A stretch of 64,000 bases of DNA from Phycisphaeraceae bacterium (lineage in GTDB: Bacteria; Planctomycetota; Phycisphaerae; Phycisphaerales; Phycisphaeraceae), in the NCBI GenBank assembly GCA_029260715.1, contig JAJDCS010000013.1, forward strand, positions 62,001 to 126,000, in the 5' to 3' direction. The position numbers were made by a program, and so were the translations under genes. Shown in pieces: positions 1 to 64,000 of this stretch. Each line of letters starts with the position of its first letter. Position 1 is the stretch's first letter. The notes under the pieces are model-generated. The model was not told the origin of the DNA and made no database searches. It saw nothing but the letters and a program-made list of their open reading frames with translations.

Positions 1-1
1 C

Positions 2-2338
2 GTGAACGACTTCCGGGTCACTCGGCGAGACGGCACCACCTTCGACGTAAATTTGGAGAGCGCCGCGAACATCGGCAGTGTGATCGACACGATCAATGCC
101 GCGTCGGGCGGCAACGTCACCGCAAGCATCAACGCCGCGGGGACGGGCATTCAACTCGACGACACCACCGGCAGCACGCTGACGAATTTATCCGTCGCCG
201 CACAGAACAACTCGAAAGCCGCGTTGGACTTGGGCATCCTCGGTTCGGTGGGGTCGGACACGATCACAGGCACCCGCCTGGTCGCGTCGCTGAATACGAA
301 GATGATCAAGAACCTCAACGGCGGGGCGGGCGTGACGCTGGGCACCATCGACATCACCAACCGCTTGGGGAACACCTTTGTCGGGCTGGACCTGACGCCC
401 GCCGAAAGCGTGAGGGACATCCTCGACATTATCAACAACGCCGGGCACGGCGTGACCGCTTCGCTCAACGCCAAGGGCACCGGTATCTTGCTCACGGACA
501 CCACCGGGGCCACCGCGTCGGACCTGATCATCGCCGACAACACCGGCACCGCCGCGACCGACCTGAACATCGCCGGCTCATTCGCGGCCAACACCACCAA
601 CTCGGGCAACCTACAGCTGCGCTACATCTCCGAAGCCACGCGCCTCGACTCGCTCAACGGCGGTCTGGGTGTGTCCAGCGGCCGGTTCACGATCATCGAC
701 TCAAGCGGCGCGTCGGCTACCGTTGACCTGTCCCAGGGCGAGAACACCGTCCAGGAGGTCCTTAGCGAGATCAACAGCCGCGGGCTAGCGATCAACGCGC
801 GTATCAACGACAACGGCGACGGCATCCTGATCGAAGACACGGGCCCGGGCACGACCACGCTTGAAGTCAGAGAGGCCGGCTCCACCACCGCGCGGGACCT
901 GGGCATCCTCGGTGTCGCGGAGAACCCCGGCGACGACATCGACGGCAGCTTCGAGAAGACGTTCAGCATCGGCAGCGTGCTCTCCCTGACCGGCGCCACC
1001 GCGCTGAGCGCCCTGAACGGCGGCGACGGGGTCGGCAGAGTTGCGGGGCAGAACGACCTGACGATCATTACGAAAGACGGCAACTCCCACAACATCAACC
1101 TCGACAGCGCCACAACCGTGAACGACGTGATCACCGCGATCAGCGCCGGCACGGGCGGGCTTGTCACGGCCGCGATCAACACGACACAAACAGGCCTGAC
1201 CCTCACCGACAGCTCGGTGGGCGCCACGACGTTCGAGGTGCTGGCCGCCAACGACTCCGACGCCGCGGCCGACTTGGGCATCGCCGGGTCAGACGACGAC
1301 GCCAACAGCGTGATCGCCGGGGGCACGATCATCGAGATCACCACGCTCCAGGACTTGGCCAGCCAGATCAACGACGCGGGTATCGGCGTGGCGGCGACGA
1401 TTATTAACGACGGGTCGTCGGGCTCGCCGTTCCGCTTGAGCCTCCAGAGCGAGACCGCCGGACGAGCAGGCGCATTTATCTTCGACGACGGAGGCCTGGG
1501 CTTCGGCGCTCAAACACTCACCGAAGCCCAAGACGCGGTGGCGTTCTTCGGGTCGCCCGACCCCGCCAAGGCCATCGCCATTACCTCTTCGAGCAACTCG
1601 CTGCGAACCGTCATCCCCGGCGCTACGATCGACCTGGTGGGCACCAGCGACAGCCCCGTGCAGGTAACGATCAACCGGGACAACTCGGTTATCATCGACG
1701 CGGTCGAGAGCTTCGTCGATGGCTTCAACGGCTTGATGGGCACCATCGGCAGGCTCGATTCGTACAACGCCGAGACCGAGCAGCGGGGCTTGCTCTTGGG
1801 CGACTCGACGCTGGCGAACATCCAGTCGTCACTATTCCGGCTGGTGAACTCGCGCAACAACGACCTGACGAGCCAGTTCGTGACGATGGCACAGATCGGT
1901 ATCACGGTGCGCAACGGCAACCAGTTGCGGTTCGATCAGTCGCGTTTCCTCTCGGCGCTTGCCTCTGACCCCGACGCTGTGGAGCAGATATTCACCTTCA
2001 AGGAAACAGAGACCGACCCTGACACCAACGAGATCACCACCACCGCAGCGGGCACGTTCGTGCGGTTCGACGAGCTGCTTGAGCGTATCACCAACAGCCA
2101 AACCGGTGTGCTGCGGGGCCGGCTCAACGCGATCGACTCGCAGATCGATCTGAACAACAGTCGAATCGAGCAATTCGACGTGCAACTGGAAAGCAAACGC
2201 GCCCGTCTGCAGTTTCAGTTCCTGTCCATGGAGAAGGCGCTTGCTCAGCTTCAGGCGCAGAGCACATCGTTGGGCAGCCTCGGCGCGGCGCTGCAACTGG
2301 CCACAAACGGCAACAACAATAACAACAACAACCGGTAA
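2..2338 (+). CDS. fliD: Flagellar filament cap protein FliD (hook-associated protein 2), 5' truncated
   Basis: The reading frame is open to the window edge, so the GTG at base 2 is unlikely to be the true start and the N-terminal coiled coil of FliD is missing. About four tandem units of 85-90 residues follow (roughly 1-78, 104-193, 218-301, 338-427). Each starts with LNGG and ends in a GTG-hydrophobic-D, then DLGI-G pattern, typical of flagellin hook IN repeats. Residues of about 540-770 match the FliD C-terminal domain: a helix with SFVDGFNGL, then RFDQSRFLSAL, and a long terminal coiled coil. The protein ends in a run of Asn codons. FliD caps the growing flagellar filament and guides flagellin folding. 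At more than 778 residues it is longer than the usual 400-500, because of the repeats. The family call is confident; the start is outside the window. Confidence 0.9.
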   Translation: MNDFRVTRRDGTTFDVNLESAANIGSVIDTINAASGGNVTASINAAGTGIQLDDTTGSTLTNLSVAAQNNSKAALDLGILGSVGSDTITGTRLVASLNTKMIKNLNGGAGVTLGTIDITNRLGNTFVGLDLTPAESVRDILDIINNAGHGVTASLNAKGTGILLTDTTGATASDLIIADNTGTAATDLNIAGSFAANTTNSGNLQLRYISEATRLDSLNGGLGVSSGRFTIIDSSGASATVDLSQGENTVQEVLSEINSRGLAINARINDNGDGILIEDTGPGTTTLEVREAGSTTARDLGILGVAENPGDDIDGSFEKTFSIGSVLSLTGATALSALNGGDGVGRVAGQNDLTIITKDGNSHNINLDSATTVNDVITAISAGTGGLVTAAINTTQTGLTLTDSSVGATTFEVLAANDSDAAADLGIAGSDDDANSVIAGGTIIEITTLQDLASQINDAGIGVAATIINDGSSGSPFRLSLQSETAGRAGAFIFDDGGLGFGAQTLTEAQDAVAFFGSPDPAKAIAITSSSNSLRTVIPGATIDLVGTSDSPVQVTINRDNSVIIDAVESFVDGFNGLMGTIGRLDSYNAETEQRGLLLGDSTLANIQSSLFRLVNSRNNDLTSQFVTMAQIGITVRNGNQLRFDQSRFLSALASDPDAVEQIFTFKETETDPDTNEITTTAAGTFVRFDELLERITNSQTGVLRGRLNAIDSQIDLNNSRIEQFDVQLESKRARLQFQFLSMEKALAQLQAQSTSLGSLGAALQLATNGNNNNNNNR

Positions 2339-2345
2339 CACACGG

Positions 2346-2810
2346 TCACACGTGCGATTCAAACGCCGCGACGTGGTGCCGCACGGTTGGGCGGCCACCC
2401 CCCGGTGGCAGGTCCACGCCCACCACGTCGAAGCGGATGGGCCGCTGTGTTAGGCCGTGCTTCCTTACCAGTTGCCCAGCCAGCGCGACGAGGCGCGCGC
2501 GTTTGCGCTGGCCCACGCGCACCTCGGGGGCGGTGGTCAGCCGTTGGGGATCGGCTTGATTGAGTTTGCTGGGCGTCGTGAGCGCACGGGTTTTGACTTC
2601 AACGATCACGACGGTGCGTCCATCGGGGGCTTGGGCGAGCAGATCGACCTCACCGAAACGCGTGCGCAGGTTCTTGCCAAGCACTTGGTAGCCTGCTCGC
2701 TTCAGGTATGCCGCAGCCACGCGCTCGCCTTGATCGCCGCGGCGCATCGGTTTGCCGACCGTAGCCAACCGCCCGAAGACCCGCGTTAGCCTGTTGATCA
2801 GCGAAGGCAT
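2346..2810 (-). CDS. yraN: YraN family protein (UPF0102), putative nuclease-fold protein
   Basis: A protein of about 154 residues with the family core GDQGERVAAAYLKRAGY, then FGEVDLLA and VVIVEVKTR. This is the E...D...E-x-K arrangement of the RecB/Holliday-junction-resolvase-like fold. The cellular role of the family is not established, though a nuclease activity is often suspected. I chose the ATG at 2810; a TTG at 2828 would add six residues. The gene converges with fliD, only 7 bp between stop codons, and its 5' end faces away from the fliD end. No Shine-Dalgarno sequence is obvious. Confidence 0.85.
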   Translation of the reverse strand: MPSLINRLTRVFGRLATVGKPMRRGDQGERVAAAYLKRAGYQVLGKNLRTRFGEVDLLAQAPDGRTVVIVEVKTRALTTPSKLNQADPQRLTTAPEVRVGQRKRARLVALAGQLVRKHGLTQRPIRFDVVGVDLPPGGGRPTVRHHVAAFESHV

Positions 2811-2860
2811 GAGGGGTGTCTCGCACAAAGGCCCGTGCGGCGAAAGGAACTGAGCGGGCG

Positions 2861-4090
2861 TTAGTTTACCGCGGCAAACCGGCTCATCGCGATTTCCAAT
2901 AGGGCTTTGCTCATCGCTTCAATCGAGTTGTAGCTGCCGGTTTTGAAGAGGTCTTGGCGGTACCGCTGGGTGAGTTGTTGGAACTGTTGGCGCCGCAGGA
3001 GGTCTTCGATCTCTAACTGGACTTCGGTCAAGGATCGGCCCGATGGGCGTTGGATCGATTCGACGGCGACCCACCAGTATCGGTCGTCCGCCTCGATACG
3101 CCCCGTGTGCTCGCCCGGCGCCAACGTTTTCATAGCTTCATTGAGGGGGCCTTGGCTGAAGACCTGATCGCCCACCGCTTGTTCGGACATCAGCCCGCCG
3201 GCGTCGGGGCGGTACTGGTTAAACGGAGAGCCCGCTGCTTGATCGAACGGCTCGCCCCTCGACAGCAACCCGTCGATTTCGTCCGCGTCTTGGCTGCTTT
3301 TGACGTAGATCAGTCGCAGCGTCCTGCTGACGGGCGGCTGGTATTCGCTCAGGTGTTCGCTGTAGTACCGCTGCACATCCTTGCGCCGCACATGGATCTG
3401 CGGCAGCAGCTTCTGCTGGAGGTACCGCTGCACAAGCATGCGCTGCCGTGTTTCGTTGAGTGTGTCGTCTAGCCCGCTGCTGGTCTGGCGTACAAGGTTT
3501 TCTTCCGCCAACGCCACCGACCCCTTGCCCCAGAAGCGGATCAGCTCTTCGCGTTGCTGCTTTAGGAGGTTGCGTAGCCCGGCGTGTTCCTGTGCGGTGA
3601 GCCCGTTCTCGGCTTCGCCTAAGATTAGCGCGTCGGCAATGATTTGGCTGAGTCGGCCTTGGATCAGTTGGTGGGCGCGCACCTGAAATTCACCGGGCGG
3701 CAGGCCCCGGCCAAGGGCGGCGAGTTGCTCGATGATCGGCTCGAAGACGGCGTTGGCGTAAATGGGCTTGCCGTTGACTTGGCCGACCATGGCGTCCACG
3801 GTGAACCGCGAGGGGCTGTCGGGCGGGGGGGACGCGGGTTGACGCTCAACAAGCGGCGCTTGCGGCGGCTCGGTTTGCGGCGGCGGCACAACGGCGGGCT
3901 GGGGCTGCGAGCCCGGCTGGGTGTCGCTTGGGGCGGGTTGGGGCGATGGCGGCTGCGGGGTGCGGTCGGGATCGGCTACAAAGTCATCGGGTTCAAGCTG
4001 ATGCGTCAACCGGGGCTGGGCGCTGTCCGGGTTGCAGCCCAGCAGAGCCGTGACGACCACCAAGCAAATTGAGCAGAGCCGTTTTTTCAC
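2861..4090 (-). CDS. Lipoprotein peptidylprolyl isomerase, SurA/PpiC (parvulin) type
   Basis: Starting at the GTG at 4090, the product has a lipoprotein signal ending in the lipobox LLGC, then a proline-rich linker of about 60 residues. A SurA-like chaperone helix bundle follows, beginning VGQVNGKPIYANAVFEP. Near the C-terminus is a parvulin-type PPIase module containing LRLIYVKSSQDADEI, SPFNQYRPDAGGLM and LAPGEHTGRIEADDRYWWVAVE. Such proteins help outer-membrane proteins fold in the periplasm. The frame is open upstream to 4165, but that start would bury the signal peptide, so the internal GTG is preferred. The gene is divergent from a BamD-like gene and lptE, which fits an outer-membrane biogenesis neighbourhood. 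The parvulin active-site residues are only loosely recognisable, so catalysis is an inference. Confidence 0.75.
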   Translation of the reverse strand: MKKRLCSICLVVVTALLGCNPDSAQPRLTHQLEPDDFVADPDRTPQPPSPQPAPSDTQPGSQPQPAVVPPPQTEPPQAPLVERQPASPPPDSPSRFTVDAMVGQVNGKPIYANAVFEPIIEQLAALGRGLPPGEFQVRAHQLIQGRLSQIIADALILGEAENGLTAQEHAGLRNLLKQQREELIRFWGKGSVALAEENLVRQTSSGLDDTLNETRQRMLVQRYLQQKLLPQIHVRRKDVQRYYSEHLSEYQPPVSRTLRLIYVKSSQDADEIDGLLSRGEPFDQAAGSPFNQYRPDAGGLMSEQAVGDQVFSQGPLNEAMKTLAPGEHTGRIEADDRYWWVAVESIQRPSGRSLTEVQLEIEDLLRRQQFQQLTQRYRQDLFKTGSYNSIEAMSKALLEIAMSRFAAVN

Positions 4091-4232
4091 GCCGGTCAGT
4101 CTAGCCAAGGGGTCACTGGGTTCCAAGTTTGCCGATCGCGTGGTGTTGAGGCGGTGCATACGCATTGGCGCGGCGTGAGGGAGCCTTTGCGCTAGCGTCG
4201 TCGCCGGCGTGAGATACCGCGGAAGGGATTCT

Positions 4233-4260
4233 TTGCAGGTGTGTTTTTTAAGCGTATGAT
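4233..4260 (+). promoter_or_regulatory. Sigma-70-type promoter for the BamD-like/lptE genes
   Basis: TTGCAG (4233-4238), a 16-bp spacer and TATGAT (4255-4260) form a good housekeeping promoter. Transcription would begin near 4267. That makes a GTG start at 4264 impossible in practice and supports the downstream start at 4333 for the following gene. Confidence 0.55.
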
Positions 4261-4332
4261 CCTGTGCTAGCCAGCGTGGAGTTATTAGTGCTTGAAAACC
4301 GCCCCCAACCCGAGCAGCGAAGCCGCCCGTGC

Positions 4333-5361
4333 GTGACGCGGGGCGCGTGGCCGATGCTCGTGTTTTTGGCGATCACAGCGTCGGTGTGCCTCACGACTGG
4401 GCCGGCACACGCCCAAGAGAAGTACCGCTTCGAAGAGGGTATTTGGGCCAAGCAACACTCGCCCAGCCCCGACACCCCCGAGGGACGCTTGCAAGCAGTT
4501 CGGGCAGCGATGGCGGCGGATCAGGCTGAACAAGCCCTGGAACTCGTCGAGCTTTGGCTCGAAGATTACCCCCAGCATGAGATGCTCGCCGAGGCGTATC
4601 TGCTGCGGGCGGACGCCAAGGTGCTGGCTAAGGAATATTTCAAATCATTATTCGATTACGAGTACGTGATCCGTCAATTCCCCGAGTCGCCCCAGTTCGA
4701 GTCTGCCTTGGAGCGTGAATACCGCGTAGCCAAGCTGTTCGCGTCGGGCGTGAAGCGGAAATTTTTGGGGATGCGTATCCTCTCAGCCGCCGGCGAGGCG
4801 GAGGAAATTTTCATCCGCATCCAGGAACGCAGCCCCGGCAGCGAGATCGGCGAGCAGGCGAGCCTGTCCCTCGGCGACTTCTACTTCGACCGGTCGCAGA
4901 TGACCAGCGCCGCCGAGGCCTACGAGCTGTTCTTGTTGAACTATCCGGACAGCCAATACCGCCAGCGTGCCATGCTGCGGCTGATCCAGGCCAACCTGGC
5001 GACGTTCAAGGGGCCGCGTTTTGACCCCACGGGTTTGATCGAGTCTCAGCAGCGGATCAAGACATTTCAGCAGGAGTTCCCCGCGGCCGCCCAGCAGGCC
5101 GGCGTTGACGCGATGCTGGTGCGGATCGGTGAATCGCTGGCTTTAAAGAGCTTCTACACCGCCCAGTGGTATCAGAAGCGAGGCCAGCGCGTCAGCGCGG
5201 TGTACCTTTATAGGCGGGTCGTGCGGGACTACCCCCAGACCGCGGCGGCTCAGTCGGCGATCGAACGGCTGGCGGATATGAAGGAGACCGCTGTGATCGC
5301 TGCCGAAGACCCCTTCACCGCCGACCCGGCAGGCCAAGACGGAAGGCGGGGTCAGCAGTGA
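4333..5361 (+). CDS. Secreted TPR protein, BamD/YfiO-like
   Basis: From the GTG at 4333 the product has 342 residues. It has an Arg-containing n-region, a hydrophobic stretch from MLVFLAITASVC and an Ala-x-Ala cleavage site before QEKY. The rest is TPR helices in the BamD style (AEAYLLRADAKVLAKEYFKSLFDYE, cut here into helix pairs; FPESPQFESALEREYRVAKLF; LLNYPDSQYRQRAMLR). BamD-type proteins act on the periplasmic side of the outer membrane in beta-barrel assembly. No lipobox cysteine is visible, unlike classical BamD, so it may be a soluble or differently anchored relative. The stop overlaps the start of lptE by 4 bp, indicating translational coupling. An upstream GTG at 4264 is open but is ruled out by the promoter position. 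Confidence 0.65.
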   Translation: MTRGAWPMLVFLAITASVCLTTGPAHAQEKYRFEEGIWAKQHSPSPDTPEGRLQAVRAAMAADQAEQALELVELWLEDYPQHEMLAEAYLLRADAKVLAKEYFKSLFDYEYVIRQFPESPQFESALEREYRVAKLFASGVKRKFLGMRILSAAGEAEEIFIRIQERSPGSEIGEQASLSLGDFYFDRSQMTSAAEAYELFLLNYPDSQYRQRAMLRLIQANLATFKGPRFDPTGLIESQQRIKTFQQEFPAAAQQAGVDAMLVRIGESLALKSFYTAQWYQKRGQRVSAVYLYRRVVRDYPQTAAAQSAIERLADMKETAVIAAEDPFTADPAGQDGRRGQQ

Positions 5362-5906
5362 GGCGCAATAGGAATAAAACAGTCAGAACACTTTTAGCGA
5401 ACCACCGTCAGCTACATGCCTTGTCTTTGACGGCTTTGGCGGCCATCATCTTGGCGGGCTGTGGGTACAGCCAGCAGGGGCTTTACCCGCAGAACGTGCG
5501 GACCGTGTCGGTGCCTATATTCGATAACCACAGCTTCTATCAAGGCACTGAGTTTGACCTGACCGAGGCGTTGATTAAAGAGATCGAGCTGCGCACGCCT
5601 TACAAGGTGACCTCAGCCAGCAACGCGGATACGATACTTCAATGCGTGATCACCTCGGTTGAGCAGGCCAGGCTAAGCCGTCAGCGGATCGGCAGTGTGC
5701 CGCAGGAGTTGGAGTTGCGTATCGCGGTGGACTTCCGCTGGAAGGACCTGCGTACGGGCCAGACCCTGCGGCAGCGCGAAGGGTTTGAAGCGGTGGGGCG
5801 GTATATCCCCACCGGCCCGGTATCTGAGACCCTGGCGGTGGGGCAGCACGCGGCGGTGCAGCGGCTGGCGGGACAGATCGTGTCGGTGATGGCGAGCGAT
5901 TGGTAA
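5358..5906 (+). CDS. lptE: LPS-assembly lipoprotein LptE-like
   Basis: A 182-residue lipoprotein with signal ALSLTALAAIILAGCGY. The lipobox LAGC followed directly by GY is characteristic of LptE. Typical motifs follow: VRTVSVPIFDNHSFYQGTEF, LTEALIKEIELRTPY and a run of strands ending in VAVQRLAGQ-like helix AAVQRLAGQIVSVM. LptE plugs the LptD barrel and delivers lipopolysaccharide to the outer leaflet. It starts at GTG 5358, overlapping the previous stop (GTGA). Coupling to a BamD-like protein suggests shared expression of outer-membrane assembly factors. Confidence 0.8.
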   Translation: MRRNRNKTVRTLLANHRQLHALSLTALAAIILAGCGYSQQGLYPQNVRTVSVPIFDNHSFYQGTEFDLTEALIKEIELRTPYKVTSASNADTILQCVITSVEQARLSRQRIGSVPQELELRIAVDFRWKDLRTGQTLRQREGFEAVGRYIPTGPVSETLAVGQHAAVQRLAGQIVSVMASDW

Positions 5907-6036
5907 AGATGTCGGGTTGACCGTTGTGGCTACCCAAAACTGCCGATAGAAACAGCGTTGTCCCAGTTGCCTTGGGGTCGGCAGGCCCACCATCCGATAA
6001 AAGCGGCCCAAACGTCGCAACCGGCGAGATTGAACA

Positions 6037-8142
6037 ATGCCCATAGGCAAACACAACAAGGCCGCCTTTTCTGACAAGCCCGACCGCCCCTCGCGCGGCG
6101 GTGATTTTGAGGATAACGGCAACAAGCCCGACTCCGACAACGGCGGCAAAGAGCCTAATAACCCACGCAACCCCCAGAACATGTCGTCTCGCGGCGCCAT
6201 GGGGTGGGTGGTACTGGCGGGGCTGGGGTTCCTGCTGCTTATCCTCATCATGAACGCCCAGAACCAGGCCGAAAAGAAGAGTTGGCAAGAGTTTGTCAAC
6301 TACGCAGAGGGCAAGTGGTTCGACGGGCCGGTTGTTGTCGAAGACGAGCGGATCGTCGGCACGCTCCAAGAGGACACGCCCGGCATCCGAGCCAACCTCA
6401 AGCCGCCGTACCGCGTGTTCTGCAGCATCAGCCCACACACCAAGGCCTACCACGTAGCGAAACTCGACACGATCGGGCAAGACTTCACCGAGAAAACCGG
6501 CGGGTCGATCTTAATGCCCCTGTTGATCAACTGGGGCCCGCTGATCATCATTGCGTTTTTGATTTACTTTTTTGTGTTCCGCAGCATCCGCAATTCCGGC
6601 GTGGGGCCGGGGGGCATGCTGGGCAACTTCGGCCGGTCCCGCCACAAGCTCAGCAACAAAGAGCACTCTTCGGTCAAGCTGGCGGACGTGGCGGGCATCG
6701 ACGAAGCCAAAGACGAGGTTAGCGAGATCATCGCGTTCCTGAAGAACCCCAAGAAATTCCAGCGGCTGGGCGGGCGCGTGCCACGCGGGGTGCTGCTCAT
6801 CGGTGAGCCTGGCTGCGGCAAGACGCTGCTGGCCAAAGCGGTCGCCGGCGAGGCGGACGTGCCGTTCTTCTCGATCAGCGGGTCGGACTTTGTGGAGATG
6901 TTTGTGGGCGTGGGCGCGTCTCGCGTGCGAGACCTGTTCAAACAGGCCAAGGAATCCAGCCCGTGCATCATTTTCCTGGACGAGATCGACGCGGTGGGGC
7001 GTCGCCGCGGCAGCGGATTTAGCTCCGGCGGGCACGACGAGCGCGAGCAGACGCTCAACGCGATCCTCGTCGAAATGGACGGCTTCGAGAGCAACGACCA
7101 GGTGATCGTGATCGCCGCGACCAACCGTGCGGACGTGCTGGACCCGGCGTTGATCCGCCCGGGTCGGTTCGACCGTCAGATCCACGTGCCCCTGCCCGAC
7201 CTGCGTGGGCGCGCCGAGATCCTCAAAGTGCACAGCCGGCGAGTGAAAATGGCGCCGGGCCTCGATATGGAAAAACTCGCCCGGGGCACGCCCATGTTCT
7301 CGGGCGCAGACCTGTCAGCGATCATCAACGAAGCGGCGATCGACGCGACACTTCAGGGCAAGGACTTCGTCGAGCAGGCGGACCTGGAAGAGGCCCGCGA
7401 CAAAGTGCGATGGGGCCGGGCACGCAAGAGCCACAAGATTGACGAACAGGAGAAGCGCACCATCGCCTACCACGAGGCCGGGCACGCCTTGTTGATGTAC
7501 TACGACGAAGACTCCGAGCCGCTGCATAAGGTGACGATTATCCCGCGTGGCCAAGCGTTGGGCGTGGCGTTCATGTTGCCGGAAAAAGACCGGCACATCA
7601 TGACCCGTCGCCAGTTGCAGGCGCAGCTGCGCGTGACGTTCGGTGGGCGCATTGCCGAGGAGATATTCTGCGGCGACATCTCTAGCGGCGCCGCCCAGGA
7701 CATCCGCCAGGCCTCGCGTATCGCAAGGACGATGATTACCGAGTACGGCATGAGCGATAAGCTGGGCTTCCTGCTCTACGCCCAGGACGAGTCGCAGAAC
7801 CCGTGGGAGCAGCCCGAGAAGCTCTACAGCGACGAGACCGCCAATGCCATCGATCTCGAAGTGCGTGCGTTGATCGACCAGACGTATGGGGAAGCCAGCG
7901 AGCGGCTCCATGAACACCGCGACGCGTTGGAGCGGCTGGCGGAGGCGCTGCTCCGCTACGAAACACTCAATCGCGACGAGGTCGAGCGTGTCGTCAAGGG
8001 TCAACCGCTGGCTAAATCCACAGTCCGCGACCTGATCGACGCGGAGAAAGACCGTGCCGACACGCCCGGCAAGCCCGCGCAGAGCAACGGGCTATCCTTG
8101 GACGGCGGGGCGACACCCGGGGCAATCCCGTCACCGGCGTAA
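6037..8142 (+). CDS. ftsH: ATP-dependent zinc metalloprotease FtsH
   Basis: A 701-residue membrane AAA+ protease. A charged N-terminal tail of about 55 residues precedes TM1 ([15 protein letters not shown]). A periplasmic segment and TM2 ([15 protein letters not shown]) follow. The AAA domain has Walker A GEPGCGKT (256-263), Walker [12 protein letters not shown], and the second region of homology with RPGRFDR. The peptidase has HEAGH (479-483) with a downstream acidic zinc ligand in the SSGAAQDI-region. FtsH degrades misfolded and short-lived membrane and regulatory proteins. It is longer than E. coli FtsH mainly because of the tail. ATG at 6037 is used; 130 bp separate it from lptE, so it probably has its own promoter. 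Confidence 0.97.
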
Positions 8143-8217
8143 CGATTCAATAGCTTTAGCGGAGCGTGACCGTTTCCTCGCGAGCCCCGGCAGCCGTGCG
8201 TGTAATCAGCGGTGTTG

Positions 8218-9438
8218 TTAGCTGGCGTGGTCGTGGGGTGGCACGGCGGTGAGATTGATTTGCTGCTCAAGGGCGTCTTGACGTTGCCCCGTTTTGTAAG
8301 CGCCCACTAAAATAAACCCAAACACCGTCAAGAACACGGCCGAGACGTACCGCCACCGCAGGAACACCAGCGAGCACCCCACCACCGCGAAGACCGACGC
8401 CAACACGTACATCACCAACACCGCCAGCTTAACACTGAGGTTGGGGTGCGTGATCAGTTGTTGGACAACCGTTAATACTTTGTGGTGCAGGTGTTTTTTG
8501 TCCGCTATGGCCAGGGGCTTGCCTTGTAGAGCGCGACGTGAGATGGTGATGAACATGTCCATCAGCGGCAAGGCGTAGACAATCAAGGCCGCGGTGACGT
8601 ACATCGGCCCGCTCGAAGGCGCTTCGGCGAACAGCAGGATCGTGGTCACACACAGATACCCCAGCAAGAGTGAGCCGGTGTCGCCCATGAAGATATTGGC
8701 GGGGTTGAAGTTGTACGGCAGGAACCCGACCGTCGCGCCCAGTAGCGCCAGGCACATGACTACAGCGGGGTAGCAGACGCCGGGTTGGGACGCGTGTGTG
8801 GCGATGTATACAGCGATAAACAGCAGCCCCAGGCTGATGATCGCGGTTACGCCCGTGGCCAAGCCGTCAAGGCCGTCAAGCAGGTTCATCGCGTTACAGC
8901 CGCCCAGCACGAAAGCGGCGATCAGCACCGCGCCCAAGACGTAAGACACAAGAAAAGGCGGATCGATCCCCACCGCCCCCATGGCGTTGCTGACGAGCAG
9001 CATCCCGAGGTTCTGGCTCGACCAGGCCAACGCCGCAGCTGCCATAAACTGACCGCCGACTTTTACACGAGGGCTGATGCCGTACGCGTCGTCGATCAGG
9101 CCTGTGACCATAATCACGGTGGCGCCGAAAATGATGGGGAACTGCACGCCCGGGATTACCGCGTCAGCAGCAGTGGATGGGAGTGTCGGGTCAATCCAGA
9201 AGCTCAGCACCACACCGGCTAACCACCCCAGGAACAAAGCCACACCACCCAGATACGCGACCGGTCGGAGGTGCCCTTTGCGCGTATCTGGCTTGTCCAT
9301 GATGTCGTGTCGCGTGGCGAGCCACCGCATTAGTGGGGCGCACGCGAAACAGACCACAAACGAGACGAAGAAGACTCCGATGTAGTCACCGAGCAACTGG
9401 TTCGCGCCCACGCGATTCGTGGCGGCGAGTGTCCACAT
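8218..9438 (-). CDS. WecA/MraY-family undecaprenyl-phosphate sugar-1-phosphate transferase
   Basis: A polytopic membrane enzyme of about 406 residues and roughly ten TM helices. Family motifs occur in order: DKPDTRKGHLRPVAYLGG, the acidic pair in GLIDDAYGISPRVK, NAMNLLDGLDGLATG, NFNPANIFMGDTGSLLLGY and the HLHH motif in KKHLHHKVL. These proteins transfer GlcNAc-1-P or a related sugar phosphate from UDP-sugar to the lipid carrier, starting glycan synthesis. It is the last gene of the exopolysaccharide/exosortase cluster, 122 bp after the BY-kinase-like gene. It therefore probably starts the secreted polysaccharide rather than peptidoglycan. ATG 9438 is preferred; a GTG at 9465 would add nine residues. 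Confidence 0.88.
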   Translation of the reverse strand: MWTLAATNRVGANQLLGDYIGVFFVSFVVCFACAPLMRWLATRHDIMDKPDTRKGHLRPVAYLGGVALFLGWLAGVVLSFWIDPTLPSTAADAVIPGVQFPIIFGATVIMVTGLIDDAYGISPRVKVGGQFMAAAALAWSSQNLGMLLVSNAMGAVGIDPPFLVSYVLGAVLIAAFVLGGCNAMNLLDGLDGLATGVTAIISLGLLFIAVYIATHASQPGVCYPAVVMCLALLGATVGFLPYNFNPANIFMGDTGSLLLGYLCVTTILLFAEAPSSGPMYVTAALIVYALPLMDMFITISRRALQGKPLAIADKKHLHHKVLTVVQQLITHPNLSVKLAVLVMYVLASVFAVVGCSLVFLRWRYVSAVFLTVFGFILVGAYKTGQRQDALEQQINLTAVPPHDHAS

Positions 9439-9560
9439 AGCGTTTACCCTACTTGTCGCCTCCACCGAGCGGGATCAAAATAAGTGGGTGCCTGGGGGGT
9501 TACTCACAAGGTCAGTAGCCTCTCTTACCCATCACGGCCGGGCGTGCCCGACACAAAATA

Positions 9561-11804
9561 TCACCGTTCCACCCCGGCCTCGGCGGGCTCGGGCTTGGAT
9601 TTCGATTTACCCACGCCGTCCGTGCCGGCCTGATGGTAACGGTAAAACGCCTGGTAGTTTTTCCGGAAGTACCCGCCGGCGCTGGAGCGTGCGCGGTTGA
9701 GAATCAGCCCCAAGACCTCAATCCGTTGACTCGAGAACTGCCTGAGCAGCCGCCCGATCATGCCTCGCATGTCCTCCATTGCACGCACGACCACCACCGC
9801 CGCGTCCGCGCGCTTGGCCATGACCATGCTGTCTGTGGCCAGCAGCGCCGGCGGCGCATCGATCATAATCAGGTCGTATCGGCTCCGTAATTCGTCGAGC
9901 AGCTTGCCGAACGCCTCGCCCTCAAAGATCTCCGGCGCGCCGTCCGAGGCTCGGCCGATGGGGAGGATGTCCATGGCGGGCGTGTCGATGTGGACCACGG
10001 CGTCGTCGAAAGCCATGACGCCCCGGACCACCTCGATCAACCCCGGCTCGGTCGTCACACCAAACAACCGATGCTGCGCGGGTTGGCGGTAATTCGCGTC
10101 CAGCAGCAGCACACGGCGGCCCTCGTAGGCCATGCTGATCGCGAGATTGTTGGCAACCACGGACGTCCCGCTCTGAGGCTGGGCGCCGACCATCAGCAAA
10201 ACCTGGTGCTTGTTCCGCTCGATGGGTACGGACATCGCCGCGCGCACTTGCCGGAACGATTCGGCCATCAGACCCGAAGGGCTGACACGCACGATCCCCT
10301 CGACGTAGCTCGGGTTGGAGGGGTCTTCGGCTGTATCGGGGATGACGCCAAGCAATGTGTAGTCGGAGATCATCGTCACGTCGGCGGGGCTCTTGACCCG
10401 CTGGTCTAACGATTCCTTGAGGAACACAAGCCCGCCAACCAGCCCGACCAAAAAGAGCGTTATGCCCGGCACGATGATGATCACTCTCGGGAAGGTCAAT
10501 TCCGCTTGGGTGGCTCTGAACACCTGGCGGACCTGGGTGCTGTCGGGCCGGTCAGTTTGAATGCGCATGGCGTTGAGCAGCTCGTCGACTTTGGCGTATC
10601 TCTTCGCGGCATCGTTGGCGCGTTCTTTGATTCTGGCGTGCTCCTCAAGCTTGAGCCCAAGGTCGCGCAGTTGTGCGTGTGCCTCATCGACCCTGGGCTG
10701 GAGGGCCTGCAACTGGGCCTGTAGCGAGTCGATCAACTGCTTGGTCTGCTCAAGCTGTGAGGCCGATAGACGCCGCAGGACGTGGTCGATCTGGCGTTTC
10801 TTTTCTTCCTCAGTGGCTTGGATCTGCAAGTCGATCTGACGGACCATGCGGTGCTGTGGCCCCAAGCGGTCGCGCATCACTTCCCGCTGTTCACGCAGGC
10901 TCAGCAGCCGCTCATTGCGCGCGGCTACCGAGGGGTCGGCGTCGGCCAGGGCGAGTTGCTGTGGCGTGAAATTGACCGTGCCGGATTTCTGGGCGTTGAC
11001 CAAAGCGGGGTAGACCTCGCGGACGGCTTGCAACTCCAATTCCAATTCGGTCCGCTGCTCGGCCAGAGCCTTGTACGCGATATTCGCTTCGTGGTTACGC
11101 GTCTCAAGGGCGGACAGGTCATTGAGAATCGTAAACTGCTTAAGCTGCTCTTCGATTTGGCGCCGGTGTTCCTCGGCGCGGTCGCGTTCGCGTACCAACG
11201 CCCGCCGCACGTCGTCGGACTCACGCCCCGACTCCACCGCGAGCCTCTCAAGGTATACCTGTACGACCGCGTCAACGATTACCGGCGGGTCGGTGATTTC
11301 CCACGTGGAGAACGACACGCCGATCAGGGTCGAGCCTTTGATCCGGTCGGCCGACATCATTTTCTGTAGCGCGCTGCGGGCATCCTGGGTGTCGCCTTTG
11401 AATGACCTGAACCACTTTGTTGCTCGGACGTCGTCGCGCTTCAGGGCGCCGTCGACGACCTCATCAGACGTAATGCGGACGATCTGATTCTTGATAAATG
11501 TGTCAATCAGGCTCACGCCCAGTTGGCTCACGCCGCCGCTCTGCTGCATCAATTGATAAGGGTCGGAGATCCCACCGGTGATGGTCAGCTGCGAGACCGA
11601 GGTGTACCGCGGGGAGTACTGCCTAAGCAGCCACCACAGCCCGACCCCCAAGATCACACTCAGCACGGACGTGATCACCAACAGGGTGGCGTATTGCCGC
11701 ATCAGGCGCAGCGGGTCCACCGGCGTGAAGCGGCCTACCCGTGAAACGGACCCGCTTGGGGGTGTGTCGTTGGTCGCCTCTGACGATAATGGGTTTGCGA
11801 TCAT
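9561..11804 (-). CDS. Wzz-type chain-length protein fused to BY-kinase-like domain, variant P-loop
   Basis: A 747-residue protein. The N-terminal Wzz domain has TM1 (LLVITSVLSVILGVGLWWLL), a long periplasmic coiled coil and TM2 (VIIIVPGITLFLVGLVGG). A cytoplasmic CpsD/Wzc-like ATPase follows, with LLLDANYRQP (Walker A'), DLIMIDAPPALLATDS (Walker B) and a C-terminal cluster of four tyrosines (YFRKNYQAFYRYH). Such proteins control polysaccharide chain length and export through tyrosine phosphorylation. Oddly, the P-loop reads GAQPQSGTSVV, with Thr547 where the catalytic Lys of GEGKS/T is expected. ATPase or kinase activity may be altered or lost. It starts 8 bp after the TPR gene, so the two are co-transcribed. 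Confidence 0.88.
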   Translation of the reverse strand: MIANPLSSEATNDTPPSGSVSRVGRFTPVDPLRLMRQYATLLVITSVLSVILGVGLWWLLRQYSPRYTSVSQLTITGGISDPYQLMQQSGGVSQLGVSLIDTFIKNQIVRITSDEVVDGALKRDDVRATKWFRSFKGDTQDARSALQKMMSADRIKGSTLIGVSFSTWEITDPPVIVDAVVQVYLERLAVESGRESDDVRRALVRERDRAEEHRRQIEEQLKQFTILNDLSALETRNHEANIAYKALAEQRTELELELQAVREVYPALVNAQKSGTVNFTPQQLALADADPSVAARNERLLSLREQREVMRDRLGPQHRMVRQIDLQIQATEEEKKRQIDHVLRRLSASQLEQTKQLIDSLQAQLQALQPRVDEAHAQLRDLGLKLEEHARIKERANDAAKRYAKVDELLNAMRIQTDRPDSTQVRQVFRATQAELTFPRVIIIVPGITLFLVGLVGGLVFLKESLDQRVKSPADVTMISDYTLLGVIPDTAEDPSNPSYVEGIVRVSPSGLMAESFRQVRAAMSVPIERNKHQVLLMVGAQPQSGTSVVANNLAISMAYEGRRVLLLDANYRQPAQHRLFGVTTEPGLIEVVRGVMAFDDAVVHIDTPAMDILPIGRASDGAPEIFEGEAFGKLLDELRSRYDLIMIDAPPALLATDSMVMAKRADAAVVVVRAMEDMRGMIGRLLRQFSSQRIEVLGLILNRARSSAGGYFRKNYQAFYRYHQAGTDGVGKSKSKPEPAEAGVER

Positions 11805-11812
11805 CCGGTAGC

Positions 11813-14800
11813 CTAGTTCTGATTAAACTGTTCGAGCCGTTTGGTGATCAGCCACAGGGTGTCTTGATCACCCGACTGCTCGGCCAAAGTCTTGGCTTGA
11901 GTGAGTATACGCATGGTTTCTTCTCTGCTGCCCCGCCCCGACTCGGTCATGACCGTGGCCAGGTGCAGGCAGTTGAGCGCCGAGGGCTTGATCCCAACGC
12001 TACGCTGCAGCACGCGCATGGCAACGTCGGATCGGCCCACCTTGAACATCGCCCAGCCTAGTGTATCTAAAACAAGGGGGTTGTCGGGGGCCAGCTCCGA
12101 CGCCCGCTGCGCCAGTGGCACAGCCTCTTCGGCCCTGGCCAGGTCTTCGGCCAGCAGGTAGGCCGCGTTGTTGAGGGTGATCAGGTTGTTCGGCTGGGCG
12201 TCCAGCAGTTTATGGTACACGCTTAGCGCCTCTTCGTACTGCTCCAACTGGTAGTGCGCCAGCGCCAGCAGGCGGTAGTACTGCAACCGCTCGGGCGAGA
12301 CTTCCGGCACAAGGATATCAATCCGCTTGAGCCGTTGCATGGCCGCGTCGTATTGCGCTGACTCGATCTCCAGTTGGACGATCGCCAGTTCGAACGCCCC
12401 GCTTCGCTCGCCTTGCGCCCAAGACTCGAGCAGCGAGATGGTTCGTGGCACGCCGAAGGCCTTGGTGATCTGGATGCTGATCGTTGCCAGGTCGGTGAAC
12501 ACCGAGCACCGCTCCGCGGCGCGGGTAAACGCGCGCACAGCCAAGTCGTCGTCGCCCAGAGCCGCCAACGCTCTGCCCCGCAGCGCGTGCAGCAGCGGGA
12601 CGGTCCTGACAATTTCCGCGTGGCCCCGCAACAGGTCCAGAGCCTTTTTCGGTTCGTTGGTCTGGATCAACAAAGCCGATAGCTCCCCGAGCGTCTGGGG
12701 GGAAGGCGACATCTTGAACGCCTCAACGAGCTTCTTAATCGCCAAGCTTTCGTTGCTGTCGATCAGCGCCTGCTGGGCTTGCAGTTGTGGCCAGATCGCC
12801 GCCCTGGGGAACAGTTTGGCCGACTCCTCCAGCAGCCGCTTGCGTTGCTCCCACCGGCCGTCATCCATGTATAGCCCCGCTAGCTGGAGCCTGGCGGCGA
12901 TGTGTCGGGGGTTGCGGCGCAGCAGCATGACCAATTCGCTGATCGCCTCTTCGCGCTGCCCACGGCGGACGTAGATGGTCGCAAGCAGCCGCCTGGCCGC
13001 GCCTAGGTCGGGGTCGAGTTCCAACGATTGATTGAGGTCGGCCATGACCGAGCTCTCAAGCTGGCGGTCCGATGCCTGCAGGTCGGCCCGCTGGTAGTAG
13101 ATCACCGCCCGGTGTGGGTCGAGGGCGATTGCCTTGTCAAACTCCTCCAACGCCGCGCTCTTGTCGCCGCGTGCCCGATGGATCAGCCCTTGCAACACGT
13201 GCGTGCTGGTGTTGACGGGGTGTTTGCTGTTGGTTGTATCGAGGATTTTTTGAGCACGATCGGGGTCGTTGACCCGTAGCAGGGCTTCAACAAACCGGTA
13301 CCCGACCCGCCGCTCGTCCGGGCTGGTTTCCCACAGCTTGCTGTACCGTTCGACAGCCTCTTCGTACTCGCCGCGGTCGAAGAGCAGGTCGGCGAACTCG
13401 CGCGTGGCCCGGCGCAGCTGCGGGTCTTCGACCGCGATGGCTTGCCGGTAAGAGGCCTTGGCTTGGTCCTCCAGCCCCAACTCGAGCAAGAACCTAGCCA
13501 GCAACATCCAGTCTTCATCCACAGCCTTTTCGCCCAGCCCTCTGACATAGTCCATCAGCAACTGTTGTGCGCCGTCGGGGTCACCGGCGAGGTTCCGCAC
13601 GACCGCGGCGGCGCCCATGTTGGCACGGCTTTCTTCGGTCTGTTTCAGTAATTGGTCGATGACGCGTTGGGCTTCCTGCTGCTGGCCCGCTCGGGCAAGC
13701 AGCATCGCCAGGGCACGGCGGTTTCCCAGGTCTTTGGGGTCGGTGGCAGCGCGCTGCTGACGCAGGGCCATCGCGCGTTGAATGTTGCCGTGCTGCTCCT
13801 CATACGCCAGGTAGCGCCTCTGGAGCGTCGGGTCATTGGGGGCAAAGTCAGCCGCTTTTCGGAAGTTCGCCAACGCCAGCGTGTGTTGATCCATCGCGTT
13901 CTGCGAAATCGCCAACCCCGTCAGCGCCAGCACGTTGTTGGGGCGTTGGTCCACGGCTTTCTGATAAGACTCAGCGGCTTCGCTCCAGTCGGAGATCAAC
14001 CGCAGCACGTCTCCGAGCTGCCGCCACCCTTCCGAATAGGTTTTACGGATCGTCAAAGCTCTGCGGTAGCTTGCAATAGCGCGTTCGTAATGACCCTGTT
14101 GGGCCTCGAGCCTGCCTTGGAAAAAGACACCCTCAGCCATATCCAGGTTCTTCGTCGCCGCCTGGGCCGCCAGCGACTCGGCGGTGGGCCATTCTCGCTT
14201 GGCCAGCGCCCGGTCAAATTTCGCGGAGATCACCATGGCGCTTTCAGGTTCAAGACGGGCTGCTTGCTCGAGTTCCTGGTCGGCGTCGTCCCACTTGCCC
14301 ATGCGCTGGTAAAGGTAATACCGCTTCATGTGGCGGCGGAAGGGGACTTCCTCGGTATCGATCAACTCGCTGAGGACATCCGTAAACTCGGATTGACCCT
14401 CGAAACGGCTTTCGAGCAAGTCAAGCGCCTTGGTGTCCGCTCCCGCCTGGCGGGCGGCGTTGAGGTAGCCCATCGCTTGCTTCACGTCCTGGCTGACCCG
14501 CACCAGGCTCTGGAGCGTCTCAATATCTTTAGGGTCTTGTTTGAAGCGGTCTTCGAGCAGTTGCATCGCGGTTTCGGTTTGCCCGGCTGTAAGATAGAGA
14601 TTCGCAAGCGTCGGGATCAGGTCGGGGTTCTCCGCGGGGTTCAACGCCAGGTAGGTATCAATCGCCTCTTCGGTTTGTCCCATTTGGCTCAGGAGGTTGG
14701 CCTTTAGCCTCAGGGCGCGTGGGTCATCGGGCTTTTCCGCCAAGATCACACCCAAGTGCCTTTGGGCTTTGGTGTGCTGATTCAGTTGCAGGTACAGCCG

Positions 14801-16306
14801 GACCAATTCGTAGTGAGCGGGCGTGTAGTCGGGTCTGAGCCGCGCGAGCTGTTCGAGCTTGTCGGTGGCGGCGCCCAGCTCACCCATCTGCGTCCACGCT
14901 CTGGCGGCCAGAAGCAACGCCTCGGGCACCGAATTGTTGAACTGGGCGTTGGCGCGGTCTAGGTAAGCCGATGCCTGGCCCCATTGGTTTTGCGCCAGCG
15001 CGATCTTGCCTTGCAACAGGTTGACCTGCGGGGTTTCCCCGTGGTTGCTGGCCACGCGCTTGACCACGGTGTCGACTTCCTCAATCGTCTTCTGACGCTG
15101 GGGCAAAGCCAACGAGTCGAGGCCTTGGAGCTTGATGTCCGCAAACTTGAGCATCGCCCCCGCCTGGAGGCGGTCAAGCTGTACGCCGTCGAACGCGTTG
15201 GTCGTGGGGTGTTGCTCAAAGACTTGCTCGTAGAGCTCCAATGCTTCTTCGTCGCGGTGTTGGATTTCCAGCACGCGTGCCAGCGTCGCGATGTAACGCG
15301 CTTCGCTGGGGTTGGCTTCCAAGGCCGTGCGGAGCAACTGCTCGGCGCGGATCACGCCCGCGGTCGTGGCCCTAGCGCCGGAATCCGTCTTTACCTCTTT
15401 CTTGTCGATCTTCGGCAGCAGTTCGACCATCTCCAAAATGAGCCGCAGCGACGACGGGTTTTCCAACAGCGACTGCTCAATTTTGTTGGCCAGCGACAGC
15501 GATTCTTCGCTCTCGGCCCGCTCCAGCAGCCCAAGCACACGCAACCGGTCGACCTGCCTGCGTGTGTCGTCGGGGTAGTTTCCCAATGATTCAGCCGAGA
15601 GGCGGTCGGCTTCGGCGAGGTGCCGCTTGACCGCTTGATCCCTGCCGCCGGTGCGTTTGATCGCCTCGGCTTCGAGGAAATGCCAAGCCGCTAGGTAATA
15701 CGTGACGTCCCGATCTTCGGGTGACTGTTCGAGCACCTGCTCGAGGTCTTCGCGCGTCTCTAGCCGTTCGTCGGGGGGGACGTCCAGCCGTTCCATGCGG
15801 TTGACGCGGGCGATGGCGCGGTACTTCTTGGCCATCGTCTCCATCTCCGGGCTGGGGCTGCCGGCCAGGCGTCGGTTGGACTCTTCATGCATCTGGCTCC
15901 ACGACTCGAAATCGCCCAAGTCTCGCCCAAGGCGCAGATAGACCTGCATCAGTTGCTCAAACGGCTCGGTGTCGCCGGGCCGGTGGGTGTTGGCCTTGTG
16001 CAGCAGTCCGACGATCAGCTTCAAGTACTTCGTGGCGGTACGCGGGTCGGACGTCTTGGCCTGCTCGAGCGTGTGGACATACTTCATCATCAGCTCGAAG
16101 TTGTTCGGTTCCTGGCGCAGCGCCTGGCCGTACTCTTCGATCGCTTTGTCCGTCAGGCCCTTGGCCATATAGTCGTCGCCGCGCGAGACCAACTGCCCTG
16201 GGCTGACTCTCAAGACGAAGTAGTAGTAGCAGGACAAACCGCCCACCAGGGCCAGCAGAACCACGATGAGGGTTGTCACAAATTTTGTATTAACGCGGGC
16301 AGCCAT
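11813..16306 (-). CDS. Giant TPR-repeat protein of the exosortase/EPS locus (PrsT-like)
   Basis: A 1497-residue protein with one N-terminal membrane anchor (FVTTLIVVLLALVGGLSCYYY). The rest is almost all tetratricopeptide repeats, recognisable by A-x3-Y/L-x3-L and NN-x3-L-x2-L-A patterns such as LLDAQPNNLITLNNAAYLLA. Its position beside an exosortase fits the large TPR proteins (PrsT type) of PEP-CTERM/exosortase EPS clusters, which probably scaffold polysaccharide assembly in the periplasm. The start ATG at 16306 has GGAG 7 bp upstream. It lies 18 bp from the exosortase stop and 8 bp from the next gene, so it is in the middle of an operon. A cysteine in the anchor (LSC) could be a lipobox, but the tyrosines after it make that uncertain. 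Confidence 0.8.
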   Translation of the reverse strand: MAARVNTKFVTTLIVVLLALVGGLSCYYYFVLRVSPGQLVSRGDDYMAKGLTDKAIEEYGQALRQEPNNFELMMKYVHTLEQAKTSDPRTATKYLKLIVGLLHKANTHRPGDTEPFEQLMQVYLRLGRDLGDFESWSQMHEESNRRLAGSPSPEMETMAKKYRAIARVNRMERLDVPPDERLETREDLEQVLEQSPEDRDVTYYLAAWHFLEAEAIKRTGGRDQAVKRHLAEADRLSAESLGNYPDDTRRQVDRLRVLGLLERAESEESLSLANKIEQSLLENPSSLRLILEMVELLPKIDKKEVKTDSGARATTAGVIRAEQLLRTALEANPSEARYIATLARVLEIQHRDEEALELYEQVFEQHPTTNAFDGVQLDRLQAGAMLKFADIKLQGLDSLALPQRQKTIEEVDTVVKRVASNHGETPQVNLLQGKIALAQNQWGQASAYLDRANAQFNNSVPEALLLAARAWTQMGELGAATDKLEQLARLRPDYTPAHYELVRLYLQLNQHTKAQRHLGVILAEKPDDPRALRLKANLLSQMGQTEEAIDTYLALNPAENPDLIPTLANLYLTAGQTETAMQLLEDRFKQDPKDIETLQSLVRVSQDVKQAMGYLNAARQAGADTKALDLLESRFEGQSEFTDVLSELIDTEEVPFRRHMKRYYLYQRMGKWDDADQELEQAARLEPESAMVISAKFDRALAKREWPTAESLAAQAATKNLDMAEGVFFQGRLEAQQGHYERAIASYRRALTIRKTYSEGWRQLGDVLRLISDWSEAAESYQKAVDQRPNNVLALTGLAISQNAMDQHTLALANFRKAADFAPNDPTLQRRYLAYEEQHGNIQRAMALRQQRAATDPKDLGNRRALAMLLARAGQQQEAQRVIDQLLKQTEESRANMGAAAVVRNLAGDPDGAQQLLMDYVRGLGEKAVDEDWMLLARFLLELGLEDQAKASYRQAIAVEDPQLRRATREFADLLFDRGEYEEAVERYSKLWETSPDERRVGYRFVEALLRVNDPDRAQKILDTTNSKHPVNTSTHVLQGLIHRARGDKSAALEEFDKAIALDPHRAVIYYQRADLQASDRQLESSVMADLNQSLELDPDLGAARRLLATIYVRRGQREEAISELVMLLRRNPRHIAARLQLAGLYMDDGRWEQRKRLLEESAKLFPRAAIWPQLQAQQALIDSNESLAIKKLVEAFKMSPSPQTLGELSALLIQTNEPKKALDLLRGHAEIVRTVPLLHALRGRALAALGDDDLAVRAFTRAAERCSVFTDLATISIQITKAFGVPRTISLLESWAQGERSGAFELAIVQLEIESAQYDAAMQRLKRIDILVPEVSPERLQYYRLLALAHYQLEQYEEALSVYHKLLDAQPNNLITLNNAAYLLAEDLARAEEAVPLAQRASELAPDNPLVLDTLGWAMFKVGRSDVAMRVLQRSVGIKPSALNCLHLATVMTESGRGSREETMRILTQAKTLAEQSGDQDTLWLITKRLEQFNQN

Positions 16307-16324
16307 AAGAATCTCCTGTCTGTT

Positions 16325-18361
16325 TTATCTAATCACCCCGTCGTGGCTGGGTGAGCCTGCCTGGGCCGGCCACCGGCCCGCCTTGACATCCTCCCAGTCC
16401 GGCAGGCAAGCCATAATCTCAGGCAACACATCCGACAAGAACTCGGACGCGCGCTTCGACGCGGCTTGTGGGTCCGACACACCAAATAGGCCAACCTCAA
16501 CCTTACAGTAATAACTGTACCGGTCTCTCAGGTCGAAAGCGCCTACCCGCACGTGCTCGGGTGTGGGCAAGAACTTCCCGTTGGCGACAAAAAAGTAGAC
16601 GACGTTCGCGTGGTACGACGGGCTGTCGGGGTGCGCGAACGTAAAAATAGTAGCGTCAAAGTCCGTCTCGGGGATGCGCACACCCTCCCGGTTGAGTTGG
16701 CTCGGAGCCCACCAATCCGCCCCTTTTTCACGGTAGGACTGCCCGGACAGGTTCAGAGAGGTTTGGCCGATCCCAATCCGGTCGAGCCCACCAGCCACGA
16801 AACAGCGGTCGGGCACGTGCGGGACCGTGTCAGGCGTGCCCGTGTAGTAAGCCACATGCAGACGCACCATCGACTCGGCCCCACGGTCGGCTGCTGAGGT
16901 GTCGCGGTAGACCCGCGACAGATACTGCCTCGTGCCTAAGGCTTCGAGCGCCTCGGCGCTTAGGCTGTCGTCGTCGTGTTCTTTCTCCCATTTACCGATC
17001 CTGTCGGGCAGCGGGAACAGCGGGATCCGCATCGGCACCGGTTGCTTGATCAACACAATGCGCGTGGCCTTGACCACGCCGTTGAGGCCCAACACCGCCG
17101 CGGCGAGCACCCCCGCGGCCACCCCCATCGCCAGGGGCCTGTGAGAGCCGAACGAGGCTGCTCCGGTCGAGCGGGTCTGCCGCCGCACCAGCCAAAACCC
17201 GCCCGCCAGTAGCACAAGACCACCCACAAACAGCCCCGTTGCCGATTGGCTGGTCAGAACACCGCCGAACAGGTCTTCAGGGCGATTGATCGTTAGCAAC
17301 AAGCCGTACTCCAGCCCCGCGATCAGCGTCAGCGCAGCCCCGATCGATATGCCCTTAAGAACAGACAGCCACCCCAACCGCGCCGGCGGGTTGGGCGGTG
17401 GGGTGTCCGCGGGCTCGGCCTTGGGTGGGGCCTCGCGTGATTCTTCGATGACCGCGTTGTCCAAAATCCAACCCACCAACATAAACAACCCTGCCGCGGG
17501 TATCAGCATCACCATACCCACAAAAATGTGGAAATCCCCCGTAGCCATCTCTTTCTTCACAATGGTCAACAGTGCCACCGCCGTGACCCTGCCCACATTG
17601 ACCAGCACCGCGATCGGCACAGCCAGTGCCACCATAATGATACGCTTCCACCAGGCCCGTTCCACCAGGAAGGCCATCGCCGCCCCCAACGCGATAAAGG
17701 CCATGAGCATCCGCAGCCCCGAGCAGGCCTCGGCCACGTTGAGCTTCTCCACCACCCACTGCCCACCCCGCATAAAAGTCAGCTCGATCGTCGAGCCGCG
17801 GACCGACACGTCGAACCACAAGCCTTGCATCACCAGCGTGGACGACTTCGCCGCGATCAATTGCAACTGCCACGCGATCTGCTCCCAGATCCGCTCGGAG
17901 ATCTTCACGCCCAGCGATAGGTACAAAATCGGGAACCACAGCACGCCCATCGCCTTGGGCCCCGTCAAAAACAAAACCAACCCGAAGAGGCTTACGATCA
18001 TGCTGTAGCCCTGGAGCATGTCGTTGCGCACGGGGTAGATGCACCATGCAAAGGCGAATATCCCCATAAACAAGACGACCAGGCCGGGCCAATACACCCG
18101 GTACGGCGTGGCCAGCAGCCGGCCCTTGCTCTGATGGATGAAGTACACGCTGATCAGCGGGACAATCAGCGCATGCGACCAGTCGCCGCCCCATTCGCCC
18201 GTAGCGATCATCCCCATCCGCCACAGAAAGTTGCGGTACAGAACGACGAACAGCGCCGTCAGCACGGCGATCCACGCCCAACCGGTCGGAGAGATCAACG
18301 GGCTGCCGTCCACGTTTGACGGCAGCTGGGCCGCCGGCGAATCTGCTGTGCCCGTCGTCAT
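16325..18361 (-). CDS. Exosortase fused to an EpsI-type C-terminal domain
   Basis: A protein of about 678 residues. The N-terminal 300 residues hold about eight TM helices with the exosortase catalytic set: Cys213 in VAEACSGLRML, Arg258 in VNVGRVTAVAL and His278 in GDFHIFVGM. This matches the transpeptidase-like Cys/Arg/His triad of the EpsH/XrtA superfamily. After further TM segments, residues of about 460-640 form a soluble domain (IPLFPLPDRIGKWEKEHDDD... ending in VEVGLFGVSDP) resembling EpsI/DUF3485, often fused to or encoded beside exosortases. Exosortases cleave C-terminal PEP-CTERM-like sorting tags and link proteins to the cell surface or matrix. ATG 18361 is chosen; GTG 18370 is possible. 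No substrate with a clear sorting tag is visible in the window. Confidence 0.88.
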   Translation of the reverse strand: MTTGTADSPAAQLPSNVDGSPLISPTGWAWIAVLTALFVVLYRNFLWRMGMIATGEWGGDWSHALIVPLISVYFIHQSKGRLLATPYRVYWPGLVVLFMGIFAFAWCIYPVRNDMLQGYSMIVSLFGLVLFLTGPKAMGVLWFPILYLSLGVKISERIWEQIAWQLQLIAAKSSTLVMQGLWFDVSVRGSTIELTFMRGGQWVVEKLNVAEACSGLRMLMAFIALGAAMAFLVERAWWKRIIMVALAVPIAVLVNVGRVTAVALLTIVKKEMATGDFHIFVGMVMLIPAAGLFMLVGWILDNAVIEESREAPPKAEPADTPPPNPPARLGWLSVLKGISIGAALTLIAGLEYGLLLTINRPEDLFGGVLTSQSATGLFVGGLVLLAGGFWLVRRQTRSTGAASFGSHRPLAMGVAAGVLAAAVLGLNGVVKATRIVLIKQPVPMRIPLFPLPDRIGKWEKEHDDDSLSAEALEALGTRQYLSRVYRDTSAADRGAESMVRLHVAYYTGTPDTVPHVPDRCFVAGGLDRIGIGQTSLNLSGQSYREKGADWWAPSQLNREGVRIPETDFDATIFTFAHPDSPSYHANVVYFFVANGKFLPTPEHVRVGAFDLRDRYSYYCKVEVGLFGVSDPQAASKRASEFLSDVLPEIMACLPDWEDVKAGRWPAQAGSPSHDGVIR

Positions 18362-18501
18362 TGGTGCCACACGCTTGTAACTATCGGTGCCAAATCAATG
18401 TCTCACTGCCTGCTACGATCAAACCATCCGCTATTGAAAGGCACCAGTCACGATCGCCCCTCCTAAAGGGCTTTGTAATAGATCGCCTGCCGCCAGAGTC
18501 G

Positions 18502-19998
18502 CTAATTCCTGTCTTGCGGCACCGGGCCGAATACGTCAGGGCCGAAGTTACGGTCCAGCAAAAACCCAAACCCATAAGTCGTGCGGAAGCCGCTGCGGAC
18601 CACCGCCAGAGGCGTTGAGGCGAAGTTGGTCCCGATGTTGATCGTGTCGTTGGGCTTCAGATAAAAGTCCGGCTGGATCCCCTCGAAGATCTCACGCAGG
18701 TTCAGCCGAACGGTCGCCTCTTGGTCGTCGCCCACCCGCCGGATCAGGTCCACCCGCTCGGGGATCGCCGTGGGCGAGAGGTTGCCAGCCGAAAAGATCA
18801 ACTGCTTAAGCGTCAGGTCTTTGTCGCCCGGCAGGGAGTACGTGCCGGGGCGGGAAATCCCACCGCCGATGTAAACATTGCCGATCACCGGCGGCGGCAC
18901 ACGGATGACATCGCCCGGGCGGATCACCGCGTTGTAGCGCATGTCGCCATCGAGAAGCCTGTCGTACGCAATTTCGATAATCCGTTGGGTTACTGGGGGT
19001 GGCGTCGCCGCGCCGGCGTCTGTGCCGGGTTGCTTCGCCGGGCCTTGGGCCGCGGCGGCGCCAGCCGGCGAGTCGACCCGCACCCACCGGCCATTCACGT
19101 GTACCCACTGTGCGGGCTGGTCGAGCATGGTGTCCATGCTATTGTCCAGTGAGGAGGGGACCGCGGCCGGGCCCGTGGGCGCCTGGGGTTTGTCCTCAAA
19201 ATCCCGGTCCACGCTGCTGAGAAGGTCTTCGATCAACTCAACCGGGTCGCGCAGCGAGTCGGTCGGTTGCGATTTTTTCTGGCCGCCGCGGTCGCTGCGC
19301 GGGATCACCTCTTGCGTCTTGGCGGAAAGAGGCGTCTGACGGATCACGAACAGCTTCTTGATCGAACCCGACGCGCCCCTTGCAAGCGCCATCGCGTCCA
19401 GTATCCGGAAATTACTCTTGGGGATGACATACGTGCCAATCGCCGTCCCAGATAGGCGCGGCTCACCGATGACACTGAATGTGTTCTGGCGCCCGTCCTG
19501 CACCACGACGCTTACCATGGCGTCTTTGATCACACCGCGTGCATCGAGGATGCCCACGATCTTGCTTTCCAACTCGCTAGGCGTGGTGCCTTGGGCTTTG
19601 ATACCACCGATCACGGGCAGACGAACCATCCCCAACTCGTCGACCCGCCGCACGAGCACAGACTCAAAATTCGGTGACACAAGCTCGAACACAGTGATGG
19701 CGATAATGTCACCGGGGCCGATCACGTATTCATGAATGACCGGGATCAAGTCCTCAGCCTGCACCGGAGACAGCCCCTCCACGCGGGCTTCAGGCTCGTC
19801 GATGACGTCAAGGCGGTCCAGGATCGGCAGCACCACGGGCGTGCGCTCCCACCGCCCGACGACCGACGGGTTCAGGAAGGAATCGGCTTCGCAACCGACC
19901 AGCAACAGACCCGCTAACAAAACCTTGCCCCACAAGGCCCTTGCGTGCCCGAAAGTGGATTCACACGGCTGACTCGATCGGTTCTTTGTAATACCCAT
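18502..19998 (-). CDS. Wza-like polysaccharide export lipoprotein (SLBB domains)
   Basis: A 498-residue outer-membrane-type lipoprotein with signal KVLLAGLLLVGC (lipobox LVGC). The poly-export domain begins at EYVIGPGDIIAITVFEL. A first SLBB-like region contains FSVIGEPRLSGTAIGTY, and a second has VYIGGGISRPGTYSLPGDKD. Between them is a low-complexity insertion of about 120 residues rich in Pro, Ala and Gln, longer than in typical Wza. Wza-type proteins form the outer-membrane channel for capsule or EPS. It is the first gene of the minus-strand locus, 140 bp ahead of the exosortase, with a long AT-rich region upstream that probably contains the main promoter. Confidence 0.87.
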   Translation of the reverse strand: MGITKNRSSQPCESTFGHARALWGKVLLAGLLLVGCEADSFLNPSVVGRWERTPVVLPILDRLDVIDEPEARVEGLSPVQAEDLIPVIHEYVIGPGDIIAITVFELVSPNFESVLVRRVDELGMVRLPVIGGIKAQGTTPSELESKIVGILDARGVIKDAMVSVVVQDGRQNTFSVIGEPRLSGTAIGTYVIPKSNFRILDAMALARGASGSIKKLFVIRQTPLSAKTQEVIPRSDRGGQKKSQPTDSLRDPVELIEDLLSSVDRDFEDKPQAPTGPAAVPSSLDNSMDTMLDQPAQWVHVNGRWVRVDSPAGAAAAQGPAKQPGTDAGAATPPPVTQRIIEIAYDRLLDGDMRYNAVIRPGDVIRVPPPVIGNVYIGGGISRPGTYSLPGDKDLTLKQLIFSAGNLSPTAIPERVDLIRRVGDDQEATVRLNLREIFEGIQPDFYLKPNDTINIGTNFASTPLAVVRSGFRTTYGFGFLLDRNFGPDVFGPVPQDRN

Positions 19999-20637
19999 AA
20001 AACCCCATTGCTTTGCTTATCTTATCTCAATCCAATCCCCGGGTATGATACGGGCAAGGCTCACGTCTTGTGGCTGCCGTCTATAAAATACTCGATCGTG
20101 CATGAAGGCACGACCAAGCCGCGTTCATACTCCCCTCAACCCATCCGCGTAGCCCAAAACTTTAAAATTGTACACGGATTATAACGGCTTAGATCATTTT
20201 CAGTGATCGTGTACCACCGATACGAGCCGAGATGTGCAAGAGCGGGCGCATGCGAGTGCCCGCGGCACGGAGTTTAATTTGTCATAAAGTGTTTTAAATC
20301 AATTGTTTAATGGATTTTTAGGTCGCTTTTCGCATCGTCTCCCTTGTGTTCATCACAGCCAAACACACAGCGACAGTGTCAGCCGTATGACTTCTTTACG
20401 CACACCGCCTTGCTGTGTGTTCGTGAGCAATACTTATTTAAACCATACCACCCCATTGGGGTCGTGTAACTTGATTGCTGTAAATAAGCCCTAATTGCCC
20501 ATCAACTGCGACCAGCAAAGACGGTTTAACCCACACTTGAATCGCTAAGAACCCTTGTCACAAGCCCAAACCGCCTACCCGATCTTGCCGATCGGATATC
20601 TGTCTTGAGTGCGGTTTCGGGAGGCGGAGCCACGGCC
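19999..20637 (+). other. AT-rich 639-bp intergenic region between divergent EPS and GNAT/kinase genes
   Basis: No convincing gene. It looks richer in A+T than its surroundings and holds several TATAAT-like words (near 20080-20090 and 20175-20185). It also holds an imperfect hairpin around 20253-20274 (GCGGGC ... GCCCGC-type arms) and a small ACCCC-ATT-GGGGT hairpin near 20447-20463. It most likely carries the promoters and regulatory sites of the EPS/exosortase locus (minus) and of the genes from 20638 (plus). No sigma-54 consensus could be defended here. Confidence 0.5.
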
Positions 20638-21243
20638 ATGCCCATTGAAATCAGTGAAATGAGGCCCAGCGATCGGCAGGAAGTGGCACAACTGCTGGAA
20701 ACCTCCGCAAATCCACCGTCAGAGACTTCCCAGCTTCAGAACGCGTCCGAGCCCTCCGGGGACACCCCGCCACCGCCCGCCGCCGACAATCCCATAAAAA
20801 ATCCTATGTTTCGGTGTGATAATGTTTTAAGCTTGGTTGCCCGCGAAGAGGGGCAACTGGTGGGCGTGATTTTGTGCAGGCGTGATGGAATCCAGGGACA
20901 CCTGCACAACGTGACCGTTGCACCGTCACACAAAACCACAGACTTGGATAAAGCGTTAATAGACAAGGCATTAGGAAAGTTAAACGCCAGGGGCAGCAAC
21001 AAAACCCGGATCAAGCTGCCGACCGGACCTGAGCATGCCCCGTTTTGGGACGTTGTTAAGTGGTCGAATATTGAGGAATTAGATGCAGACCCGGTCCGCT
21101 CTTCGGCGGTGACAGAGCGGTTGGCTGCGGGACGCTATGAAGACTCGGATGACCAAAAAGCCGCTGATAGCCCCGCGGAAGCCGCTGCCGACACCGCCGC
21201 GGCTTCTCCTTCTCCAGAGCCTGCCGTTGAACAGGCCGCCTGA
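20638..21243 (+). CDS. GNAT-like acetyltransferase-fold protein, degenerate acetyl-CoA motif
   Basis: A 201-residue protein starting at ATG 20638, with GGGAGGCGG upstream; a TTG at 20605 is an alternative. Residues of about 1-150 follow the GNAT pattern: MRPSDRQEVAQLLE, then a strand with EGQLVGVILCRRDG, then GHLHNVTVAPSHKTTDLD and a helix KALIDKALGKL. The acetyl-CoA loop, normally R/Q-x2-G-x-G/A, is replaced by SHKTTDLDK, so cofactor binding is doubtful. The last 40 residues are an Ala/Pro/Ser-rich tail (SPAEAAADTAAASPSPEPA). It lies just before a histidine kinase and response regulator, in the same direction. A signalling or adaptor role is possible but not shown. Confidence 0.55.
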   Translation: MPIEISEMRPSDRQEVAQLLETSANPPSETSQLQNASEPSGDTPPPPAADNPIKNPMFRCDNVLSLVAREEGQLVGVILCRRDGIQGHLHNVTVAPSHKTTDLDKALIDKALGKLNARGSNKTRIKLPTGPEHAPFWDVVKWSNIEELDADPVRSSAVTERLAAGRYEDSDDQKAADSPAEAAADTAAASPSPEPAVEQAA

Positions 21244-21396
21244 CGACCGCCCCCACTTGATTATCACACGGTTCCCCTGGCGGTTATCGCTTAGCCACGC
21301 TGTTGCCGTGGCGCACCGCCTCGCCGGCTCGCCGTGTTGATTTTCTCCGACACATGTCTTAACCCCGTCGGCGATGGCGTCGATAAAAAGCCGGGG

Positions 21397-22200
21397 ATGT
21401 CGCTTCCAAACAACAACACACCTCGTCCAACTGTTGATCCAGCCGCACACCCCGGCTCCATGCAAGCCGGGCAGCAGATGGCGGCCTCGGCGCGGGTCGT
21501 GCACGAATTGTCGAACCTTCTCGACGGCAGCCTGCGGAATGTGGAGTTGGTGATTTCAAATCTGCAATCAACCGCCCCGCAAGAGGCCGTTGACCCGCCG
21601 CTTCAGGGCTCTGCCGACGATCGCGAGGTTGAACGGCTGTTGGTGGCTAACCAGGCGATGCGGCAGATGGCTTCGTTGCTTCGCCGGTGGATGCACTCTC
21701 ACAGCGACGGTGCGCCCTTGTACGACACCCAGCAGCACCTCGACCAAGCCGTTTTGCTCGCCGCCAGGCTGCTTCGCCCCGCCGCTGCCAAGCTCGGCGT
21801 TGAAATCAGCGTGTCGCTGCCCGACTTCGCCGGGCAACTCCCCGCGGGGCCGGCTTACACGATTGTCTCCAACGCGCTACGCAACAGCATCCAGGCCATC
21901 GCCGACACGCCAAAGTCAAAGCCACACAGCCGCATCGATGTCACTGTCAAGATCGACGCCGGGTTTATTGAGCTGTGCATCCAAGACGAAGGCCCCGGGC
22001 TGGATGCGGCCATCATCGACGAGCAAGGCGAGTTGTGTTTCGGGCAGACCACCAAGCCGCACGGGCACGGCATCGGCTTGGCCATGATCCGTGAGATTGT
22101 TCACGGCATGGGTGGGGCCTTGCACCTAAGCAACCGTTCGCCACGCGGTGCCCGCCTCGTGGTGCGTTACCCATTGAACCAGACTCGGGAGCAACAGTAG
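21397..22200 (+). CDS. Soluble histidine kinase (NtrB-like core)
   Basis: About 267 residues. The H-box reads ARVVHELSNLLDGSLRN, with the phospho-accepting His in HELSN like the HELNN of NtrB kinases. An N-box (AYTIVSNALRNSIQAIAD), G1 (DEGPGLD) and G2 (GHGIGLAMIREIV) complete the HATPase_c domain. There is no membrane segment and only about 35 residues before the H-box, so no sensor domain is present; the signal must come from a partner protein. The start is uncertain: ATG 21397 is used, and GTG 21334 would add 21 residues. It is 59 bp upstream of an NtrC-type regulator, its evident partner. Confidence 0.85.
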   Translation: MSLPNNNTPRPTVDPAAHPGSMQAGQQMAASARVVHELSNLLDGSLRNVELVISNLQSTAPQEAVDPPLQGSADDREVERLLVANQAMRQMASLLRRWMHSHSDGAPLYDTQQHLDQAVLLAARLLRPAAAKLGVEISVSLPDFAGQLPAGPAYTIVSNALRNSIQAIADTPKSKPHSRIDVTVKIDAGFIELCIQDEGPGLDAAIIDEQGELCFGQTTKPHGHGIGLAMIREIVHGMGGALHLSNRSPRGARLVVRYPLNQTREQQ

Positions 22201-22259
22201 CCCGGTGTGCCGGAGTGCGTCGTCAACTAGAGATAAAGACGACCGCGAACAAAGCTGTT

Positions 22260-23711
22260 ATGGCCGACCCTTCACGCATCCTGATTGTTGACGACGACCC
22301 CATCGTGGCCGAGAGCCTCGGTGAGTTCCTGTCCAACGAGGGCTACGCCACCGCCACCGCCTGCGACGGTGTCGAGGCGATGGATGTGCTCAACCACGCC
22401 AAGAGCAACGGCTCAGCCGGCACCGCCGAAGGGTTTTCGCTGGTCGTCACCGATCTGAACATGCCACGGTGCGACGGCATGCAACTGATCCGCGACGTCC
22501 GCAAGACGCACCCGTCGGTGGCGGTGATCGTGGTCACGGGATTCGGCAAGATCGAATCCGCTGTGGAGGCGATCAAACAGGGCGCGGTGGACTACCTGAC
22601 CAAGCCCGTGGTTGACGACGAGTTGCGCATCGCCGTGAACAAAGCGATTCAGCAGCACGTGCTGTTAGCCGAGAACCAATCGCTCAAGAACCAGTTGGCT
22701 GAGCGGTTCGGCATGGGCAACATCATCGGCGCCGACTACCGCATGCAGAAGGTTTACGACCTGATCGAAGCGGTGGCTGAGAGCAAGACGACGGTGTTGA
22801 TCGAGGGCGAAAGCGGCACGGGCAAGTCCATGGTCGCCCACGCCATCCACACGCGTAGCCCCCGGCGCGCCGGGCCGTTCATCACTTTTTCTTGTGGGGC
22901 CATCCCCGAGACACTGCTCGAAAGCGAGCTGTTCGGTCACGTCAAGGGCGCCTTCACCGGCGCCGACCAGGACAAGCCCGGCAAGTGCCTGGCTGCCAAC
23001 GGCGGCACGCTGTTCATCGACGAGATCAACAGCGCCACGCCCATGCTCCAGCTCAAGCTTTTGCGTGTGCTCCAAGAGAAGAAGTTTGAGCCTGTGGGCT
23101 CGCACCAGACCGTCAGCGTGGACGTTCGGTTCGTGTTGGCCACGAACCAGACGCTGGCCCAGTTGGTCAAGGACGGCCAGTTCCGCGAAGACTTGTACTA
23201 CCGGATCAACGTGGTGAACATCAAGCTGCCGCCGCTGCGCGACCGGATCGCCGACATCCCGCTTTTGGTCGAGGCGTTTTTAACCAAATACGCCAAGGAG
23301 ACGGGCAAGGACCGCTCGATCACCGAAGACGCGTTGGTGGCGCTTGGCCGGTCACGCTGGCCCGGGAACGTGCGCGAGTTGGAGAACGCGATCGAGCGAG
23401 CGGTGGTGCTTAGCAAGCGCCCCGTGATCGGCGTCGAAGACCTGCCCGAATCGGTTCGCAGCACCAAAGGCCCGTCAAGCCCCGCGGACAATGACGGTGA
23501 CACCGCGACCAACGCGGCCATCCCCGCGCTGGAGGGCGGGTGGAACCCCACGCCGCTGACTCAAGCCATGGAAACCCCCGAGCGGCTGATCCTTGAAGCC
23601 GCCCTGCAAGCCAACAACTGGAATCGCCAAGAAACCGCCCGCCAACTCGATATCAACCGCACCACGCTCTACAAGAAGATTAAGCACTTCAAGCTCGACG
23701 AGCCGCGGTAG
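22260..23711 (+). CDS. Sigma-54-dependent response regulator, NtrC family
   Basis: A 483-residue regulator in three parts. The receiver domain has the acidic pair VDDDP, phospho-acceptor Asp65 (VTDLNMPRCDGM) and Lys in YLTKPV. The AAA+ domain has Walker A GESGTGKS (183-190), the sigma-54 contact loop GAFTGA (230-235), Walker B GGTLFIDEI and the arginine-finger region RFREDLYYR-like FREDLYYRINV. A Fis-type helix-turn-helix lies at the end (RQETARQLDINRTTLYKKI). The intact GAFTGA loop means it can activate sigma-54 RNA polymerase. Partner kinase is upstream. The PEP-CTERM/exosortase systems of other bacteria use a comparable kinase/regulator pair (PrsK/PrsR), so control of the neighbouring EPS locus is a reasonable inference. 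A consensus sigma-54 promoter occurs at 32.6 kb. Confidence 0.93.
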   Translation: MADPSRILIVDDDPIVAESLGEFLSNEGYATATACDGVEAMDVLNHAKSNGSAGTAEGFSLVVTDLNMPRCDGMQLIRDVRKTHPSVAVIVVTGFGKIESAVEAIKQGAVDYLTKPVVDDELRIAVNKAIQQHVLLAENQSLKNQLAERFGMGNIIGADYRMQKVYDLIEAVAESKTTVLIEGESGTGKSMVAHAIHTRSPRRAGPFITFSCGAIPETLLESELFGHVKGAFTGADQDKPGKCLAANGGTLFIDEINSATPMLQLKLLRVLQEKKFEPVGSHQTVSVDVRFVLATNQTLAQLVKDGQFREDLYYRINVVNIKLPPLRDRIADIPLLVEAFLTKYAKETGKDRSITEDALVALGRSRWPGNVRELENAIERAVVLSKRPVIGVEDLPESVRSTKGPSSPADNDGDTATNAAIPALEGGWNPTPLTQAMETPERLILEAALQANNWNRQETARQLDINRTTLYKKIKHFKLDEPR

Positions 23712-23783
23712 CGCGTGAGAAGGCCGCTGTGCGAGAAACGCGGTCGGCCTATTGAACACAGGTATTCACGAACGTTCATTTTG

Positions 23784-23791
23784 TCAGACGG
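23784..23791. repeat. Left 8-bp target-site duplication (TCAGACGG)
   Basis: Directly abuts the left end of the MITE-like element and is repeated at its right end. Confidence 0.75.
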
Positions 23792-23921
23792 GGCTCTGTT
23801 GAAACCCTTCACGCAAAGGGTGGCACGGCTTGCTCGTCAAGCCGTGTTTGCGAACCACCAAGTCAGAAACACTGGTTGCAAGCAACCAGTGGCACCCTGG
23901 TTCGGGGGTTTCAACAGAGCA
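23792..23921 (+). mobile_element. 130-bp MITE-like element with terminal inverted repeats and 8-bp target duplication
   Basis: Terminal inverted repeats GCTCTGTTGAAACCC at 23793-23807 and its exact complement at 23906-23920 bound a non-coding insert. The octamer TCAGACGG lies directly outside both ends (23784-23791 and 23922-23929), as expected for a target-site duplication. Inside are two perfect hairpins: CACGGCTTG/CAAGCCGTG (23824-23846, 5-base loop) and CACTGGTTGC/GCAACCAGTG (23870-23891). No transposase is present, so it would depend on an element elsewhere in the genome. It has replaced the last codons of mutM. Confidence 0.8.
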
Positions 23922-24786
23922 TCAGACGGCTTAACGGCTGACAACGCAGGCAGCAGACAGTTGTCCGCCCCGCGACCAACAGCGAAACGAGTTCCCCGCT
24001 ACAGACCGCGCAAGGCCGGCCTTGTCTGCCGTAGACGCGGTGCTGAGTTTGGAATTGTCCCGGCGCGCCGGCGGCGTCTTGATAGTCTCGCAGTGTTGAG
24101 CCGCCGGTTCTGATCGCACGCGCTAGCAGCGACCGCATCCGCCGCACCAGCCGCTGCGTTGTTTCAAACCCCAACCCGTTGCCGGGTGTTAAGGGGTGTA
24201 GCCCGCAGGTGAACAGCAGCTCATCTACATAGATATTTCCCAAGCCTGCGACGACGTGCTGATCCAGCAACGCCGACTTGATCGGGCGGTGGGTGTGCTT
24301 GAGCTTGTGGTGTAGTTGCGTGGGCGTGGCGCGTAGCGCGTCGGGCCCGAGCACGCCCCAGCGGTGTTCCAATAGCGCCGCTTTGCTGTCGAAAGCCCAC
24401 AAGCCACCGAAACGACGCGGGTCGCGGAACTGCACGCGGCTGGCGTCGTCCAGCCGCCAGATGACGTGGGTGTGTTTGTCCTGAGCGTGGGGCGTATTCT
24501 TGGCATCGCCCGCCACGTGGCGCAGCGTCCCGCTCATGCCTAGGTGGATGCACACGCACGGGCCGCCCCCGGAAGTGTGTGTGTGATCACGGGCGCCGGC
24601 GCACAGGGCCATCTGCTTGCCGTGTCGCTCGATGCCCGTCACCACCATGCCCCGCAGCAGGCGCGCCGGTTTCGCTGAGCCGTGCACCACGCTGCGTCGA
24701 TTCACCGTCACATCCACGACCCTGCGGCCGACCAATCGCCCCGCCAGCGACCTGCAAACACTCTCGACTTCGGGTAGCTCCGGCAT
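23911..24786 (-). CDS. mutM: Formamidopyrimidine-DNA glycosylase (Fpg/MutM), 3' end rewritten by a MITE
   Basis: A 291-residue base-excision repair glycosylase/AP lyase for oxidised purines. The start at 24786 gives MPELPEVE, whose second residue is the catalytic N-terminal proline after Met removal and whose third is the catalytic Glu. The frame is open further upstream but that would hide the proline. Other motifs are the conserved Lys in RHGKQM, LLDQHVVAGLGNIYVDELLF, HPLTPG and RTGGSTLRDY. The zinc finger CAVC ... CLRC is at the C-terminus. The last residues (MLC-stop) are encoded by the target duplication and inverted repeat of an inserted MITE. Without it the frame would end Leu-Thr-Lys-stop. 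The zinc finger is intact, so activity should remain. Confidence 0.95.
   Translation of the reverse strand: MPELPEVESVCRSLAGRLVGRRVVDVTVNRRSVVHGSAKPARLLRGMVVTGIERHGKQMALCAGARDHTHTSGGGPCVCIHLGMSGTLRHVAGDAKNTPHAQDKHTHVIWRLDDASRVQFRDPRRFGGLWAFDSKAALLEHRWGVLGPDALRATPTQLHHKLKHTHRPIKSALLDQHVVAGLGNIYVDELLFTCGLHPLTPGNGLGFETTQRLVRRMRSLLARAIRTGGSTLRDYQDAAGAPGQFQTQHRVYGRQGRPCAVCSGELVSLLVAGRTTVCCLRCQPLSRLMLC
23922..23929. repeat. Right 8-bp target-site duplication (TCAGACGG)
   Basis: Exact copy of the left octamer; it lies inside the mutM coding sequence, four to six codons before the present stop. Confidence 0.75.
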
Positions 24787-24810
24787 GGAGCGCGATTGTA
24801 TCGCCGGGGC

Positions 24811-24819
24811 TGCTATACT
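24811..24819 (+). promoter_or_regulatory. Extended -10 promoter for the moxR operon
   Basis: TGC-TATACT is an extended -10 element in the 70-bp gap between divergent mutM and moxR. Transcription would start near 24826. An AAAAAGGAA ribosome-binding site lies before the ATG at 24857. Confidence 0.5.
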
Positions 24820-24856
24820 TCTGCTTAATAGACAATAAAAAGGAACCGGGTGATCC

Positions 24857-25951
<1,095 letters not shown>

Positions 25952-25997
25952 TGCCCGCGTTGTCAGCTTGCTGTTCTAAACCCCGCGCGATCACGAC

Positions 25998-26957
25998 ATG
26001 CCAGCCGCTCACGCCACTTATCTCGACCCGCACACACTCGCGGCGATCGATTCGCTTGAACTGCGTGCGCGCATGATCGTCGAGGGGCTTATGGCCGGCA
26101 TGCACCGGTCGCCCTATCACGGGTTTAGCGTCGAGTTCGCCCAGCACCGCCCCTACGCGCCCGGCGACGACCTGCGCCACTTAGACTGGAAAGTCTACGG
26201 CCGGGCCGACAAGCTCTACCTCAAGCAATACCAGCAGGAGACGAACCTCGATTTGGTGATCCTGGTCGACGCGTCGGGGTCGATGGCGTATGGCTCGGAT
26301 GCGCCGCGTCGCGGCAAGCCCTGGACCAAGTACGACCACGCGGCCACGCTCGCCGCGGCCTTGTCGCACCTGGCGCTGCACCAGCAGGACCGCGTCGGGC
26401 TGACCCTGTTTGCCCGGCAGGTGCTCGACACCACGCGCGCTTCCAACGCGCAGGGGCACTGGCAGGCGATTGTGAACGCCTTGGCGTCGCGGGCGCCAAG
26501 CCTAAAGACGGATGAGCAAGACGGCGCCGACCGCGGCACCGATCTGGCCAGGCTGTTCGATCAGATCCTCGCCAAGCTTACTCAGCGCAGCCTCATCGTT
26601 TTGATCAGCGACTTGTTTGAAGACGCCGACGCCTTGCAGCGCGGGCTGGCGCGCGTGCAGTTCAACCGCCACGATCTGATTATCTTGCAGGTGCTCGACC
26701 ACGCGGAGATCACTTTCCCGTTCCGCGACCCGTCTCGTTTTGTCGGCCTAGAAGGTGAGCTGCCGGTCGGGCTGGACCCGCCGGCCTGGCGAGACGCCTA
26801 CCTCGACAGCCTCCAGGCCCATCAGCGCGGCGTCGAGCGGATCGCGCGCCGGTTTCGGTTCGACCACCTGTTGTTGGACTCCTCGGAGTCGCTCGGCGGG
26901 CCGTTGGGTCGTTTCCTGGCCTACCGCGCGGCTGTGGCGCGCAGGGGGAATAAGTAG
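25998..26957 (+). CDS. DUF58 protein with VWA-like fold
   Basis: 319 residues. The DUF58 signature HRPYAPGDDLRHLDWKVYGR is followed by LYLKQYQQETNLDLVILVDASGSM, whose DASGS is a complete MIDAS metal site. The rest continues as a Rossmann-like VWA fold (QDRVGLTLFA, SLIVLISDLFED). DUF58 proteins are standard MoxR partners. It lies 46 bp after moxR, and the next gene starts at the base after its stop. No TM segment, so it is probably cytoplasmic or membrane-peripheral. Confidence 0.92.
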   Translation: MPAAHATYLDPHTLAAIDSLELRARMIVEGLMAGMHRSPYHGFSVEFAQHRPYAPGDDLRHLDWKVYGRADKLYLKQYQQETNLDLVILVDASGSMAYGSDAPRRGKPWTKYDHAATLAAALSHLALHQQDRVGLTLFARQVLDTTRASNAQGHWQAIVNALASRAPSLKTDEQDGADRGTDLARLFDQILAKLTQRSLIVLISDLFEDADALQRGLARVQFNRHDLIILQVLDHAEITFPFRDPSRFVGLEGELPVGLDPPAWRDAYLDSLQAHQRGVERIARRFRFDHLLLDSSESLGGPLGRFLAYRAAVARRGNK

Positions 26958-29375
26958 ATGCACGGGTTGATCCTTGCACAGGTCGGGTCGTTGGCATACC
27001 CCATCACGGCTGCGGCCGGGGCGGCGGCGATCACGATCCCGATCGTGATCCACCTGCTGACGCGTCTGCGGCGCAGGCCCGTGCCGTGGGCGGCCATGCG
27101 GTTTTTGATTGAAGCGCAGCGCCGCTACCGACACCGCAGACGCTTGGAAGAGTGGCTGCTGCTATTGATGCGGTGCATGATCCCGCTGCTGCTGGGTTTG
27201 GCGTTGAGCGGGCCGCTGCTGCGTGGCGACGCCATCGGCAGGCTGTTTGCGGGGGCGGCGGGCAACGCGGGTCGGTTGGTCTGTGTGGTCATCGATGACT
27301 CGCTGAGCACCCACGCCGCGGACGCGTCGGGCAACACCCTCTTTGAGCAACTACAGGACACGGCGTTGGCGGTGCTGGACGGCTTGAGCGGCGATGACCG
27401 TTTGGTGGTGTGGCGAGCGGGTCGGCCGGCGGAGGCGGTGTACGCACTCGACGCGTTTGATCACGACGCGGCGCGCGGCGCGATCGAGGCCATGCAACCC
27501 CGGTACAGCGCAAGCGACATGGTCCAGGCGATGTCACTAGCCAAAGCCGCGGTCGATCAGCACGCCCGCCCGGGTCAGCAGGCGTGGGTCGTGCTGGTCA
27601 GCGATTTTGCCAACGGCGCGTTGCCGGTGGAGCGTCCCGCCCCGGCGCAGCTCCTGCCATGGGGGGAGCGTGTCAAGCTGCTCGTCGCCCGTCCGAAGCT
27701 CACACAACCCAACGTGCAGGTGTCACGGTTAGAGCCGCAGCAGACCCTTGTGCTGCCTTCGCCGCTGACCGCTCGGCCATCCGTGTCGGTCCAGGTCCAT
27801 TTGCGGCGGTTCGGTGGCGACGCCTTGCCCGGCACCAGCCGTGTGGAACTGTCCGCATACGAAACACCCGGCGCTGCGGCGATCGCCACGGTCCGGCACG
27901 ACCACCGCTGGCAGCCCGGCCAGACGGAGGCGGTGATCCAGTCACAGGTGCCGCTGTTTACGCCCGACGATTCAACAAGCGGCGGGTCGTGGCCCGCGTC
28001 GCAAGACGGCGGGCGCTTGGTCGCGATCCGTGCGCGTCTCGAATCGGCTGCCCCCGAACCCGGGCGAGACGCGATCGAGCCGGACAACCTCGCCTGGGCG
28101 GTGGTGGAGCGCCGCGACCGCCTGCGGGTGGGCTTGCTAGCCCCTACAGACACCGCTGGTTGGGACGACCAACGTTCCGCGATCTCGCTACCGCCCAGCC
28201 GGTGGGTGCGGCTGGCGCTGCAGCCGGGTTGGGTGCCGTCTCCCACCGCGATTGCCGGGGCTGGTCGGATCGCCGGGCTGATCGACACGGTCGATCTGGA
28301 GCCCACGTCGTTGGACGCCGGGGCGATGAAAACGCTCGACGCGGTCATGGTGATACGCCCGGACCTGCTGGCCCCCAGCGCGTGGGTTGTTATTAAAGAA
28401 TTCGTCGAGCGGGGCGGGCTGGCGTGGGTGTTCGTGCCTCAAGACGTTTTGCCGACCGCTTGGAGCGCTGCGTTACGCGATCAGCTTGGCCTGGATTGGC
28501 AGGTCGGCGTTGAGCCGCGCGTTACCAAGACTGCGGGCCGGCAAGGCGTCACGCTCGACACGGATCACCCCGCGCCGCCGTCGCTGAGCTTGTTGAGTGC
28601 CGATTGGCAGCAGCTCTTGGCGCCGGTGCGTGTTGATAAGCTTTTTGATCTTACGCCGGTGGGCAACGCCGCCGCTTCAACCGAATCGGTTTGGCTGCGG
28701 ACGATCGATGCAAGCCCGCTGCTGGTGTCGGCTCAACTGGGTCGGGGGCGTGTGCTGTTGTGGGGCACGGCGTTGGACGTTGGATGGACGAACCTGCCGA
28801 CCAAGCCGCTGTTTGTGCCGCTGCTACACGAGGCGTTGCGTGGCGGCTTGACCGACAGCGGCGTCGCCCGTCAGGGTCAGCACGTGGCCGGGCAGGCCCC
28901 CACGCTGGACTGGAAATGGAGCGAGGCACGCGAACTAACCCTCGATGACCCAACCCAGCCGCACGCATTAAGCGTTCGGGTGAACCAGACACAGCAGGGC
29001 CCGCAACTTGTGGGCGCGCTACAACAGCCCGGCATCTACACCGCCGCCCCGGCGTCAACGGGGCTGATGCTGGCTGTCAACCCCGACGCCCAAGCCGGTG
29101 ACACCCGCTCGATCAGCGCGCCGGGTCTCGAGGCATGGCTTTCGTCGCTGGGGCCGTGGCAGTGGCTTGATGCCCAACGCCCCGCGTCGGCGTTGGCGAC
29201 GCAGCCACAGTGGGCCAGCTTGGCCTGGCCGCTGCTGTGGGTGGTGCTGGGGTTGTTATTGTGTGAGATGGCGTTGGCGCGTTGGTTTAGCCACGCCACG
29301 GACAGCACCGCTTGGCAGTGGTGGGGTGGGCGACTCAAATCGGCGTGGCGGACACTTAAGGCCGCACGGCCGTAA
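26958..29375 (+). CDS. BatA-type membrane protein with VWA domain
   Basis: 805 residues. The N-terminal BatA region has a TM helix (ITAAAGAAAITIPIVIHLLTRL), RRRPVPWAAMRFL and a second TM (LLLLMRCMIPLLLGLALSGP). A VWA domain follows with MIDAS VIDDSLSTHA. A large central region is of uncertain fold, and a C-terminal TM is present (AWPLLWVVLGLLLCEMALARW). The start ATG immediately follows the DUF58 stop, so translation is coupled. Batl/BatA proteins are thought to form an envelope-stress or protein-quality complex with MoxR, though the exact substrate is unknown. Confidence 0.85.
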   Translation: MHGLILAQVGSLAYPITAAAGAAAITIPIVIHLLTRLRRRPVPWAAMRFLIEAQRRYRHRRRLEEWLLLLMRCMIPLLLGLALSGPLLRGDAIGRLFAGAAGNAGRLVCVVIDDSLSTHAADASGNTLFEQLQDTALAVLDGLSGDDRLVVWRAGRPAEAVYALDAFDHDAARGAIEAMQPRYSASDMVQAMSLAKAAVDQHARPGQQAWVVLVSDFANGALPVERPAPAQLLPWGERVKLLVARPKLTQPNVQVSRLEPQQTLVLPSPLTARPSVSVQVHLRRFGGDALPGTSRVELSAYETPGAAAIATVRHDHRWQPGQTEAVIQSQVPLFTPDDSTSGGSWPASQDGGRLVAIRARLESAAPEPGRDAIEPDNLAWAVVERRDRLRVGLLAPTDTAGWDDQRSAISLPPSRWVRLALQPGWVPSPTAIAGAGRIAGLIDTVDLEPTSLDAGAMKTLDAVMVIRPDLLAPSAWVVIKEFVERGGLAWVFVPQDVLPTAWSAALRDQLGLDWQVGVEPRVTKTAGRQGVTLDTDHPAPPSLSLLSADWQQLLAPVRVDKLFDLTPVGNAAASTESVWLRTIDASPLLVSAQLGRGRVLLWGTALDVGWTNLPTKPLFVPLLHEALRGGLTDSGVARQGQHVAGQAPTLDWKWSEARELTLDDPTQPHALSVRVNQTQQGPQLVGALQQPGIYTAAPASTGLMLAVNPDAQAGDTRSISAPGLEAWLSSLGPWQWLDAQRPASALATQPQWASLAWPLLWVVLGLLLCEMALARWFSHATDSTAWQWWGGRLKSAWRTLKAARP

Positions 29376-29389
29376 CGCGGGTGTGAACG

Positions 29390-31873
29390 ATGTTTTTTTG
29401 GCTCATGCGTTTTGATCAGAGCGTCGCGGCGGCCGGGTCGCTGGGGGCGTGGATCGACCGGCTGTTGGGGCTGCGGCAAATCAGTTGGTCCCAAGAGGGG
29501 GTGGTGTTGGGTTGGCGGCACGCGCTGCCGGCGTGGGTTTGGGTGGCGATCGCCGGCGCGGCGGTGGGCGTATCGGTGTGGAGCTACGGCCGGCAGTGGG
29601 GCCCGGTGCGTGGGCGCATGGCCTTGGCGACGCTGCGGGCGACGCTGATCGTGCTGATCGCGGCGGTGCTGGCTGGCCCGACGCTGGTGCTCAACCGCGA
29701 AGACGTGGAGCCCGATTCCCTGCTGCTGCTGGTGGACCGTAGCGCTTCGATGCGCCTCGAAGACGCGGTGGTAGACAGCGAAGCCGGCCCCCAGCCCGTC
29801 AGCCGGGCGCACGCGGTGCAACACTGGCTGACCCAGCAGGCCGACCTGTTCAGCGCCCAGCGGCTTGGGCGTGACCGCCGGCTGATTTGGATGGGCTTCG
29901 ACGATCAGGCCTACGCGATCGACCCGCCGTACACTCACCCTGATGCGGGCGACCGACCGCGGGGCGACACCACCGCGCTACGCACCGCCATCGACCAAGC
30001 GCTGGACCGCGCCGCGGGGCGGCCGATCAGCGGCGTCGTCTTGTTCACCGACGGGCGCAGCCCCCAGAGCACGGGCGCCGACTTGGTTCGCCGTCTCCAG
30101 CAGCAGGCGGTGAGCGTTTTCCCCGTGCCCATGGGCGCCCAGCGTCCGCAACTGGATTTGAGCCTGGCGCAGGTCGACGCCCCGCAACACGCGTTTGTGA
30201 ACGACACCGTTCCGGTCACGGTCTGGGTTGACCATTACCCCGCCGACGCGGAGGTCGACCCCGCCCACGTGCGCGTGCGCCTGACCGACGCGCAGACCGG
30301 CCAGACGCTCGACGAAGCCACGCCCGGCCCGGAAGGGTTAAGCGAGCCGCTGCGCCTGATCGGTCAGTCCGCCGTTGCCGGGCCGGCCACGTGGCGTGTG
30401 GAACTGGAATACACCCCTCCGGGCGGGTCGCCCGACGGCTTGCTTACACCCAATAAAGAACTGATCACCGAGAACAACCGCAGCCAAGTCAGCGTCGAGC
30501 TGATCGACCGACCGATCCGGGTGTTGTACGTGGAGGGCTACCCGCGATGGGAGTACCGCTACCTCGCGAGTGTGTTGGTGCGTGAGCAGAGCATCAGCAG
30601 CAGTGTGTTGCTCGTCAGCGCCGACCGCCACTTCGTCCAAGAGGGCGACACCCCCATCACGCGCCTGCCCGCCGATGCCAAAGAGCTTGAGCCGTTCGAT
30701 GTGGTCGTCATCGGCGACGTGCCCGCGGATTACATGAGCCTGGATCAGCAGTCGCTGCTGCGCGACCACGTGGCTGTGGGGGGCGCGGGGCTTTTGTGGA
30801 TCGGCGGGGCGTACCACACGCCGTACACCTACACCACCACACCGTTGGGGGAGTTGCTGCCGATGGCCCGCCCCGGGCTCACCGAGTCGCTCGACCCGTC
30901 GATCGGCCCGGTGGACCTGCAGCCCACGCCGTTGGCCGAGGCGATCAACGTGCTGTCGTTTTACGACTCGGAGCAGCCTGAAGACAGCGGCCCGCGCGCC
31001 AAGCCCGGTTGGCCCACCGGCCTGCCGGGGCTGCTGTGGGCGCAGGCCGTCGGGACGCTCAAGCCCACCGCCGAGGTGTTGGCCACCGGCTCTTACCAAA
31101 GCCAGGAGTCGCCCGTGCCGCTGGTCATGCGTATGCGCTACGGCAACGGCCAGGTCGTGTACGTCGCCACGGACGATACCTGGCGGTGGCGGTTCGGCAG
31201 GGGCGACCTTTACTACCAGCAGTTTTGGGTCCAGTTGGTGCGCATGCTGGGGCGCCAGCGTGTCCAAGACACGCCCAACCAAGCGCGACTGCGTGTCTCG
31301 CATCCGCGCGTCGAGCTTGGCCAGGCCGTTGTGGTTGAGTTACACCTAAACGACCCGCTGTTGGCGGACCGCCAGTTGCTGCGCGTGGCGGTCGGCGTTA
31401 CCACGGCTGACGAACACGATCCGACTGGATCAGGCCCGACTCATGTGGAACAGATCGAATTGGTACAGCGGCAGCGACCGGACGCCCCCCTGTCCGATCA
31501 AGACACGCCAAGCAAACAGCTCTACCAGGCGGTTTGGCACCCCCGCCACACCGGCCGGTTGCTGCTGCGCGTCAATGAGCCGGCTTTGAGCCACCTCGAC
31601 ACCACCGCCCCGATCGAGGTCATCCACCCCGCAGACGAATTGCGTCAGCCGCTGCCGGACCACCCACGCTTGGCGGCCCTGGCCCAGCAGACGGGCGGGC
31701 AAGTCGTGGAGCCGGATCAACTCGACAAGTTGGCAACGCTGATCCCCAACCGCGCGCGGCGCACCCCTAACGACATCCGTGAGCCGTTGTGGGACACCCC
31801 CTTAACGCTATTGGCTGTGTTGGTGCTGCTCACCGCCGAGTGGGTGGGGCGGAAAGTGATACGCTTGGTGTAG
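29390..31873 (+). CDS. Large membrane VWA / glutamine-amidotransferase-like protein of the MoxR operon
   Basis: 827 residues. Two N-terminal TM helices (PAWVWVAIAGAAVGVSVW and LRATLIVLIAAVLAGPTLVL) precede a VWA domain with MIDAS LLLVDRSASM. Further on is a class-I glutamine-amidotransferase-like segment (VLYVEGYPRWEYRYLASVL, PFDVVVIGDVPADYM, GGAGLLWIGGAYHTPY). The catalytic Cys is not evident there, so it is probably a binding fold only. A C-terminal TM (LLAVLVLLTAEWVG) closes the protein. This arrangement occurs in planctomycete MoxR operons. It is 14 bp after the BatA gene and is the last gene of the operon. Confidence 0.82.
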   Translation: MFFWLMRFDQSVAAAGSLGAWIDRLLGLRQISWSQEGVVLGWRHALPAWVWVAIAGAAVGVSVWSYGRQWGPVRGRMALATLRATLIVLIAAVLAGPTLVLNREDVEPDSLLLLVDRSASMRLEDAVVDSEAGPQPVSRAHAVQHWLTQQADLFSAQRLGRDRRLIWMGFDDQAYAIDPPYTHPDAGDRPRGDTTALRTAIDQALDRAAGRPISGVVLFTDGRSPQSTGADLVRRLQQQAVSVFPVPMGAQRPQLDLSLAQVDAPQHAFVNDTVPVTVWVDHYPADAEVDPAHVRVRLTDAQTGQTLDEATPGPEGLSEPLRLIGQSAVAGPATWRVELEYTPPGGSPDGLLTPNKELITENNRSQVSVELIDRPIRVLYVEGYPRWEYRYLASVLVREQSISSSVLLVSADRHFVQEGDTPITRLPADAKELEPFDVVVIGDVPADYMSLDQQSLLRDHVAVGGAGLLWIGGAYHTPYTYTTTPLGELLPMARPGLTESLDPSIGPVDLQPTPLAEAINVLSFYDSEQPEDSGPRAKPGWPTGLPGLLWAQAVGTLKPTAEVLATGSYQSQESPVPLVMRMRYGNGQVVYVATDDTWRWRFGRGDLYYQQFWVQLVRMLGRQRVQDTPNQARLRVSHPRVELGQAVVVELHLNDPLLADRQLLRVAVGVTTADEHDPTGSGPTHVEQIELVQRQRPDAPLSDQDTPSKQLYQAVWHPRHTGRLLLRVNEPALSHLDTTAPIEVIHPADELRQPLPDHPRLAALAQQTGGQVVEPDQLDKLATLIPNRARRTPNDIREPLWDTPLTLLAVLVLLTAEWVGRKVIRLV

Positions 31874-31882
31874 GCGGTCCGC

Positions 31883-32296
31883 TCATTCCGACGGGTGGAC
31901 TTCCAGACGCCAGTCGGCTGCGGACTCATCCGGCGCGGTGGCGCTTAGTAGCCGCTCGATGTTCGACGGCATGTACATGTACCGCCAGCCCATGGCCGGT
32001 TCCACCGCCAGGCCGGCGTCGTTAACAAACTCAAACCGGTACTGGACCGTCAAGTCATACGGCGTGGTCGCGCGGATGGGCACTTCGACGCGTAGCGGTT
32101 CTTGCTCGCCGCCCTCCACGCGCGGCGATCCGACTTTGGTTTGGTCTTCGAGCCCGTCCAACGCGGCGATGCGTTCGTTGCCCGAGTCCGGGCGTGAGGC
32201 CGGCTGCCCGGTGGGCTGGGCCGCTTCGCAGCCAATCATCAACGAAGCCATCACACAGGTCGTGGCCAGGGACAGCATATGAATCGGTCGGGGCAT
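31883..32296 (-). CDS. Small lipoprotein, DUF1425 (YcfL-like)
   Basis: 137 residues from ATG 32296, preceded by CGAGGAGACC (good Shine-Dalgarno). Signal SLATTCVMASLMIGC with lipobox MIGC, then a short Pro/Gly/Ser-rich linker. A compact beta domain (TPYDLTVQYRFEFVNDAGL ... GWRYMYMPSNIERLLSATAP) resembles DUF1425/YcfL. YcfL-type lipoproteins are outer-membrane-associated, with no established function. It converges with the MoxR operon, 9 bp from its stop. Confidence 0.7.
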   Translation of the reverse strand: MPRPIHMLSLATTCVMASLMIGCEAAQPTGQPASRPDSGNERIAALDGLEDQTKVGSPRVEGGEQEPLRVEVPIRATTPYDLTVQYRFEFVNDAGLAVEPAMGWRYMYMPSNIERLLSATAPDESAADWRLEVHPSE

Positions 32297-32491
32297 GGCC
32301 GGTCTCCTCGTACTACGGTGTACCCATACTTCAGCAAAAATCATCGGTTACGGACCCCCGGGCTTTCAGCGAGATAGGTGACTCGGCTGCGATCCCACCT
32401 GTCTGTTGTCGTCATTTTGGGTATAAACTGACTAATCGTTTCTTGGTCCAAGGCTTAACAGACGGGGCGGGGTGGTATTTCTGCCACCGTT

Positions 32492-32513
32492 CATGTTGCT
32501 TCTAGGCAACATG
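32492..32513. promoter_or_regulatory. Perfect palindrome, candidate upstream activator site
   Basis: CATGTTGC and its exact complement GCAACATG are separated by six bases. The centre lies about 130 bp before the transcription start predicted from the sigma-54 element at 32607, a usual distance for an NtrC-type enhancer. A weaker GGTGG/CCACC hairpin sits just upstream (32471-32488). Confidence 0.45.
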
Positions 32514-32606
32514 GTTCATGAGGCCGCGGCGGGTTTCCTTCGGTATATATCGCCCAAGGCGTTGTAAAAAAAGCATTTAAAGTGCGCGATCCTTGTTCCG
32601 TCGCGA

Positions 32607-32622
32607 TGGCACCCTGGTTGCT
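32607..32622 (+). promoter_or_regulatory. Consensus sigma-54 promoter (-24/-12)
   Basis: TGGCAC, five bases, TTGCT matches the sigma-54 consensus at every conserved position. Transcription should start near 32633, giving a leader of about 130 bases with a GCGGGC/GCCCGC hairpin (32650-32672) before the gene at 32764. Caution: the first 13 bases also occur inside the MITE at 23.9 kb, where the -12 element is broken. Confidence 0.6.
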
Positions 32623-32763
32623 TAATTCCCAGTGTCGCTCGGAAGAGCCGCGGGCAGACTCAAGCCGCCCGCAAACCAGCTTGCCTCTTGTGAAAAGAGA
32701 ACTACCCGGCAACTGGAAGCCATCGATGAAACGCCGCCCGGAGAGGAAAAAAGGAGCTTAACG

Positions 32764-33354
32764 ATGACGAAAGCCGCCGCCGTATTCGCCGCTTGCTCGA
32801 TGCTGATTGGTGCGACGACTTCCGCTGCACTGGCGGATAGTTATGACGAGGGTCACACAGTGGACAAGACCAAGGTTCACCGGGTGTATTCGCCTGTCAA
32901 GCGGCGTGTGTGGGTGGTGAACCGTCACGTGGGCGCTCCCGGCCCGATCGTCAGCCGCCCCGCCGGCATGCACACGAACCACGACCAGCGCGTCCCTGTT
33001 TTAGTGGTCAACACCCCGATCTACATCGACCCCAACGCCGATTACAAGCGGCAGGGCGAGTACCCGATCGACGACAACCACCACCTGCTGGTGGCCCAGC
33101 GCCTGTACCGCAGCCTCAACGCCAAGCCCGCGAGGACCATCCGGAAAAGCGGCGTGTCCGTCACCGACACCAGCCGCACGCGTCAGGCGATCCGTCCCCA
33201 TATGATCCTCATGAAGCCCCAGCCCATGCGCAACAGCAACACGCCTTCATTAAAGCCTAATCTCAAGCGGATTCAGATCCCCCACGTGCCCCGGCCCCCG
33301 TCGAAGAAGCCCCGGCTTCTGCTGGTTCAGACCGACGCGGAACCGCTCGGGTAA
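32764..33354 (+). CDS. Secreted hypothetical protein behind a sigma-54 promoter
   Basis: A 196-residue basic protein starting at ATG 32764, with AAGGAG 8 bp upstream. Its signal peptide is TKAAAVFAACSMLIGATT ending at ALA before DSYDEGH. The mature part is rich in Arg, Pro and His, with VHRVYSPVKRRVWVVNRHV and a C-terminal Pro/Lys/Arg region. I see no known domain, no lipobox and no PEP-CTERM-like tag. The frame is open further upstream to 32632, but the strong ribosome-binding site and signal peptide fix this start. The consensus sigma-54 promoter and palindrome upstream suggest regulated expression, possibly by the activator at 22.3 kb. Confidence 0.7.
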   Translation: MTKAAAVFAACSMLIGATTSAALADSYDEGHTVDKTKVHRVYSPVKRRVWVVNRHVGAPGPIVSRPAGMHTNHDQRVPVLVVNTPIYIDPNADYKRQGEYPIDDNHHLLVAQRLYRSLNAKPARTIRKSGVSVTDTSRTRQAIRPHMILMKPQPMRNSNTPSLKPNLKRIQIPHVPRPPSKKPRLLLVQTDAEPLG

Positions 33355-33378
33355 ACACCGCCGATCACAACGAGTCTG

Positions 33379-33978
33379 CTACTGGCCCGCCGCCGCCTCG
33401 GGTTGAGGCGTGGCAGCGGCTTGGGGCTCGGTGCTGACCACCGAGCGGATCAGGTGCGCGAAGCCCTCTTGGCCTTTGGAGATGTCGTGGGCGTACATGG
33501 TGGGCAAAGCCCGCTGGTCGAAGCCCATGACAATGGCGTGGCCTTTCTCGACGGGGCCCTGGGCGGGGATCAGCACGCCGTCTTTGTTGCGGATCACGAT
33601 GACCCCGCCGGTGCGGGGGTTGGCTGCCAACTCGATGAAGATGTGATGGTCTTTCAGGTCGGTTCCGACGGGGTCGCTGACCAGCAGCACGTTTTTGCCG
33701 ATGAGCGACTGGGCTTTGAGGTTCCCCGCGGTGATCGTGTGCGACGCCTGGATGGAGCCCTTGCTGATCCGGCACAAGACGCCCTGGGTATCGTCTTGGG
33801 ACAGCACCTCGTCAGCCACGACCTGCTTGGCGGTGATCCGGTCGGCGGTGATCGACTTGACGGACAACTCATCGGGCATGGCCCCGCCCGCCCCCGCGTA
33901 GATCGCCCCGCCCGCTCCCACGAGCCCGCCTATCAACGCTGAAACAAACGCTACAACCGCTGCGGAGGGTGATTTCAT
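33379..33978 (-). CDS. Membrane-anchored hypothetical protein
   Basis: 199 residues. One N-terminal glycine-rich membrane segment (AAVVAFVSALIGGLVGAGGA) is followed by a region of short repeats of the form V-K-S-I-T-A-D-R-I-T-A-K-x-V-V-A-D-E-V. This resembles trimeric coiled or beta-helical stalk segments such as phage-type tail-fibre repeats. A small beta domain (HHIFIELAANPRTGGVIVIRN) follows, then an Ala/Pro-rich tail. No family recognised. It converges with the gene at 32764 and is separated by 24 bp. Confidence 0.6.
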   Translation of the reverse strand: MKSPSAAVVAFVSALIGGLVGAGGAIYAGAGGAMPDELSVKSITADRITAKQVVADEVLSQDDTQGVLCRISKGSIQASHTITAGNLKAQSLIGKNVLLVSDPVGTDLKDHHIFIELAANPRTGGVIVIRNKDGVLIPAQGPVEKGHAIVMGFDQRALPTMYAHDISKGQEGFAHLIRSVVSTEPQAAATPQPEAAAGQ

Positions 33979-34143
33979 CGATTCGGCTCCAGTAGGTGCG
34001 TATAAATAATTGGCACGTCATTTACGGGGCGATCGTACTGCGTTCGTTCATGCCGCTCAACCGGTAAGCGGCGGGTTGGCCCGTATAAAAGGCGCGAGAG
34101 GGGGTTTAGGCTTCGCGGAAGTGGTATAGACGGCACAGCGTAC

Positions 34144-34168
34144 TATAATCAAATGCTGGCCCTATAAT
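34144..34168 (+). promoter_or_regulatory. Two TATAAT boxes upstream of the gene at 34220
   Basis: Exact TATAAT hexamers at 34144-34149 and 34163-34168; the second lies in a GGCCC/GGGCC inverted repeat. No strong -35 element pairs with either, so the promoter call is tentative. Confidence 0.35.
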
Positions 34169-34219
34169 AGGGGGCCACGAAGCGGTTATTGGGTGCGACT
34201 ACTCGAAGAAGGGTGAAGC

Positions 34220-34972
34220 ATGGCGACGAGTTTTGGGGCATTGTGCAACGACTTCTACGTCAACCAGAAGCTGGCGCTGAAGATGGACCTGCCCAGCGAC
34301 CGTGAGACGGTGCTGCACCTGTTCGACCGGGTGCGCAAGACGCACTCGACGATGACGCGGTTCCGGCGTTACGACGAAGAGCTGGCGTTGGAATCGTCGC
34401 GGCAGGACGGCGACTACGAGTGGCTGGCGCTGCGGCGGACGAGCCTGCGTACCGGTCACGTGAACCCGCCTTCCATGGAGCAGGCGTACAGCCTGCACAA
34501 GCTGCTATTGGAAATCGCGCCTTACCATTTAACGATCAGCCCGCTGGACGTGGATTATCTTGAGTTGTTGTTCGGCTTCGACCTCGAATGCATGGCCAAC
34601 CACGATGAGGTGATCTACGACGCTCTCTTGGGCCATTCGCCCGTGGCCGATCTGCTGCACGTGCCTCAGGCGAAGATCACGGAGGTCCAGCCGGTGTTCG
34701 GGTTGTCGCTAAGTGAGGCGGGCGACCTGCAGGCAACGTTCGAGGTCAAGACGCGCACGAAGACTCGCCGGGGCCGCGCCAGTCGACGCTACCGCGAGGA
34801 GCCGATCAGCTTATTTTTGACGCTTCGCAAGTACGGGCCGATCGATCAGATCGAAGACTTGGCGGGTATTTTCGACCGCCTTGCGCACTGGGCTGAAACA
34901 CTGGCGGTGGAGAAGCTGGTGCCGAATTTGCTCACACCGATCGCTCGGCAGATTACTTCCAGCAACGCGTAA
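34220..34972 (+). CDS. Conserved-looking hypothetical protein, 250 residues
   Basis: Starts at ATG 34220 with GAAGGGTGAAGC upstream. Soluble and rich in charged residues, with no signal peptide or TM segment. The order is an N-terminal alpha/beta region (TSFGALCNDFYVNQKLALKM), a middle HLTISPLDVDYLELLFGFD, and a basic linker KTRTKTRRGRASRRYREE. A C-terminal helix bundle follows. I recognise no family. The many Arg and Asp/Glu residues and lack of low complexity suggest a real folded protein. Neighbours give no hint of function. Confidence 0.65.
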   Translation: MATSFGALCNDFYVNQKLALKMDLPSDRETVLHLFDRVRKTHSTMTRFRRYDEELALESSRQDGDYEWLALRRTSLRTGHVNPPSMEQAYSLHKLLLEIAPYHLTISPLDVDYLELLFGFDLECMANHDEVIYDALLGHSPVADLLHVPQAKITEVQPVFGLSLSEAGDLQATFEVKTRTKTRRGRASRRYREEPISLFLTLRKYGPIDQIEDLAGIFDRLAHWAETLAVEKLVPNLLTPIARQITSSNA

Positions 34973-35040
34973 ACCCGTCGCGTTGAGCGGCAGCTGTTGG
35001 CTTGATTCATACCGTCACTCAAAAGTGAGGCTGTTAGAGC

Positions 35041-35349
35041 ATGGCGATGTTCGGCCGCGAGAGCCAGGCGAAGCTAGAGCGTGCGGAGTCGTTCCGTGTC
35101 TGGGCGCAGGGCAAAAGCCCGTACGCGCTGATTAGCCCGATGCTGGGTGTGATGTCGCTCGTTGACGCGGTGACCATGGTGATCGGCGTGGTGCTTGGCG
35201 TGGCGGCGGTGCTGACGGGCTTGCGCGGCTTTGGAGACCTCCGCGAGAAGCCCCACTTGTCGGGTGGGCGGCTGTGCGTGACGGGTATCGGATTGGGGTG
35301 CTGCGGGTTGCTAGCCAGCACGGCGGTTTGGTTTGTGCTCAGGGGGTAG
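35041..35349 (+). CDS. Small membrane protein (DUF4190-like)
   Basis: 102 residues from ATG 35041. The pattern of a short polar start, SPYALISPMLGVMSLVD, a TM (VTMVIGVVLGVAAVLTG), a basic loop (LRGFGDLREKPHLSGGRLC) and a second TM (TGIGLGCCGLLASTAVWFVL) matches small two-helix proteins of the DUF4190 kind. Function unknown. It lies between unrelated genes. Confidence 0.6.
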   Translation: MAMFGRESQAKLERAESFRVWAQGKSPYALISPMLGVMSLVDAVTMVIGVVLGVAAVLTGLRGFGDLREKPHLSGGRLCVTGIGLGCCGLLASTAVWFVLRG

Positions 35350-35474
35350 AGGGGCCTTTGACTGGGGCGCCTGTTCCTCGGGGTTGTCATCATCAGCATT
35401 TGTTGTGATAGAAATGAACGGCTGCGCTATGCGGTAGCCGGGCTATCGGTGTATGGTCACCCCAAGGGTTTACG

Positions 35475-36428
35475 GTGCAGGACGCTCAGTTAAACATCAT
35501 GGTGCTGTGCGGCGGCCCGGACCGGGAGCGGCCGGTGAGCCTCGAATCGGGCGCTCAGGTGGCAGAGGCGCTTCGCCAAGCGGGGCACGCCGCTACGTGT
35601 CACGACGTTGGGCCTGCGGACCTGTCAGCTTTGGACGCGTGGGTGCAGAAGCCGGGCGACGTTGTTTTCCCCGTGCTGCACGGCTCTTGGGGCGAGGGTG
35701 GGCCGCTTCAAGCGTTGCTCGACGCTCGCGGCATCCGTTACGTGGGTTGCGAGGTGGAAGCCGCGGCGCTTTGCATGGACAAGCACCGGACCAAGCTGGC
35801 GCTGGTTGAGCACAACATCCCCACGCCGGCGTTTGAGTGCATCGAGCGCGGTGTTGGCCCGACGCTGGGCGCCCCGCTGGTGATCAAGCCGCTGTGCGAG
35901 GGCAGCAGTATTGACCTAGCGATCTGCCACGACGAATCGCAGGTGAGCGAGGCATATGAACGTCTAGCCAACTCCCCCCGAAATCACCCCCGGAATTACC
36001 CCCGTCTGCTGATCGAGCGGTTTGTCGGCGGCAAGGAGTTTACGGTGGGCGTGATCGGCCCACGTGGACAAGAGCGGGCGCTGCCGCCGGTTCATATCGT
36101 TCCCGCCGGCGCGTTTTACGACTACGAAGCCAAGTACCACCGCGACGACACGCGGTATGTCCTCGACCCGTCCCAGATGGGCGTGGCTTCCGGGGTGATC
36201 GACGCATTGGGGCGCGTGGCGGTTGAGGCGCATTGCGCACTGGGCTGCCGGCATTTGAGCAGGGTCGATTTCATCGTGGACGAAGCGGGTCGGCTGTGGG
36301 TGCTTGAGGTGAACACAATCCCCGGTTTTACCACGCATTCACTGCTGCCCATGGCCGCGGCGCATGCGGGGTTGAGTCTGCCGCAATTGGTGGACGGGTT
36401 GGTTCGTTTGGCTATGGACGAGCGCTAA
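35475..36428 (+). CDS. ddl: D-alanine--D-alanine ligase
   Basis: A 317-residue ATP-grasp ligase joining two D-alanines for peptidoglycan precursors. Motifs: VLCGGPDRERPVSLESG, VVFPVLHGSWGEGG, CMDKHRTKLAL, VIKPLCEGSSI, ERFVGGKEFTVGVIG, DYEAKYHRDDTRY and the metal-binding end RVDFIVDEAGRLWVLEVNT. GTG 35475 is used with AAGGG upstream; ATG 35499 is possible and close to the usual family start. It stands alone, not in a dcw cluster, showing that this organism makes peptidoglycan with dispersed genes. Confidence 0.93.
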   Translation: MQDAQLNIMVLCGGPDRERPVSLESGAQVAEALRQAGHAATCHDVGPADLSALDAWVQKPGDVVFPVLHGSWGEGGPLQALLDARGIRYVGCEVEAAALCMDKHRTKLALVEHNIPTPAFECIERGVGPTLGAPLVIKPLCEGSSIDLAICHDESQVSEAYERLANSPRNHPRNYPRLLIERFVGGKEFTVGVIGPRGQERALPPVHIVPAGAFYDYEAKYHRDDTRYVLDPSQMGVASGVIDALGRVAVEAHCALGCRHLSRVDFIVDEAGRLWVLEVNTIPGFTTHSLLPMAAAHAGLSLPQLVDGLVRLAMDER

Positions 36429-36662
36429 CGCCGCTTTTGGGGTGGCGGGGTGCGATGACCGGGCCCGGTTATTGGCCGTTCTGCTCGTTTATCGGAGGCA
36501 AAGTGATATCGGGCGGTGGGGTAATAGCTGTGGATAATGTCTAGCCGCGTGTGTGGGCCGAAAGAGTCGTTACCGGCTGCCGATCGCCCCTTAGGTTGGC
36601 ATGCCAGCTTTCCGATACACCATTAAGCCGGTGTGCTGGGGACACTCGGAGGGTCTATCACT

Positions 36663-39134
36663 ATGAAGGAGCGGGAGCAGATCAAACCTACCGAGGCGCC
36701 GGCCGACCCGGCGTCTTTTGAGATCCTCGACGCCCCCGATGCGCATCAAGCGTTGGACATGCTGGGCAGGCTGGTGGGTCAGATCCAGTCGTGGCAGAAC
36801 CTCAGCGGTGAGCAGGCCAATCACCTGCGATCCGAAGCCCACGAGTTGCTCAGCGAGCAGACCCGCCTGGCCAAGCTGCGGGAGTTGCTCAACGCGCGTA
36901 GCCAGGAGATCGAGTCCCAGCAGGCCCAGCTACGCACCGAACTGAGCGAACTCGATGCCCAGAAGCACCAATTCGATCTGCAGCGACAGGGCGTCGAGCT
37001 GACACGCGAAGAACTCAACCGCGCCCAGACTCAGCTAGACGCGGGGCGCAGCGAGTTGGCGGAGCGTCAGCAGGCGTTCGATACGCGCCTGGCGGATTTC
37101 GAGATCCAGCGGGCCGGCCTGGACGCGCAACGCAAACAGATCGAGGCCCAGCGCCAGCGGCTCACCCAAGAGATACAAGACCACCAGCAAACCAAGAGCC
37201 AGATCGCCGAGGAGCAGCAGCAGATCGAGCGCAAGTGGGCGTCGCTGTACGAAGAAAAAGCGGCGATCGCCCACCGCGGTGAAGAGCTCGAAGCCAACAC
37301 CCGCAAGCTCGACGCGCGTCAGAAAGACCTCGACGACCAAGAGGCCCGCCTAGGCCAAGGCAAGGAAGAGGTCGATCAGGCCTGGCAGAAGATCCGCCTG
37401 TTGCGTGAAGAATTGCATGCTGAAAGAGCGGAGGCCGCTTCGGAGAGCCGCGAACTCGAGGCCCTGAAAAAGACCGTTGAGGCCGACCGCGAGCAGCTTG
37501 AGCGGCAGTCCAAGCGGCTGGAAGACCAGCAACGCCAGCACGACGACCAGCGTCAAGAGCTCGACGAGGCGCACGAACAACTCGCCCAGCAGGTGCGCAA
37601 GGTTGAGAACGAGCTGGCGGAACTCAAGCGGCAGCGTAAAGAATTCGAGCAGCAAGACCAAGAGCTTCAAGACAGACAAGAAGAATTAGATCAGGCGTGG
37701 AGCAAGATCAAGCAGATCCGCGAGACGCTTGAGGACAACAACCAAGCCTCGACCGCTGAGCGTGAAGAGCTCGCGGCGCAGCAGGCTGAAGTCGAAGCCC
37801 AGAAGAAGGAACTCCAGCAGCAGCAAGCCACGCTCGAGCAGCAGCAGCACCAGCTCGACAGCGACCACGAAGAGTTGGAGTACGACCGTCAACAAGTCCA
37901 AGAGCTCAACGACCGCGTCGAGAAGCAAGAGCAGGAGTTTGCCCAGCGTGAACGCGAGTTAGAGACCCGGACGGTCCAATTCGAAGACCAGTGGGCCCAG
38001 TTCCAAGAGCAGCGCACAGAGCTGGACGACCGGATCGCCGATATCGAAGCCCAGCGTGTGGAGATCGAACACCTGCGTCAGGAGTTGAGCGTCCAGCAGA
38101 GCCAGGTGGGCCAAGACCTAGAGCAGATCGAAACCGACCGTCAGGACCAGGTGCAGACCCAGCAGCAGGTTTCGCAGACCCGCGAAGAGCTTGAGGACTT
38201 GCGAGCCCAACTTGATGAGCGGAACGAGATTGTGGCGCAGCGTGAGGCTCAGGTTGAAGAAATCCAACAGCAGGTCGAGGCAGAGCGTCAAGAGCTTCAG
38301 CAGGTGCGTGAGGTGCTCGGGGCTGTGCAAGGTGCGTTGGGCGATGAGGCCGATGACGGCGACGACCTGCAAGCCAAGCTCGAAGCCATGCTGCAGAAAC
38401 AGCAGGACCTCGCCGAGCAGCGCGACGCGGTCGAGGCCCAGCGAGAAGAACTCGACCAAGCCTGGCAAAAGATCAAGCAGATCCGCGGGGCGCTTGAAAA
38501 AGAGCGCGACACCCTTGGCCAGAAAGACAAGCAGATCCAAACCATGCAGGGCAAGATCGAAGCCCAGCACAACGAATTGGAGAAGTTGCGCGACCAGTAC
38601 TTGACCGAGGAGCAGCAGCTAGAGAGCCGCCGGCGTGAGGTGGAGCAGACCCAAGAAGCCGTCAAGCAGACCAAGGCCGTGCTGCAGAAACACAAAGCCC
38701 AACTCGATCAAGAGAAGCAGACGGTCCAGCACCGCAGCACCGAGTTGCAGCACCGCGAGAAGGACATGAACCAGCGCCTCGACCAGTGCCACAACGCTTA
38801 CAAGAGCACGGTCGAGAAGTTGCGTGCCAAGCGAGACCAGTTGCTGCGTTGGCAGAAAGACCTGGAACGCAGAGAGCGTGCGTTGCAGGGACACGAAGCC
38901 GGTGGCGAGACCTATGTTGATGCCCAAGACACCGCTCCCGCACCCGTCGCGGTTGAAGCGCCAGCCGAAGCGCCGCCACAAAAAGAGGTGATGCCGCAAG
39001 AAGAGGTTTATGAACCCCAAGCCGAACCTCAAGAATATGAGATCACGCCCGAGCCTGCTTTCGAGGTCGAAGAACCGGCCTTCGAGGTCGAAGACGACGA
39101 AGCGGACGACGAAGCCACCGACGCGTGGCGGTAG
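36663..39134 (+). CDS. Very long coiled-coil protein
   Basis: 823 residues from ATG 36663, with CGGAGGG upstream. Apart from a short N-terminal region and an acidic Pro/Glu tail (the last 80 residues, ending in EVEDDEADDEATDAWR), it is a continuous Gln/Glu/Arg-rich coiled coil. The segment QAWxKI(K/R)xxRxxL recurs three times (near 37375, 37693 and 38455), each preceded by E-E-V/L-D. No TM segment or enzyme domain. Such proteins can be cytoskeletal scaffolds or SMC-like tethers; the function is unknown. It stands alone between ddl and a DUF1338 gene. Confidence 0.75.
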   Translation: MKEREQIKPTEAPADPASFEILDAPDAHQALDMLGRLVGQIQSWQNLSGEQANHLRSEAHELLSEQTRLAKLRELLNARSQEIESQQAQLRTELSELDAQKHQFDLQRQGVELTREELNRAQTQLDAGRSELAERQQAFDTRLADFEIQRAGLDAQRKQIEAQRQRLTQEIQDHQQTKSQIAEEQQQIERKWASLYEEKAAIAHRGEELEANTRKLDARQKDLDDQEARLGQGKEEVDQAWQKIRLLREELHAERAEAASESRELEALKKTVEADREQLERQSKRLEDQQRQHDDQRQELDEAHEQLAQQVRKVENELAELKRQRKEFEQQDQELQDRQEELDQAWSKIKQIRETLEDNNQASTAEREELAAQQAEVEAQKKELQQQQATLEQQQHQLDSDHEELEYDRQQVQELNDRVEKQEQEFAQRERELETRTVQFEDQWAQFQEQRTELDDRIADIEAQRVEIEHLRQELSVQQSQVGQDLEQIETDRQDQVQTQQQVSQTREELEDLRAQLDERNEIVAQREAQVEEIQQQVEAERQELQQVREVLGAVQGALGDEADDGDDLQAKLEAMLQKQQDLAEQRDAVEAQREELDQAWQKIKQIRGALEKERDTLGQKDKQIQTMQGKIEAQHNELEKLRDQYLTEEQQLESRRREVEQTQEAVKQTKAVLQKHKAQLDQEKQTVQHRSTELQHREKDMNQRLDQCHNAYKSTVEKLRAKRDQLLRWQKDLERRERALQGHEAGGETYVDAQDTAPAPVAVEAPAEAPPQKEVMPQEEVYEPQAEPQEYEITPEPAFEVEEPAFEVEDDEADDEATDAWR

Positions 39135-39318
39135 CGCCCGGTCGCCGCAAGCGGGCGTGCCTCTAACTGTCCAGCGCCGCCATGCCCGTGCCTCAAACGC
39201 TTACCCTCAAACTTGCTCTGAATATTGGCAAAGGACCGTGCCGCCTCGATAATGAGGGGTGTTGGTGGGCGTGCGTGTGACGGGGGTCGGCCCGCATATA
39301 CTTAAAAGGAAGACCGCT

Positions 39319-40119
39319 ATGGGAACCATCCGTGAGCTACTCGACCGTTTGTGGGAGGATTACGCGGCGCTGAACCCTCAGGCCAAGGCGATCCACAGCC
39401 TGCTTGAGAAGCGTGGCGAAATAATCGCCAACGACCACATCGCGTTTCGGACATTCGACGACCCGCGTGTGGGTATCACCGCCTTGGAGGCCACGTTTCT
39501 GAAGATGGGCTACCAGGCCAAGGACCGGTACACGTTCACGGAAAAGAAACTCGCCGCCCGTCACTACGAGCCGCCCGCCGACGGGTTACCCAGGGTGTTT
39601 ATCAGTGAGCTGAAAGTGGCTGAGTTTTCCGAGGGTTTCGGGGAGATCGTCAAGTCGCTGGTGGACCAGGTGCCCCAGTCGCTCGCGGACCAGTGGGACT
39701 TCCCCGTGTCGGGTCGGCCGTGGGGGGTGTCGTTCGCGGATTACGAAAAGCTCGGGGTCGAAAGCGAGTACGGCGCGTGGATGGCGGCGTTCGGGTTCAG
39801 AGCCAACCACTTCACGGTCGACGTGGGCGCGCTCAAATCATTCGATTCATTGGAACTATTCAACCAATTCCTCTTGGACAACGGCTTCAAGCTCAACGAC
39901 AGCGGCGGGCTGATCAAGGGCTCGCCGGCGGTGTACCTGGAGCAATCGTCCACGCTGGCGGCGCAGGTGCCCACGCAGTTCACCGACGGCACGCACACGG
40001 TCCCCTGCTGCTACTACGAATTCGCCAAGCGGTACACGATGCCCGACGGCAAGCTGTTCCAAGGCTTCGTGGCCAAGTCGGCGGACAAGATCTTCGAGAG
40101 CACGGACCGGCAGGGGTAG
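39319..40119 (+). CDS. DUF1338 / 2-oxoadipate dioxygenase-decarboxylase family protein
   Basis: 266 residues from ATG 39319, preceded by AAAAGGAAGACC. The family fold is marked by IIANDHIAFRTFDDPRVG (metal-ligand His), a second His in FRANHFTVDV, and a Glu in AVYLEQSS. Characterised members such as the lysine-catabolism enzyme HglS convert 2-oxoadipate to D-2-hydroxyglutarate with Fe(II), and are larger. This shorter form is common in bacteria and its substrate is not proven here. It stands alone and converges with a glycosyltransferase gene, so the pathway cannot be read from context. Confidence 0.85.
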   Translation: MGTIRELLDRLWEDYAALNPQAKAIHSLLEKRGEIIANDHIAFRTFDDPRVGITALEATFLKMGYQAKDRYTFTEKKLAARHYEPPADGLPRVFISELKVAEFSEGFGEIVKSLVDQVPQSLADQWDFPVSGRPWGVSFADYEKLGVESEYGAWMAAFGFRANHFTVDVGALKSFDSLELFNQFLLDNGFKLNDSGGLIKGSPAVYLEQSSTLAAQVPTQFTDGTHTVPCCYYEFAKRYTMPDGKLFQGFVAKSADKIFESTDRQG

Positions 40120-40153
40120 GGGCGGGCTTTTCGTTGGCTGGGGGGGCGGCGTG

Positions 40154-41119
40154 TTAGTGTGTGTCCTTGCCCAGGCCGTACGCGCGCCGGACCACGAACA
40201 GCGGTCGCTGTTTCACCTCGTCATAGATCCGCCCCAGGTACTCGCCGATCAACCCCAACGCGACGAGTTGGGCACCGCCCATAATCAGGATGAGCGTGAC
40301 GAGCGTGGTGAAGCCGATCTGCGCGACCTCGAAGCCGAACAGCCGCTTGAAGATGAAGACGCTCGCGATGGTAAACCCCACCGCGCTGATGCACACGCCG
40401 GAGTAGGTCATCAGCCGAAGCGGCTTGTACGAGAAGCTGAATACGCCGTCCATGGCGTAGCGGATCAGGCGTCGCAGCGTTTGCTTTGGGTCGCCCGCGG
40501 CTCGGTCGAGCCGGTCGTAGTAGACCGTACGCTGATCGAAGCCGATCCAGGCGCGCAGGCCGGGGATAAAGCGGTTCCGCTCATCGAGCAAATTCAGTTG
40601 TTCGACCGCTTGCCGGTCGAGCAGGCCGAACACGCCGGTGTTCGATGGGATCGGGAAATCGCTGACCCATGCGAAGACTTTGTGGAAGGCGTCAAACCCC
40701 AGGCGGCGCAGGCCCCGCTCTTGGCGGGTGCGGCGTTGGGCGCGGACGACCTGCCCGCCTTCGCGCCAGCAGGCCACGAGGTCCGCGATCACTTCCGGCG
40801 GGTCTTGGAGGTCGCCGTCCATGATGATCACCGCGTCGGCGTCTGTGTGTCGTAGTCCCGCGGAGATGGCGGCTTGGTGGCCGAAGTTCCTCGACAGGTC
40901 CACGAGCGTGAACCGGGGGTCTTCTTGGTGCTGCTGGAGGATGATCGGTACGGAGTTGTCCTTGCTGCCGTCGTTGACGTAGATGACGCGCCAATCGACG
41001 CCCTCGATTTGGGCGCAGGATTCAGCCAGCTGGCGGCGCAACTCGGGCAGGTTCTCCTGCTCTTGGTAGATCGGGATCACGATGTCGAGTCTGGCGTGTT
41101 CGGGCACGTCGCTTCTCAC
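40154..41119 (-). CDS. Glycosyltransferase family 2, polyprenyl-phosphate sugar transferase type
   Basis: 321 residues. The GT2 catalytic region begins DIVIPIYQEQENLPEL; the DXD-type motif is IIMDGDLQDPPEV, and QERGLRRLGF-like and Q/RXXRW-region features follow. Two C-terminal TM helices (GVCISAVGFTIASVFIFKRL and LILIMGGAQLVALGLIGEYLGR) and RIYDEVKQRP are typical of DPM1/GtrB/ArnC-type enzymes, which charge undecaprenyl phosphate with a sugar. GTG 41119 is used. It is 97 bp downstream of a GT-C transferase in the same direction, which could use the lipid-linked sugar it makes. Confidence 0.9.
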   Translation of the reverse strand: MRSDVPEHARLDIVIPIYQEQENLPELRRQLAESCAQIEGVDWRVIYVNDGSKDNSVPIILQQHQEDPRFTLVDLSRNFGHQAAISAGLRHTDADAVIIMDGDLQDPPEVIADLVACWREGGQVVRAQRRTRQERGLRRLGFDAFHKVFAWVSDFPIPSNTGVFGLLDRQAVEQLNLLDERNRFIPGLRAWIGFDQRTVYYDRLDRAAGDPKQTLRRLIRYAMDGVFSFSYKPLRLMTYSGVCISAVGFTIASVFIFKRLFGFEVAQIGFTTLVTLILIMGGAQLVALGLIGEYLGRIYDEVKQRPLFVVRRAYGLGKDTH

Positions 41120-41216
41120 TGAAACCCAAGGTGGTCCGCGTGTCTTTCGTTCTTTTTAATCGGGGCCTCTTAGTCGCTGTGTCATGAAGGCCGCTTCTTT
41201 TATCAGGCCGTCTGCT

Positions 41217-42722
41217 TTAGTCTTCCGCGTTGATACGCACGATTTTGTACATGCCGAAATCGATCGTCTTGAAGGCGCGGCCGCGGTGGGACAGGTATTC
41301 CCGCAGCGGGTTGACGGTCGAAAGGAATGTTACCACGTAGCACTTTTCAGGAGGCAGCAGCCCCCCCTGTTGGCCGTCGGCGTGGCGCTCCAGCGATTTG
41401 ACGGACACCCCGTCGATCTTGCGGTCGCGTAAGCCGTAGTGGCGCAGCCCGAACGCCTCGGGGTTGATGAAGTCGTCGCTGAAGGGGTAGTCGATCACCA
41501 GGACCGGTGCGTTGTCCTGGGCGTGGCGGTTTAGCCACTGGGCCGCTTCCCGGACACCCGGCTCCGATTTAATGACGCCGACCGCCTTGGGCAGGTTGTA
41601 AGCCAGCAGCGAAGCGATCACCAAAACAAAGACCGCTCGGTTCAGCGACCACAGGTAGTAGACGCCCAGTGCTGTCATCGGGATGGCTACCGGCAGCGCA
41701 TACCGCGTCACGAAGCCGGGTTTGTAGAGTATCGAGACGACGATCGGGACCACCAGGCCAAACCCGATCCACAGCGAGCAGAAGATCGCCGCGCGCCGGC
41801 GCAGCCACCAGGAGGTTTGCGTAGCGGCGGCCCGGTCAAAAGGCGTGGGCGCCAGCCAGACCGTTGCCAGCAGCGGTATCACGCACAACACACCCACCGC
41901 GCGCAGCCCAAGCAGATCGCCCAGGGTGTCGAAAGTTTGCACCAGCCCCGGCCGGGGTATCCACCACGACCCGGGCGCGCCCATCAAGAGCATCCTGATA
42001 AACAGGAAACAGATCGGCGCCGCCAAGGCCAGCGCCGCAGCCACGCCCGACAGCACGGTCTTGAGCCGTCCACGCGGCATGGTCCCGCCGGCAAGCCCGA
42101 ACGCCACAAAGACCACCTGCGCTGCCCCACAGAAAACAGCGTAGTAGTGCGAGTACGCCATCAAGGCGGTAAACAATGCGTAGCCGACGGCGTCTTTCCG
42201 TTGCCCGTTGTTCATGAGCCGATAGAAAAAGGTCATCGACATCGTGGCTGTGAAGACGAACAGCGTGTAGGGCCTGGCGTCTCGTGAGTGCAAGATAAGC
42301 ATGGGGTTGATCGCCACGGCCAGCACACTGACCGCCGCCGCCCACGCGCCAAACACGTTCCTTGCGAACCACCACGCGGCGGGGATCGCCAGGCAGCCGA
42401 AGAAAACCGCCGGCCCTCGGACCGCCCACTCGGGCGGGTATTCGCCGCTTGTGACCAGGCGCACTAAAAGCTGGTGCAGCGGGGGCTGGGGGTCTTGGCC
42501 GGTCATAAAGCTTTCGAGTAGCGGGCGACTGGAGGTGATCATTGTGATGAACTCATCCGCCCACAGCGGGCGTCCGGCCATGTTCAACCCCCGCAGGGCC
42601 GCGCCCGCTAACACACACAGGGCTAGCCAAGCCAGCTCGCCCGCGCCGATCGGTTGGCGTTCGAAGTCGCCGCTGTTGATGTTGGCTTGCGCCCAACGGT
42701 TTGGGTCTGGTGTATCCATCAT
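41217..42722 (-). CDS. GT-C type membrane glycosyltransferase (ArnT/PMT-like)
   Basis: 501 residues with about ten TM helices. The first periplasmic loop has GRPLWADEFITMITSS, with the Asp/Glu pair after Trp that forms the catalytic site of ArnT/PMT-type (GT39/GT83) transferases. Further hydrophobic blocks and a C-terminal soluble domain (DGVSVKSLERHADG) follow. These enzymes take a sugar from a polyprenyl-phosphate donor and attach it to a periplasmic acceptor. It probably works with the GT2 enzyme beside it. Acceptor unknown. The true start could be either of two adjacent ATG codons. Confidence 0.8.
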   Translation of the reverse strand: MMDTPDPNRWAQANINSGDFERQPIGAGELAWLALCVLAGAALRGLNMAGRPLWADEFITMITSSRPLLESFMTGQDPQPPLHQLLVRLVTSGEYPPEWAVRGPAVFFGCLAIPAAWWFARNVFGAWAAAVSVLAVAINPMLILHSRDARPYTLFVFTATMSMTFFYRLMNNGQRKDAVGYALFTALMAYSHYYAVFCGAAQVVFVAFGLAGGTMPRGRLKTVLSGVAAALALAAPICFLFIRMLLMGAPGSWWIPRPGLVQTFDTLGDLLGLRAVGVLCVIPLLATVWLAPTPFDRAAATQTSWWLRRRAAIFCSLWIGFGLVVPIVVSILYKPGFVTRYALPVAIPMTALGVYYLWSLNRAVFVLVIASLLAYNLPKAVGVIKSEPGVREAAQWLNRHAQDNAPVLVIDYPFSDDFINPEAFGLRHYGLRDRKIDGVSVKSLERHADGQQGGLLPPEKCYVVTFLSTVNPLREYLSHRGRAFKTIDFGMYKIVRINAED

Positions 42723-42864
42723 GCGTGATATGCCCTACCGCTTCGGTGGAAGTGTAGCCAACAGCTTCTTGATGCTCTGAGACAGAAACTTTGTAATTAC
42801 CAGGATCATGGTGTATTGCCTTAAAAAGTTGGCTTGATAAGCGTCACAGTGTAGCAGGGCTGTT

Positions 42865-42882
42865 GCGCCCTCCAAGGGGCGC
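42865..42882 (-). terminator. Hairpin after murA, possible terminator
   Basis: GCGCCC / GGGCGC arms with a short loop, 34 bp beyond the murA stop on the minus strand. There is no clear T-tract, so termination efficiency is uncertain. Confidence 0.35.
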
Positions 42883-42916
42883 GTTGAGCTGCTGCGAAAT
42901 CGCCGTGTTCCACCCC

Positions 42917-44236
42917 TTACGCCGACCCCTCCACGCGCTGGATCGTCGCGCCCAGTTGCTGGAGCTGAACCTCCATTTTTTCGTACCCGCGGTCGATGTG
43001 GTAAACGCGGTTGACGGTGGTGGTGCCGCGTGCGACGAGCCCGGCGAGCACAAGCCCAGCCGAGGCGCGCAGGTCGCTTGCCATGACGGGCGCGCCGATC
43101 AGCTCGCGCACGCCGCTGACCATGACCGACGGGCCGTTGCGGATGAGGCTCGCGCCCATGCGCGACAGCTCGGGCACGTGCATGAACCGGTCGGGGAAGA
43201 TTTTGTCGGTGATCAGCGAGTTGCCGTCGGCCAGGCATAAGAGGGCCATGATCTGGGCTTGCAGGTCGGTGGGGAAGCCGGGGTGGGGCTGGGTGACGAC
43301 GTGCACGGGGTTGAGCCTGCGGTAGCTGCCCACGCGGATGCTCTGGCGCATATCGTCGCTTGCCACGGACTTGGCGTCTTCGTCGGCCGGTTGGATCTCC
43401 AGCCCCACCTGCGCCAGCCGGTCGATCAAGGCGGTCAGCGCGTCGATCGGGCAGTTGTCCAGCACCACGTCGCCGTTGGTGATGGCCGCGGCCATGATGT
43501 ACGTGCCCGCTTCGATGCGATCGGCGATAACCTGGTGCTCGACGCTGTGCAGGTTTTTAACGCCCTCGATGGTCATGCGCGGCGTGCCGGCGCCTGTGAT
43601 GTTGGCGCCCATGGCGTTGAGCATCTTGGCTAGGTCGGCGACCTCCGGCTCGCACGCTGCCGATTCGATCACGGTGGTGCCGTCGGCAAGGGCGGCGGCG
43701 CTCATCACGTTGCACGTGCCCAGCACGGTCGACCCGTACGGCCCGCCCAGGAACACGCGCGCGCCGTGCAGGCGCCCGCCCGCCGGCGCTTCGGCGACCA
43801 TGTACCCCTCTTCCAGGCGTATCTTCGCGCCGAGCAAGCGTAGCCCGCGCATGTGCAAATCCACCGGGCGGTCGCCTATGTTGCACCCGCCGGGCATAGA
43901 GACCTTCGCCACGCCGCGCTTGGCCAGCAGCGGGCCCAGCACACAGACACTAGCGCGCATCGTGCGCACGATGTCGTAATGAGCGAGGCTCTGGCCTTCG
44001 TCTTTGACACGCAGGGTCGCCCGGTGGTGTTCGCCGTCGAACTGGACGCCGCACCCCAGCGATTCGAGCAGGCTGGCCATGTTGCGTGTGTCGCGCAGGT
44101 CGGGCACGTCGGTGAGCACGACGGGGTCGTCGGTCATCAGCGCCGCGGCCATCAGGGGCAGGCAGGCGTTCTTCGAGCCGTTGACCCGCACGCGGCCGCG
44201 CAGCCTCGCTCCGCCTTGAATCACAAATGCGTCCAT
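42917..44236 (-). CDS. murA: UDP-N-acetylglucosamine 1-carboxyvinyltransferase MurA
   Basis: 439 residues starting at ATG 44236 (MDAFVIQGGARLRG); a longer frame to 44320 would add an unconserved tail. Active-site residues are present: the Lys/Asn pair in NGSKNACLPLMAA, and the fosfomycin-target Cys in MPGGCNIGDRPVDLHMRG. Later family motifs include GFPTDLQAQIMALLCLA and FPDRFMHVPELSRMGA. MurA adds enolpyruvate to UDP-GlcNAc, the first committed step of peptidoglycan synthesis. Cys is retained, so fosfomycin sensitivity would be expected. It is divergent from apt with 118 bp between. Confidence 0.97.
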   Translation of the reverse strand: MDAFVIQGGARLRGRVRVNGSKNACLPLMAAALMTDDPVVLTDVPDLRDTRNMASLLESLGCGVQFDGEHHRATLRVKDEGQSLAHYDIVRTMRASVCVLGPLLAKRGVAKVSMPGGCNIGDRPVDLHMRGLRLLGAKIRLEEGYMVAEAPAGGRLHGARVFLGGPYGSTVLGTCNVMSAAALADGTTVIESAACEPEVADLAKMLNAMGANITGAGTPRMTIEGVKNLHSVEHQVIADRIEAGTYIMAAAITNGDVVLDNCPIDALTALIDRLAQVGLEIQPADEDAKSVASDDMRQSIRVGSYRRLNPVHVVTQPHPGFPTDLQAQIMALLCLADGNSLITDKIFPDRFMHVPELSRMGASLIRNGPSVMVSGVRELIGAPVMASDLRASAGLVLAGLVARGTTTVNRVYHIDRGYEKMEVQLQQLGATIQRVEGSA

Positions 44237-44354
44237 AACGATCTTTGTCCCACATCCGATGCGCCCGATCAAGTGACCCGGCGTGGCCCGATGCGCTCGT
44301 GACAAACCCCCATGCAGCACTTAAACTCTTACACCACCCTATCCGTGAAGGCCT

Positions 44355-44870
<516 letters not shown>

Positions 44871-44983
44871 AGCGGGCATCAACCTATTAACGCCTCTCCG
44901 CGGCGGACGGACACGGGGACACCACCATCGCTAGGAACGACCCCCAATTAGCCTCGCCCTACTGGCAGCGGTCGCAGAAGCCG

Positions 44984-45727
44984 TTGCAGGTGCTGATGTT
45001 CATGCTGCCGATGCTGGTGCTTTATGAACTGGGCACGCTGATTTACGCCACGGACGTTGCGCAAGGCGTGACGCGGTACATCTACGCGCGGTCGCTGCTG
45101 CGTGATTTTTTTGAGTTGTTCGGTGTCACGGGGTATTACCTGCCCGGGCTGATTATTGTGGTGGTGCTGCTGACGTGGCATTTAATACGCCGCGACCCGT
45201 GGCGGTTGGAGCCTGGGCTGTATGTGTGGATGTGGCTCGAGGCGGCGGTGCTGGCTGTGCCGCTTTTTGTGTACGCGGTGGTGCTGTTCCGCCAGCCGGC
45301 GTCTCAGGAGTTGCAAAGCCTCGTCTGGCAAGCGGGGCCGCTGCCCCTGGCCACCGCCCAAGAAACGGCCCGCGATAGCTGGCAGGCCATGATGGTCTTC
45401 AGCATCGGCGCGGGGATCTACGAAGAGTTGCTGTTCCGGCTGATCGGCATCGCGCTATTGCACATGGTTTTGGTGGACGTGCTGGCCCTGCCCGAGAAAG
45501 CCGGCGCGGTGGGCGCGGTGGCCTTGTCGGCACTGGCGTTTTCGCTGTACCACTTCTCCGACAGCAATCCGTTCACGCTCAACAAGTGTTTGTTCTACAC
45601 CGGCGCGGGGGTCTACTTCGCGGCCGTGTATGTGCTTCGTGGGTTCGGCATTGTAGCCGGGACGCACGCGGTGTACGACGTGATCGTCGTCACGCTCCAG
45701 AGCCTTTACGTGACCAACCACTCCTGA
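44984..45727 (+). CDS. CPBP-family intramembrane protease; N-terminus probably starts earlier
   Basis: 247 residues from TTG 44984. A polytopic membrane protein with the glutamic-type protease motifs EELLFR (GIYEELLFRLIG), a His in LYHFSDSN and a third motif GTHAVYDVIVV. This is the CPBP/ABI (Rce1-like) family. In-frame codons upstream of the TTG (to the stop at 44888) encode SPYWQRSQKPLQVLMF, which fits the conserved start of planctomycete CPBP proteins. No ATG, GTG or TTG lies there, so the real start may be the ATC at 44927, which has a GGGGAC sequence upstream. Alternatively the N-terminus is annotated short. It follows apt by 113 bp. Confidence 0.8.
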   Translation: MQVLMFMLPMLVLYELGTLIYATDVAQGVTRYIYARSLLRDFFELFGVTGYYLPGLIIVVVLLTWHLIRRDPWRLEPGLYVWMWLEAAVLAVPLFVYAVVLFRQPASQELQSLVWQAGPLPLATAQETARDSWQAMMVFSIGAGIYEELLFRLIGIALLHMVLVDVLALPEKAGAVGAVALSALAFSLYHFSDSNPFTLNKCLFYTGAGVYFAAVYVLRGFGIVAGTHAVYDVIVVTLQSLYVTNHS

Positions 45728-45904
45728 TGCTTGCGCCGCCGCAATACACCCCGCAGCGGTCCGCCTCACAGCCGTCGGATAGAGAAAACACCGCCGTTTA
45801 TTGAGCCCCGCGGCGCCCGCTTGATGCTGCCCGTCGAGCGTACTATGCTTGCTTGTTTGGTTCGCGGTTAGCCTTGAGACGCACAACACAGCTTGTATAG
45901 CGGA

Positions 45905-45938
45905 GCCCGCGTGTTGGCGTGTCACACGCCCAGCGGGC
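45905..45938. promoter_or_regulatory. Nested hairpin directly ahead of the EIIA gene
   Basis: Outer arms GCCCGC / GCGGGC enclose an inner GGCGT / ACGCC hairpin; the structure ends 23 bp before the start codon. It could be a terminator of an upstream transcript (TT follows) or a leader element affecting translation. Confidence 0.4.
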
Positions 45939-45961
45939 TTTAGAGCGGTTTGGATCGTGCG

Positions 45962-46429
45962 ATGCGAATAAGTGAGATACTCCAACCCGAGTACATCAAG
46001 GTGCCGCTGGAGGCTTCGGACAAGCAGCAGGCGATCATGGGCTTGGTCGATCTGCTGTGCGACAGCGCGAAGATCGACGCCCGCCAGGAACTCAAAGACG
46101 CCGTCTGGCAGCGCGAGCAGACCCGCACCACCGGTATCGGCCACGGCATCGCCATCCCCCACGGCAAGTGCGCCGGGTGTGAGCGTTTGCGCATGGCGGT
46201 GGGCATCCCCGCGGCGCCGATCGAGTTCGGCTCGATCGACGGCAAGCCCGTGGACCTGATCATCCTCTTGGCAAGCCCGCCCGACCAGACTGGCCCGCAC
46301 ATCCAGGCGTTGTCCACCATCAGCAGGATGCTCAACGACCACCACTTCCACGCCGCGGCGTGCAAGGCCGGTTCCGGCCAAGAGGTCTACGACTTGTTTC
46401 TCCAACGCGAAGCACAGTGCGCCAGGTAG
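45962..46429 (+). CDS. PTS EIIA-type protein (PtsN/EIIA-Ntr-like)
   Basis: 155 residues from ATG 45962; a TTG at 45950 is possible. The mannitol/fructose EIIA fold is marked by RTTGIGHGIAIPHGKCAG, whose second His is the phosphorylation site, and by DLIILLASPPDQTGPHIQALS. In bacteria without a full sugar PTS, stand-alone EIIA-Ntr-like proteins have regulatory roles (potassium, nitrogen and envelope control). No EIIB or EIIC and no rpoN gene is visible in the window. It has a structured leader. Confidence 0.9.
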   Translation: MRISEILQPEYIKVPLEASDKQQAIMGLVDLLCDSAKIDARQELKDAVWQREQTRTTGIGHGIAIPHGKCAGCERLRMAVGIPAAPIEFGSIDGKPVDLIILLASPPDQTGPHIQALSTISRMLNDHHFHAAACKAGSGQEVYDLFLQREAQCAR

Positions 46430-46534
46430 CACCGGGCGCGGGGGCGGCGGTGTACGTGCCTGCGAAGGGTGTGTACAAAGGGGTGTGTAAAAAGCACGCC
46501 GGCTGCAAACCCTTCAAGGGACGTGACCACGACC

Positions 46535-47272
46535 ATGAAAAGATTGACGCTCAGCCTCGCCGTCTTGTGCGCGACACTCTCAACCCCCGCCCCGCTTCGC
46601 GCCCAACTGGGGGGCTTTGACCACAGCCGGTTCGACACCATCCTGCAACAAACCGTGAACGACGGGCGCGTCGATTACCAGGCGATCCGCCACCAACACC
46701 TGCGGGCCCTGGAGCAATACCTCAACAGCCTCGCTCAGGCCGATGTCAGTGGTCTGCCCCGCCAAGAGCAGTTGGCCTTCTACATCAACCTGTACAACGC
46801 GACCGTGATCCGTCTCGTGATAGCGAGGTACCACTCGGGCTACTCGCCGTCGGACAGCGGGTTTTCCTTGTTCGTGGAGCCGCTGGTGCGTCTGAAGGGC
46901 CGGACCATTTCACTCAATGATTTGGAGAACAAGGTCATCCGTCCCACGTTTAATGACCCGCGCATCCACGTGGCTTTGGTGTGCGCCGCGCGGTCCTGCC
47001 CGCCCCTGCTGCCCAGAGCCTACCGCGGTGATGATTTGGACAGAGTGCTTGAAGCCAACATGCGTCGGTTCCTCACCGACGTGACCAACAACCGCGTCGA
47101 TCACACGACCAAGAAGCTGCGCTTGTCGCAGATCTTTGAGTGGTACGCGGACGACTTCGGCGGCAAAGCCCGCCTCGCCGAGTACGTCTCCCGCTATCGC
47201 CCCGATTCGGTGGCCGGATACTCGGTGGTGTTCATCCCGTATTCATGGGAACTGAATGACGTGGGCGGGTAA
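46535..47272 (+). CDS. Secreted DUF547 domain protein
   Basis: 245 residues from ATG 46535. Signal peptide KRLTLSLAVLCATLSTPAPL with cleavage near RAQ. The DUF547 core is RQEQLAFYINLYNATVIRLV, then LVRLKGRTISLNDLENKVIR, and HVALVCAARSCPPLLPRAY. The family is a predicted cysteine-protease-like fold with no proven biochemical role; a Cys and His are present in SCPP and CAARS. It follows the EIIA gene by about 100 bp. Confidence 0.88.
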   Translation: MKRLTLSLAVLCATLSTPAPLRAQLGGFDHSRFDTILQQTVNDGRVDYQAIRHQHLRALEQYLNSLAQADVSGLPRQEQLAFYINLYNATVIRLVIARYHSGYSPSDSGFSLFVEPLVRLKGRTISLNDLENKVIRPTFNDPRIHVALVCAARSCPPLLPRAYRGDDLDRVLEANMRRFLTDVTNNRVDHTTKKLRLSQIFEWYADDFGGKARLAEYVSRYRPDSVAGYSVVFIPYSWELNDVGG

Positions 47273-47416
47273 GCCGGCGTTTATCAGATTTACCACGGCG
47301 ACTAATTTAGGCCGCTTCAACGCTATCGGACCCACCCTCGGCCCCTTGCCTAATCCCTACGACCGATTCAATCGATACAGGTGATACGCGATCGGTATCG
47401 CTGTAGGGAGCCCGTC

Positions 47417-48649
47417 ATGCATGGACGCCTCAAGCAATTGGACATCCTCCGTGCAGTGGCGGTGCTGCTGGTGCTGGGTCGGCACATGCCGTCGCCCCCC
47501 GCTGACAGCCTGCCCGCGTCGGTTATGGCTGTGATGGGCGTGTGGCAGCAGTGCGGGTGGATCGGCGTGGACATGTTCTTTGTGCTCAGCGGGTTTTTGA
47601 TCGCGGGGCTGTTGTTCCGCGAGTACCAGCGGCACGGCCGGGTCAGCCTCAAGCGGTTCTACGTGCGTCGCGGTTTCAAGATTTACCCGCCGTTCTACGC
47701 GTTGCTGCTGGCCACGCTGGTGTTCCGCCCGCTGACGGGTGGAGAGGTCTGGCCGCGCGCGGCGGTGGTGGAGTCGCTGTTCATCCAGAACTACAGCTAC
47801 GGGCTGTGGGGACACACGTGGTCCCTGGCGGTGGAGGAGCACTTTTATTTTTTGCTGCCGCTGCTGCTGGTTGGGTTGTTGTGGTGGGCCAAGCGCAATC
47901 GCTGGGGCGCCCCGTTCGGCCCGCTGGTGGAGGTGTGCGTCGCGCTGGGGGCGGGGCTGCTGGCGTTTCGGGTGATCCACGCTTTGGTGGTGCCGTATAG
48001 CCACCGCACGCACCTGTTCCCCACGCATTTGCGCATTGATTCATTGATGTTCGGCGTGCTGTTGTCGTATTTTTATCACGCCCAGCCCGACCGGTTGCGG
48101 GCGTTTGTGCGGGGCAGTGCCAAGGTGATGGGGCCGTTGTGCCTGCTGTTTATCGCGCCGAGCCTGTTCCTGGATGTCAAAAATTTCTTTATGCACACGG
48201 TGGGGCTGACGCTGTTGTACCTGGGCTTCGGCGGGCTGCTGCTTTTGGCGATGTACGCGCCCCCGGCGCGGTGGCGGTGGCAGAGCCGGGCGGGGTCGGC
48301 GCTGGCGTATATGGGGTGTTACTCCTATTCGATTTATCTGTGGCACATCCCGTTTCGCCCTTGGGTGGTGCACGGGCTGGAGCAAGGCCTGGGGGTGTCC
48401 GTGCCGTATTGGGCCCAACTGCTGATTTATGCGGTCGGCGGTGTGGGGGCGGGGATTTTGCTGGCCAAGCTGGTGGAGATGCCGTTTTTGATGGTGCGGG
48501 ACCGGTTTTTCCCCTCTCGGAGCCAGCCGATGGCCGGGGCGTCCACCCAACCGCGGCGGCCCCAGGCGGCGGCGGACGCTTTCCAGGGCGGATTGGCTGC
48601 GTTACCCACGGCACCGACCCCGGCCCCCTCGGTCCGGTCCGCTGCTTAG
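47417..48649 (+). CDS. Acyltransferase family 3 membrane protein
   Basis: 410 residues with about ten TM helices from ATG 47417. The signature is LDILRAVAVLLVLGRHMPSP (catalytic His after Arg) and TWSLAVEEHFYFLLPLLLV. Further helices and a C-terminal low-complexity tail (AAADAFQGGLAALPTAPTPA) follow. These enzymes acetylate or acylate extracellular polysaccharides and lipids (OafA-type). Substrate here unknown. Confidence 0.9.
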   Translation: MHGRLKQLDILRAVAVLLVLGRHMPSPPADSLPASVMAVMGVWQQCGWIGVDMFFVLSGFLIAGLLFREYQRHGRVSLKRFYVRRGFKIYPPFYALLLATLVFRPLTGGEVWPRAAVVESLFIQNYSYGLWGHTWSLAVEEHFYFLLPLLLVGLLWWAKRNRWGAPFGPLVEVCVALGAGLLAFRVIHALVVPYSHRTHLFPTHLRIDSLMFGVLLSYFYHAQPDRLRAFVRGSAKVMGPLCLLFIAPSLFLDVKNFFMHTVGLTLLYLGFGGLLLLAMYAPPARWRWQSRAGSALAYMGCYSYSIYLWHIPFRPWVVHGLEQGLGVSVPYWAQLLIYAVGGVGAGILLAKLVEMPFLMVRDRFFPSRSQPMAGASTQPRRPQAAADAFQGGLAALPTAPTPAPSVRSAA

Positions 48650-49001
48650 ACGAGCGCTCGGATCGACGGTTGCACCGCTCTTGTGAGTGGAATCACGAAC
48701 TTTATCGCTCGATAAGCGTCTAAATACGAGTCACAGCCATCTGATAAGGAAAGCCGCCTTCGCATTGGCTTCTTACAATTTGGAGTTTTTTTGATAAAAT
48801 GAACTATGCAAATACCTTGCGACGTATATGATATATGGCCTGCGATGCCATCGGAGGATTACACCGCCTGGACAAATAACCGGTTATTAAGTTCAATAAC
48901 ATGCGGGCGCTGTCCGCGAGCGATTGTCCTTTGAGGGGCATTGAGACGATACTGCATCAGTACACGCGGCGGCGCTTGGATGAATTGACAAGGGTTACGA
49001 T
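48650..49001 (+). other. AT-rich intergenic region before the VWA/ExbBD module
   Basis: 352 bp with no gene. It contains a perfect 14-bp palindrome AATAACCGGTTATT (48875-48888), followed by a further AATAAC, and a T-rich stretch TTTTTTTGATAAAAT (48785-48800) that could hold a promoter. The region should control the ExbBD operon that starts at 49002. Confidence 0.5.
48875..48888. promoter_or_regulatory. 14-bp perfect palindrome, candidate operator
   Basis: AATAACCGGTTATT is its own reverse complement and lies 113 bp before the ATG of the TonB-like VWA gene; it could bind a dimeric repressor or activator. Confidence 0.35.
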
Positions 49002-50042
49002 ATGCTCGGTTTACATTTTGCCGACACCCGCGATGACGCCCCTCGGCGTGACGCAAAGGCTGCCCGTGAAATCCCCGCCGACGAAGCGGTCAGGGAAGAG
49101 AAAGAGACCTTGGGCGACGAGGTCAACGCTGTGCTGCTGGGGTTGTTGCCTTGGGGGATCTCGATTTTATTCCACGTGGGCTTGGTGTTGCTGGCGATTT
49201 TTGTGGTCTGGTCGACGATCGACTCGTTGAATCAGGAAGAGGAAGTGATTATCCCGATCGCTCGGCTAAGCGCCACGCCCGGCGCTCCGCTGACGATGAA
49301 GACCACGAAGAAGAAGATCAAGTCCCGCCAGCGTGTCATGACCAAGAGCGTGCGTGAGACGCCCACGAAGCTCAGCAGCAAGGTCGACGCGAAGATCCCG
49401 CTGATCGGCGCCGCCGGCGGCTCGCCCGGCAAGGCAAGCCCGTTCGGCACGACCATCCGCACCGACAGCGGCGCGCGTGCGACGATGTACGGCTCGGGCG
49501 GCAACGCCAAGCGTATCGCCTACATCATCGACGCCTCCGGGTCGCTGCTGGACTCGATGCCCTTTGTCATCAACGAGATCAAGCAATCCGTTAGCAAGCT
49601 GTCCGACGAACAGGCTTTTACGGTGATCTTCTTTCAAGGCGAGGAGGCGATCGAGATCCCGCCGCCGGGGCTGAAGAAAGCCGACTCCGAGAGCAAGCAG
49701 ATGATCATGAATTGGCTGGACGTGGACAGCGGCAACGTGGTGCCCAGGGGCCGGTCCAACCCTGTCAAGGCCATCAAGGTGGCCCTGCGGTACAAGCCGC
49801 AGTTGGTGTTCCTGCTGTCGGACAACATCACCGGCCAGGGCCAGTACGAGATGGACCAGAAGCGGCTGCTGGCGGAGATCAAGAAAGCCAACACAGCCCA
49901 CACCAAGATCAACACCATACAATTTTTGTACCCCGACCCGCTGACCCGCGTGGGCCTCAAACCGACCTTGGAACTGATCAGCGACAGCACAGGTGGGATC
50001 TACAAGTTTGTCGACGGGCGGGAGTTGGGGATCCAATGGTAG
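49002..50042 (+). CDS. TonB/TolA-like energy-transducer protein with VWA domain
   Basis: 346 residues. A charged cytoplasmic tail of about 43 residues precedes a single TM (about 45-70, with GLLPWGISILFHVGLVLLAI). Within it Ser54 and His58 have the S-x3-H spacing that TonB and TolA use to sense the ExbB/ExbD or TolQ/TolR motor. A basic linker rich in Lys/Thr/Arg follows. A VWA domain from about 170 has MIDAS DASGS (177-181) and LLSDNITGQG later on. No TonB C-terminal box is seen, so the periplasmic effector is a VWA domain instead. Its stop overlaps the next gene by 7 bp. ExbB and two ExbD genes lie just downstream. The role (a PMF-driven VWA protein acting in the periplasm) is an inference. 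Confidence 0.8.
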   Translation: MLGLHFADTRDDAPRRDAKAAREIPADEAVREEKETLGDEVNAVLLGLLPWGISILFHVGLVLLAIFVVWSTIDSLNQEEEVIIPIARLSATPGAPLTMKTTKKKIKSRQRVMTKSVRETPTKLSSKVDAKIPLIGAAGGSPGKASPFGTTIRTDSGARATMYGSGGNAKRIAYIIDASGSLLDSMPFVINEIKQSVSKLSDEQAFTVIFFQGEEAIEIPPPGLKKADSESKQMIMNWLDVDSGNVVPRGRSNPVKAIKVALRYKPQLVFLLSDNITGQGQYEMDQKRLLAEIKKANTAHTKINTIQFLYPDPLTRVGLKPTLELISDSTGGIYKFVDGRELGIQW

Positions 50043-51217
50043 AAACGGCTGACCAAAATAATCGCGCCGTGCCAGGCGGTAGGGGCGTGTGGCGTTGGGG
50101 GGGCACGCTCGCGGTAGTGGTGGCTGTTCTGATAGCCGGTGCGCAGCTCGCGCACGCGGACGAGATCAAACTTGGCGGGTTCTGGATTTCCGATATCGGC
50201 GTCCAGGGCATCGAAGACGGGCAGATGGTGTACTACAACCGCGTGGGCACCGAGTTCCGCAGGCCGCTCGAAAACGTCCAGGGGCTTCGGCTGTCGACTT
50301 ACCCACAGCTTGGCAAAGCCCACGAAGCCATCGCCAAAGGGAACGACCGGGCAGCCTTGATGGAGTTGCTGGGCGCTCGACAGAAGGCCAGCAACAAGTG
50401 GCTGCGCCACTGGGTAAGCCACCTGCTGGTTGGGGTGTACGATCGGCTCAACATGCCCAGCGACGCGTTGGATATCTACTTGTTGCTGGTGATCGAGGGC
50501 GCGCCCCGGTTTTATCTGGAGCACCCGCCTCTCGAATCGCTTCAAAACAGCCCCAGCGAGATTAAGTCCGCTTTGCGTGAGCGTATCCTCATGACGATGG
50601 ATTTGGTCGACCCCTCGGGCCGCGAATCCGTCCGGTTGCTTTTAGAGGCTATCGATTCGGGGTCTGTTGCCACGCTGGGGCAGTTGGCGTTGGACCGGAG
50701 TGGGTCACCGCAATTGGCCACGATTACCAACCCCGCGGACGCCAGCCTTCCAGACGGCACCGCGACCAACGGTTTGTCCCAGGCGAGACTCACACTGCCC
50801 GTTGAGCTGGACATCGGCGACACCGTCACGGCGTTACTGATCGGCGGTCAGTATGAGCAGGCGCTAGCCAGGGCTGAAAAGATCATGAGCAACGACCGCC
50901 ACCACCTGCCGATGCGTCTGTACCAGCGTGGTGTGGCTCAGATGGCCCTTGCCCAAGCGGCTGAGGACGATAAAAAGTACTTGGATGCTGGCCTGAGTTT
51001 TATGAGTGTGGTCGCTTATTTCCCCACCAGCGGCTTTGTCGGGCCCAGCCTGGTTGAGGCGGGGTTCGTCCACAGCCGGATCGGCCGCAGCGACACGGCG
51101 GCCAGGCTTTACGAAAAAGCGGCCACCGTCATTGATGCCCAGGAAGATCCGCGTTACGCTGACAGGCTACAGCAGTTGGCCAACGGGCTTGACCCCGCAG
51201 AGGGTCGGCCTGAATAA
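50036..51217 (+). CDS. Membrane-anchored TPR-type protein of the ExbBD module
   Basis: 393 residues from ATG 50036, overlapping the VWA gene. A longer frame to 49712 exists but that part is an out-of-frame copy of the upstream gene. A signal or anchor (GTLAVVVAVLIAGAQLAHA) is followed by a beta-rich block (DEIKLGGFWISDIGVQGIED, MVYYNRVGTEFRRPL), then helical TPR-like repeats (YEQALARAEKIMSNDRHHLPMRLYQRG; GFVHSRIGRSDTAARLYEKA). Periplasmic. It probably links the VWA protein to the ExbBD motor or to the outer membrane. Confidence 0.7.
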   Translation: MVETADQNNRAVPGGRGVWRWGGTLAVVVAVLIAGAQLAHADEIKLGGFWISDIGVQGIEDGQMVYYNRVGTEFRRPLENVQGLRLSTYPQLGKAHEAIAKGNDRAALMELLGARQKASNKWLRHWVSHLLVGVYDRLNMPSDALDIYLLLVIEGAPRFYLEHPPLESLQNSPSEIKSALRERILMTMDLVDPSGRESVRLLLEAIDSGSVATLGQLALDRSGSPQLATITNPADASLPDGTATNGLSQARLTLPVELDIGDTVTALLIGGQYEQALARAEKIMSNDRHHLPMRLYQRGVAQMALAQAAEDDKKYLDAGLSFMSVVAYFPTSGFVGPSLVEAGFVHSRIGRSDTAARLYEKAATVIDAQEDPRYADRLQQLANGLDPAEGRPE

Positions 51218-51249
51218 GGGCACCTATACCACCCAAGGAGAGCCTGCTT

Positions 51250-52056
51250 ATGTCTCGTGGATTGCGCATGTGGTTAGCCACTGCGATACCGCTGCTGACA
51301 GCCTCGCCCCTGTTGGCTCAGGACGGCTCGGCGGTCTCGTACAGTTGGTTCCGGATGTTCTTGTGGTCCGACGACCTGATCGGCTTGCTGATGATCTGGG
51401 CGATCATCCTCATGTCGGCGGTGAGTATCGGCTTGATGATCAAGTTCCTGATCGACTACCGGCGTGTGACGATCGTGCCCGAGGAAACGCAGCAGAGTCT
51501 CGAAGGCATGCTCAGTGAAAAGCGGTACCGCGAGGCCATCGAGTTCGCCGCCAGCGACCCCAGTTACTTGGGCAAGGTCGTCAGTGCGGGCCTCAACGAG
51601 GCCAGCAACGGCTACGGCGCCATGGAGCGGGCCATCGAGGAGACCGGCGACCTTGAAACGACACGTCTGCTGCGGCCGATCGAGTACCTCAACGTCCTAG
51701 GCAACATCGCCCCGATGATGGGGCTGTTCGGCACGGTGTACGGCATGATCGTGGCGTTCCAGAAGCTTGTCGAAAGCGGCGGCAAGCCCGACCCGGCCAA
51801 GCTGGCGGCGGGCATCTCCACCGCGTTGGTCACGACCTTCTGGGGGCTGGTCGTGGCGATCCCCGCGTTGTCCGCTTACGCGCTGATCCGCAACCGGATC
51901 GACGCGATGGCAACCGAAGGGCTGCTCACTGCTGAGGATTTGATTAAGCCGTTCAAGCCAGGCTCTAAGCGGACAAGTTCCAGCGCGGGCGCAGCCGGTG
52001 GCGGCGCCCCGGCGCCCCGGCCCCGGCCGACCACACGGGCCGCCGAAAGACGCTGA
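51250..52056 (+). CDS. ExbB/TolQ/MotA-family proton channel protein
   Basis: 268 residues. An N-terminal signal-peptide-like segment (MSRGLRMWLATAIPLLTASPLLAQ) precedes the channel. TM1 is near LIGLLMIWAIILMSAVSIGL, and TM2/TM3 are near EYLNVLGNIAPMMGLFGTVYGMIVAF and AAGISTALVTTFWGLVVAIPAL. These match the conserved TolQ/ExbB region including the Thr and Glu-linked positions. The C-terminus is Ala/Gly/Pro-rich. It forms the inner-membrane stator that couples proton flow to ExbD and the VWA partner. It lies 32 bp after the TPR gene. Confidence 0.92.
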   Translation: MSRGLRMWLATAIPLLTASPLLAQDGSAVSYSWFRMFLWSDDLIGLLMIWAIILMSAVSIGLMIKFLIDYRRVTIVPEETQQSLEGMLSEKRYREAIEFAASDPSYLGKVVSAGLNEASNGYGAMERAIEETGDLETTRLLRPIEYLNVLGNIAPMMGLFGTVYGMIVAFQKLVESGGKPDPAKLAAGISTALVTTFWGLVVAIPALSAYALIRNRIDAMATEGLLTAEDLIKPFKPGSKRTSSSAGAAGGGAPAPRPRPTTRAAERR

Positions 52057-52110
52057 ACACGCCACGCCCAAGCAACCCCCACCCCGATCGGACGCTGACG
52101 GAGCGACGCC

Positions 52111-52593
52111 ATGTCAAAGGTCCATAAGAAAGGCCCCACCAGCCCGGCGATGAACATGACGCCGATGATCGATGTTGTGTTTCAGTTGCTCGTGTTTTTC
52201 ATGCTCGTCAACAACATCATCTCCGAAGAAGCCGTGCAGATGATCGTGCCGGACCTGGAGAACCCCAAGACCCGCGAGCTGGGCGAAGAGAACCGCATCA
52301 CCGTCAACGTAGCCCCTCAGTCGTACGACCCCGTCCGGCAGATCGGCGACCTGAACATCCCCGGTGAAGCGGCGACCGTAAAGGTGGGCCTCGAAGTATT
52401 TGAGCTCGACGACATGGAGGGCGTCACCGAAGCCCTCAAGGACGCCAAGAGCCGCAACGAAAACATCGAGGTCCTCCTGCGAGCCGACAGCGGCCTGTTC
52501 TACGACGAGGTCCAGCCCATCATGCAGGCCATCACCAGCGCCGGCATTGTCAAAGTGAATCTCGTGGCGTACCTGCCCGAAAACAAGAGGTAG
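52111..52593 (+). CDS. ExbD/TolR protein 1
   Basis: 160 residues. Short cytoplasmic tail, one TM with the conserved proton-carrying Asp (MNMTPMIDVVFQLLVFFMLV), then a periplasmic domain with VLLRADSGLFYDEVQPIM, matching the ExbD/TolR fold. It lies 54 bp after exbB, with a second ExbD gene immediately downstream. Confidence 0.92.
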   Translation: MSKVHKKGPTSPAMNMTPMIDVVFQLLVFFMLVNNIISEEAVQMIVPDLENPKTRELGEENRITVNVAPQSYDPVRQIGDLNIPGEAATVKVGLEVFELDDMEGVTEALKDAKSRNENIEVLLRADSGLFYDEVQPIMQAITSAGIVKVNLVAYLPENKR

Positions 52594-52599
52594 CCCGCG

Positions 52600-53175
52600 A
52601 TGCCCGCCACCCCACCCACGCTCGACACCGCTGACAACCTGGACATGCTCGAGGGCGACGAGCAGGTTGTCCACCACGTCTCCCAGCAAGAAAAACGCAG
52701 GAAGCAGCGGGACACGGGCGGCGACGCGATGCAGCTCAACCTCACGTCCATGATCGACGTCGTCTTCCAGTTGCTGATCTACTTCGTCGTGACGGCCAGT
52801 TTCACCATCGGTGAGGGCGTCATCACCGCCAAGCTGCCCAGCGGCCCGGGCACGCCCCAGCAGAGCAAGCAGCCGCCCGAACGGCCCCTGGAGATTATCC
52901 TCAACACCGGCGGCGACATCGGCACTGAATACAGGGTTTCGATCAAAGGGCTGGCCGGTCAGCCACGCAGCTTCACCGAGCTATCCGATACGCTGATCCA
53001 GCTCCAGTACGACCCACAGCGTGGCCTGAACGGGGCGTACAAGCCCGACAACCCCGTGATCATCAAACCCGACGTCAGCGTGCGGTGGCAGCACGTGGTC
53101 AACGCCTTCAACGCGGCTGTGCGGGCGCGTTACTCCAACGTCAGCTTCGCTCAGGCCGGGGCCGAGGAGCAGTAG
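52600..53175 (+). CDS. ExbD/TolR protein 2
   Basis: 191 residues. A charged N-terminal tail of about 45 residues precedes a TM with the conserved Asp (QLNLTSMIDVVFQLLIYFVV). The periplasmic domain is larger than in the first ExbD and has VIIKPDVSVRWQHVVNAF. Two different ExbD proteins with one ExbB suggest a heteromeric motor rather than a simple duplication. It starts 6 bp after the first ExbD gene. Confidence 0.92.
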   Translation: MPATPPTLDTADNLDMLEGDEQVVHHVSQQEKRRKQRDTGGDAMQLNLTSMIDVVFQLLIYFVVTASFTIGEGVITAKLPSGPGTPQQSKQPPERPLEIILNTGGDIGTEYRVSIKGLAGQPRSFTELSDTLIQLQYDPQRGLNGAYKPDNPVIIKPDVSVRWQHVVNAFNAAVRARYSNVSFAQAGAEEQ

Positions 53176-53197
53176 TATCCACGGAAACCGCGAACAC

Positions 53198-53326
53198 ACC
53201 CCGCACGGGCGGGGTATCAAGCAATGAATAACGTTAGATTGACGATGCGTCCGCGTCCGGAAAAAATAGACCGTTGATCAAGGCGGGAAGGTCCCGCCAC
53301 CTCACGCCCGCGGCTCGTTGCGGGCG
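53198..53326. promoter_or_regulatory. Three perfect hairpins between exbD2 and the TPR gene
   Basis: ACCCCGC/GCGGGGT (53198-53215), GGCGGG/CCCGCC (53282-53298) and CGCCCGC/GCGGGCG (53305-53326). The first is 22 bp past the exbD2 stop and is a plausible terminator or processing site, though no T-tract follows. The others form part of the leader of the next gene. Confidence 0.45.
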
Positions 53327-53373
53327 GGTGTGTGCTGATCCTGAGACAGATAACAAGACCACGCGCCGAACAC

Positions 53374-56184
53374 ATGAAACGCTACCGCTTCTACACCGTC
53401 GCTGCCGGCTGCTTGGGTGCCCTGCTTGTCACCGCGTCGCCCGCTGTGGCGCAGGTGGCGTACTTGGACCAAGGGACGCTGATTGAGTCGTTGGCCAATG
53501 AGGGGATGAGCGAGCTGTTGGATCGCTTGGCCGAAACCGACGCCCAGCAAGACCCCGTCGCCGCGCAGCTGATCGAAACCGCCCGGCTCCACGCGCGGTA
53601 CACCGACGCGCGATTGACCCGTGAGGACCAGTTGGCTGCGTTCGACCAGATGACCCAGGCGATGCGCCGGCTCATCAAGCAGCACGAGGATCACGAGAGC
53701 CGCCCGATGTGGCAGACCAAGCTGGCCGGGTTGCTGCTATTTGAAAAACTCCAGGCCCAGCAGCAAAACGCGGCGGCGTATTACGAGTTTGGCGTTCCCA
53801 CCGCGCCGCAGCGTCAGGCGTTTGAAGAGGTGGTGCCCGAGGCGTTGGAGCTGCTGTCGGACGCGGACGCCACGTTCTTCCGGCTTAAAAGCCAACTGCC
53901 GCAGGAGCCGGACCACGAAGAGAAGCGCGTCTTGACCGGGCTGTGGGCGCGCATGATGGAAGAGTACTACGGCATGCGGACGCCGTTTATGCTCGCGCAC
54001 GCGGCTTACTACACCTCGCTGCTGCCGTACGACCACCCTTATTACAAAGACCTGAACAACCCCAAGATCCCCCGCCAAGAAAAAACACCCCAGGGTGAGA
54101 GTGTCCGGCTAAAGCGTTTGGCGGTTGACAGCCTGGGCCCGCTGATCAGCGATACGGACGACCCCTACGGGGTTCGCTTGTCCGCGATGTGTTTAGCCGG
54201 GCGCGCGATGCTCGACCAGCCCACGCAGGTCAACCAGGCGGTCGAGTATTTCGACAAGATCAACCAAGCGGGCACACTGGACTTCAATCACCTGCTTAGC
54301 CAACTGGCCAAAGCGGTGGCGCTGGATCAGACCGGCCCGCCCGGCCCCGCGGACCAGTTGCTGGCGAGGCTGGTGGGCCACCCATTGGTCAAGCAGAACT
54401 TGCTGATCCGGCTGCTGCTGTTCGACGAGGTCCACAAGCTTCGGTTGGCCCGCGCCCGCCGCCTGCCCCCGGAGAGCCAGACCGCCGCTTTGGCGCAGGC
54501 GTACAAGCCTTACGAGGACCTGCTGACCGACCCGGCGTTGGGGGAGAACGCGATCGGTCTGAAAAACTACGTCTACAAACGCTGGGAGGAGATGATCCAA
54601 CCCGGTACGAACACCGCCGACCTGCCCGCGACCGTGGTAGCGGCGGCGGGCGAGATGTCCCGCTTGCGTGGCGAAGCCCTGACAGGCCAAGCCCGGCAAC
54701 TCGAAGAAGACGGCAAGGAGCAGGAAGCCGAGGCGCTCTACGCCCAAGCCAAGCCGCTGCTGGAGCGGGCGATGTTGATCAACAACGAGTTGCTGGCCCG
54801 CATCGACCTGACGCCCCGCACGCGCGCCGGGGCCATGTTCAACGTCGCCATGGCCGGGTACCAGCTATCCAGGGGCGACTCGGATCAGCAGATCGCCGCG
54901 GGCCGGGTGTGGACGGATTTGGCCCAGCAGTTGCCCGACCAGCCCCTGGCCGAAACCGCCATCGACTCGGCGGTGAAGGTGCTTCGCTTTTTTTACGACA
55001 TGGAGCCCAAGCCCGAAGGCGTGGTCGAGGCGTACGAACACGCCGCCGACGTGCTGTTCAAGCACTTCCCCACCACGCCCACCGCCGATCAAGAGCGCGT
55101 CTACTTCGCCTTCCACGTGCTTGAGCCGCGCGGCGAGTACAGCAAAGCGGTCCAGCTATTAAGCAAAGTGCCCAAGGACCACCCGCTGTACTTTGAGGCC
55201 CAGCGTGAGCTGTTGGGGAACCTGAACGAACTCTTCCAGAAAGCGGAAAAACCGGGCGACAAGACCGTCGCGGGCAACCGGCTGGTGGAAGCGGCGGGGC
55301 GTGTGGTTCAAGAGGCCAAAGCCCTGGCGCCCGGAGCCCCCGCGCAGCTCCAGCAAGATGCGCAGTCCGCTCACGGCGCCGCGAGGCTGATCCTGACCGA
55401 CGTGGCGATCGCCAACGGCAACACCGATCAGGCGATTAAGTACCTCCAAGGCTTTGAGGAAGAGTTTCAGTCCAACACGGAGCTTGTCCGGCTGGGGCTG
55501 TCGAAGCGGATCGTGGCCCTGGCGCAGTCGGGCAACTTCGGCGAGCTGGTCGCGCAGGCCAAACGCATGATGGACCTGTTCCCCAACGACGCCGCTGCGG
55601 TGATCGACGAGGTGTTGACCGATCTGAACCAGCGGATCGACCGGCTGCGGCACGACGTCCAGGAAGTCAAAGTCCAAAACGAAAAAATGCGGATGGAGAA
55701 GCAGACCCAGAGCTACGCCCAGGCGGCGCTGATGCTCTCGGAGTTGCTCATGGACTGGGCTGTGCGCCAGGGCTTCGCTCAAGAAGACCTGCTGCCGTAC
55801 AAGCTTGGCCTGGCCAAGGCCAACTTGTTGGCCGACCAGCCTAAGGTCGCGATCGACATCATCGAGCCCATGCTCGAAAAGTTGCCCAACGACACGGACT
55901 TAATCCACAGCATGGGCGAGGCGCTGTTCACCATCGGCGACGAGCAGGCGATGCTCGACGCGGCGACGTACTACGACCGGCTGATCGGCGGGCTGGGGCC
56001 GCCTTACCCGGCGCTGTGGTGGAACGCCTGGATGCGGCGGCTTCAGATCATGGACAAGCTGGGGCAATCCGTTGAGGACGTTCCGCTGCGCGTGCGCGCG
56101 TTGGAACTGACAGACCCGAACCTGGGCGGCGAGCCCTACCGGTCCGAATTCAAGCGGCTGCAAGTGAAACACGCGATCCAGTAG
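53374..56184 (+). CDS. Secreted giant TPR-type protein of the ExbBD module
   Basis: 936 residues from ATG 53374; upstream frame to 53332 is possible. Signal peptide VAAGCLGALLVTASPAVAQ. The mature protein is a long series of TPR-like helix pairs, e.g. EQEAEALYAQAKPLLERAM, FHVLEPRGEYSKAVQLLSKV and LGLAKANLLADQPKVAIDII. No other domain. It probably scaffolds proteins in the periplasm. It is separated from exbD2 by a 198-bp gap with three hairpins but shares orientation, so it may be the last member of the module or a separate unit. Confidence 0.72.
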   Translation: MKRYRFYTVAAGCLGALLVTASPAVAQVAYLDQGTLIESLANEGMSELLDRLAETDAQQDPVAAQLIETARLHARYTDARLTREDQLAAFDQMTQAMRRLIKQHEDHESRPMWQTKLAGLLLFEKLQAQQQNAAAYYEFGVPTAPQRQAFEEVVPEALELLSDADATFFRLKSQLPQEPDHEEKRVLTGLWARMMEEYYGMRTPFMLAHAAYYTSLLPYDHPYYKDLNNPKIPRQEKTPQGESVRLKRLAVDSLGPLISDTDDPYGVRLSAMCLAGRAMLDQPTQVNQAVEYFDKINQAGTLDFNHLLSQLAKAVALDQTGPPGPADQLLARLVGHPLVKQNLLIRLLLFDEVHKLRLARARRLPPESQTAALAQAYKPYEDLLTDPALGENAIGLKNYVYKRWEEMIQPGTNTADLPATVVAAAGEMSRLRGEALTGQARQLEEDGKEQEAEALYAQAKPLLERAMLINNELLARIDLTPRTRAGAMFNVAMAGYQLSRGDSDQQIAAGRVWTDLAQQLPDQPLAETAIDSAVKVLRFFYDMEPKPEGVVEAYEHAADVLFKHFPTTPTADQERVYFAFHVLEPRGEYSKAVQLLSKVPKDHPLYFEAQRELLGNLNELFQKAEKPGDKTVAGNRLVEAAGRVVQEAKALAPGAPAQLQQDAQSAHGAARLILTDVAIANGNTDQAIKYLQGFEEEFQSNTELVRLGLSKRIVALAQSGNFGELVAQAKRMMDLFPNDAAAVIDEVLTDLNQRIDRLRHDVQEVKVQNEKMRMEKQTQSYAQAALMLSELLMDWAVRQGFAQEDLLPYKLGLAKANLLADQPKVAIDIIEPMLEKLPNDTDLIHSMGEALFTIGDEQAMLDAATYYDRLIGGLGPPYPALWWNAWMRRLQIMDKLGQSVEDVPLRVRALELTDPNLGGEPYRSEFKRLQVKHAIQ

Positions 56185-56224
56185 ACTGTTTTTTGTTTCG
56201 GTCATTCAGGCCAAGAGGAGAGTC

Positions 56225-57295
56225 ATGGACTACAGGACCATCGCCGGCACGGACCTAAAGGTGAGCCTGCTGGGCTTCGGTAATTTTGTGTTCGGCACCA
56301 ATTGGTGGGGTGAGTTTAGTGACGAGCAAGGCATCGCCCTGCAGAACCGGGCGGTGGACCTCGGCGTGAACTTTTTTGATACGGCCGCGGCCTACGGCAA
56401 CGGCCGGGCCGAGCGCCTCTTGGCCCAGACCATCCAATACGCCGGGCGCGACAACCTCGTGGTTTCCACCAAGTTCGGCTACAACTTCTACAACGACCCC
56501 GGCGAAGAAGGCGGGCACCGCGAACGCAAGCAGGACTTCAGCCCCGACTTCCTGCGGTACGACTTGGAGCAATCGCTCAAACGGTTGGGGATCGACTGCG
56601 TTGACCTGTACCAGGCCCACAACCTGAAGCTGCCGCAGTACCAAGACGACCTGTTCGAGACCTTGGCCCGACTAAAAGAGGAAGGCAAGGTCCGCTACTG
56701 GGGCGTGGCGCTGGGCCCGGCGATCGGTTGGCGCGAGGAGGGCTACAACGCGTTCATCGACCACGACGCGGCTGTCGTCCAGACCGTTTTCAACATGTAC
56801 GAGCAAGACCCCGGCCGGGAGTTTTGCCAGATCGCCCAGCAGCGCAGGAGGGGCGGGGTGATCGCGCGCGTGCCCACCAACTCGGGCATCCTCGACGAAG
56901 AATTTAAGTCAACCGACCACAAATTCCCAGAGTCGGACCACCGCAAGTTCCGCGACCGGAACTGGCTGGTGTACGGGTTAAAGAAGAACGACATCATCAG
57001 GCCCATCGCGCGGAAGATGGGCTGCTCGATCCGTCAACTCGCGACCAAGTGGCTGGCGAGTTGGCCCACGCTGTGCTCGGTCGAGCCGAATATCTTGTGT
57101 GAAGCGGACCTCGCTGAATTCGCCCAGGCCTGCGACGGGGATTACCTATCAAGCGAAACCCTCGCCGAGATTGACCGCATTTACGCCACGGACTTTGATC
57201 TTGGCGACGACGCCCACCCTTGTGATTGGAAGTCCAGCACAAGCTCGACCGGCACCGTGCGCAGCGAATACCAGCCGCCGAGGGTGACGGTGTAG
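56225..57295 (+). CDS. Aldo/keto reductase
   Basis: 356 residues from ATG 56225 with AGGAGAG upstream. The TIM-barrel AKR family is shown by LLGFGNFVFGTNWW, catalytic Asp and Tyr in VNFFDTAAAYGNGRAE, Lys in VVSTKFGYNF and His in VDLYQAHNLKLPQ. The NADPH-binding end region has RPIARKMGCSIRQLATKWL. Substrate unknown. Probably monocistronic. Confidence 0.93.
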   Translation: MDYRTIAGTDLKVSLLGFGNFVFGTNWWGEFSDEQGIALQNRAVDLGVNFFDTAAAYGNGRAERLLAQTIQYAGRDNLVVSTKFGYNFYNDPGEEGGHRERKQDFSPDFLRYDLEQSLKRLGIDCVDLYQAHNLKLPQYQDDLFETLARLKEEGKVRYWGVALGPAIGWREEGYNAFIDHDAAVVQTVFNMYEQDPGREFCQIAQQRRRGGVIARVPTNSGILDEEFKSTDHKFPESDHRKFRDRNWLVYGLKKNDIIRPIARKMGCSIRQLATKWLASWPTLCSVEPNILCEADLAEFAQACDGDYLSSETLAEIDRIYATDFDLGDDAHPCDWKSSTSSTGTVRSEYQPPRVTV

Positions 57296-57372
57296 CGCCG
57301 GCTCCACGGAAGCATCGTACGGACTCGCCGGTTGGGTGGCGGCGTCACGACCCTCCGCCTTGGCTGCGGTCG

Positions 57373-59151
57373 TTATTTCTGTGGCGGTGCTAGCTCTTCT
57401 ACAGCTTGTGTTTCAGACGCGGGGGTTTGGGGCGCGGGTGCGTCATTGCCGTTGTCGTCCGGCTCTTCCATGTCTTCCATGGGTTCTGCCCTGTCTTCGG
57501 CTGCTTGGTTTTCTTGTTCCGGCTGTGCCTCTTGTTCCGCGGACGGTTTTTCAAGCCAGATTTCACGCAGCAGCTCCACCAGCGGGTCGTTGGCAACGCG
57601 TTCGCTGGCCAAGTCCAAGCCGTATTGGGTCAGCCCGTCTTCGTCGGCTTGATACCCGATATACGCCAGCATCAGCGCGGACTCGTATCCGCTGCCCATC
57701 TCCGCGGCTTTCATCAGCCCGTCTCGCACCCACTCCAGCCGGTTCGAGCTGGGCAGCAGCTTCGGGTCGTACCTCGCCGCGATCAATTCCGGGTGGCGCT
57801 CGAACAGCGCGCGCATGCTCAACTCCGCCGAGCGGATCATGCCCGCGCCCAGTTGGGCGTGGATCAGCCCCACCCGTCCCATCGGGTTGTCGGGGCCCAG
57901 ACGCACCGCCTGCTGGAAGTGGTCTTGGGCGTCGAGGTACTTGCCGGTTTGAACCTCGCCCTGGGCTTGCTGGATCAGCCGATTGACATAGCTGTCGTTA
58001 TCACCAGCCAGGGATTGGACCCTGGGCAGGTCGTAATCGAGTGTGTCGAGCAGTCGCCCCAGCGTCCCCAATCGGCGGGTGCCGGGCTGGGGGCGTTCTG
58101 TTTGGCCTTGGGCCTGCTTCGCGGTCGGATCACTTGGCAGGCCGTCGCCGCTGTCCTCTGACGGGTCTTCCTGTGCCTGGCCGGGCGTGGCCGGCGGCTG
58201 GGCGGTCTTGATCTGTGACAGCATGTCCACGTAGGCGTTCCGGCCCTCTGCCCCACCCGTTGAGTCCAGAGCGTTGAAGATGCCCGCCTCGATCGCTGCG
58301 AGGCGATTCTGATCGGTGATCGCCTGTTGGCCCATCTGCATGCGATCGACCATGCCCAGCATCTGCCTGCCCAGCTCGACCGACGGCGGCGCGACCGGCG
58401 TTAGGCTCCGCGGCTCGGCCATCTGTACGGGTACGCGGCTGTCCGCTTGCGGCTGTGTCATCTCGGCTGCGGCTTCTTCTTGCTGTTGTCCCAGGTTTCG
58501 GCGGCGCAGCCCCAGCAGCGGTGACGCGTTGACTTCTAAAACATCGCCTTCGGGGCTGGTGACCACCGCGACCCGTTGCTGGTAATCACTTGGGCTGATG
58601 GCTGAAGGGGTGAACTCATCGCGTGATTGGCCGAACCCGCCTGGCTGGTGTGTTTGGACATTCACGCCGGCGTAGCGGTAGGGGGCCGCATCGCCATCGC
58701 CGGCACCAACGCCGTAGGTATTGGCGCCCGACCCGCTGGTGGCCGATGGCACGGTGCCGTAGAAGTCGCGGTACACGCCGACCTGCGGGTTCAACTGCCC
58801 CGTGGTGTACGCGCCGCCTGGCGCCGGCGACAGGCTCTGGGCACGGAAGCGGAACAGGTCGTCCGCCCCGCCCAGCCCACCGCGGAACTCGGAAGCCGAC
58901 GTGTAGCCCACGTCGCCTCGGAAGTAGCCCAGGCCCGGCACGTTGCCCGTGACCAAGTCGTTGCGCGCGCCGTAGTCGGGCACCTGCTGGGGTTGGTTCA
59001 CCCCGCCGCTACCCTGCTGAAGGTTCGCGTCGATGGCTTGGCCGTTGCCCACGTAATGCTGCCCGAGTGCCGGGGCACCCCAGAGCGTCGTCATCAGCCC
59101 ACACACGCCCGCTACACGGATAATAATTTGTGGTGTCATCAGTTTTCGCAC
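57373..59151 (-). CDS. Secreted TPR-containing hypothetical protein
   Basis: 592 residues; ATG 59151 or 59139. Signal peptide IIIRVAGVCGLMTTLWGAPALGQ. The first half is low-complexity (Gly, Gln, Tyr, Ser rich), with a motif RVAVVTSPEGDVLEV. The second half has TPR-like helices, e.g. QTGKYLDAQDHFQQAVRLGP and IRSAELSMRALFERHPEL. An acidic Pro/Glu tail ends it. No known family. It converges with the aldo/keto reductase gene. Confidence 0.65.
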   Translation of the reverse strand: MRKLMTPQIIIRVAGVCGLMTTLWGAPALGQHYVGNGQAIDANLQQGSGGVNQPQQVPDYGARNDLVTGNVPGLGYFRGDVGYTSASEFRGGLGGADDLFRFRAQSLSPAPGGAYTTGQLNPQVGVYRDFYGTVPSATSGSGANTYGVGAGDGDAAPYRYAGVNVQTHQPGGFGQSRDEFTPSAISPSDYQQRVAVVTSPEGDVLEVNASPLLGLRRRNLGQQQEEAAAEMTQPQADSRVPVQMAEPRSLTPVAPPSVELGRQMLGMVDRMQMGQQAITDQNRLAAIEAGIFNALDSTGGAEGRNAYVDMLSQIKTAQPPATPGQAQEDPSEDSGDGLPSDPTAKQAQGQTERPQPGTRRLGTLGRLLDTLDYDLPRVQSLAGDNDSYVNRLIQQAQGEVQTGKYLDAQDHFQQAVRLGPDNPMGRVGLIHAQLGAGMIRSAELSMRALFERHPELIAARYDPKLLPSSNRLEWVRDGLMKAAEMGSGYESALMLAYIGYQADEDGLTQYGLDLASERVANDPLVELLREIWLEKPSAEQEAQPEQENQAAEDRAEPMEDMEEPDDNGNDAPAPQTPASETQAVEELAPPQK

Positions 59152-59208
59152 AGCTAAATACTCCCCATAAATAAGTCGCGCAGCCGGCCCGCCTCGGGCT
59201 TAACGGCT

Positions 59209-59673
59209 CTACACAATTTCGACCACCACGTAGCGTTTTGTGCCGCGTGGCAAATCAACCTTGACCGAATCCCCGACGCGTGTCTTCATCAGCGCTTCGC
59301 CCATTGGGCTCATCGTGGTCACCTCGATCTCGTCGCTGTCGAAATTCCCACTGGCCTCGCCCACAAGCTTGTACAGGTCTTCGCTGCCGTTGGCTTCGTC
59401 GCGCAGACGGACCACGGACCCGATGAACACAATGCCCTCGGGGATATTCGCGTCGTCGGCCACCTGCGCCGTTTTGATCCGCTCTTCGAGCCTGCGGATC
59501 TCGGCCTCGTCCATCGCCTGGTCTTCCCTGGCCGCGTGGTACTCGGCGTTTTCTTTCAGGTCGCCCAGCGCGCGGGCCTCTGCGATCCGCGTGACGATCT
59601 CGGGCCGGCGGCTCTTGAGATGCTCAATCTTCTCTGTTAGTTGTTGCTTCTCATCCGCGGTGATGAATTCCAT
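59209..59673 (-). CDS. greA: Transcription elongation factor GreA
   Basis: 154 residues from ATG 59673, with GGAG upstream. The N-terminal coiled coil has the acidic tip GDLKENAEYHAAREDQ that enters the RNA polymerase secondary channel. The C-terminal domain has SPMGEALMKTRVGDSVKVDLP. GreA triggers transcript cleavage in backtracked complexes. Confidence 0.95.
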   Translation of the reverse strand: MEFITADEKQQLTEKIEHLKSRRPEIVTRIAEARALGDLKENAEYHAAREDQAMDEAEIRRLEERIKTAQVADDANIPEGIVFIGSVVRLRDEANGSEDLYKLVGEASGNFDSDEIEVTTMSPMGEALMKTRVGDSVKVDLPRGTKRYVVVEIV

Positions 59674-59861
59674 GGCGATCGCTCCGAGAGTGTTCTCTTA
59701 ATGTCCGTACAGTCTTAGCTACGTGTGGTGTGCAGCGGCCGCAGTGGATTGTAGCCGCTAACGGCTCCGTCAAAGTCACGACCGAAACGCATGTTATTAT
59801 CTTATCTTATGGAGGGTAGTTGTCATAGCGCTTTTTTGTCAAATGAAAGCGTCCCGCCACA

Positions 59862-59892
59862 CGAAGCTCGCGGATGGAAACCGTGGGCTTCG
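59862..59892 (+). other. 12-bp hairpin in the greA upstream region
   Basis: CGAAGCTCGCGG and CCGTGGGCTTCG pair over 12 positions with two G-U pairs if transcribed from the plus strand, with a 7-base loop. On the minus strand the same pairs become A-C mismatches. Just upstream is a second CGCTTT/AAAGCG hairpin. It lies 52 bp beyond the stop of the ftsQ operon (minus). It could be a terminator, REP-like element or small RNA; no T-tract is seen. Confidence 0.4.
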
Positions 59893-59943
59893 AGCACACT
59901 CACATGCAGAATCGCTTAAGCGGCGTGTCGCACGCCCTGACGG

Positions 59944-60738
59944 TCATCCACGCGCGCGTTGAATACGTTTTAGCGCTAAGATCAACACCCAACTCACGGT
60001 AGCGACGGCAAACACGCCGACGATTTGCGTCGCCCAAGGGCCGGGCGACCAATTGGCATCCGGCGTCGACATTGCCCACATCGCTTGGATCGGGCTGACG
60101 CGCATCGGCCAAGCCACTCGCGCCTCAGCCGTGCCGGTATTCAAAAGCCCCATTAAAAGCGGTTCACCCACCAGCAGCAGCACACACGCCACCATCGCCC
60201 ACGCACGGATGTACCCGTGTCGCGATCGCTGCCCCACCGCCGCCACTGCGCCGGCGAGCAGCCCCCACGCCCCTATCGCCGCGACCAACCAGGCAACCTG
60301 TGAGACATGCCATCCCGCCACAAGGCGCAGCGGCCAAATCGTGGCTTGCAGCACCAGCACCAAACAGAACCAATCCAGTAGCAGCCGCCACGCCCCGGGC
60401 CCGCGACCGGTCCTGCCCGCCGCGGTGTGTTGAGACAGACGAAGCATCGGCCACAACAGTGACATCCCAATCATACAGGCGAACACCAAGACCCTCGCCG
60501 CGCGCAGGCCGCCGCCCATGCCCAACACCGCCAGCCAGTTCACCAGCAGCCAAAAGCACCACGCCAAGATGAGAAGGCGGGGACACGGAACGCGGCGATT
60601 CATGACGCCGGTCACAGCGGAACGCGCCTGTTGTGATGGATTGGTTTGATCACCGGGCGCCGGCTGCCCGGTTGGCAACGCGGGTTCGGGTGGGTGTGGC
60701 GGCGGTACGGGCAGCGGTTCTGGCGGGTCTAAAGTCAC
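59944..60738 (-). CDS. Polytopic membrane protein following ftsQ
   Basis: 264 residues. A Pro-rich cytoplasmic start (PEPLPVPPPHPPEPALPTGQ) is followed by about six TM helices (LLILAWCFWLLVNWLAVLG; RAARVLVFACMIGMSLLWPM; WAMVACVLLLVGEPLLMGLL). No recognised family. Its start overlaps the ftsQ stop by 4 bp (ATGA), so the two are co-translated. A role with the division protein is inferred from coupling only. Confidence 0.65.
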   Translation of the reverse strand: MTLDPPEPLPVPPPHPPEPALPTGQPAPGDQTNPSQQARSAVTGVMNRRVPCPRLLILAWCFWLLVNWLAVLGMGGGLRAARVLVFACMIGMSLLWPMLRLSQHTAAGRTGRGPGAWRLLLDWFCLVLVLQATIWPLRLVAGWHVSQVAWLVAAIGAWGLLAGAVAAVGQRSRHGYIRAWAMVACVLLLVGEPLLMGLLNTGTAEARVAWPMRVSPIQAMWAMSTPDANWSPGPWATQIVGVFAVATVSWVLILALKRIQRARG

Positions 60739-61676
60739 CGAGAAAAAGTGTACCCCGCACCCAGGCGCGTGTCGCTATCGTAAGGCTGGCGCACGAAGAC
60801 GGTCGCGCCGTAGACGTCCACGACCTTCCCACCCGCGTCGATCACGCCACGCTGGCGGTACACCTCGTTGAGACGCGACAGCTTCGTCTGCGCGTCGGGC
60901 TCAATCACCTGCTCCATACCCGGCGGCAAGCCCCACCGCACCATCCCTTGGGCTGTGCGCAGCAACAGGCGTATACGCCCCTGTGCGTCGCGGCCGCTGA
61001 CGTCAACACAACTGATCTGCTTCACGTAAGGCTGACCGTTCAGTAGGTGAACCAGGTCCAACCCGGCCCGCAGGTCGCCGCCTGGCCAGACCTGCCCCGC
61101 CTGGGCGGGCGCCTGGGCCACGCCCACGACCACCGGCAGCCCCAGTTCCGCCAATTGCCCACGCAGGTACAGCCCGGGCAGGCGCACGCCGTCTCTGCTC
61201 ACCAGGTGGTACCCGTCCCGCCCCTCAACCACCGCCACCGGGGCACGGTATACCGCCTCGACCAGCAACCGCCCGTCCGACGACCGCCGCACCCGGTTCA
61301 CCCGCTCTACCCATGGGCTGACCGACAGCACCAGCACCGCCCGCTCCAAGCCGTCGTGGTCGAACGGGTCTTGGTACACCTGGTCAGCCACCGATTGGCA
61401 GAGCTCTTGGTACACGATCGGGTTCATCCAGCTTGGCGCGTCGACCAACTCAACGCGGCTCGCGTCAACGCCCGTGGCCATGCCCCGCGCGGTGTAGGCT
61501 TTGAGGTATCGCTGCCCATGCACCCAGCCGAACCCCACGCCCACCGCCGCCGCCGCGATCAACACCAGCTTGAGCCGCCCCAGCGTCCGCCGGGGCTCCC
61601 ACGGACGAGGCGACCACGCAGCGGGCGATTGTCTTGTCCGCCGTTTCGTTTTTTTCTTGCCTAAAAACCAGCCCAT
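60735..61676 (-). CDS. ftsQ: FtsQ/DivIB-like cell division protein
   Basis: 313 residues from ATG 61676, with GGGAGG upstream. A basic cytoplasmic tail precedes a TM (LKLVLIAAAAVGVGFGWVHG). The periplasmic domain has SPWVERVNRVRRSSDGRLLV, then EAVYRAPVAVVEGRDGYHLV and SRDGVRLPG. This is the POTRA-to-beta sequence seen in FtsQ. FtsQ bridges FtsL/FtsB and other divisome proteins. It stands outside a dcw cluster here, followed by a membrane protein. No ftsA or ftsZ is visible. Confidence 0.75.
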   Translation of the reverse strand: MGWFLGKKKTKRRTRQSPAAWSPRPWEPRRTLGRLKLVLIAAAAVGVGFGWVHGQRYLKAYTARGMATGVDASRVELVDAPSWMNPIVYQELCQSVADQVYQDPFDHDGLERAVLVLSVSPWVERVNRVRRSSDGRLLVEAVYRAPVAVVEGRDGYHLVSRDGVRLPGLYLRGQLAELGLPVVVGVAQAPAQAGQVWPGGDLRAGLDLVHLLNGQPYVKQISCVDVSGRDAQGRIRLLLRTAQGMVRWGLPPGMEQVIEPDAQTKLSRLNEVYRQRGVIDAGGKVVDVYGATVFVRQPYDSDTRLGAGYTFSR

Positions 61677-61875
61677 CGGTTCAGCCTCCCGTGATGGTCC
61701 ACTGTGACGGTCTCAATTGTATCTTCGAGGTACATCGGCAAGAGAGCGTGTGATTCAACAATCAGGGGTAGGGGGCTTACGTTGGGCGGAGTCGGGTGTC
61801 GGGCACTGCTGGGCGGTTTCCAGTCACGGGTACCGGGTGCGGTAAAATTTGAAAACTGAAGAAGTAATCCGGTGA

Positions 61876-62025
61876 ATGGGCGCCCCTATGATGCAATACC
61901 CGCTTGATAAAGATCGTCAGGGAGAAGGATTTGAAGTTACAGCCAAGCGACAAGTCTCCGGCCCAGGCAGGGACGAGGGGTTAACCCCGACACACGCACT
62001 GCTGAAAGGGTTTGAGCCACGATGA
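61876..62025 (+). CDS. Short ORF overlapping the formyltransferase start
   Basis: 49 codons from ATG 61876; the next in-frame ATGs are at 61888 and 61891. The stop overlaps the start of the formyltransferase-like gene by 4 bp (ATGA), a coupling arrangement. The product contains ALLKGFEPR and resembles the tail of a larger protein more than a complete one. It may be the remnant of the gene that once preceded the formyltransferase. No family recognised. Confidence 0.3.
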   Translation: MGAPMMQYPLDKDRQGEGFEVTAKRQVSGPGRDEGLTPTHALLKGFEPR

Positions 62026-62312
62026 AGAAGATCGTTGTGATCGGGAACGGCAGGTTTGTGATCGATTGCCTCAACGTGATGCGCGCCGCCGCGGACGCAA
62101 GCGTTGAACTGGTGGTCTCGGACCCGAAGTATTCAGCGATGGGGGTTTGGTAGAGAAGTATTGCGCCCAGCACGGCATCGAGCACATCGAGACCGAGAAG
62201 ATCAATACGGACCGGGTCGTCCAGGCTGTCGAGTCGGCTGAACCGGATTTCCTGATGAGCGTATTCAACATGCGTATTATCAAGCCGCGCCTGCTCGCGC
62301 TGCGCGGGGAGG
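62022..62312 (+). pseudogene. Truncated, frameshifted formyltransferase-family gene
   Basis: Reads MKKIVVIGNGRFVIDCLN, the nucleotide-binding N-terminus of formyltransferase-fold enzymes, then hits a stop at 62151. A run of five G (62141-62145) is one G short; restoring it gives GLVEKYCAQHGI, and HIETEKIN and DFLMSVFNMRIIKPRLLAL follow. The similarity ends near 62312, before the catalytic region (expected Asn-Phe-His/Asn) appears. The frameshift could be a sequencing error, but the truncation cannot be cured. It lies next to a GNAT and ACP/adenylation genes. Confidence 0.7.
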
Positions 62313-62323
62313 GGCAAATGCCA

Positions 62324-62917
62324 TTACTGCAATGGTTTTGTCAGGTGTAGGTATTCGAGTGTCCGCTTGGTGTCAGGGTCTAGAACCTGTTGGTGATCAA
62401 GTTGCTCAAAACCAAGATTGCGGTATAGCCTGACCGCGGCTTGATGATCGGGGTTTACTTCTAAGACCAGTCGTTTGCAGCCAAGTTTTTTGCCATCCTG
62501 GATCGTTTGTTCTAACAACCCTTGGCCTAGCCCTTGTTTGCGTGCCGTTGGCAGAATCGCAAGCCGGCTAACGTAATAATCGTTTGCCTCGGTGCGCATC
62601 ATCACCTTGTTGGCCAATTGTGTACGGTGTCGTACGGGCGAGGCCTTCGCAAACAGATCGTTCTTGCTCATGATCATTGCTGTGCGCAGGCGGAGATTAG
62701 TAAGATCCGTTCCAGTTAAGGCTGCGATCATTCCAATTAATTCGCCTTTTGCGATCTCCAATCGGCAGCGTGTGATTGGGAAATCGCCGGCTCCCTGTTC
62801 GATCAAGGAGCGTTGTGTTTTTTTTGCCAGAAGAATATCGCCATAAACAAAGCTGTCATACGGAGCGGAGGCCAATGCGGCCAGGTTGATCAAAGTATCG
62901 ATGTATTCGATCCGCAT
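62324..62917 (-). CDS. GNAT-family N-acetyltransferase
   Basis: 197 residues. The acetyl-CoA motif is intact: VSRLAILPTARKQGLGQGLL, with Q-x2-G-x-G. KLGCKRLVLEV and AAVRLYRNLGFE complete motif B. The N-terminus is less conserved. The target molecule is unknown. The 3' end meets the truncated formyltransferase remnant (opposite strand). The GC content and codon use look more AT-rich than the rest of the window. Probably part of the ACP/adenylation region. Confidence 0.85.
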   Translation of the reverse strand: MRIEYIDTLINLAALASAPYDSFVYGDILLAKKTQRSLIEQGAGDFPITRCRLEIAKGELIGMIAALTGTDLTNLRLRTAMIMSKNDLFAKASPVRHRTQLANKVMMRTEANDYYVSRLAILPTARKQGLGQGLLEQTIQDGKKLGCKRLVLEVNPDHQAAVRLYRNLGFEQLDHQQVLDPDTKRTLEYLHLTKPLQ

Positions 62918-63216
62918 TGGCAGACTCCGTTACGTGTCTAGGTGCTACGATGATCTTGCTGTGTGTTGTTTATAAGAGGTAAACATTCGATCTTTACTAG
63001 CGATATGGGAACTCGCTACTGCGTAAAGGCCGATCGTGGGTTCTCTTCAGTAGACTCGTATTATGAATTACTCTTTACCGTGTAGTTAAACTTGAGTCGG
63101 CTTTTGATCCCTTCGCCATCGATCTGATGCGCTCCACGATCGGTCGATAAACTAGACATAATACGGCGTTCAGTATTCGTGGGCGATTTTTTGAGGGGGT
63201 TTCGCACATGGCGTTC
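62918..63216. other. Intergenic region, 299 bp
   Basis: AT-rich and without a convincing gene; probably holds the promoter of the GNAT gene (minus). A 61-codon frame overlapping the ACP gene end is not credible. Confidence 0.4.
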
Positions 63217-63462
63217 TTAGTTGTCCGCTTTGGCTGCGGCGAACGCGATAATCCGTCCAATGGTGTCCAGGTTGTCGAGGTTCACATCGGTAGGGTTTAT
63301 CTTGAACCTACCCTCGGACTCGATAAATGTGATCAATTCGACCATGCTGAATGAATCTACGAGGCTGGATGAAAAAAGCGGCGTCTGGTCATCGATTGTG
63401 CTGGTGTCTAAGCCGATCGTGCCGTTAAAGTATTCGATGAGTGATTCGCGTGTTAATGGCAT
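63217..63462 (-). CDS. Acyl/peptidyl carrier protein (DltC-like)
   Basis: 81 residues. The phosphopantetheine attachment motif is SSLVDSFSMVELITFIE, with Ser37 after Asp36, as in DltC and stand-alone carrier proteins. It would carry an amino acid or acyl group activated by the adenylation enzyme encoded next to it. It lies 61 bp downstream of the adenylation gene, in the same direction. Confidence 0.88.
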   Translation of the reverse strand: MPLTRESLIEYFNGTIGLDTSTIDDQTPLFSSSLVDSFSMVELITFIESEGRFKINPTDVNLDNLDTIGRIIAFAAAKADN

Positions 63463-63523
63463 GGATGCATCCCCCGGCTGTCTGGTCGTCGTGCACGCCC
63501 AGACGGCGTTTCAAGTAAATAGT

Positions 63524-64000
63524 TCAGCTTTTGCCCTCTAGTATTTTCAACAAAGCCTTCCGGTCCACCTTGCCGTTGGAATTATGCGGCAGGTTGGGCA
63601 TAAACCGGATTTCCCGTGGAATCATATAAGACGGCAACCGTGTTTTCAGGTTTTCGCGTATAGGGGCCTGGTCTTTCTCGGCAGCGCCCAGAAACGCCAC
63701 GATCCCCTCGGCGCCGCTGGGTGTCACCGGCCACCCCAGCGCGACAGCCTGGTCTACCGCCGCCGCTTGCCGTAGCGCCGCTTCGATCTCTCCCAGTTCC
63801 ACACGGTTGCCGTGGATTTTAATCTGATGGTCGATGCGCCCCATATAAACCAAAGGTTCGCCGTCGCTGGACCGTCGAACAAGATCGCCGGTGCGGTAAT
63901 ACACGGCGTCTTTTCCCGGTGGGGTTACAAACGCGGCCGCGGTTTTTTCCGCGTCTTGCCAGTAGCCCAGCGCCACTTGAGGCCCCGACATCAGCAACTC
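63524..64000 (-). CDS. Amino acid adenylation / AMP-binding enzyme, C-terminal part (5' cut by window)
   Basis: The last 157 codons of an ANL-superfamily enzyme are in the window; the frame is open to the edge. Adenylation motifs: YRTGDLV (A7), GRIDHQIKIHGNRVELGEIE (A8) and NSNGKVDRKAL (A10, with the catalytic Lys). The QIK-x-HG-x-RVELGEIE form resembles DltA-type and NRPS adenylation domains more than acyl-CoA synthetases. Together with the carrier protein it suggests a small activation/loading pathway. Substrate cannot be determined without the core binding pocket, which is outside the window. Confidence 0.9.
   Translation of the reverse strand, partial: ELLMSGPQVALGYWQDAEKTAAAFVTPPGKDAVYYRTGDLVRRSSDGEPLVYMGRIDHQIKIHGNRVELGEIEAALRQAAAVDQAVALGWPVTPSGAEGIVAFLGAAEKDQAPIRENLKTRLPSYMIPREIRFMPNLPHNSNGKVDRKALLKILEGKS

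Follow-up and report, generated by a model that had tools for sequence, protein, structure and literature searches.

The secreted-protein gene and its upstream region

The window, by which we mean the whole 64,000-nucleotide stretch analysed here (C5:62001-126000), comes from a genome of 3.32 Mb in 44 contigs. At 32764..33354 on the forward strand it carries a gene, termed here the target gene, which homology searching assigns to an undescribed family and which encodes a protein of 196 amino acids. An initial annotation, made from the sequence alone, had called the product a secreted protein of no recognised type, and this description holds, with a Sec signal peptide apparent by eye and no match in Pfam or NCBIfam. 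The product also has no match to the C-terminal PEP-CTERM signal models TIGR02595 and PF07589, and structure prediction from a five-sequence alignment gave a mean pLDDT of 43 and no confident fold. A DUF1425 relative lies beside the target gene at 31883-32344; a relative is likewise found beside the target in genome G032 (loci L029/L210), and in no other relative's locus tested (loci of ~1.5 kb to a few kb).

Sigma-54 promoters are recognised by GG at -24 and GC at -12, with 10 bp between them, in the context TGGCAY-N5-TTGC. The element TGGCACCCTGGTTGCT, located by motif scan at 32607..32622 on the forward strand, fits this description exactly, at the very position where the initial annotation had placed a consensus promoter. 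Such a promoter should also have its sigma factor and activators at hand, and the source genome encodes RpoN and four sigma-54 activators. Counting from the -12 GC at 32620-32621, transcription would start at 32633 and give a 131-nt leader (32633..32763, forward strand), within which we read a ribosome site, AAGGAG, at 32751-32756. No sigma-70-like promoter was seen in 32346-32800, and no Rfam family reached its gathering score in 31800-34300.

Upstream of the promoter, at 32492..32513, lies the predicted activator site CATGTTGCTTCTAGGCAACATG, a perfect inverted repeat of the form CATGTTGC-N6-GCAACATG that belongs to the TGT-N12-ACA type. Its centre, 32502.5, falls at about -130 from the predicted start at ~32633, which bears out the spacing claimed for it in the initial annotation and agrees with what is expected of an upstream activator sequence, which is an inverted repeat that is conserved and lies some 80-200 bp before its promoter. 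Between the two elements is an A+T-rich stretch (32547..32586) that is likely to be a region of bending. Directly before the palindrome, at 32471-32488, there is a terminator-like hairpin, GGTGGTATTTCTGCCACC, of a kind expected 0.7 times by chance in the stretch.

The genome has three exact matches to TGGCAC-N5-TTGCW against one for the reversed control, and of the two outside this locus one looks coding by eye and the other intergenic, so that taken by itself the -24/-12 motif is unremarkable. The exact palindrome occurs at this one locus, the next best copies carrying two mismatches, while copies with up to three mismatches (23 per strand) are no commoner than those of the reversed control (25), so that the evidence for the palindrome consists of its perfect copy and its conservation. 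The combination of promoter motif and palindrome is unusual, and it is conservation that decides the matter.

Conservation of the promoter and the palindrome

A search with one query found homologues of the target gene product in 24 of 100 relatives, that is, in 25 of 101 genomes with our own included. Two more family members, in G035 and G043 (scoring 164 and 108 bits against the family profile), were recovered through the joint-pattern search described below, and the family set used here comprises 27 loci, the window gene among them. Scanning the 520 bp before the homology match (for locus L088, before the default point) and allowing one mismatch, we found the sigma-54 motif in 25 of the 27 members, compared with 3.5% of Markov shuffles; it occurs with zero mismatches in 20 of the 27, compared with 0.15% of shuffles. 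As a real-sequence control we used the regions before the genes for two of the genome's sigma-54 activators, A and D (see below), where the motif was present in 1/26 and 1/28 cases respectively, or 2/54 together, after loci with truncated flanks (4/30 for A and 2/30 for D) had been left out. The two exceptions in the family are G022, in which no sigma-54 promoter precedes the family gene, and G025, whose locus is truncated where a contig begins: the family member there (L032) lies near that end with no promoter in reach, and a module of palindrome and promoter lies near the end of another G025 contig (L092).

The palindrome was sought with a matrix seeded by the window palindrome and iterated, each sequence being left out of its own matrix and compared with 100 shuffles. 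A TGTTGC-N6-GCAACA-like palindrome is present at p ≤0.02 in 23 of the 25 promoters, with p 0.059 in the remaining two, G031 and G032; the core common to the promoters is TGTTG-N8-CAACA. Loss of the motif from close relatives that keep the gene had been named in the initial annotation as grounds for abandoning the regulatory reading, and these two sets of counts do not refute it on those grounds. The spacing is conserved as well. Although 300 bp were open to the search, the best site lies 114-118 bp before the promoter in 16 of 25 cases, and the window palindrome (leave-one-out p 0.01) sits at the modal offset, 115. In G004 and G010 the highest score falls at 139-140, and visual inspection shows a weaker candidate at the usual distance. 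Twelve offsets outside the main group, three of which belong to non-family targets found with a bounded gap, cluster roughly on helical turns of 10.5 bp (Rayleigh p 0.019, uncorrected for the eight periods tried).

The A+T-rich stretch is also a general property of these promoters: averaged over all 25, the 10-nt bins between -60 and -21 relative to the motif have an A+T content of 0.56-0.69, compared with ~0.4 further upstream. We considered IHF as the bending protein, but its consensus, at up to two mismatches, is found in 21/25 promoters against 52% of base shuffles, and since this is too weak a difference we do not name it. From these results we regard it as close to certain that the target gene is preceded by a genuine sigma-54 promoter and its enhancer.

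Further genes preceded by the module

Searching the 101 genomes for the palindrome and the promoter as a joint pattern gave 29 matches in 28 genomes, and 4 for the reversed control. Twelve of these matches precede family genes that had served to define the pattern. The rest include the one G025 module, two genes for VanZ-like membrane proteins and four possible targets (in G033, G059, G066 and G024); the other ten, several of which lie in coding sequence by eye, are taken as chance. The product of the G066 target shows insignificant likeness to the secreted family, with a domain score of 5.4 bits. In G024 (contig C71, locus L093) a consensus sigma-54 promoter stands before the gene for a stand-alone sigma-54 activator, a possible cascade.

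A genome-wide search for the palindrome with the sigma-54 motif, the check proposed in the initial annotation, thus uncovers a second site in the source genome (G000; L109, C21:83181-83297), before one of the two VanZ-like genes; the other is in G047 (C108, L096). The profile score of the former, 28.0 bits, is just under the cut-off of 30.1, and that of the latter is 42.0. Two activator sites precede the G047 gene, one with an offset of 98 and the other with one of 128. A near-match of the module is present in the source genome at C39:51131 (L016:1501-1770), with an offset of 116 and TTGA at -12; downstream of it are a reading frame of 31 aa and then, by eye, a hairpin resembling a terminator. 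A candidate double site on contig C42 of the source genome was dropped, as it looks coding by eye.

We also took the matches listed in a named genome collection, which amount to at least 119 stretches, 30 of those listed being planctomycete by title; an enrichment among listed matches is only indicative, and several of the 30 are in open frames. The 30 planctomycete stretches comprise four with members of the secreted family, the G025 module, seven from Phycisphaerae Bin_76R, one from STB_87, and 17 with other targets or none visible. Bin_76R has at least eight module sites (L219, L228, L248, L262, L277, L287 and L305), five with complete ORFs, two with ORFs that run beyond the fetched DNA and one with no clear ORF. 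The complete ORFs behind the module number six, five in Bin_76R and one in STB_87, and every one passes both the NCBIfam and the Pfam PEP-CTERM cut-offs. In some of the Bin_76R and STB_87 cases the module overlaps an open frame. The largest of these frames belongs to a divergent DNA polymerase III gene, whose first domain starts beyond the module, and the three others are without a Pfam match. We consider it likely that some relatives share a PEP-CTERM regulon of this kind.

The exosortase locus and the comparison with PrsK/PrsR

The window contains, as context, an exosortase gene with an EpsI-like (DUF3485) C-terminal part (16325..18370, reverse strand), in a cluster that also encodes a PrsT-like TPR protein (308.9 bits, cut-off 312.2), a tyrosine kinase and an export protein. 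It had been suggested that a regulatory link between the promoter and this cluster would resemble the control of PEP-CTERM genes by PrsK/PrsR. As far as the neighbourhood is concerned, the link is not conserved: genes of the window's exosortase cluster lie near orthologues of activator A in none of 20 relatives' loci (7.6-20 kb, up to 10 kb on each side, E 1e-8). Nor do the window's regulators belong to the Prs families. Activator A scores 366.9 bits against the PrsR model TIGR02915, with a cut-off of 502.6, and the kinase encoded beside it scores 31.7 bits against the PrsK model TIGR02916, with a cut-off of 300.

PrsR motif 1 is a 17-nt sequence ending in TTTACA, with a mean spacer of 62.8 nt, and the PEP-CTERM box motif was found only in Proteobacteria (Haft 2006, PMC1569441). 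By eye, and judged against that published description, a PrsR box ending in TTTACA ~63 nt before the promoter is absent from the window site, which in its place has TGTTGC-N6-GCAACA and a spacer of ~93 nt. What the two systems have in common is a sigma-54 activator of the response-regulator type, an activator site upstream of a -24/-12 promoter, and targets that are secreted-protein or PEP-CTERM genes with long upstream regions. The comparison therefore survives in part. It is apt in function, because the same module precedes PEP-CTERM genes in Bin_76R and STB_87, and these targets support a functional kinship with PrsR control that the gene neighbourhood does not; it fails as a matter of family membership, and the product of the window's own target gene is not a PEP-CTERM protein.

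Candidate activators

The source genome encodes four true sigma-54 activators, which we call A to D, and the window holds one of them. Activator A (22215..23711, forward strand; likely start ATG 22260) comprises a receiver, a sigma-54 AAA+ domain with the GAFTGA loop and a Fis-type helix-turn-helix. Its likely partner is the histidine kinase encoded beside it (21334..22200, forward strand; HATPase domain), a relative of which adjoins A in 14 of 20 loci. Activators B and C are receiver-bearing by sequence. Activator D (C43:1985-3577 of the source genome) is NifA-like, with GAF, AAA+ and helix-turn-helix domains, and scores 484 bits against the NifA model TIGR01817, below the cut-off of 528.85. 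In two genomes an SPP1-portal-like gene lies divergently beside D, namely on C43 of the source genome (L200:258-1742) and in G014 (L202:4366-5925).

The initial annotation had pointed to A as the only activator in the window, with an intact GAFTGA loop. This is correct, but it does not identify the regulator, given that the genome encodes four. The candidate itself survives on other evidence, being present in all 20 genomes with the target gene among the 37 compared and having the best-matching recognition helix of the source genome's own four. Among 37 genomes (G000-G036), A was found in 20/20 with the target gene and 12/17 without it (Fisher p 0.014, with kinship not corrected; ~0.036 by hand if G013 counts), and D in 16/20 with the gene and 17/17 without. 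For these counts A was taken as present despite a partial match in G009, G010, G014, G023 and G028, and as absent in G013, where the best match is 46% identical over its full length and may be a divergent A.

Recognition helices were ranked by their likeness to those of 12 presumed binders, activators encoded within ~1.5 kb of a TGTTG-N8-CAACA module in other phyla. These remained from 24 activator genes seen in the 119 listed loci, after ten that were distant or unreadable and two near-duplicates had been left out. It is important to note that the set rests on gene adjacency, and that the distance cut was chosen after the list had been viewed. From 84 planctomycete activators fetched, 73 helices were parsed. 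The ten readable A orthologues occupy ranks 1-10 of the 73, the A helix, INRTTLYKK, scoring 22.3; ranks 11-13 are other activators of G103 and G104 at 22.1, only 0.2 behind. The source genome's D (INRNTLNKK) scores 18.6, D appearing from rank 18, and its B scores 18.0, with B at ranks 27-35. C falls far below through a mis-parse, and by eye its helix differs. INRTTLYKK is kept in 34 of the 37 A loci read (38 were given).

Some genomes are less informative or less tidy. A is kept but the site is weak in G004, G010 and G032. The PEP-CTERM genomes G101 and G102 do not separate A from D, because both hold A and D. Linkage between activator and target was rejected as evidence, since it is not conserved in the relatives checked, and regulator and target are on different contigs in G032, G027, G004 and G007. 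Autoregulation of A was also rejected, there being no palindrome (≤3 mismatches) or promoter motif (≤1) near its gene in the source genome.

A proposed mechanism and its alternatives

Our preferred explanation, which we hold with moderate confidence, is that an A-type regulator and its kinase drive an enhancer-type sigma-54 promoter of the target gene. Sigma-54 RNA polymerase would sit as a closed complex on TGGCAC-N5-TTGC, and a phosphorylated NtrC-type response regulator, most likely the product of 22215-23711 acting with the kinase of 21334-22200, would bind the TGTTGC-N6-GCAACA palindrome ~130 bp upstream. The A+T-rich stretch between site and promoter may aid DNA looping, and ATP hydrolysis would then open the promoter, so that the secreted protein is made under one specific signal. 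The module would define a small regulon made up of the secreted family, the VanZ-like protein and, in some other Phycisphaerae, PEP-CTERM proteins.

That both motifs are chance matches, the gene being read from an ordinary promoter, is scarcely credible: the frequency of the -24/-12 motif in the genome, with one match within a coding region by eye, would allow it, but both elements and their spacing are conserved across 25 divergent homologues, against 2/54 in the real-sequence control. The more serious question is which protein occupies the site. The same promoter could be served by D, with a small molecule rather than a kinase as the trigger. Among the 101 genomes D (E ≤1e-115) is confined to families f1 and f6 (55 genomes), the two in which the target was found; NifA and FhlA use sites of the TGT-N10-12-ACA class (PMC6615313); and three of the four lowest site scores belong to genomes that lack D (G004, G010 and G032). 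Taken alone, these weak sites would favour D, but the gene-presence profile, G066 and the recognition helices outweigh them. D is missing from 4/20 genomes with the gene, of which one is only 66% complete, it occurs in all 17 without the gene, and its helix scores below that of A. G066 has a perfect palindrome and a promoter with one mismatch, but its D matches are only partial and at most 49% identical, though a single pattern match such as this may be chance. On balance we think it unlikely, if still worth serious attention, that D is the activator.

Control by B or C, or by different activators in different lineages, strikes us as rather improbable. Orthologues of B and C occur in most of the eight relatives sampled, and the weak sites in some genomes hint at turnover. 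Against this, a search of G004 (88% complete) did not yield B, and the four activators read from G047 (78% complete), a fifth and fragmentary one being set aside, do not include C. The helix of B scores lower than that of A, and the helix of C is visibly different.

More broadly, we tentatively propose that the Planctomycetota may possess a PEP-CTERM and surface-protein regulon of their own, in which a kinase-regulator pair distinct from PrsK/PrsR acts through a TGTTGC-N6-GCAACA box and serves the secreted family and the VanZ-like protein in Phycisphaeraceae, and several exosortase substrates in relatives such as Bin_76R. For the control of planctomycete surface proteins, the results supply a defined box and promoter, a set of targets and a candidate two-component system, and they take the regulation of exosortase substrates beyond the PrsR box known from Proteobacteria. 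They also place a gene family whose function is unknown in a regulatory setting that can be tested. With the module conserved in many Phycisphaeraceae and also preceding PEP-CTERM genes in two other Phycisphaerae, a surface-protein regulon that is so far unstudied becomes open to experiment.

Relation to other sigma-54 systems

In the open-access literature, judged by titles and the openings of abstracts (subscription literature being outside this scope), we found no paper on this module. The main text of a broad sigma-54 survey mentions Phycisphaerae once and PEP-CTERM never (PMC12316311), and the main text of a Desulfovibrio sigma-54 regulome paper contains neither the half-site string nor PEP-CTERM (PMC4641369). 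The nearest counterparts of the palindrome are the TGT-N10-12-ACA sites of clostridial, NifA and FhlA type, which, as given in Nie 2019 (PMC6615313), lie mostly 100-250 bp upstream of sigma-54 promoters. The window site shares with these the inverted TGT/ACA repeat, the 12-bp spacer and the position upstream of a sigma-54 promoter; it differs in phylum and in targets, and whereas the activators there are mostly near their targets, in the relatives checked here they are not. As regards the targets, one report describes DAP-chip binding of DVUA0057, a Desulfovibrio vulgaris response regulator, to PEP-CTERM gene promoters (PMC3333781); that system differs in having been mapped experimentally and in belonging to an exopolysaccharide-related plasmid operon. 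An RpoN-dependent PEP-CTERM gene is described in Aquincola (PMC9850573).

Similar sites occur elsewhere among the matches in the genome collection. A gammaproteobacterial PEP-CTERM gene (L263:2364-3165) has a TGTTGC-type palindrome and a sigma-54 motif at an offset of 99, and in two planctomycete genomes (L222 and L250) the module stands before genes for small proteins that by eye are Flp-pilin-like. A WOR-3 bacterium has two sites (L242 and L282) of nearly identical sequence and spacing, 122 and 123. In a further set of loci, mostly from Firmicutes (L216, L223, L238, L240, L244, L261, L281, L294, L300, L301, L304, L309 and L311), sites of this type are found close to a sigma-54 activator gene, and in many cases they precede what by eye are catabolic or transport genes.
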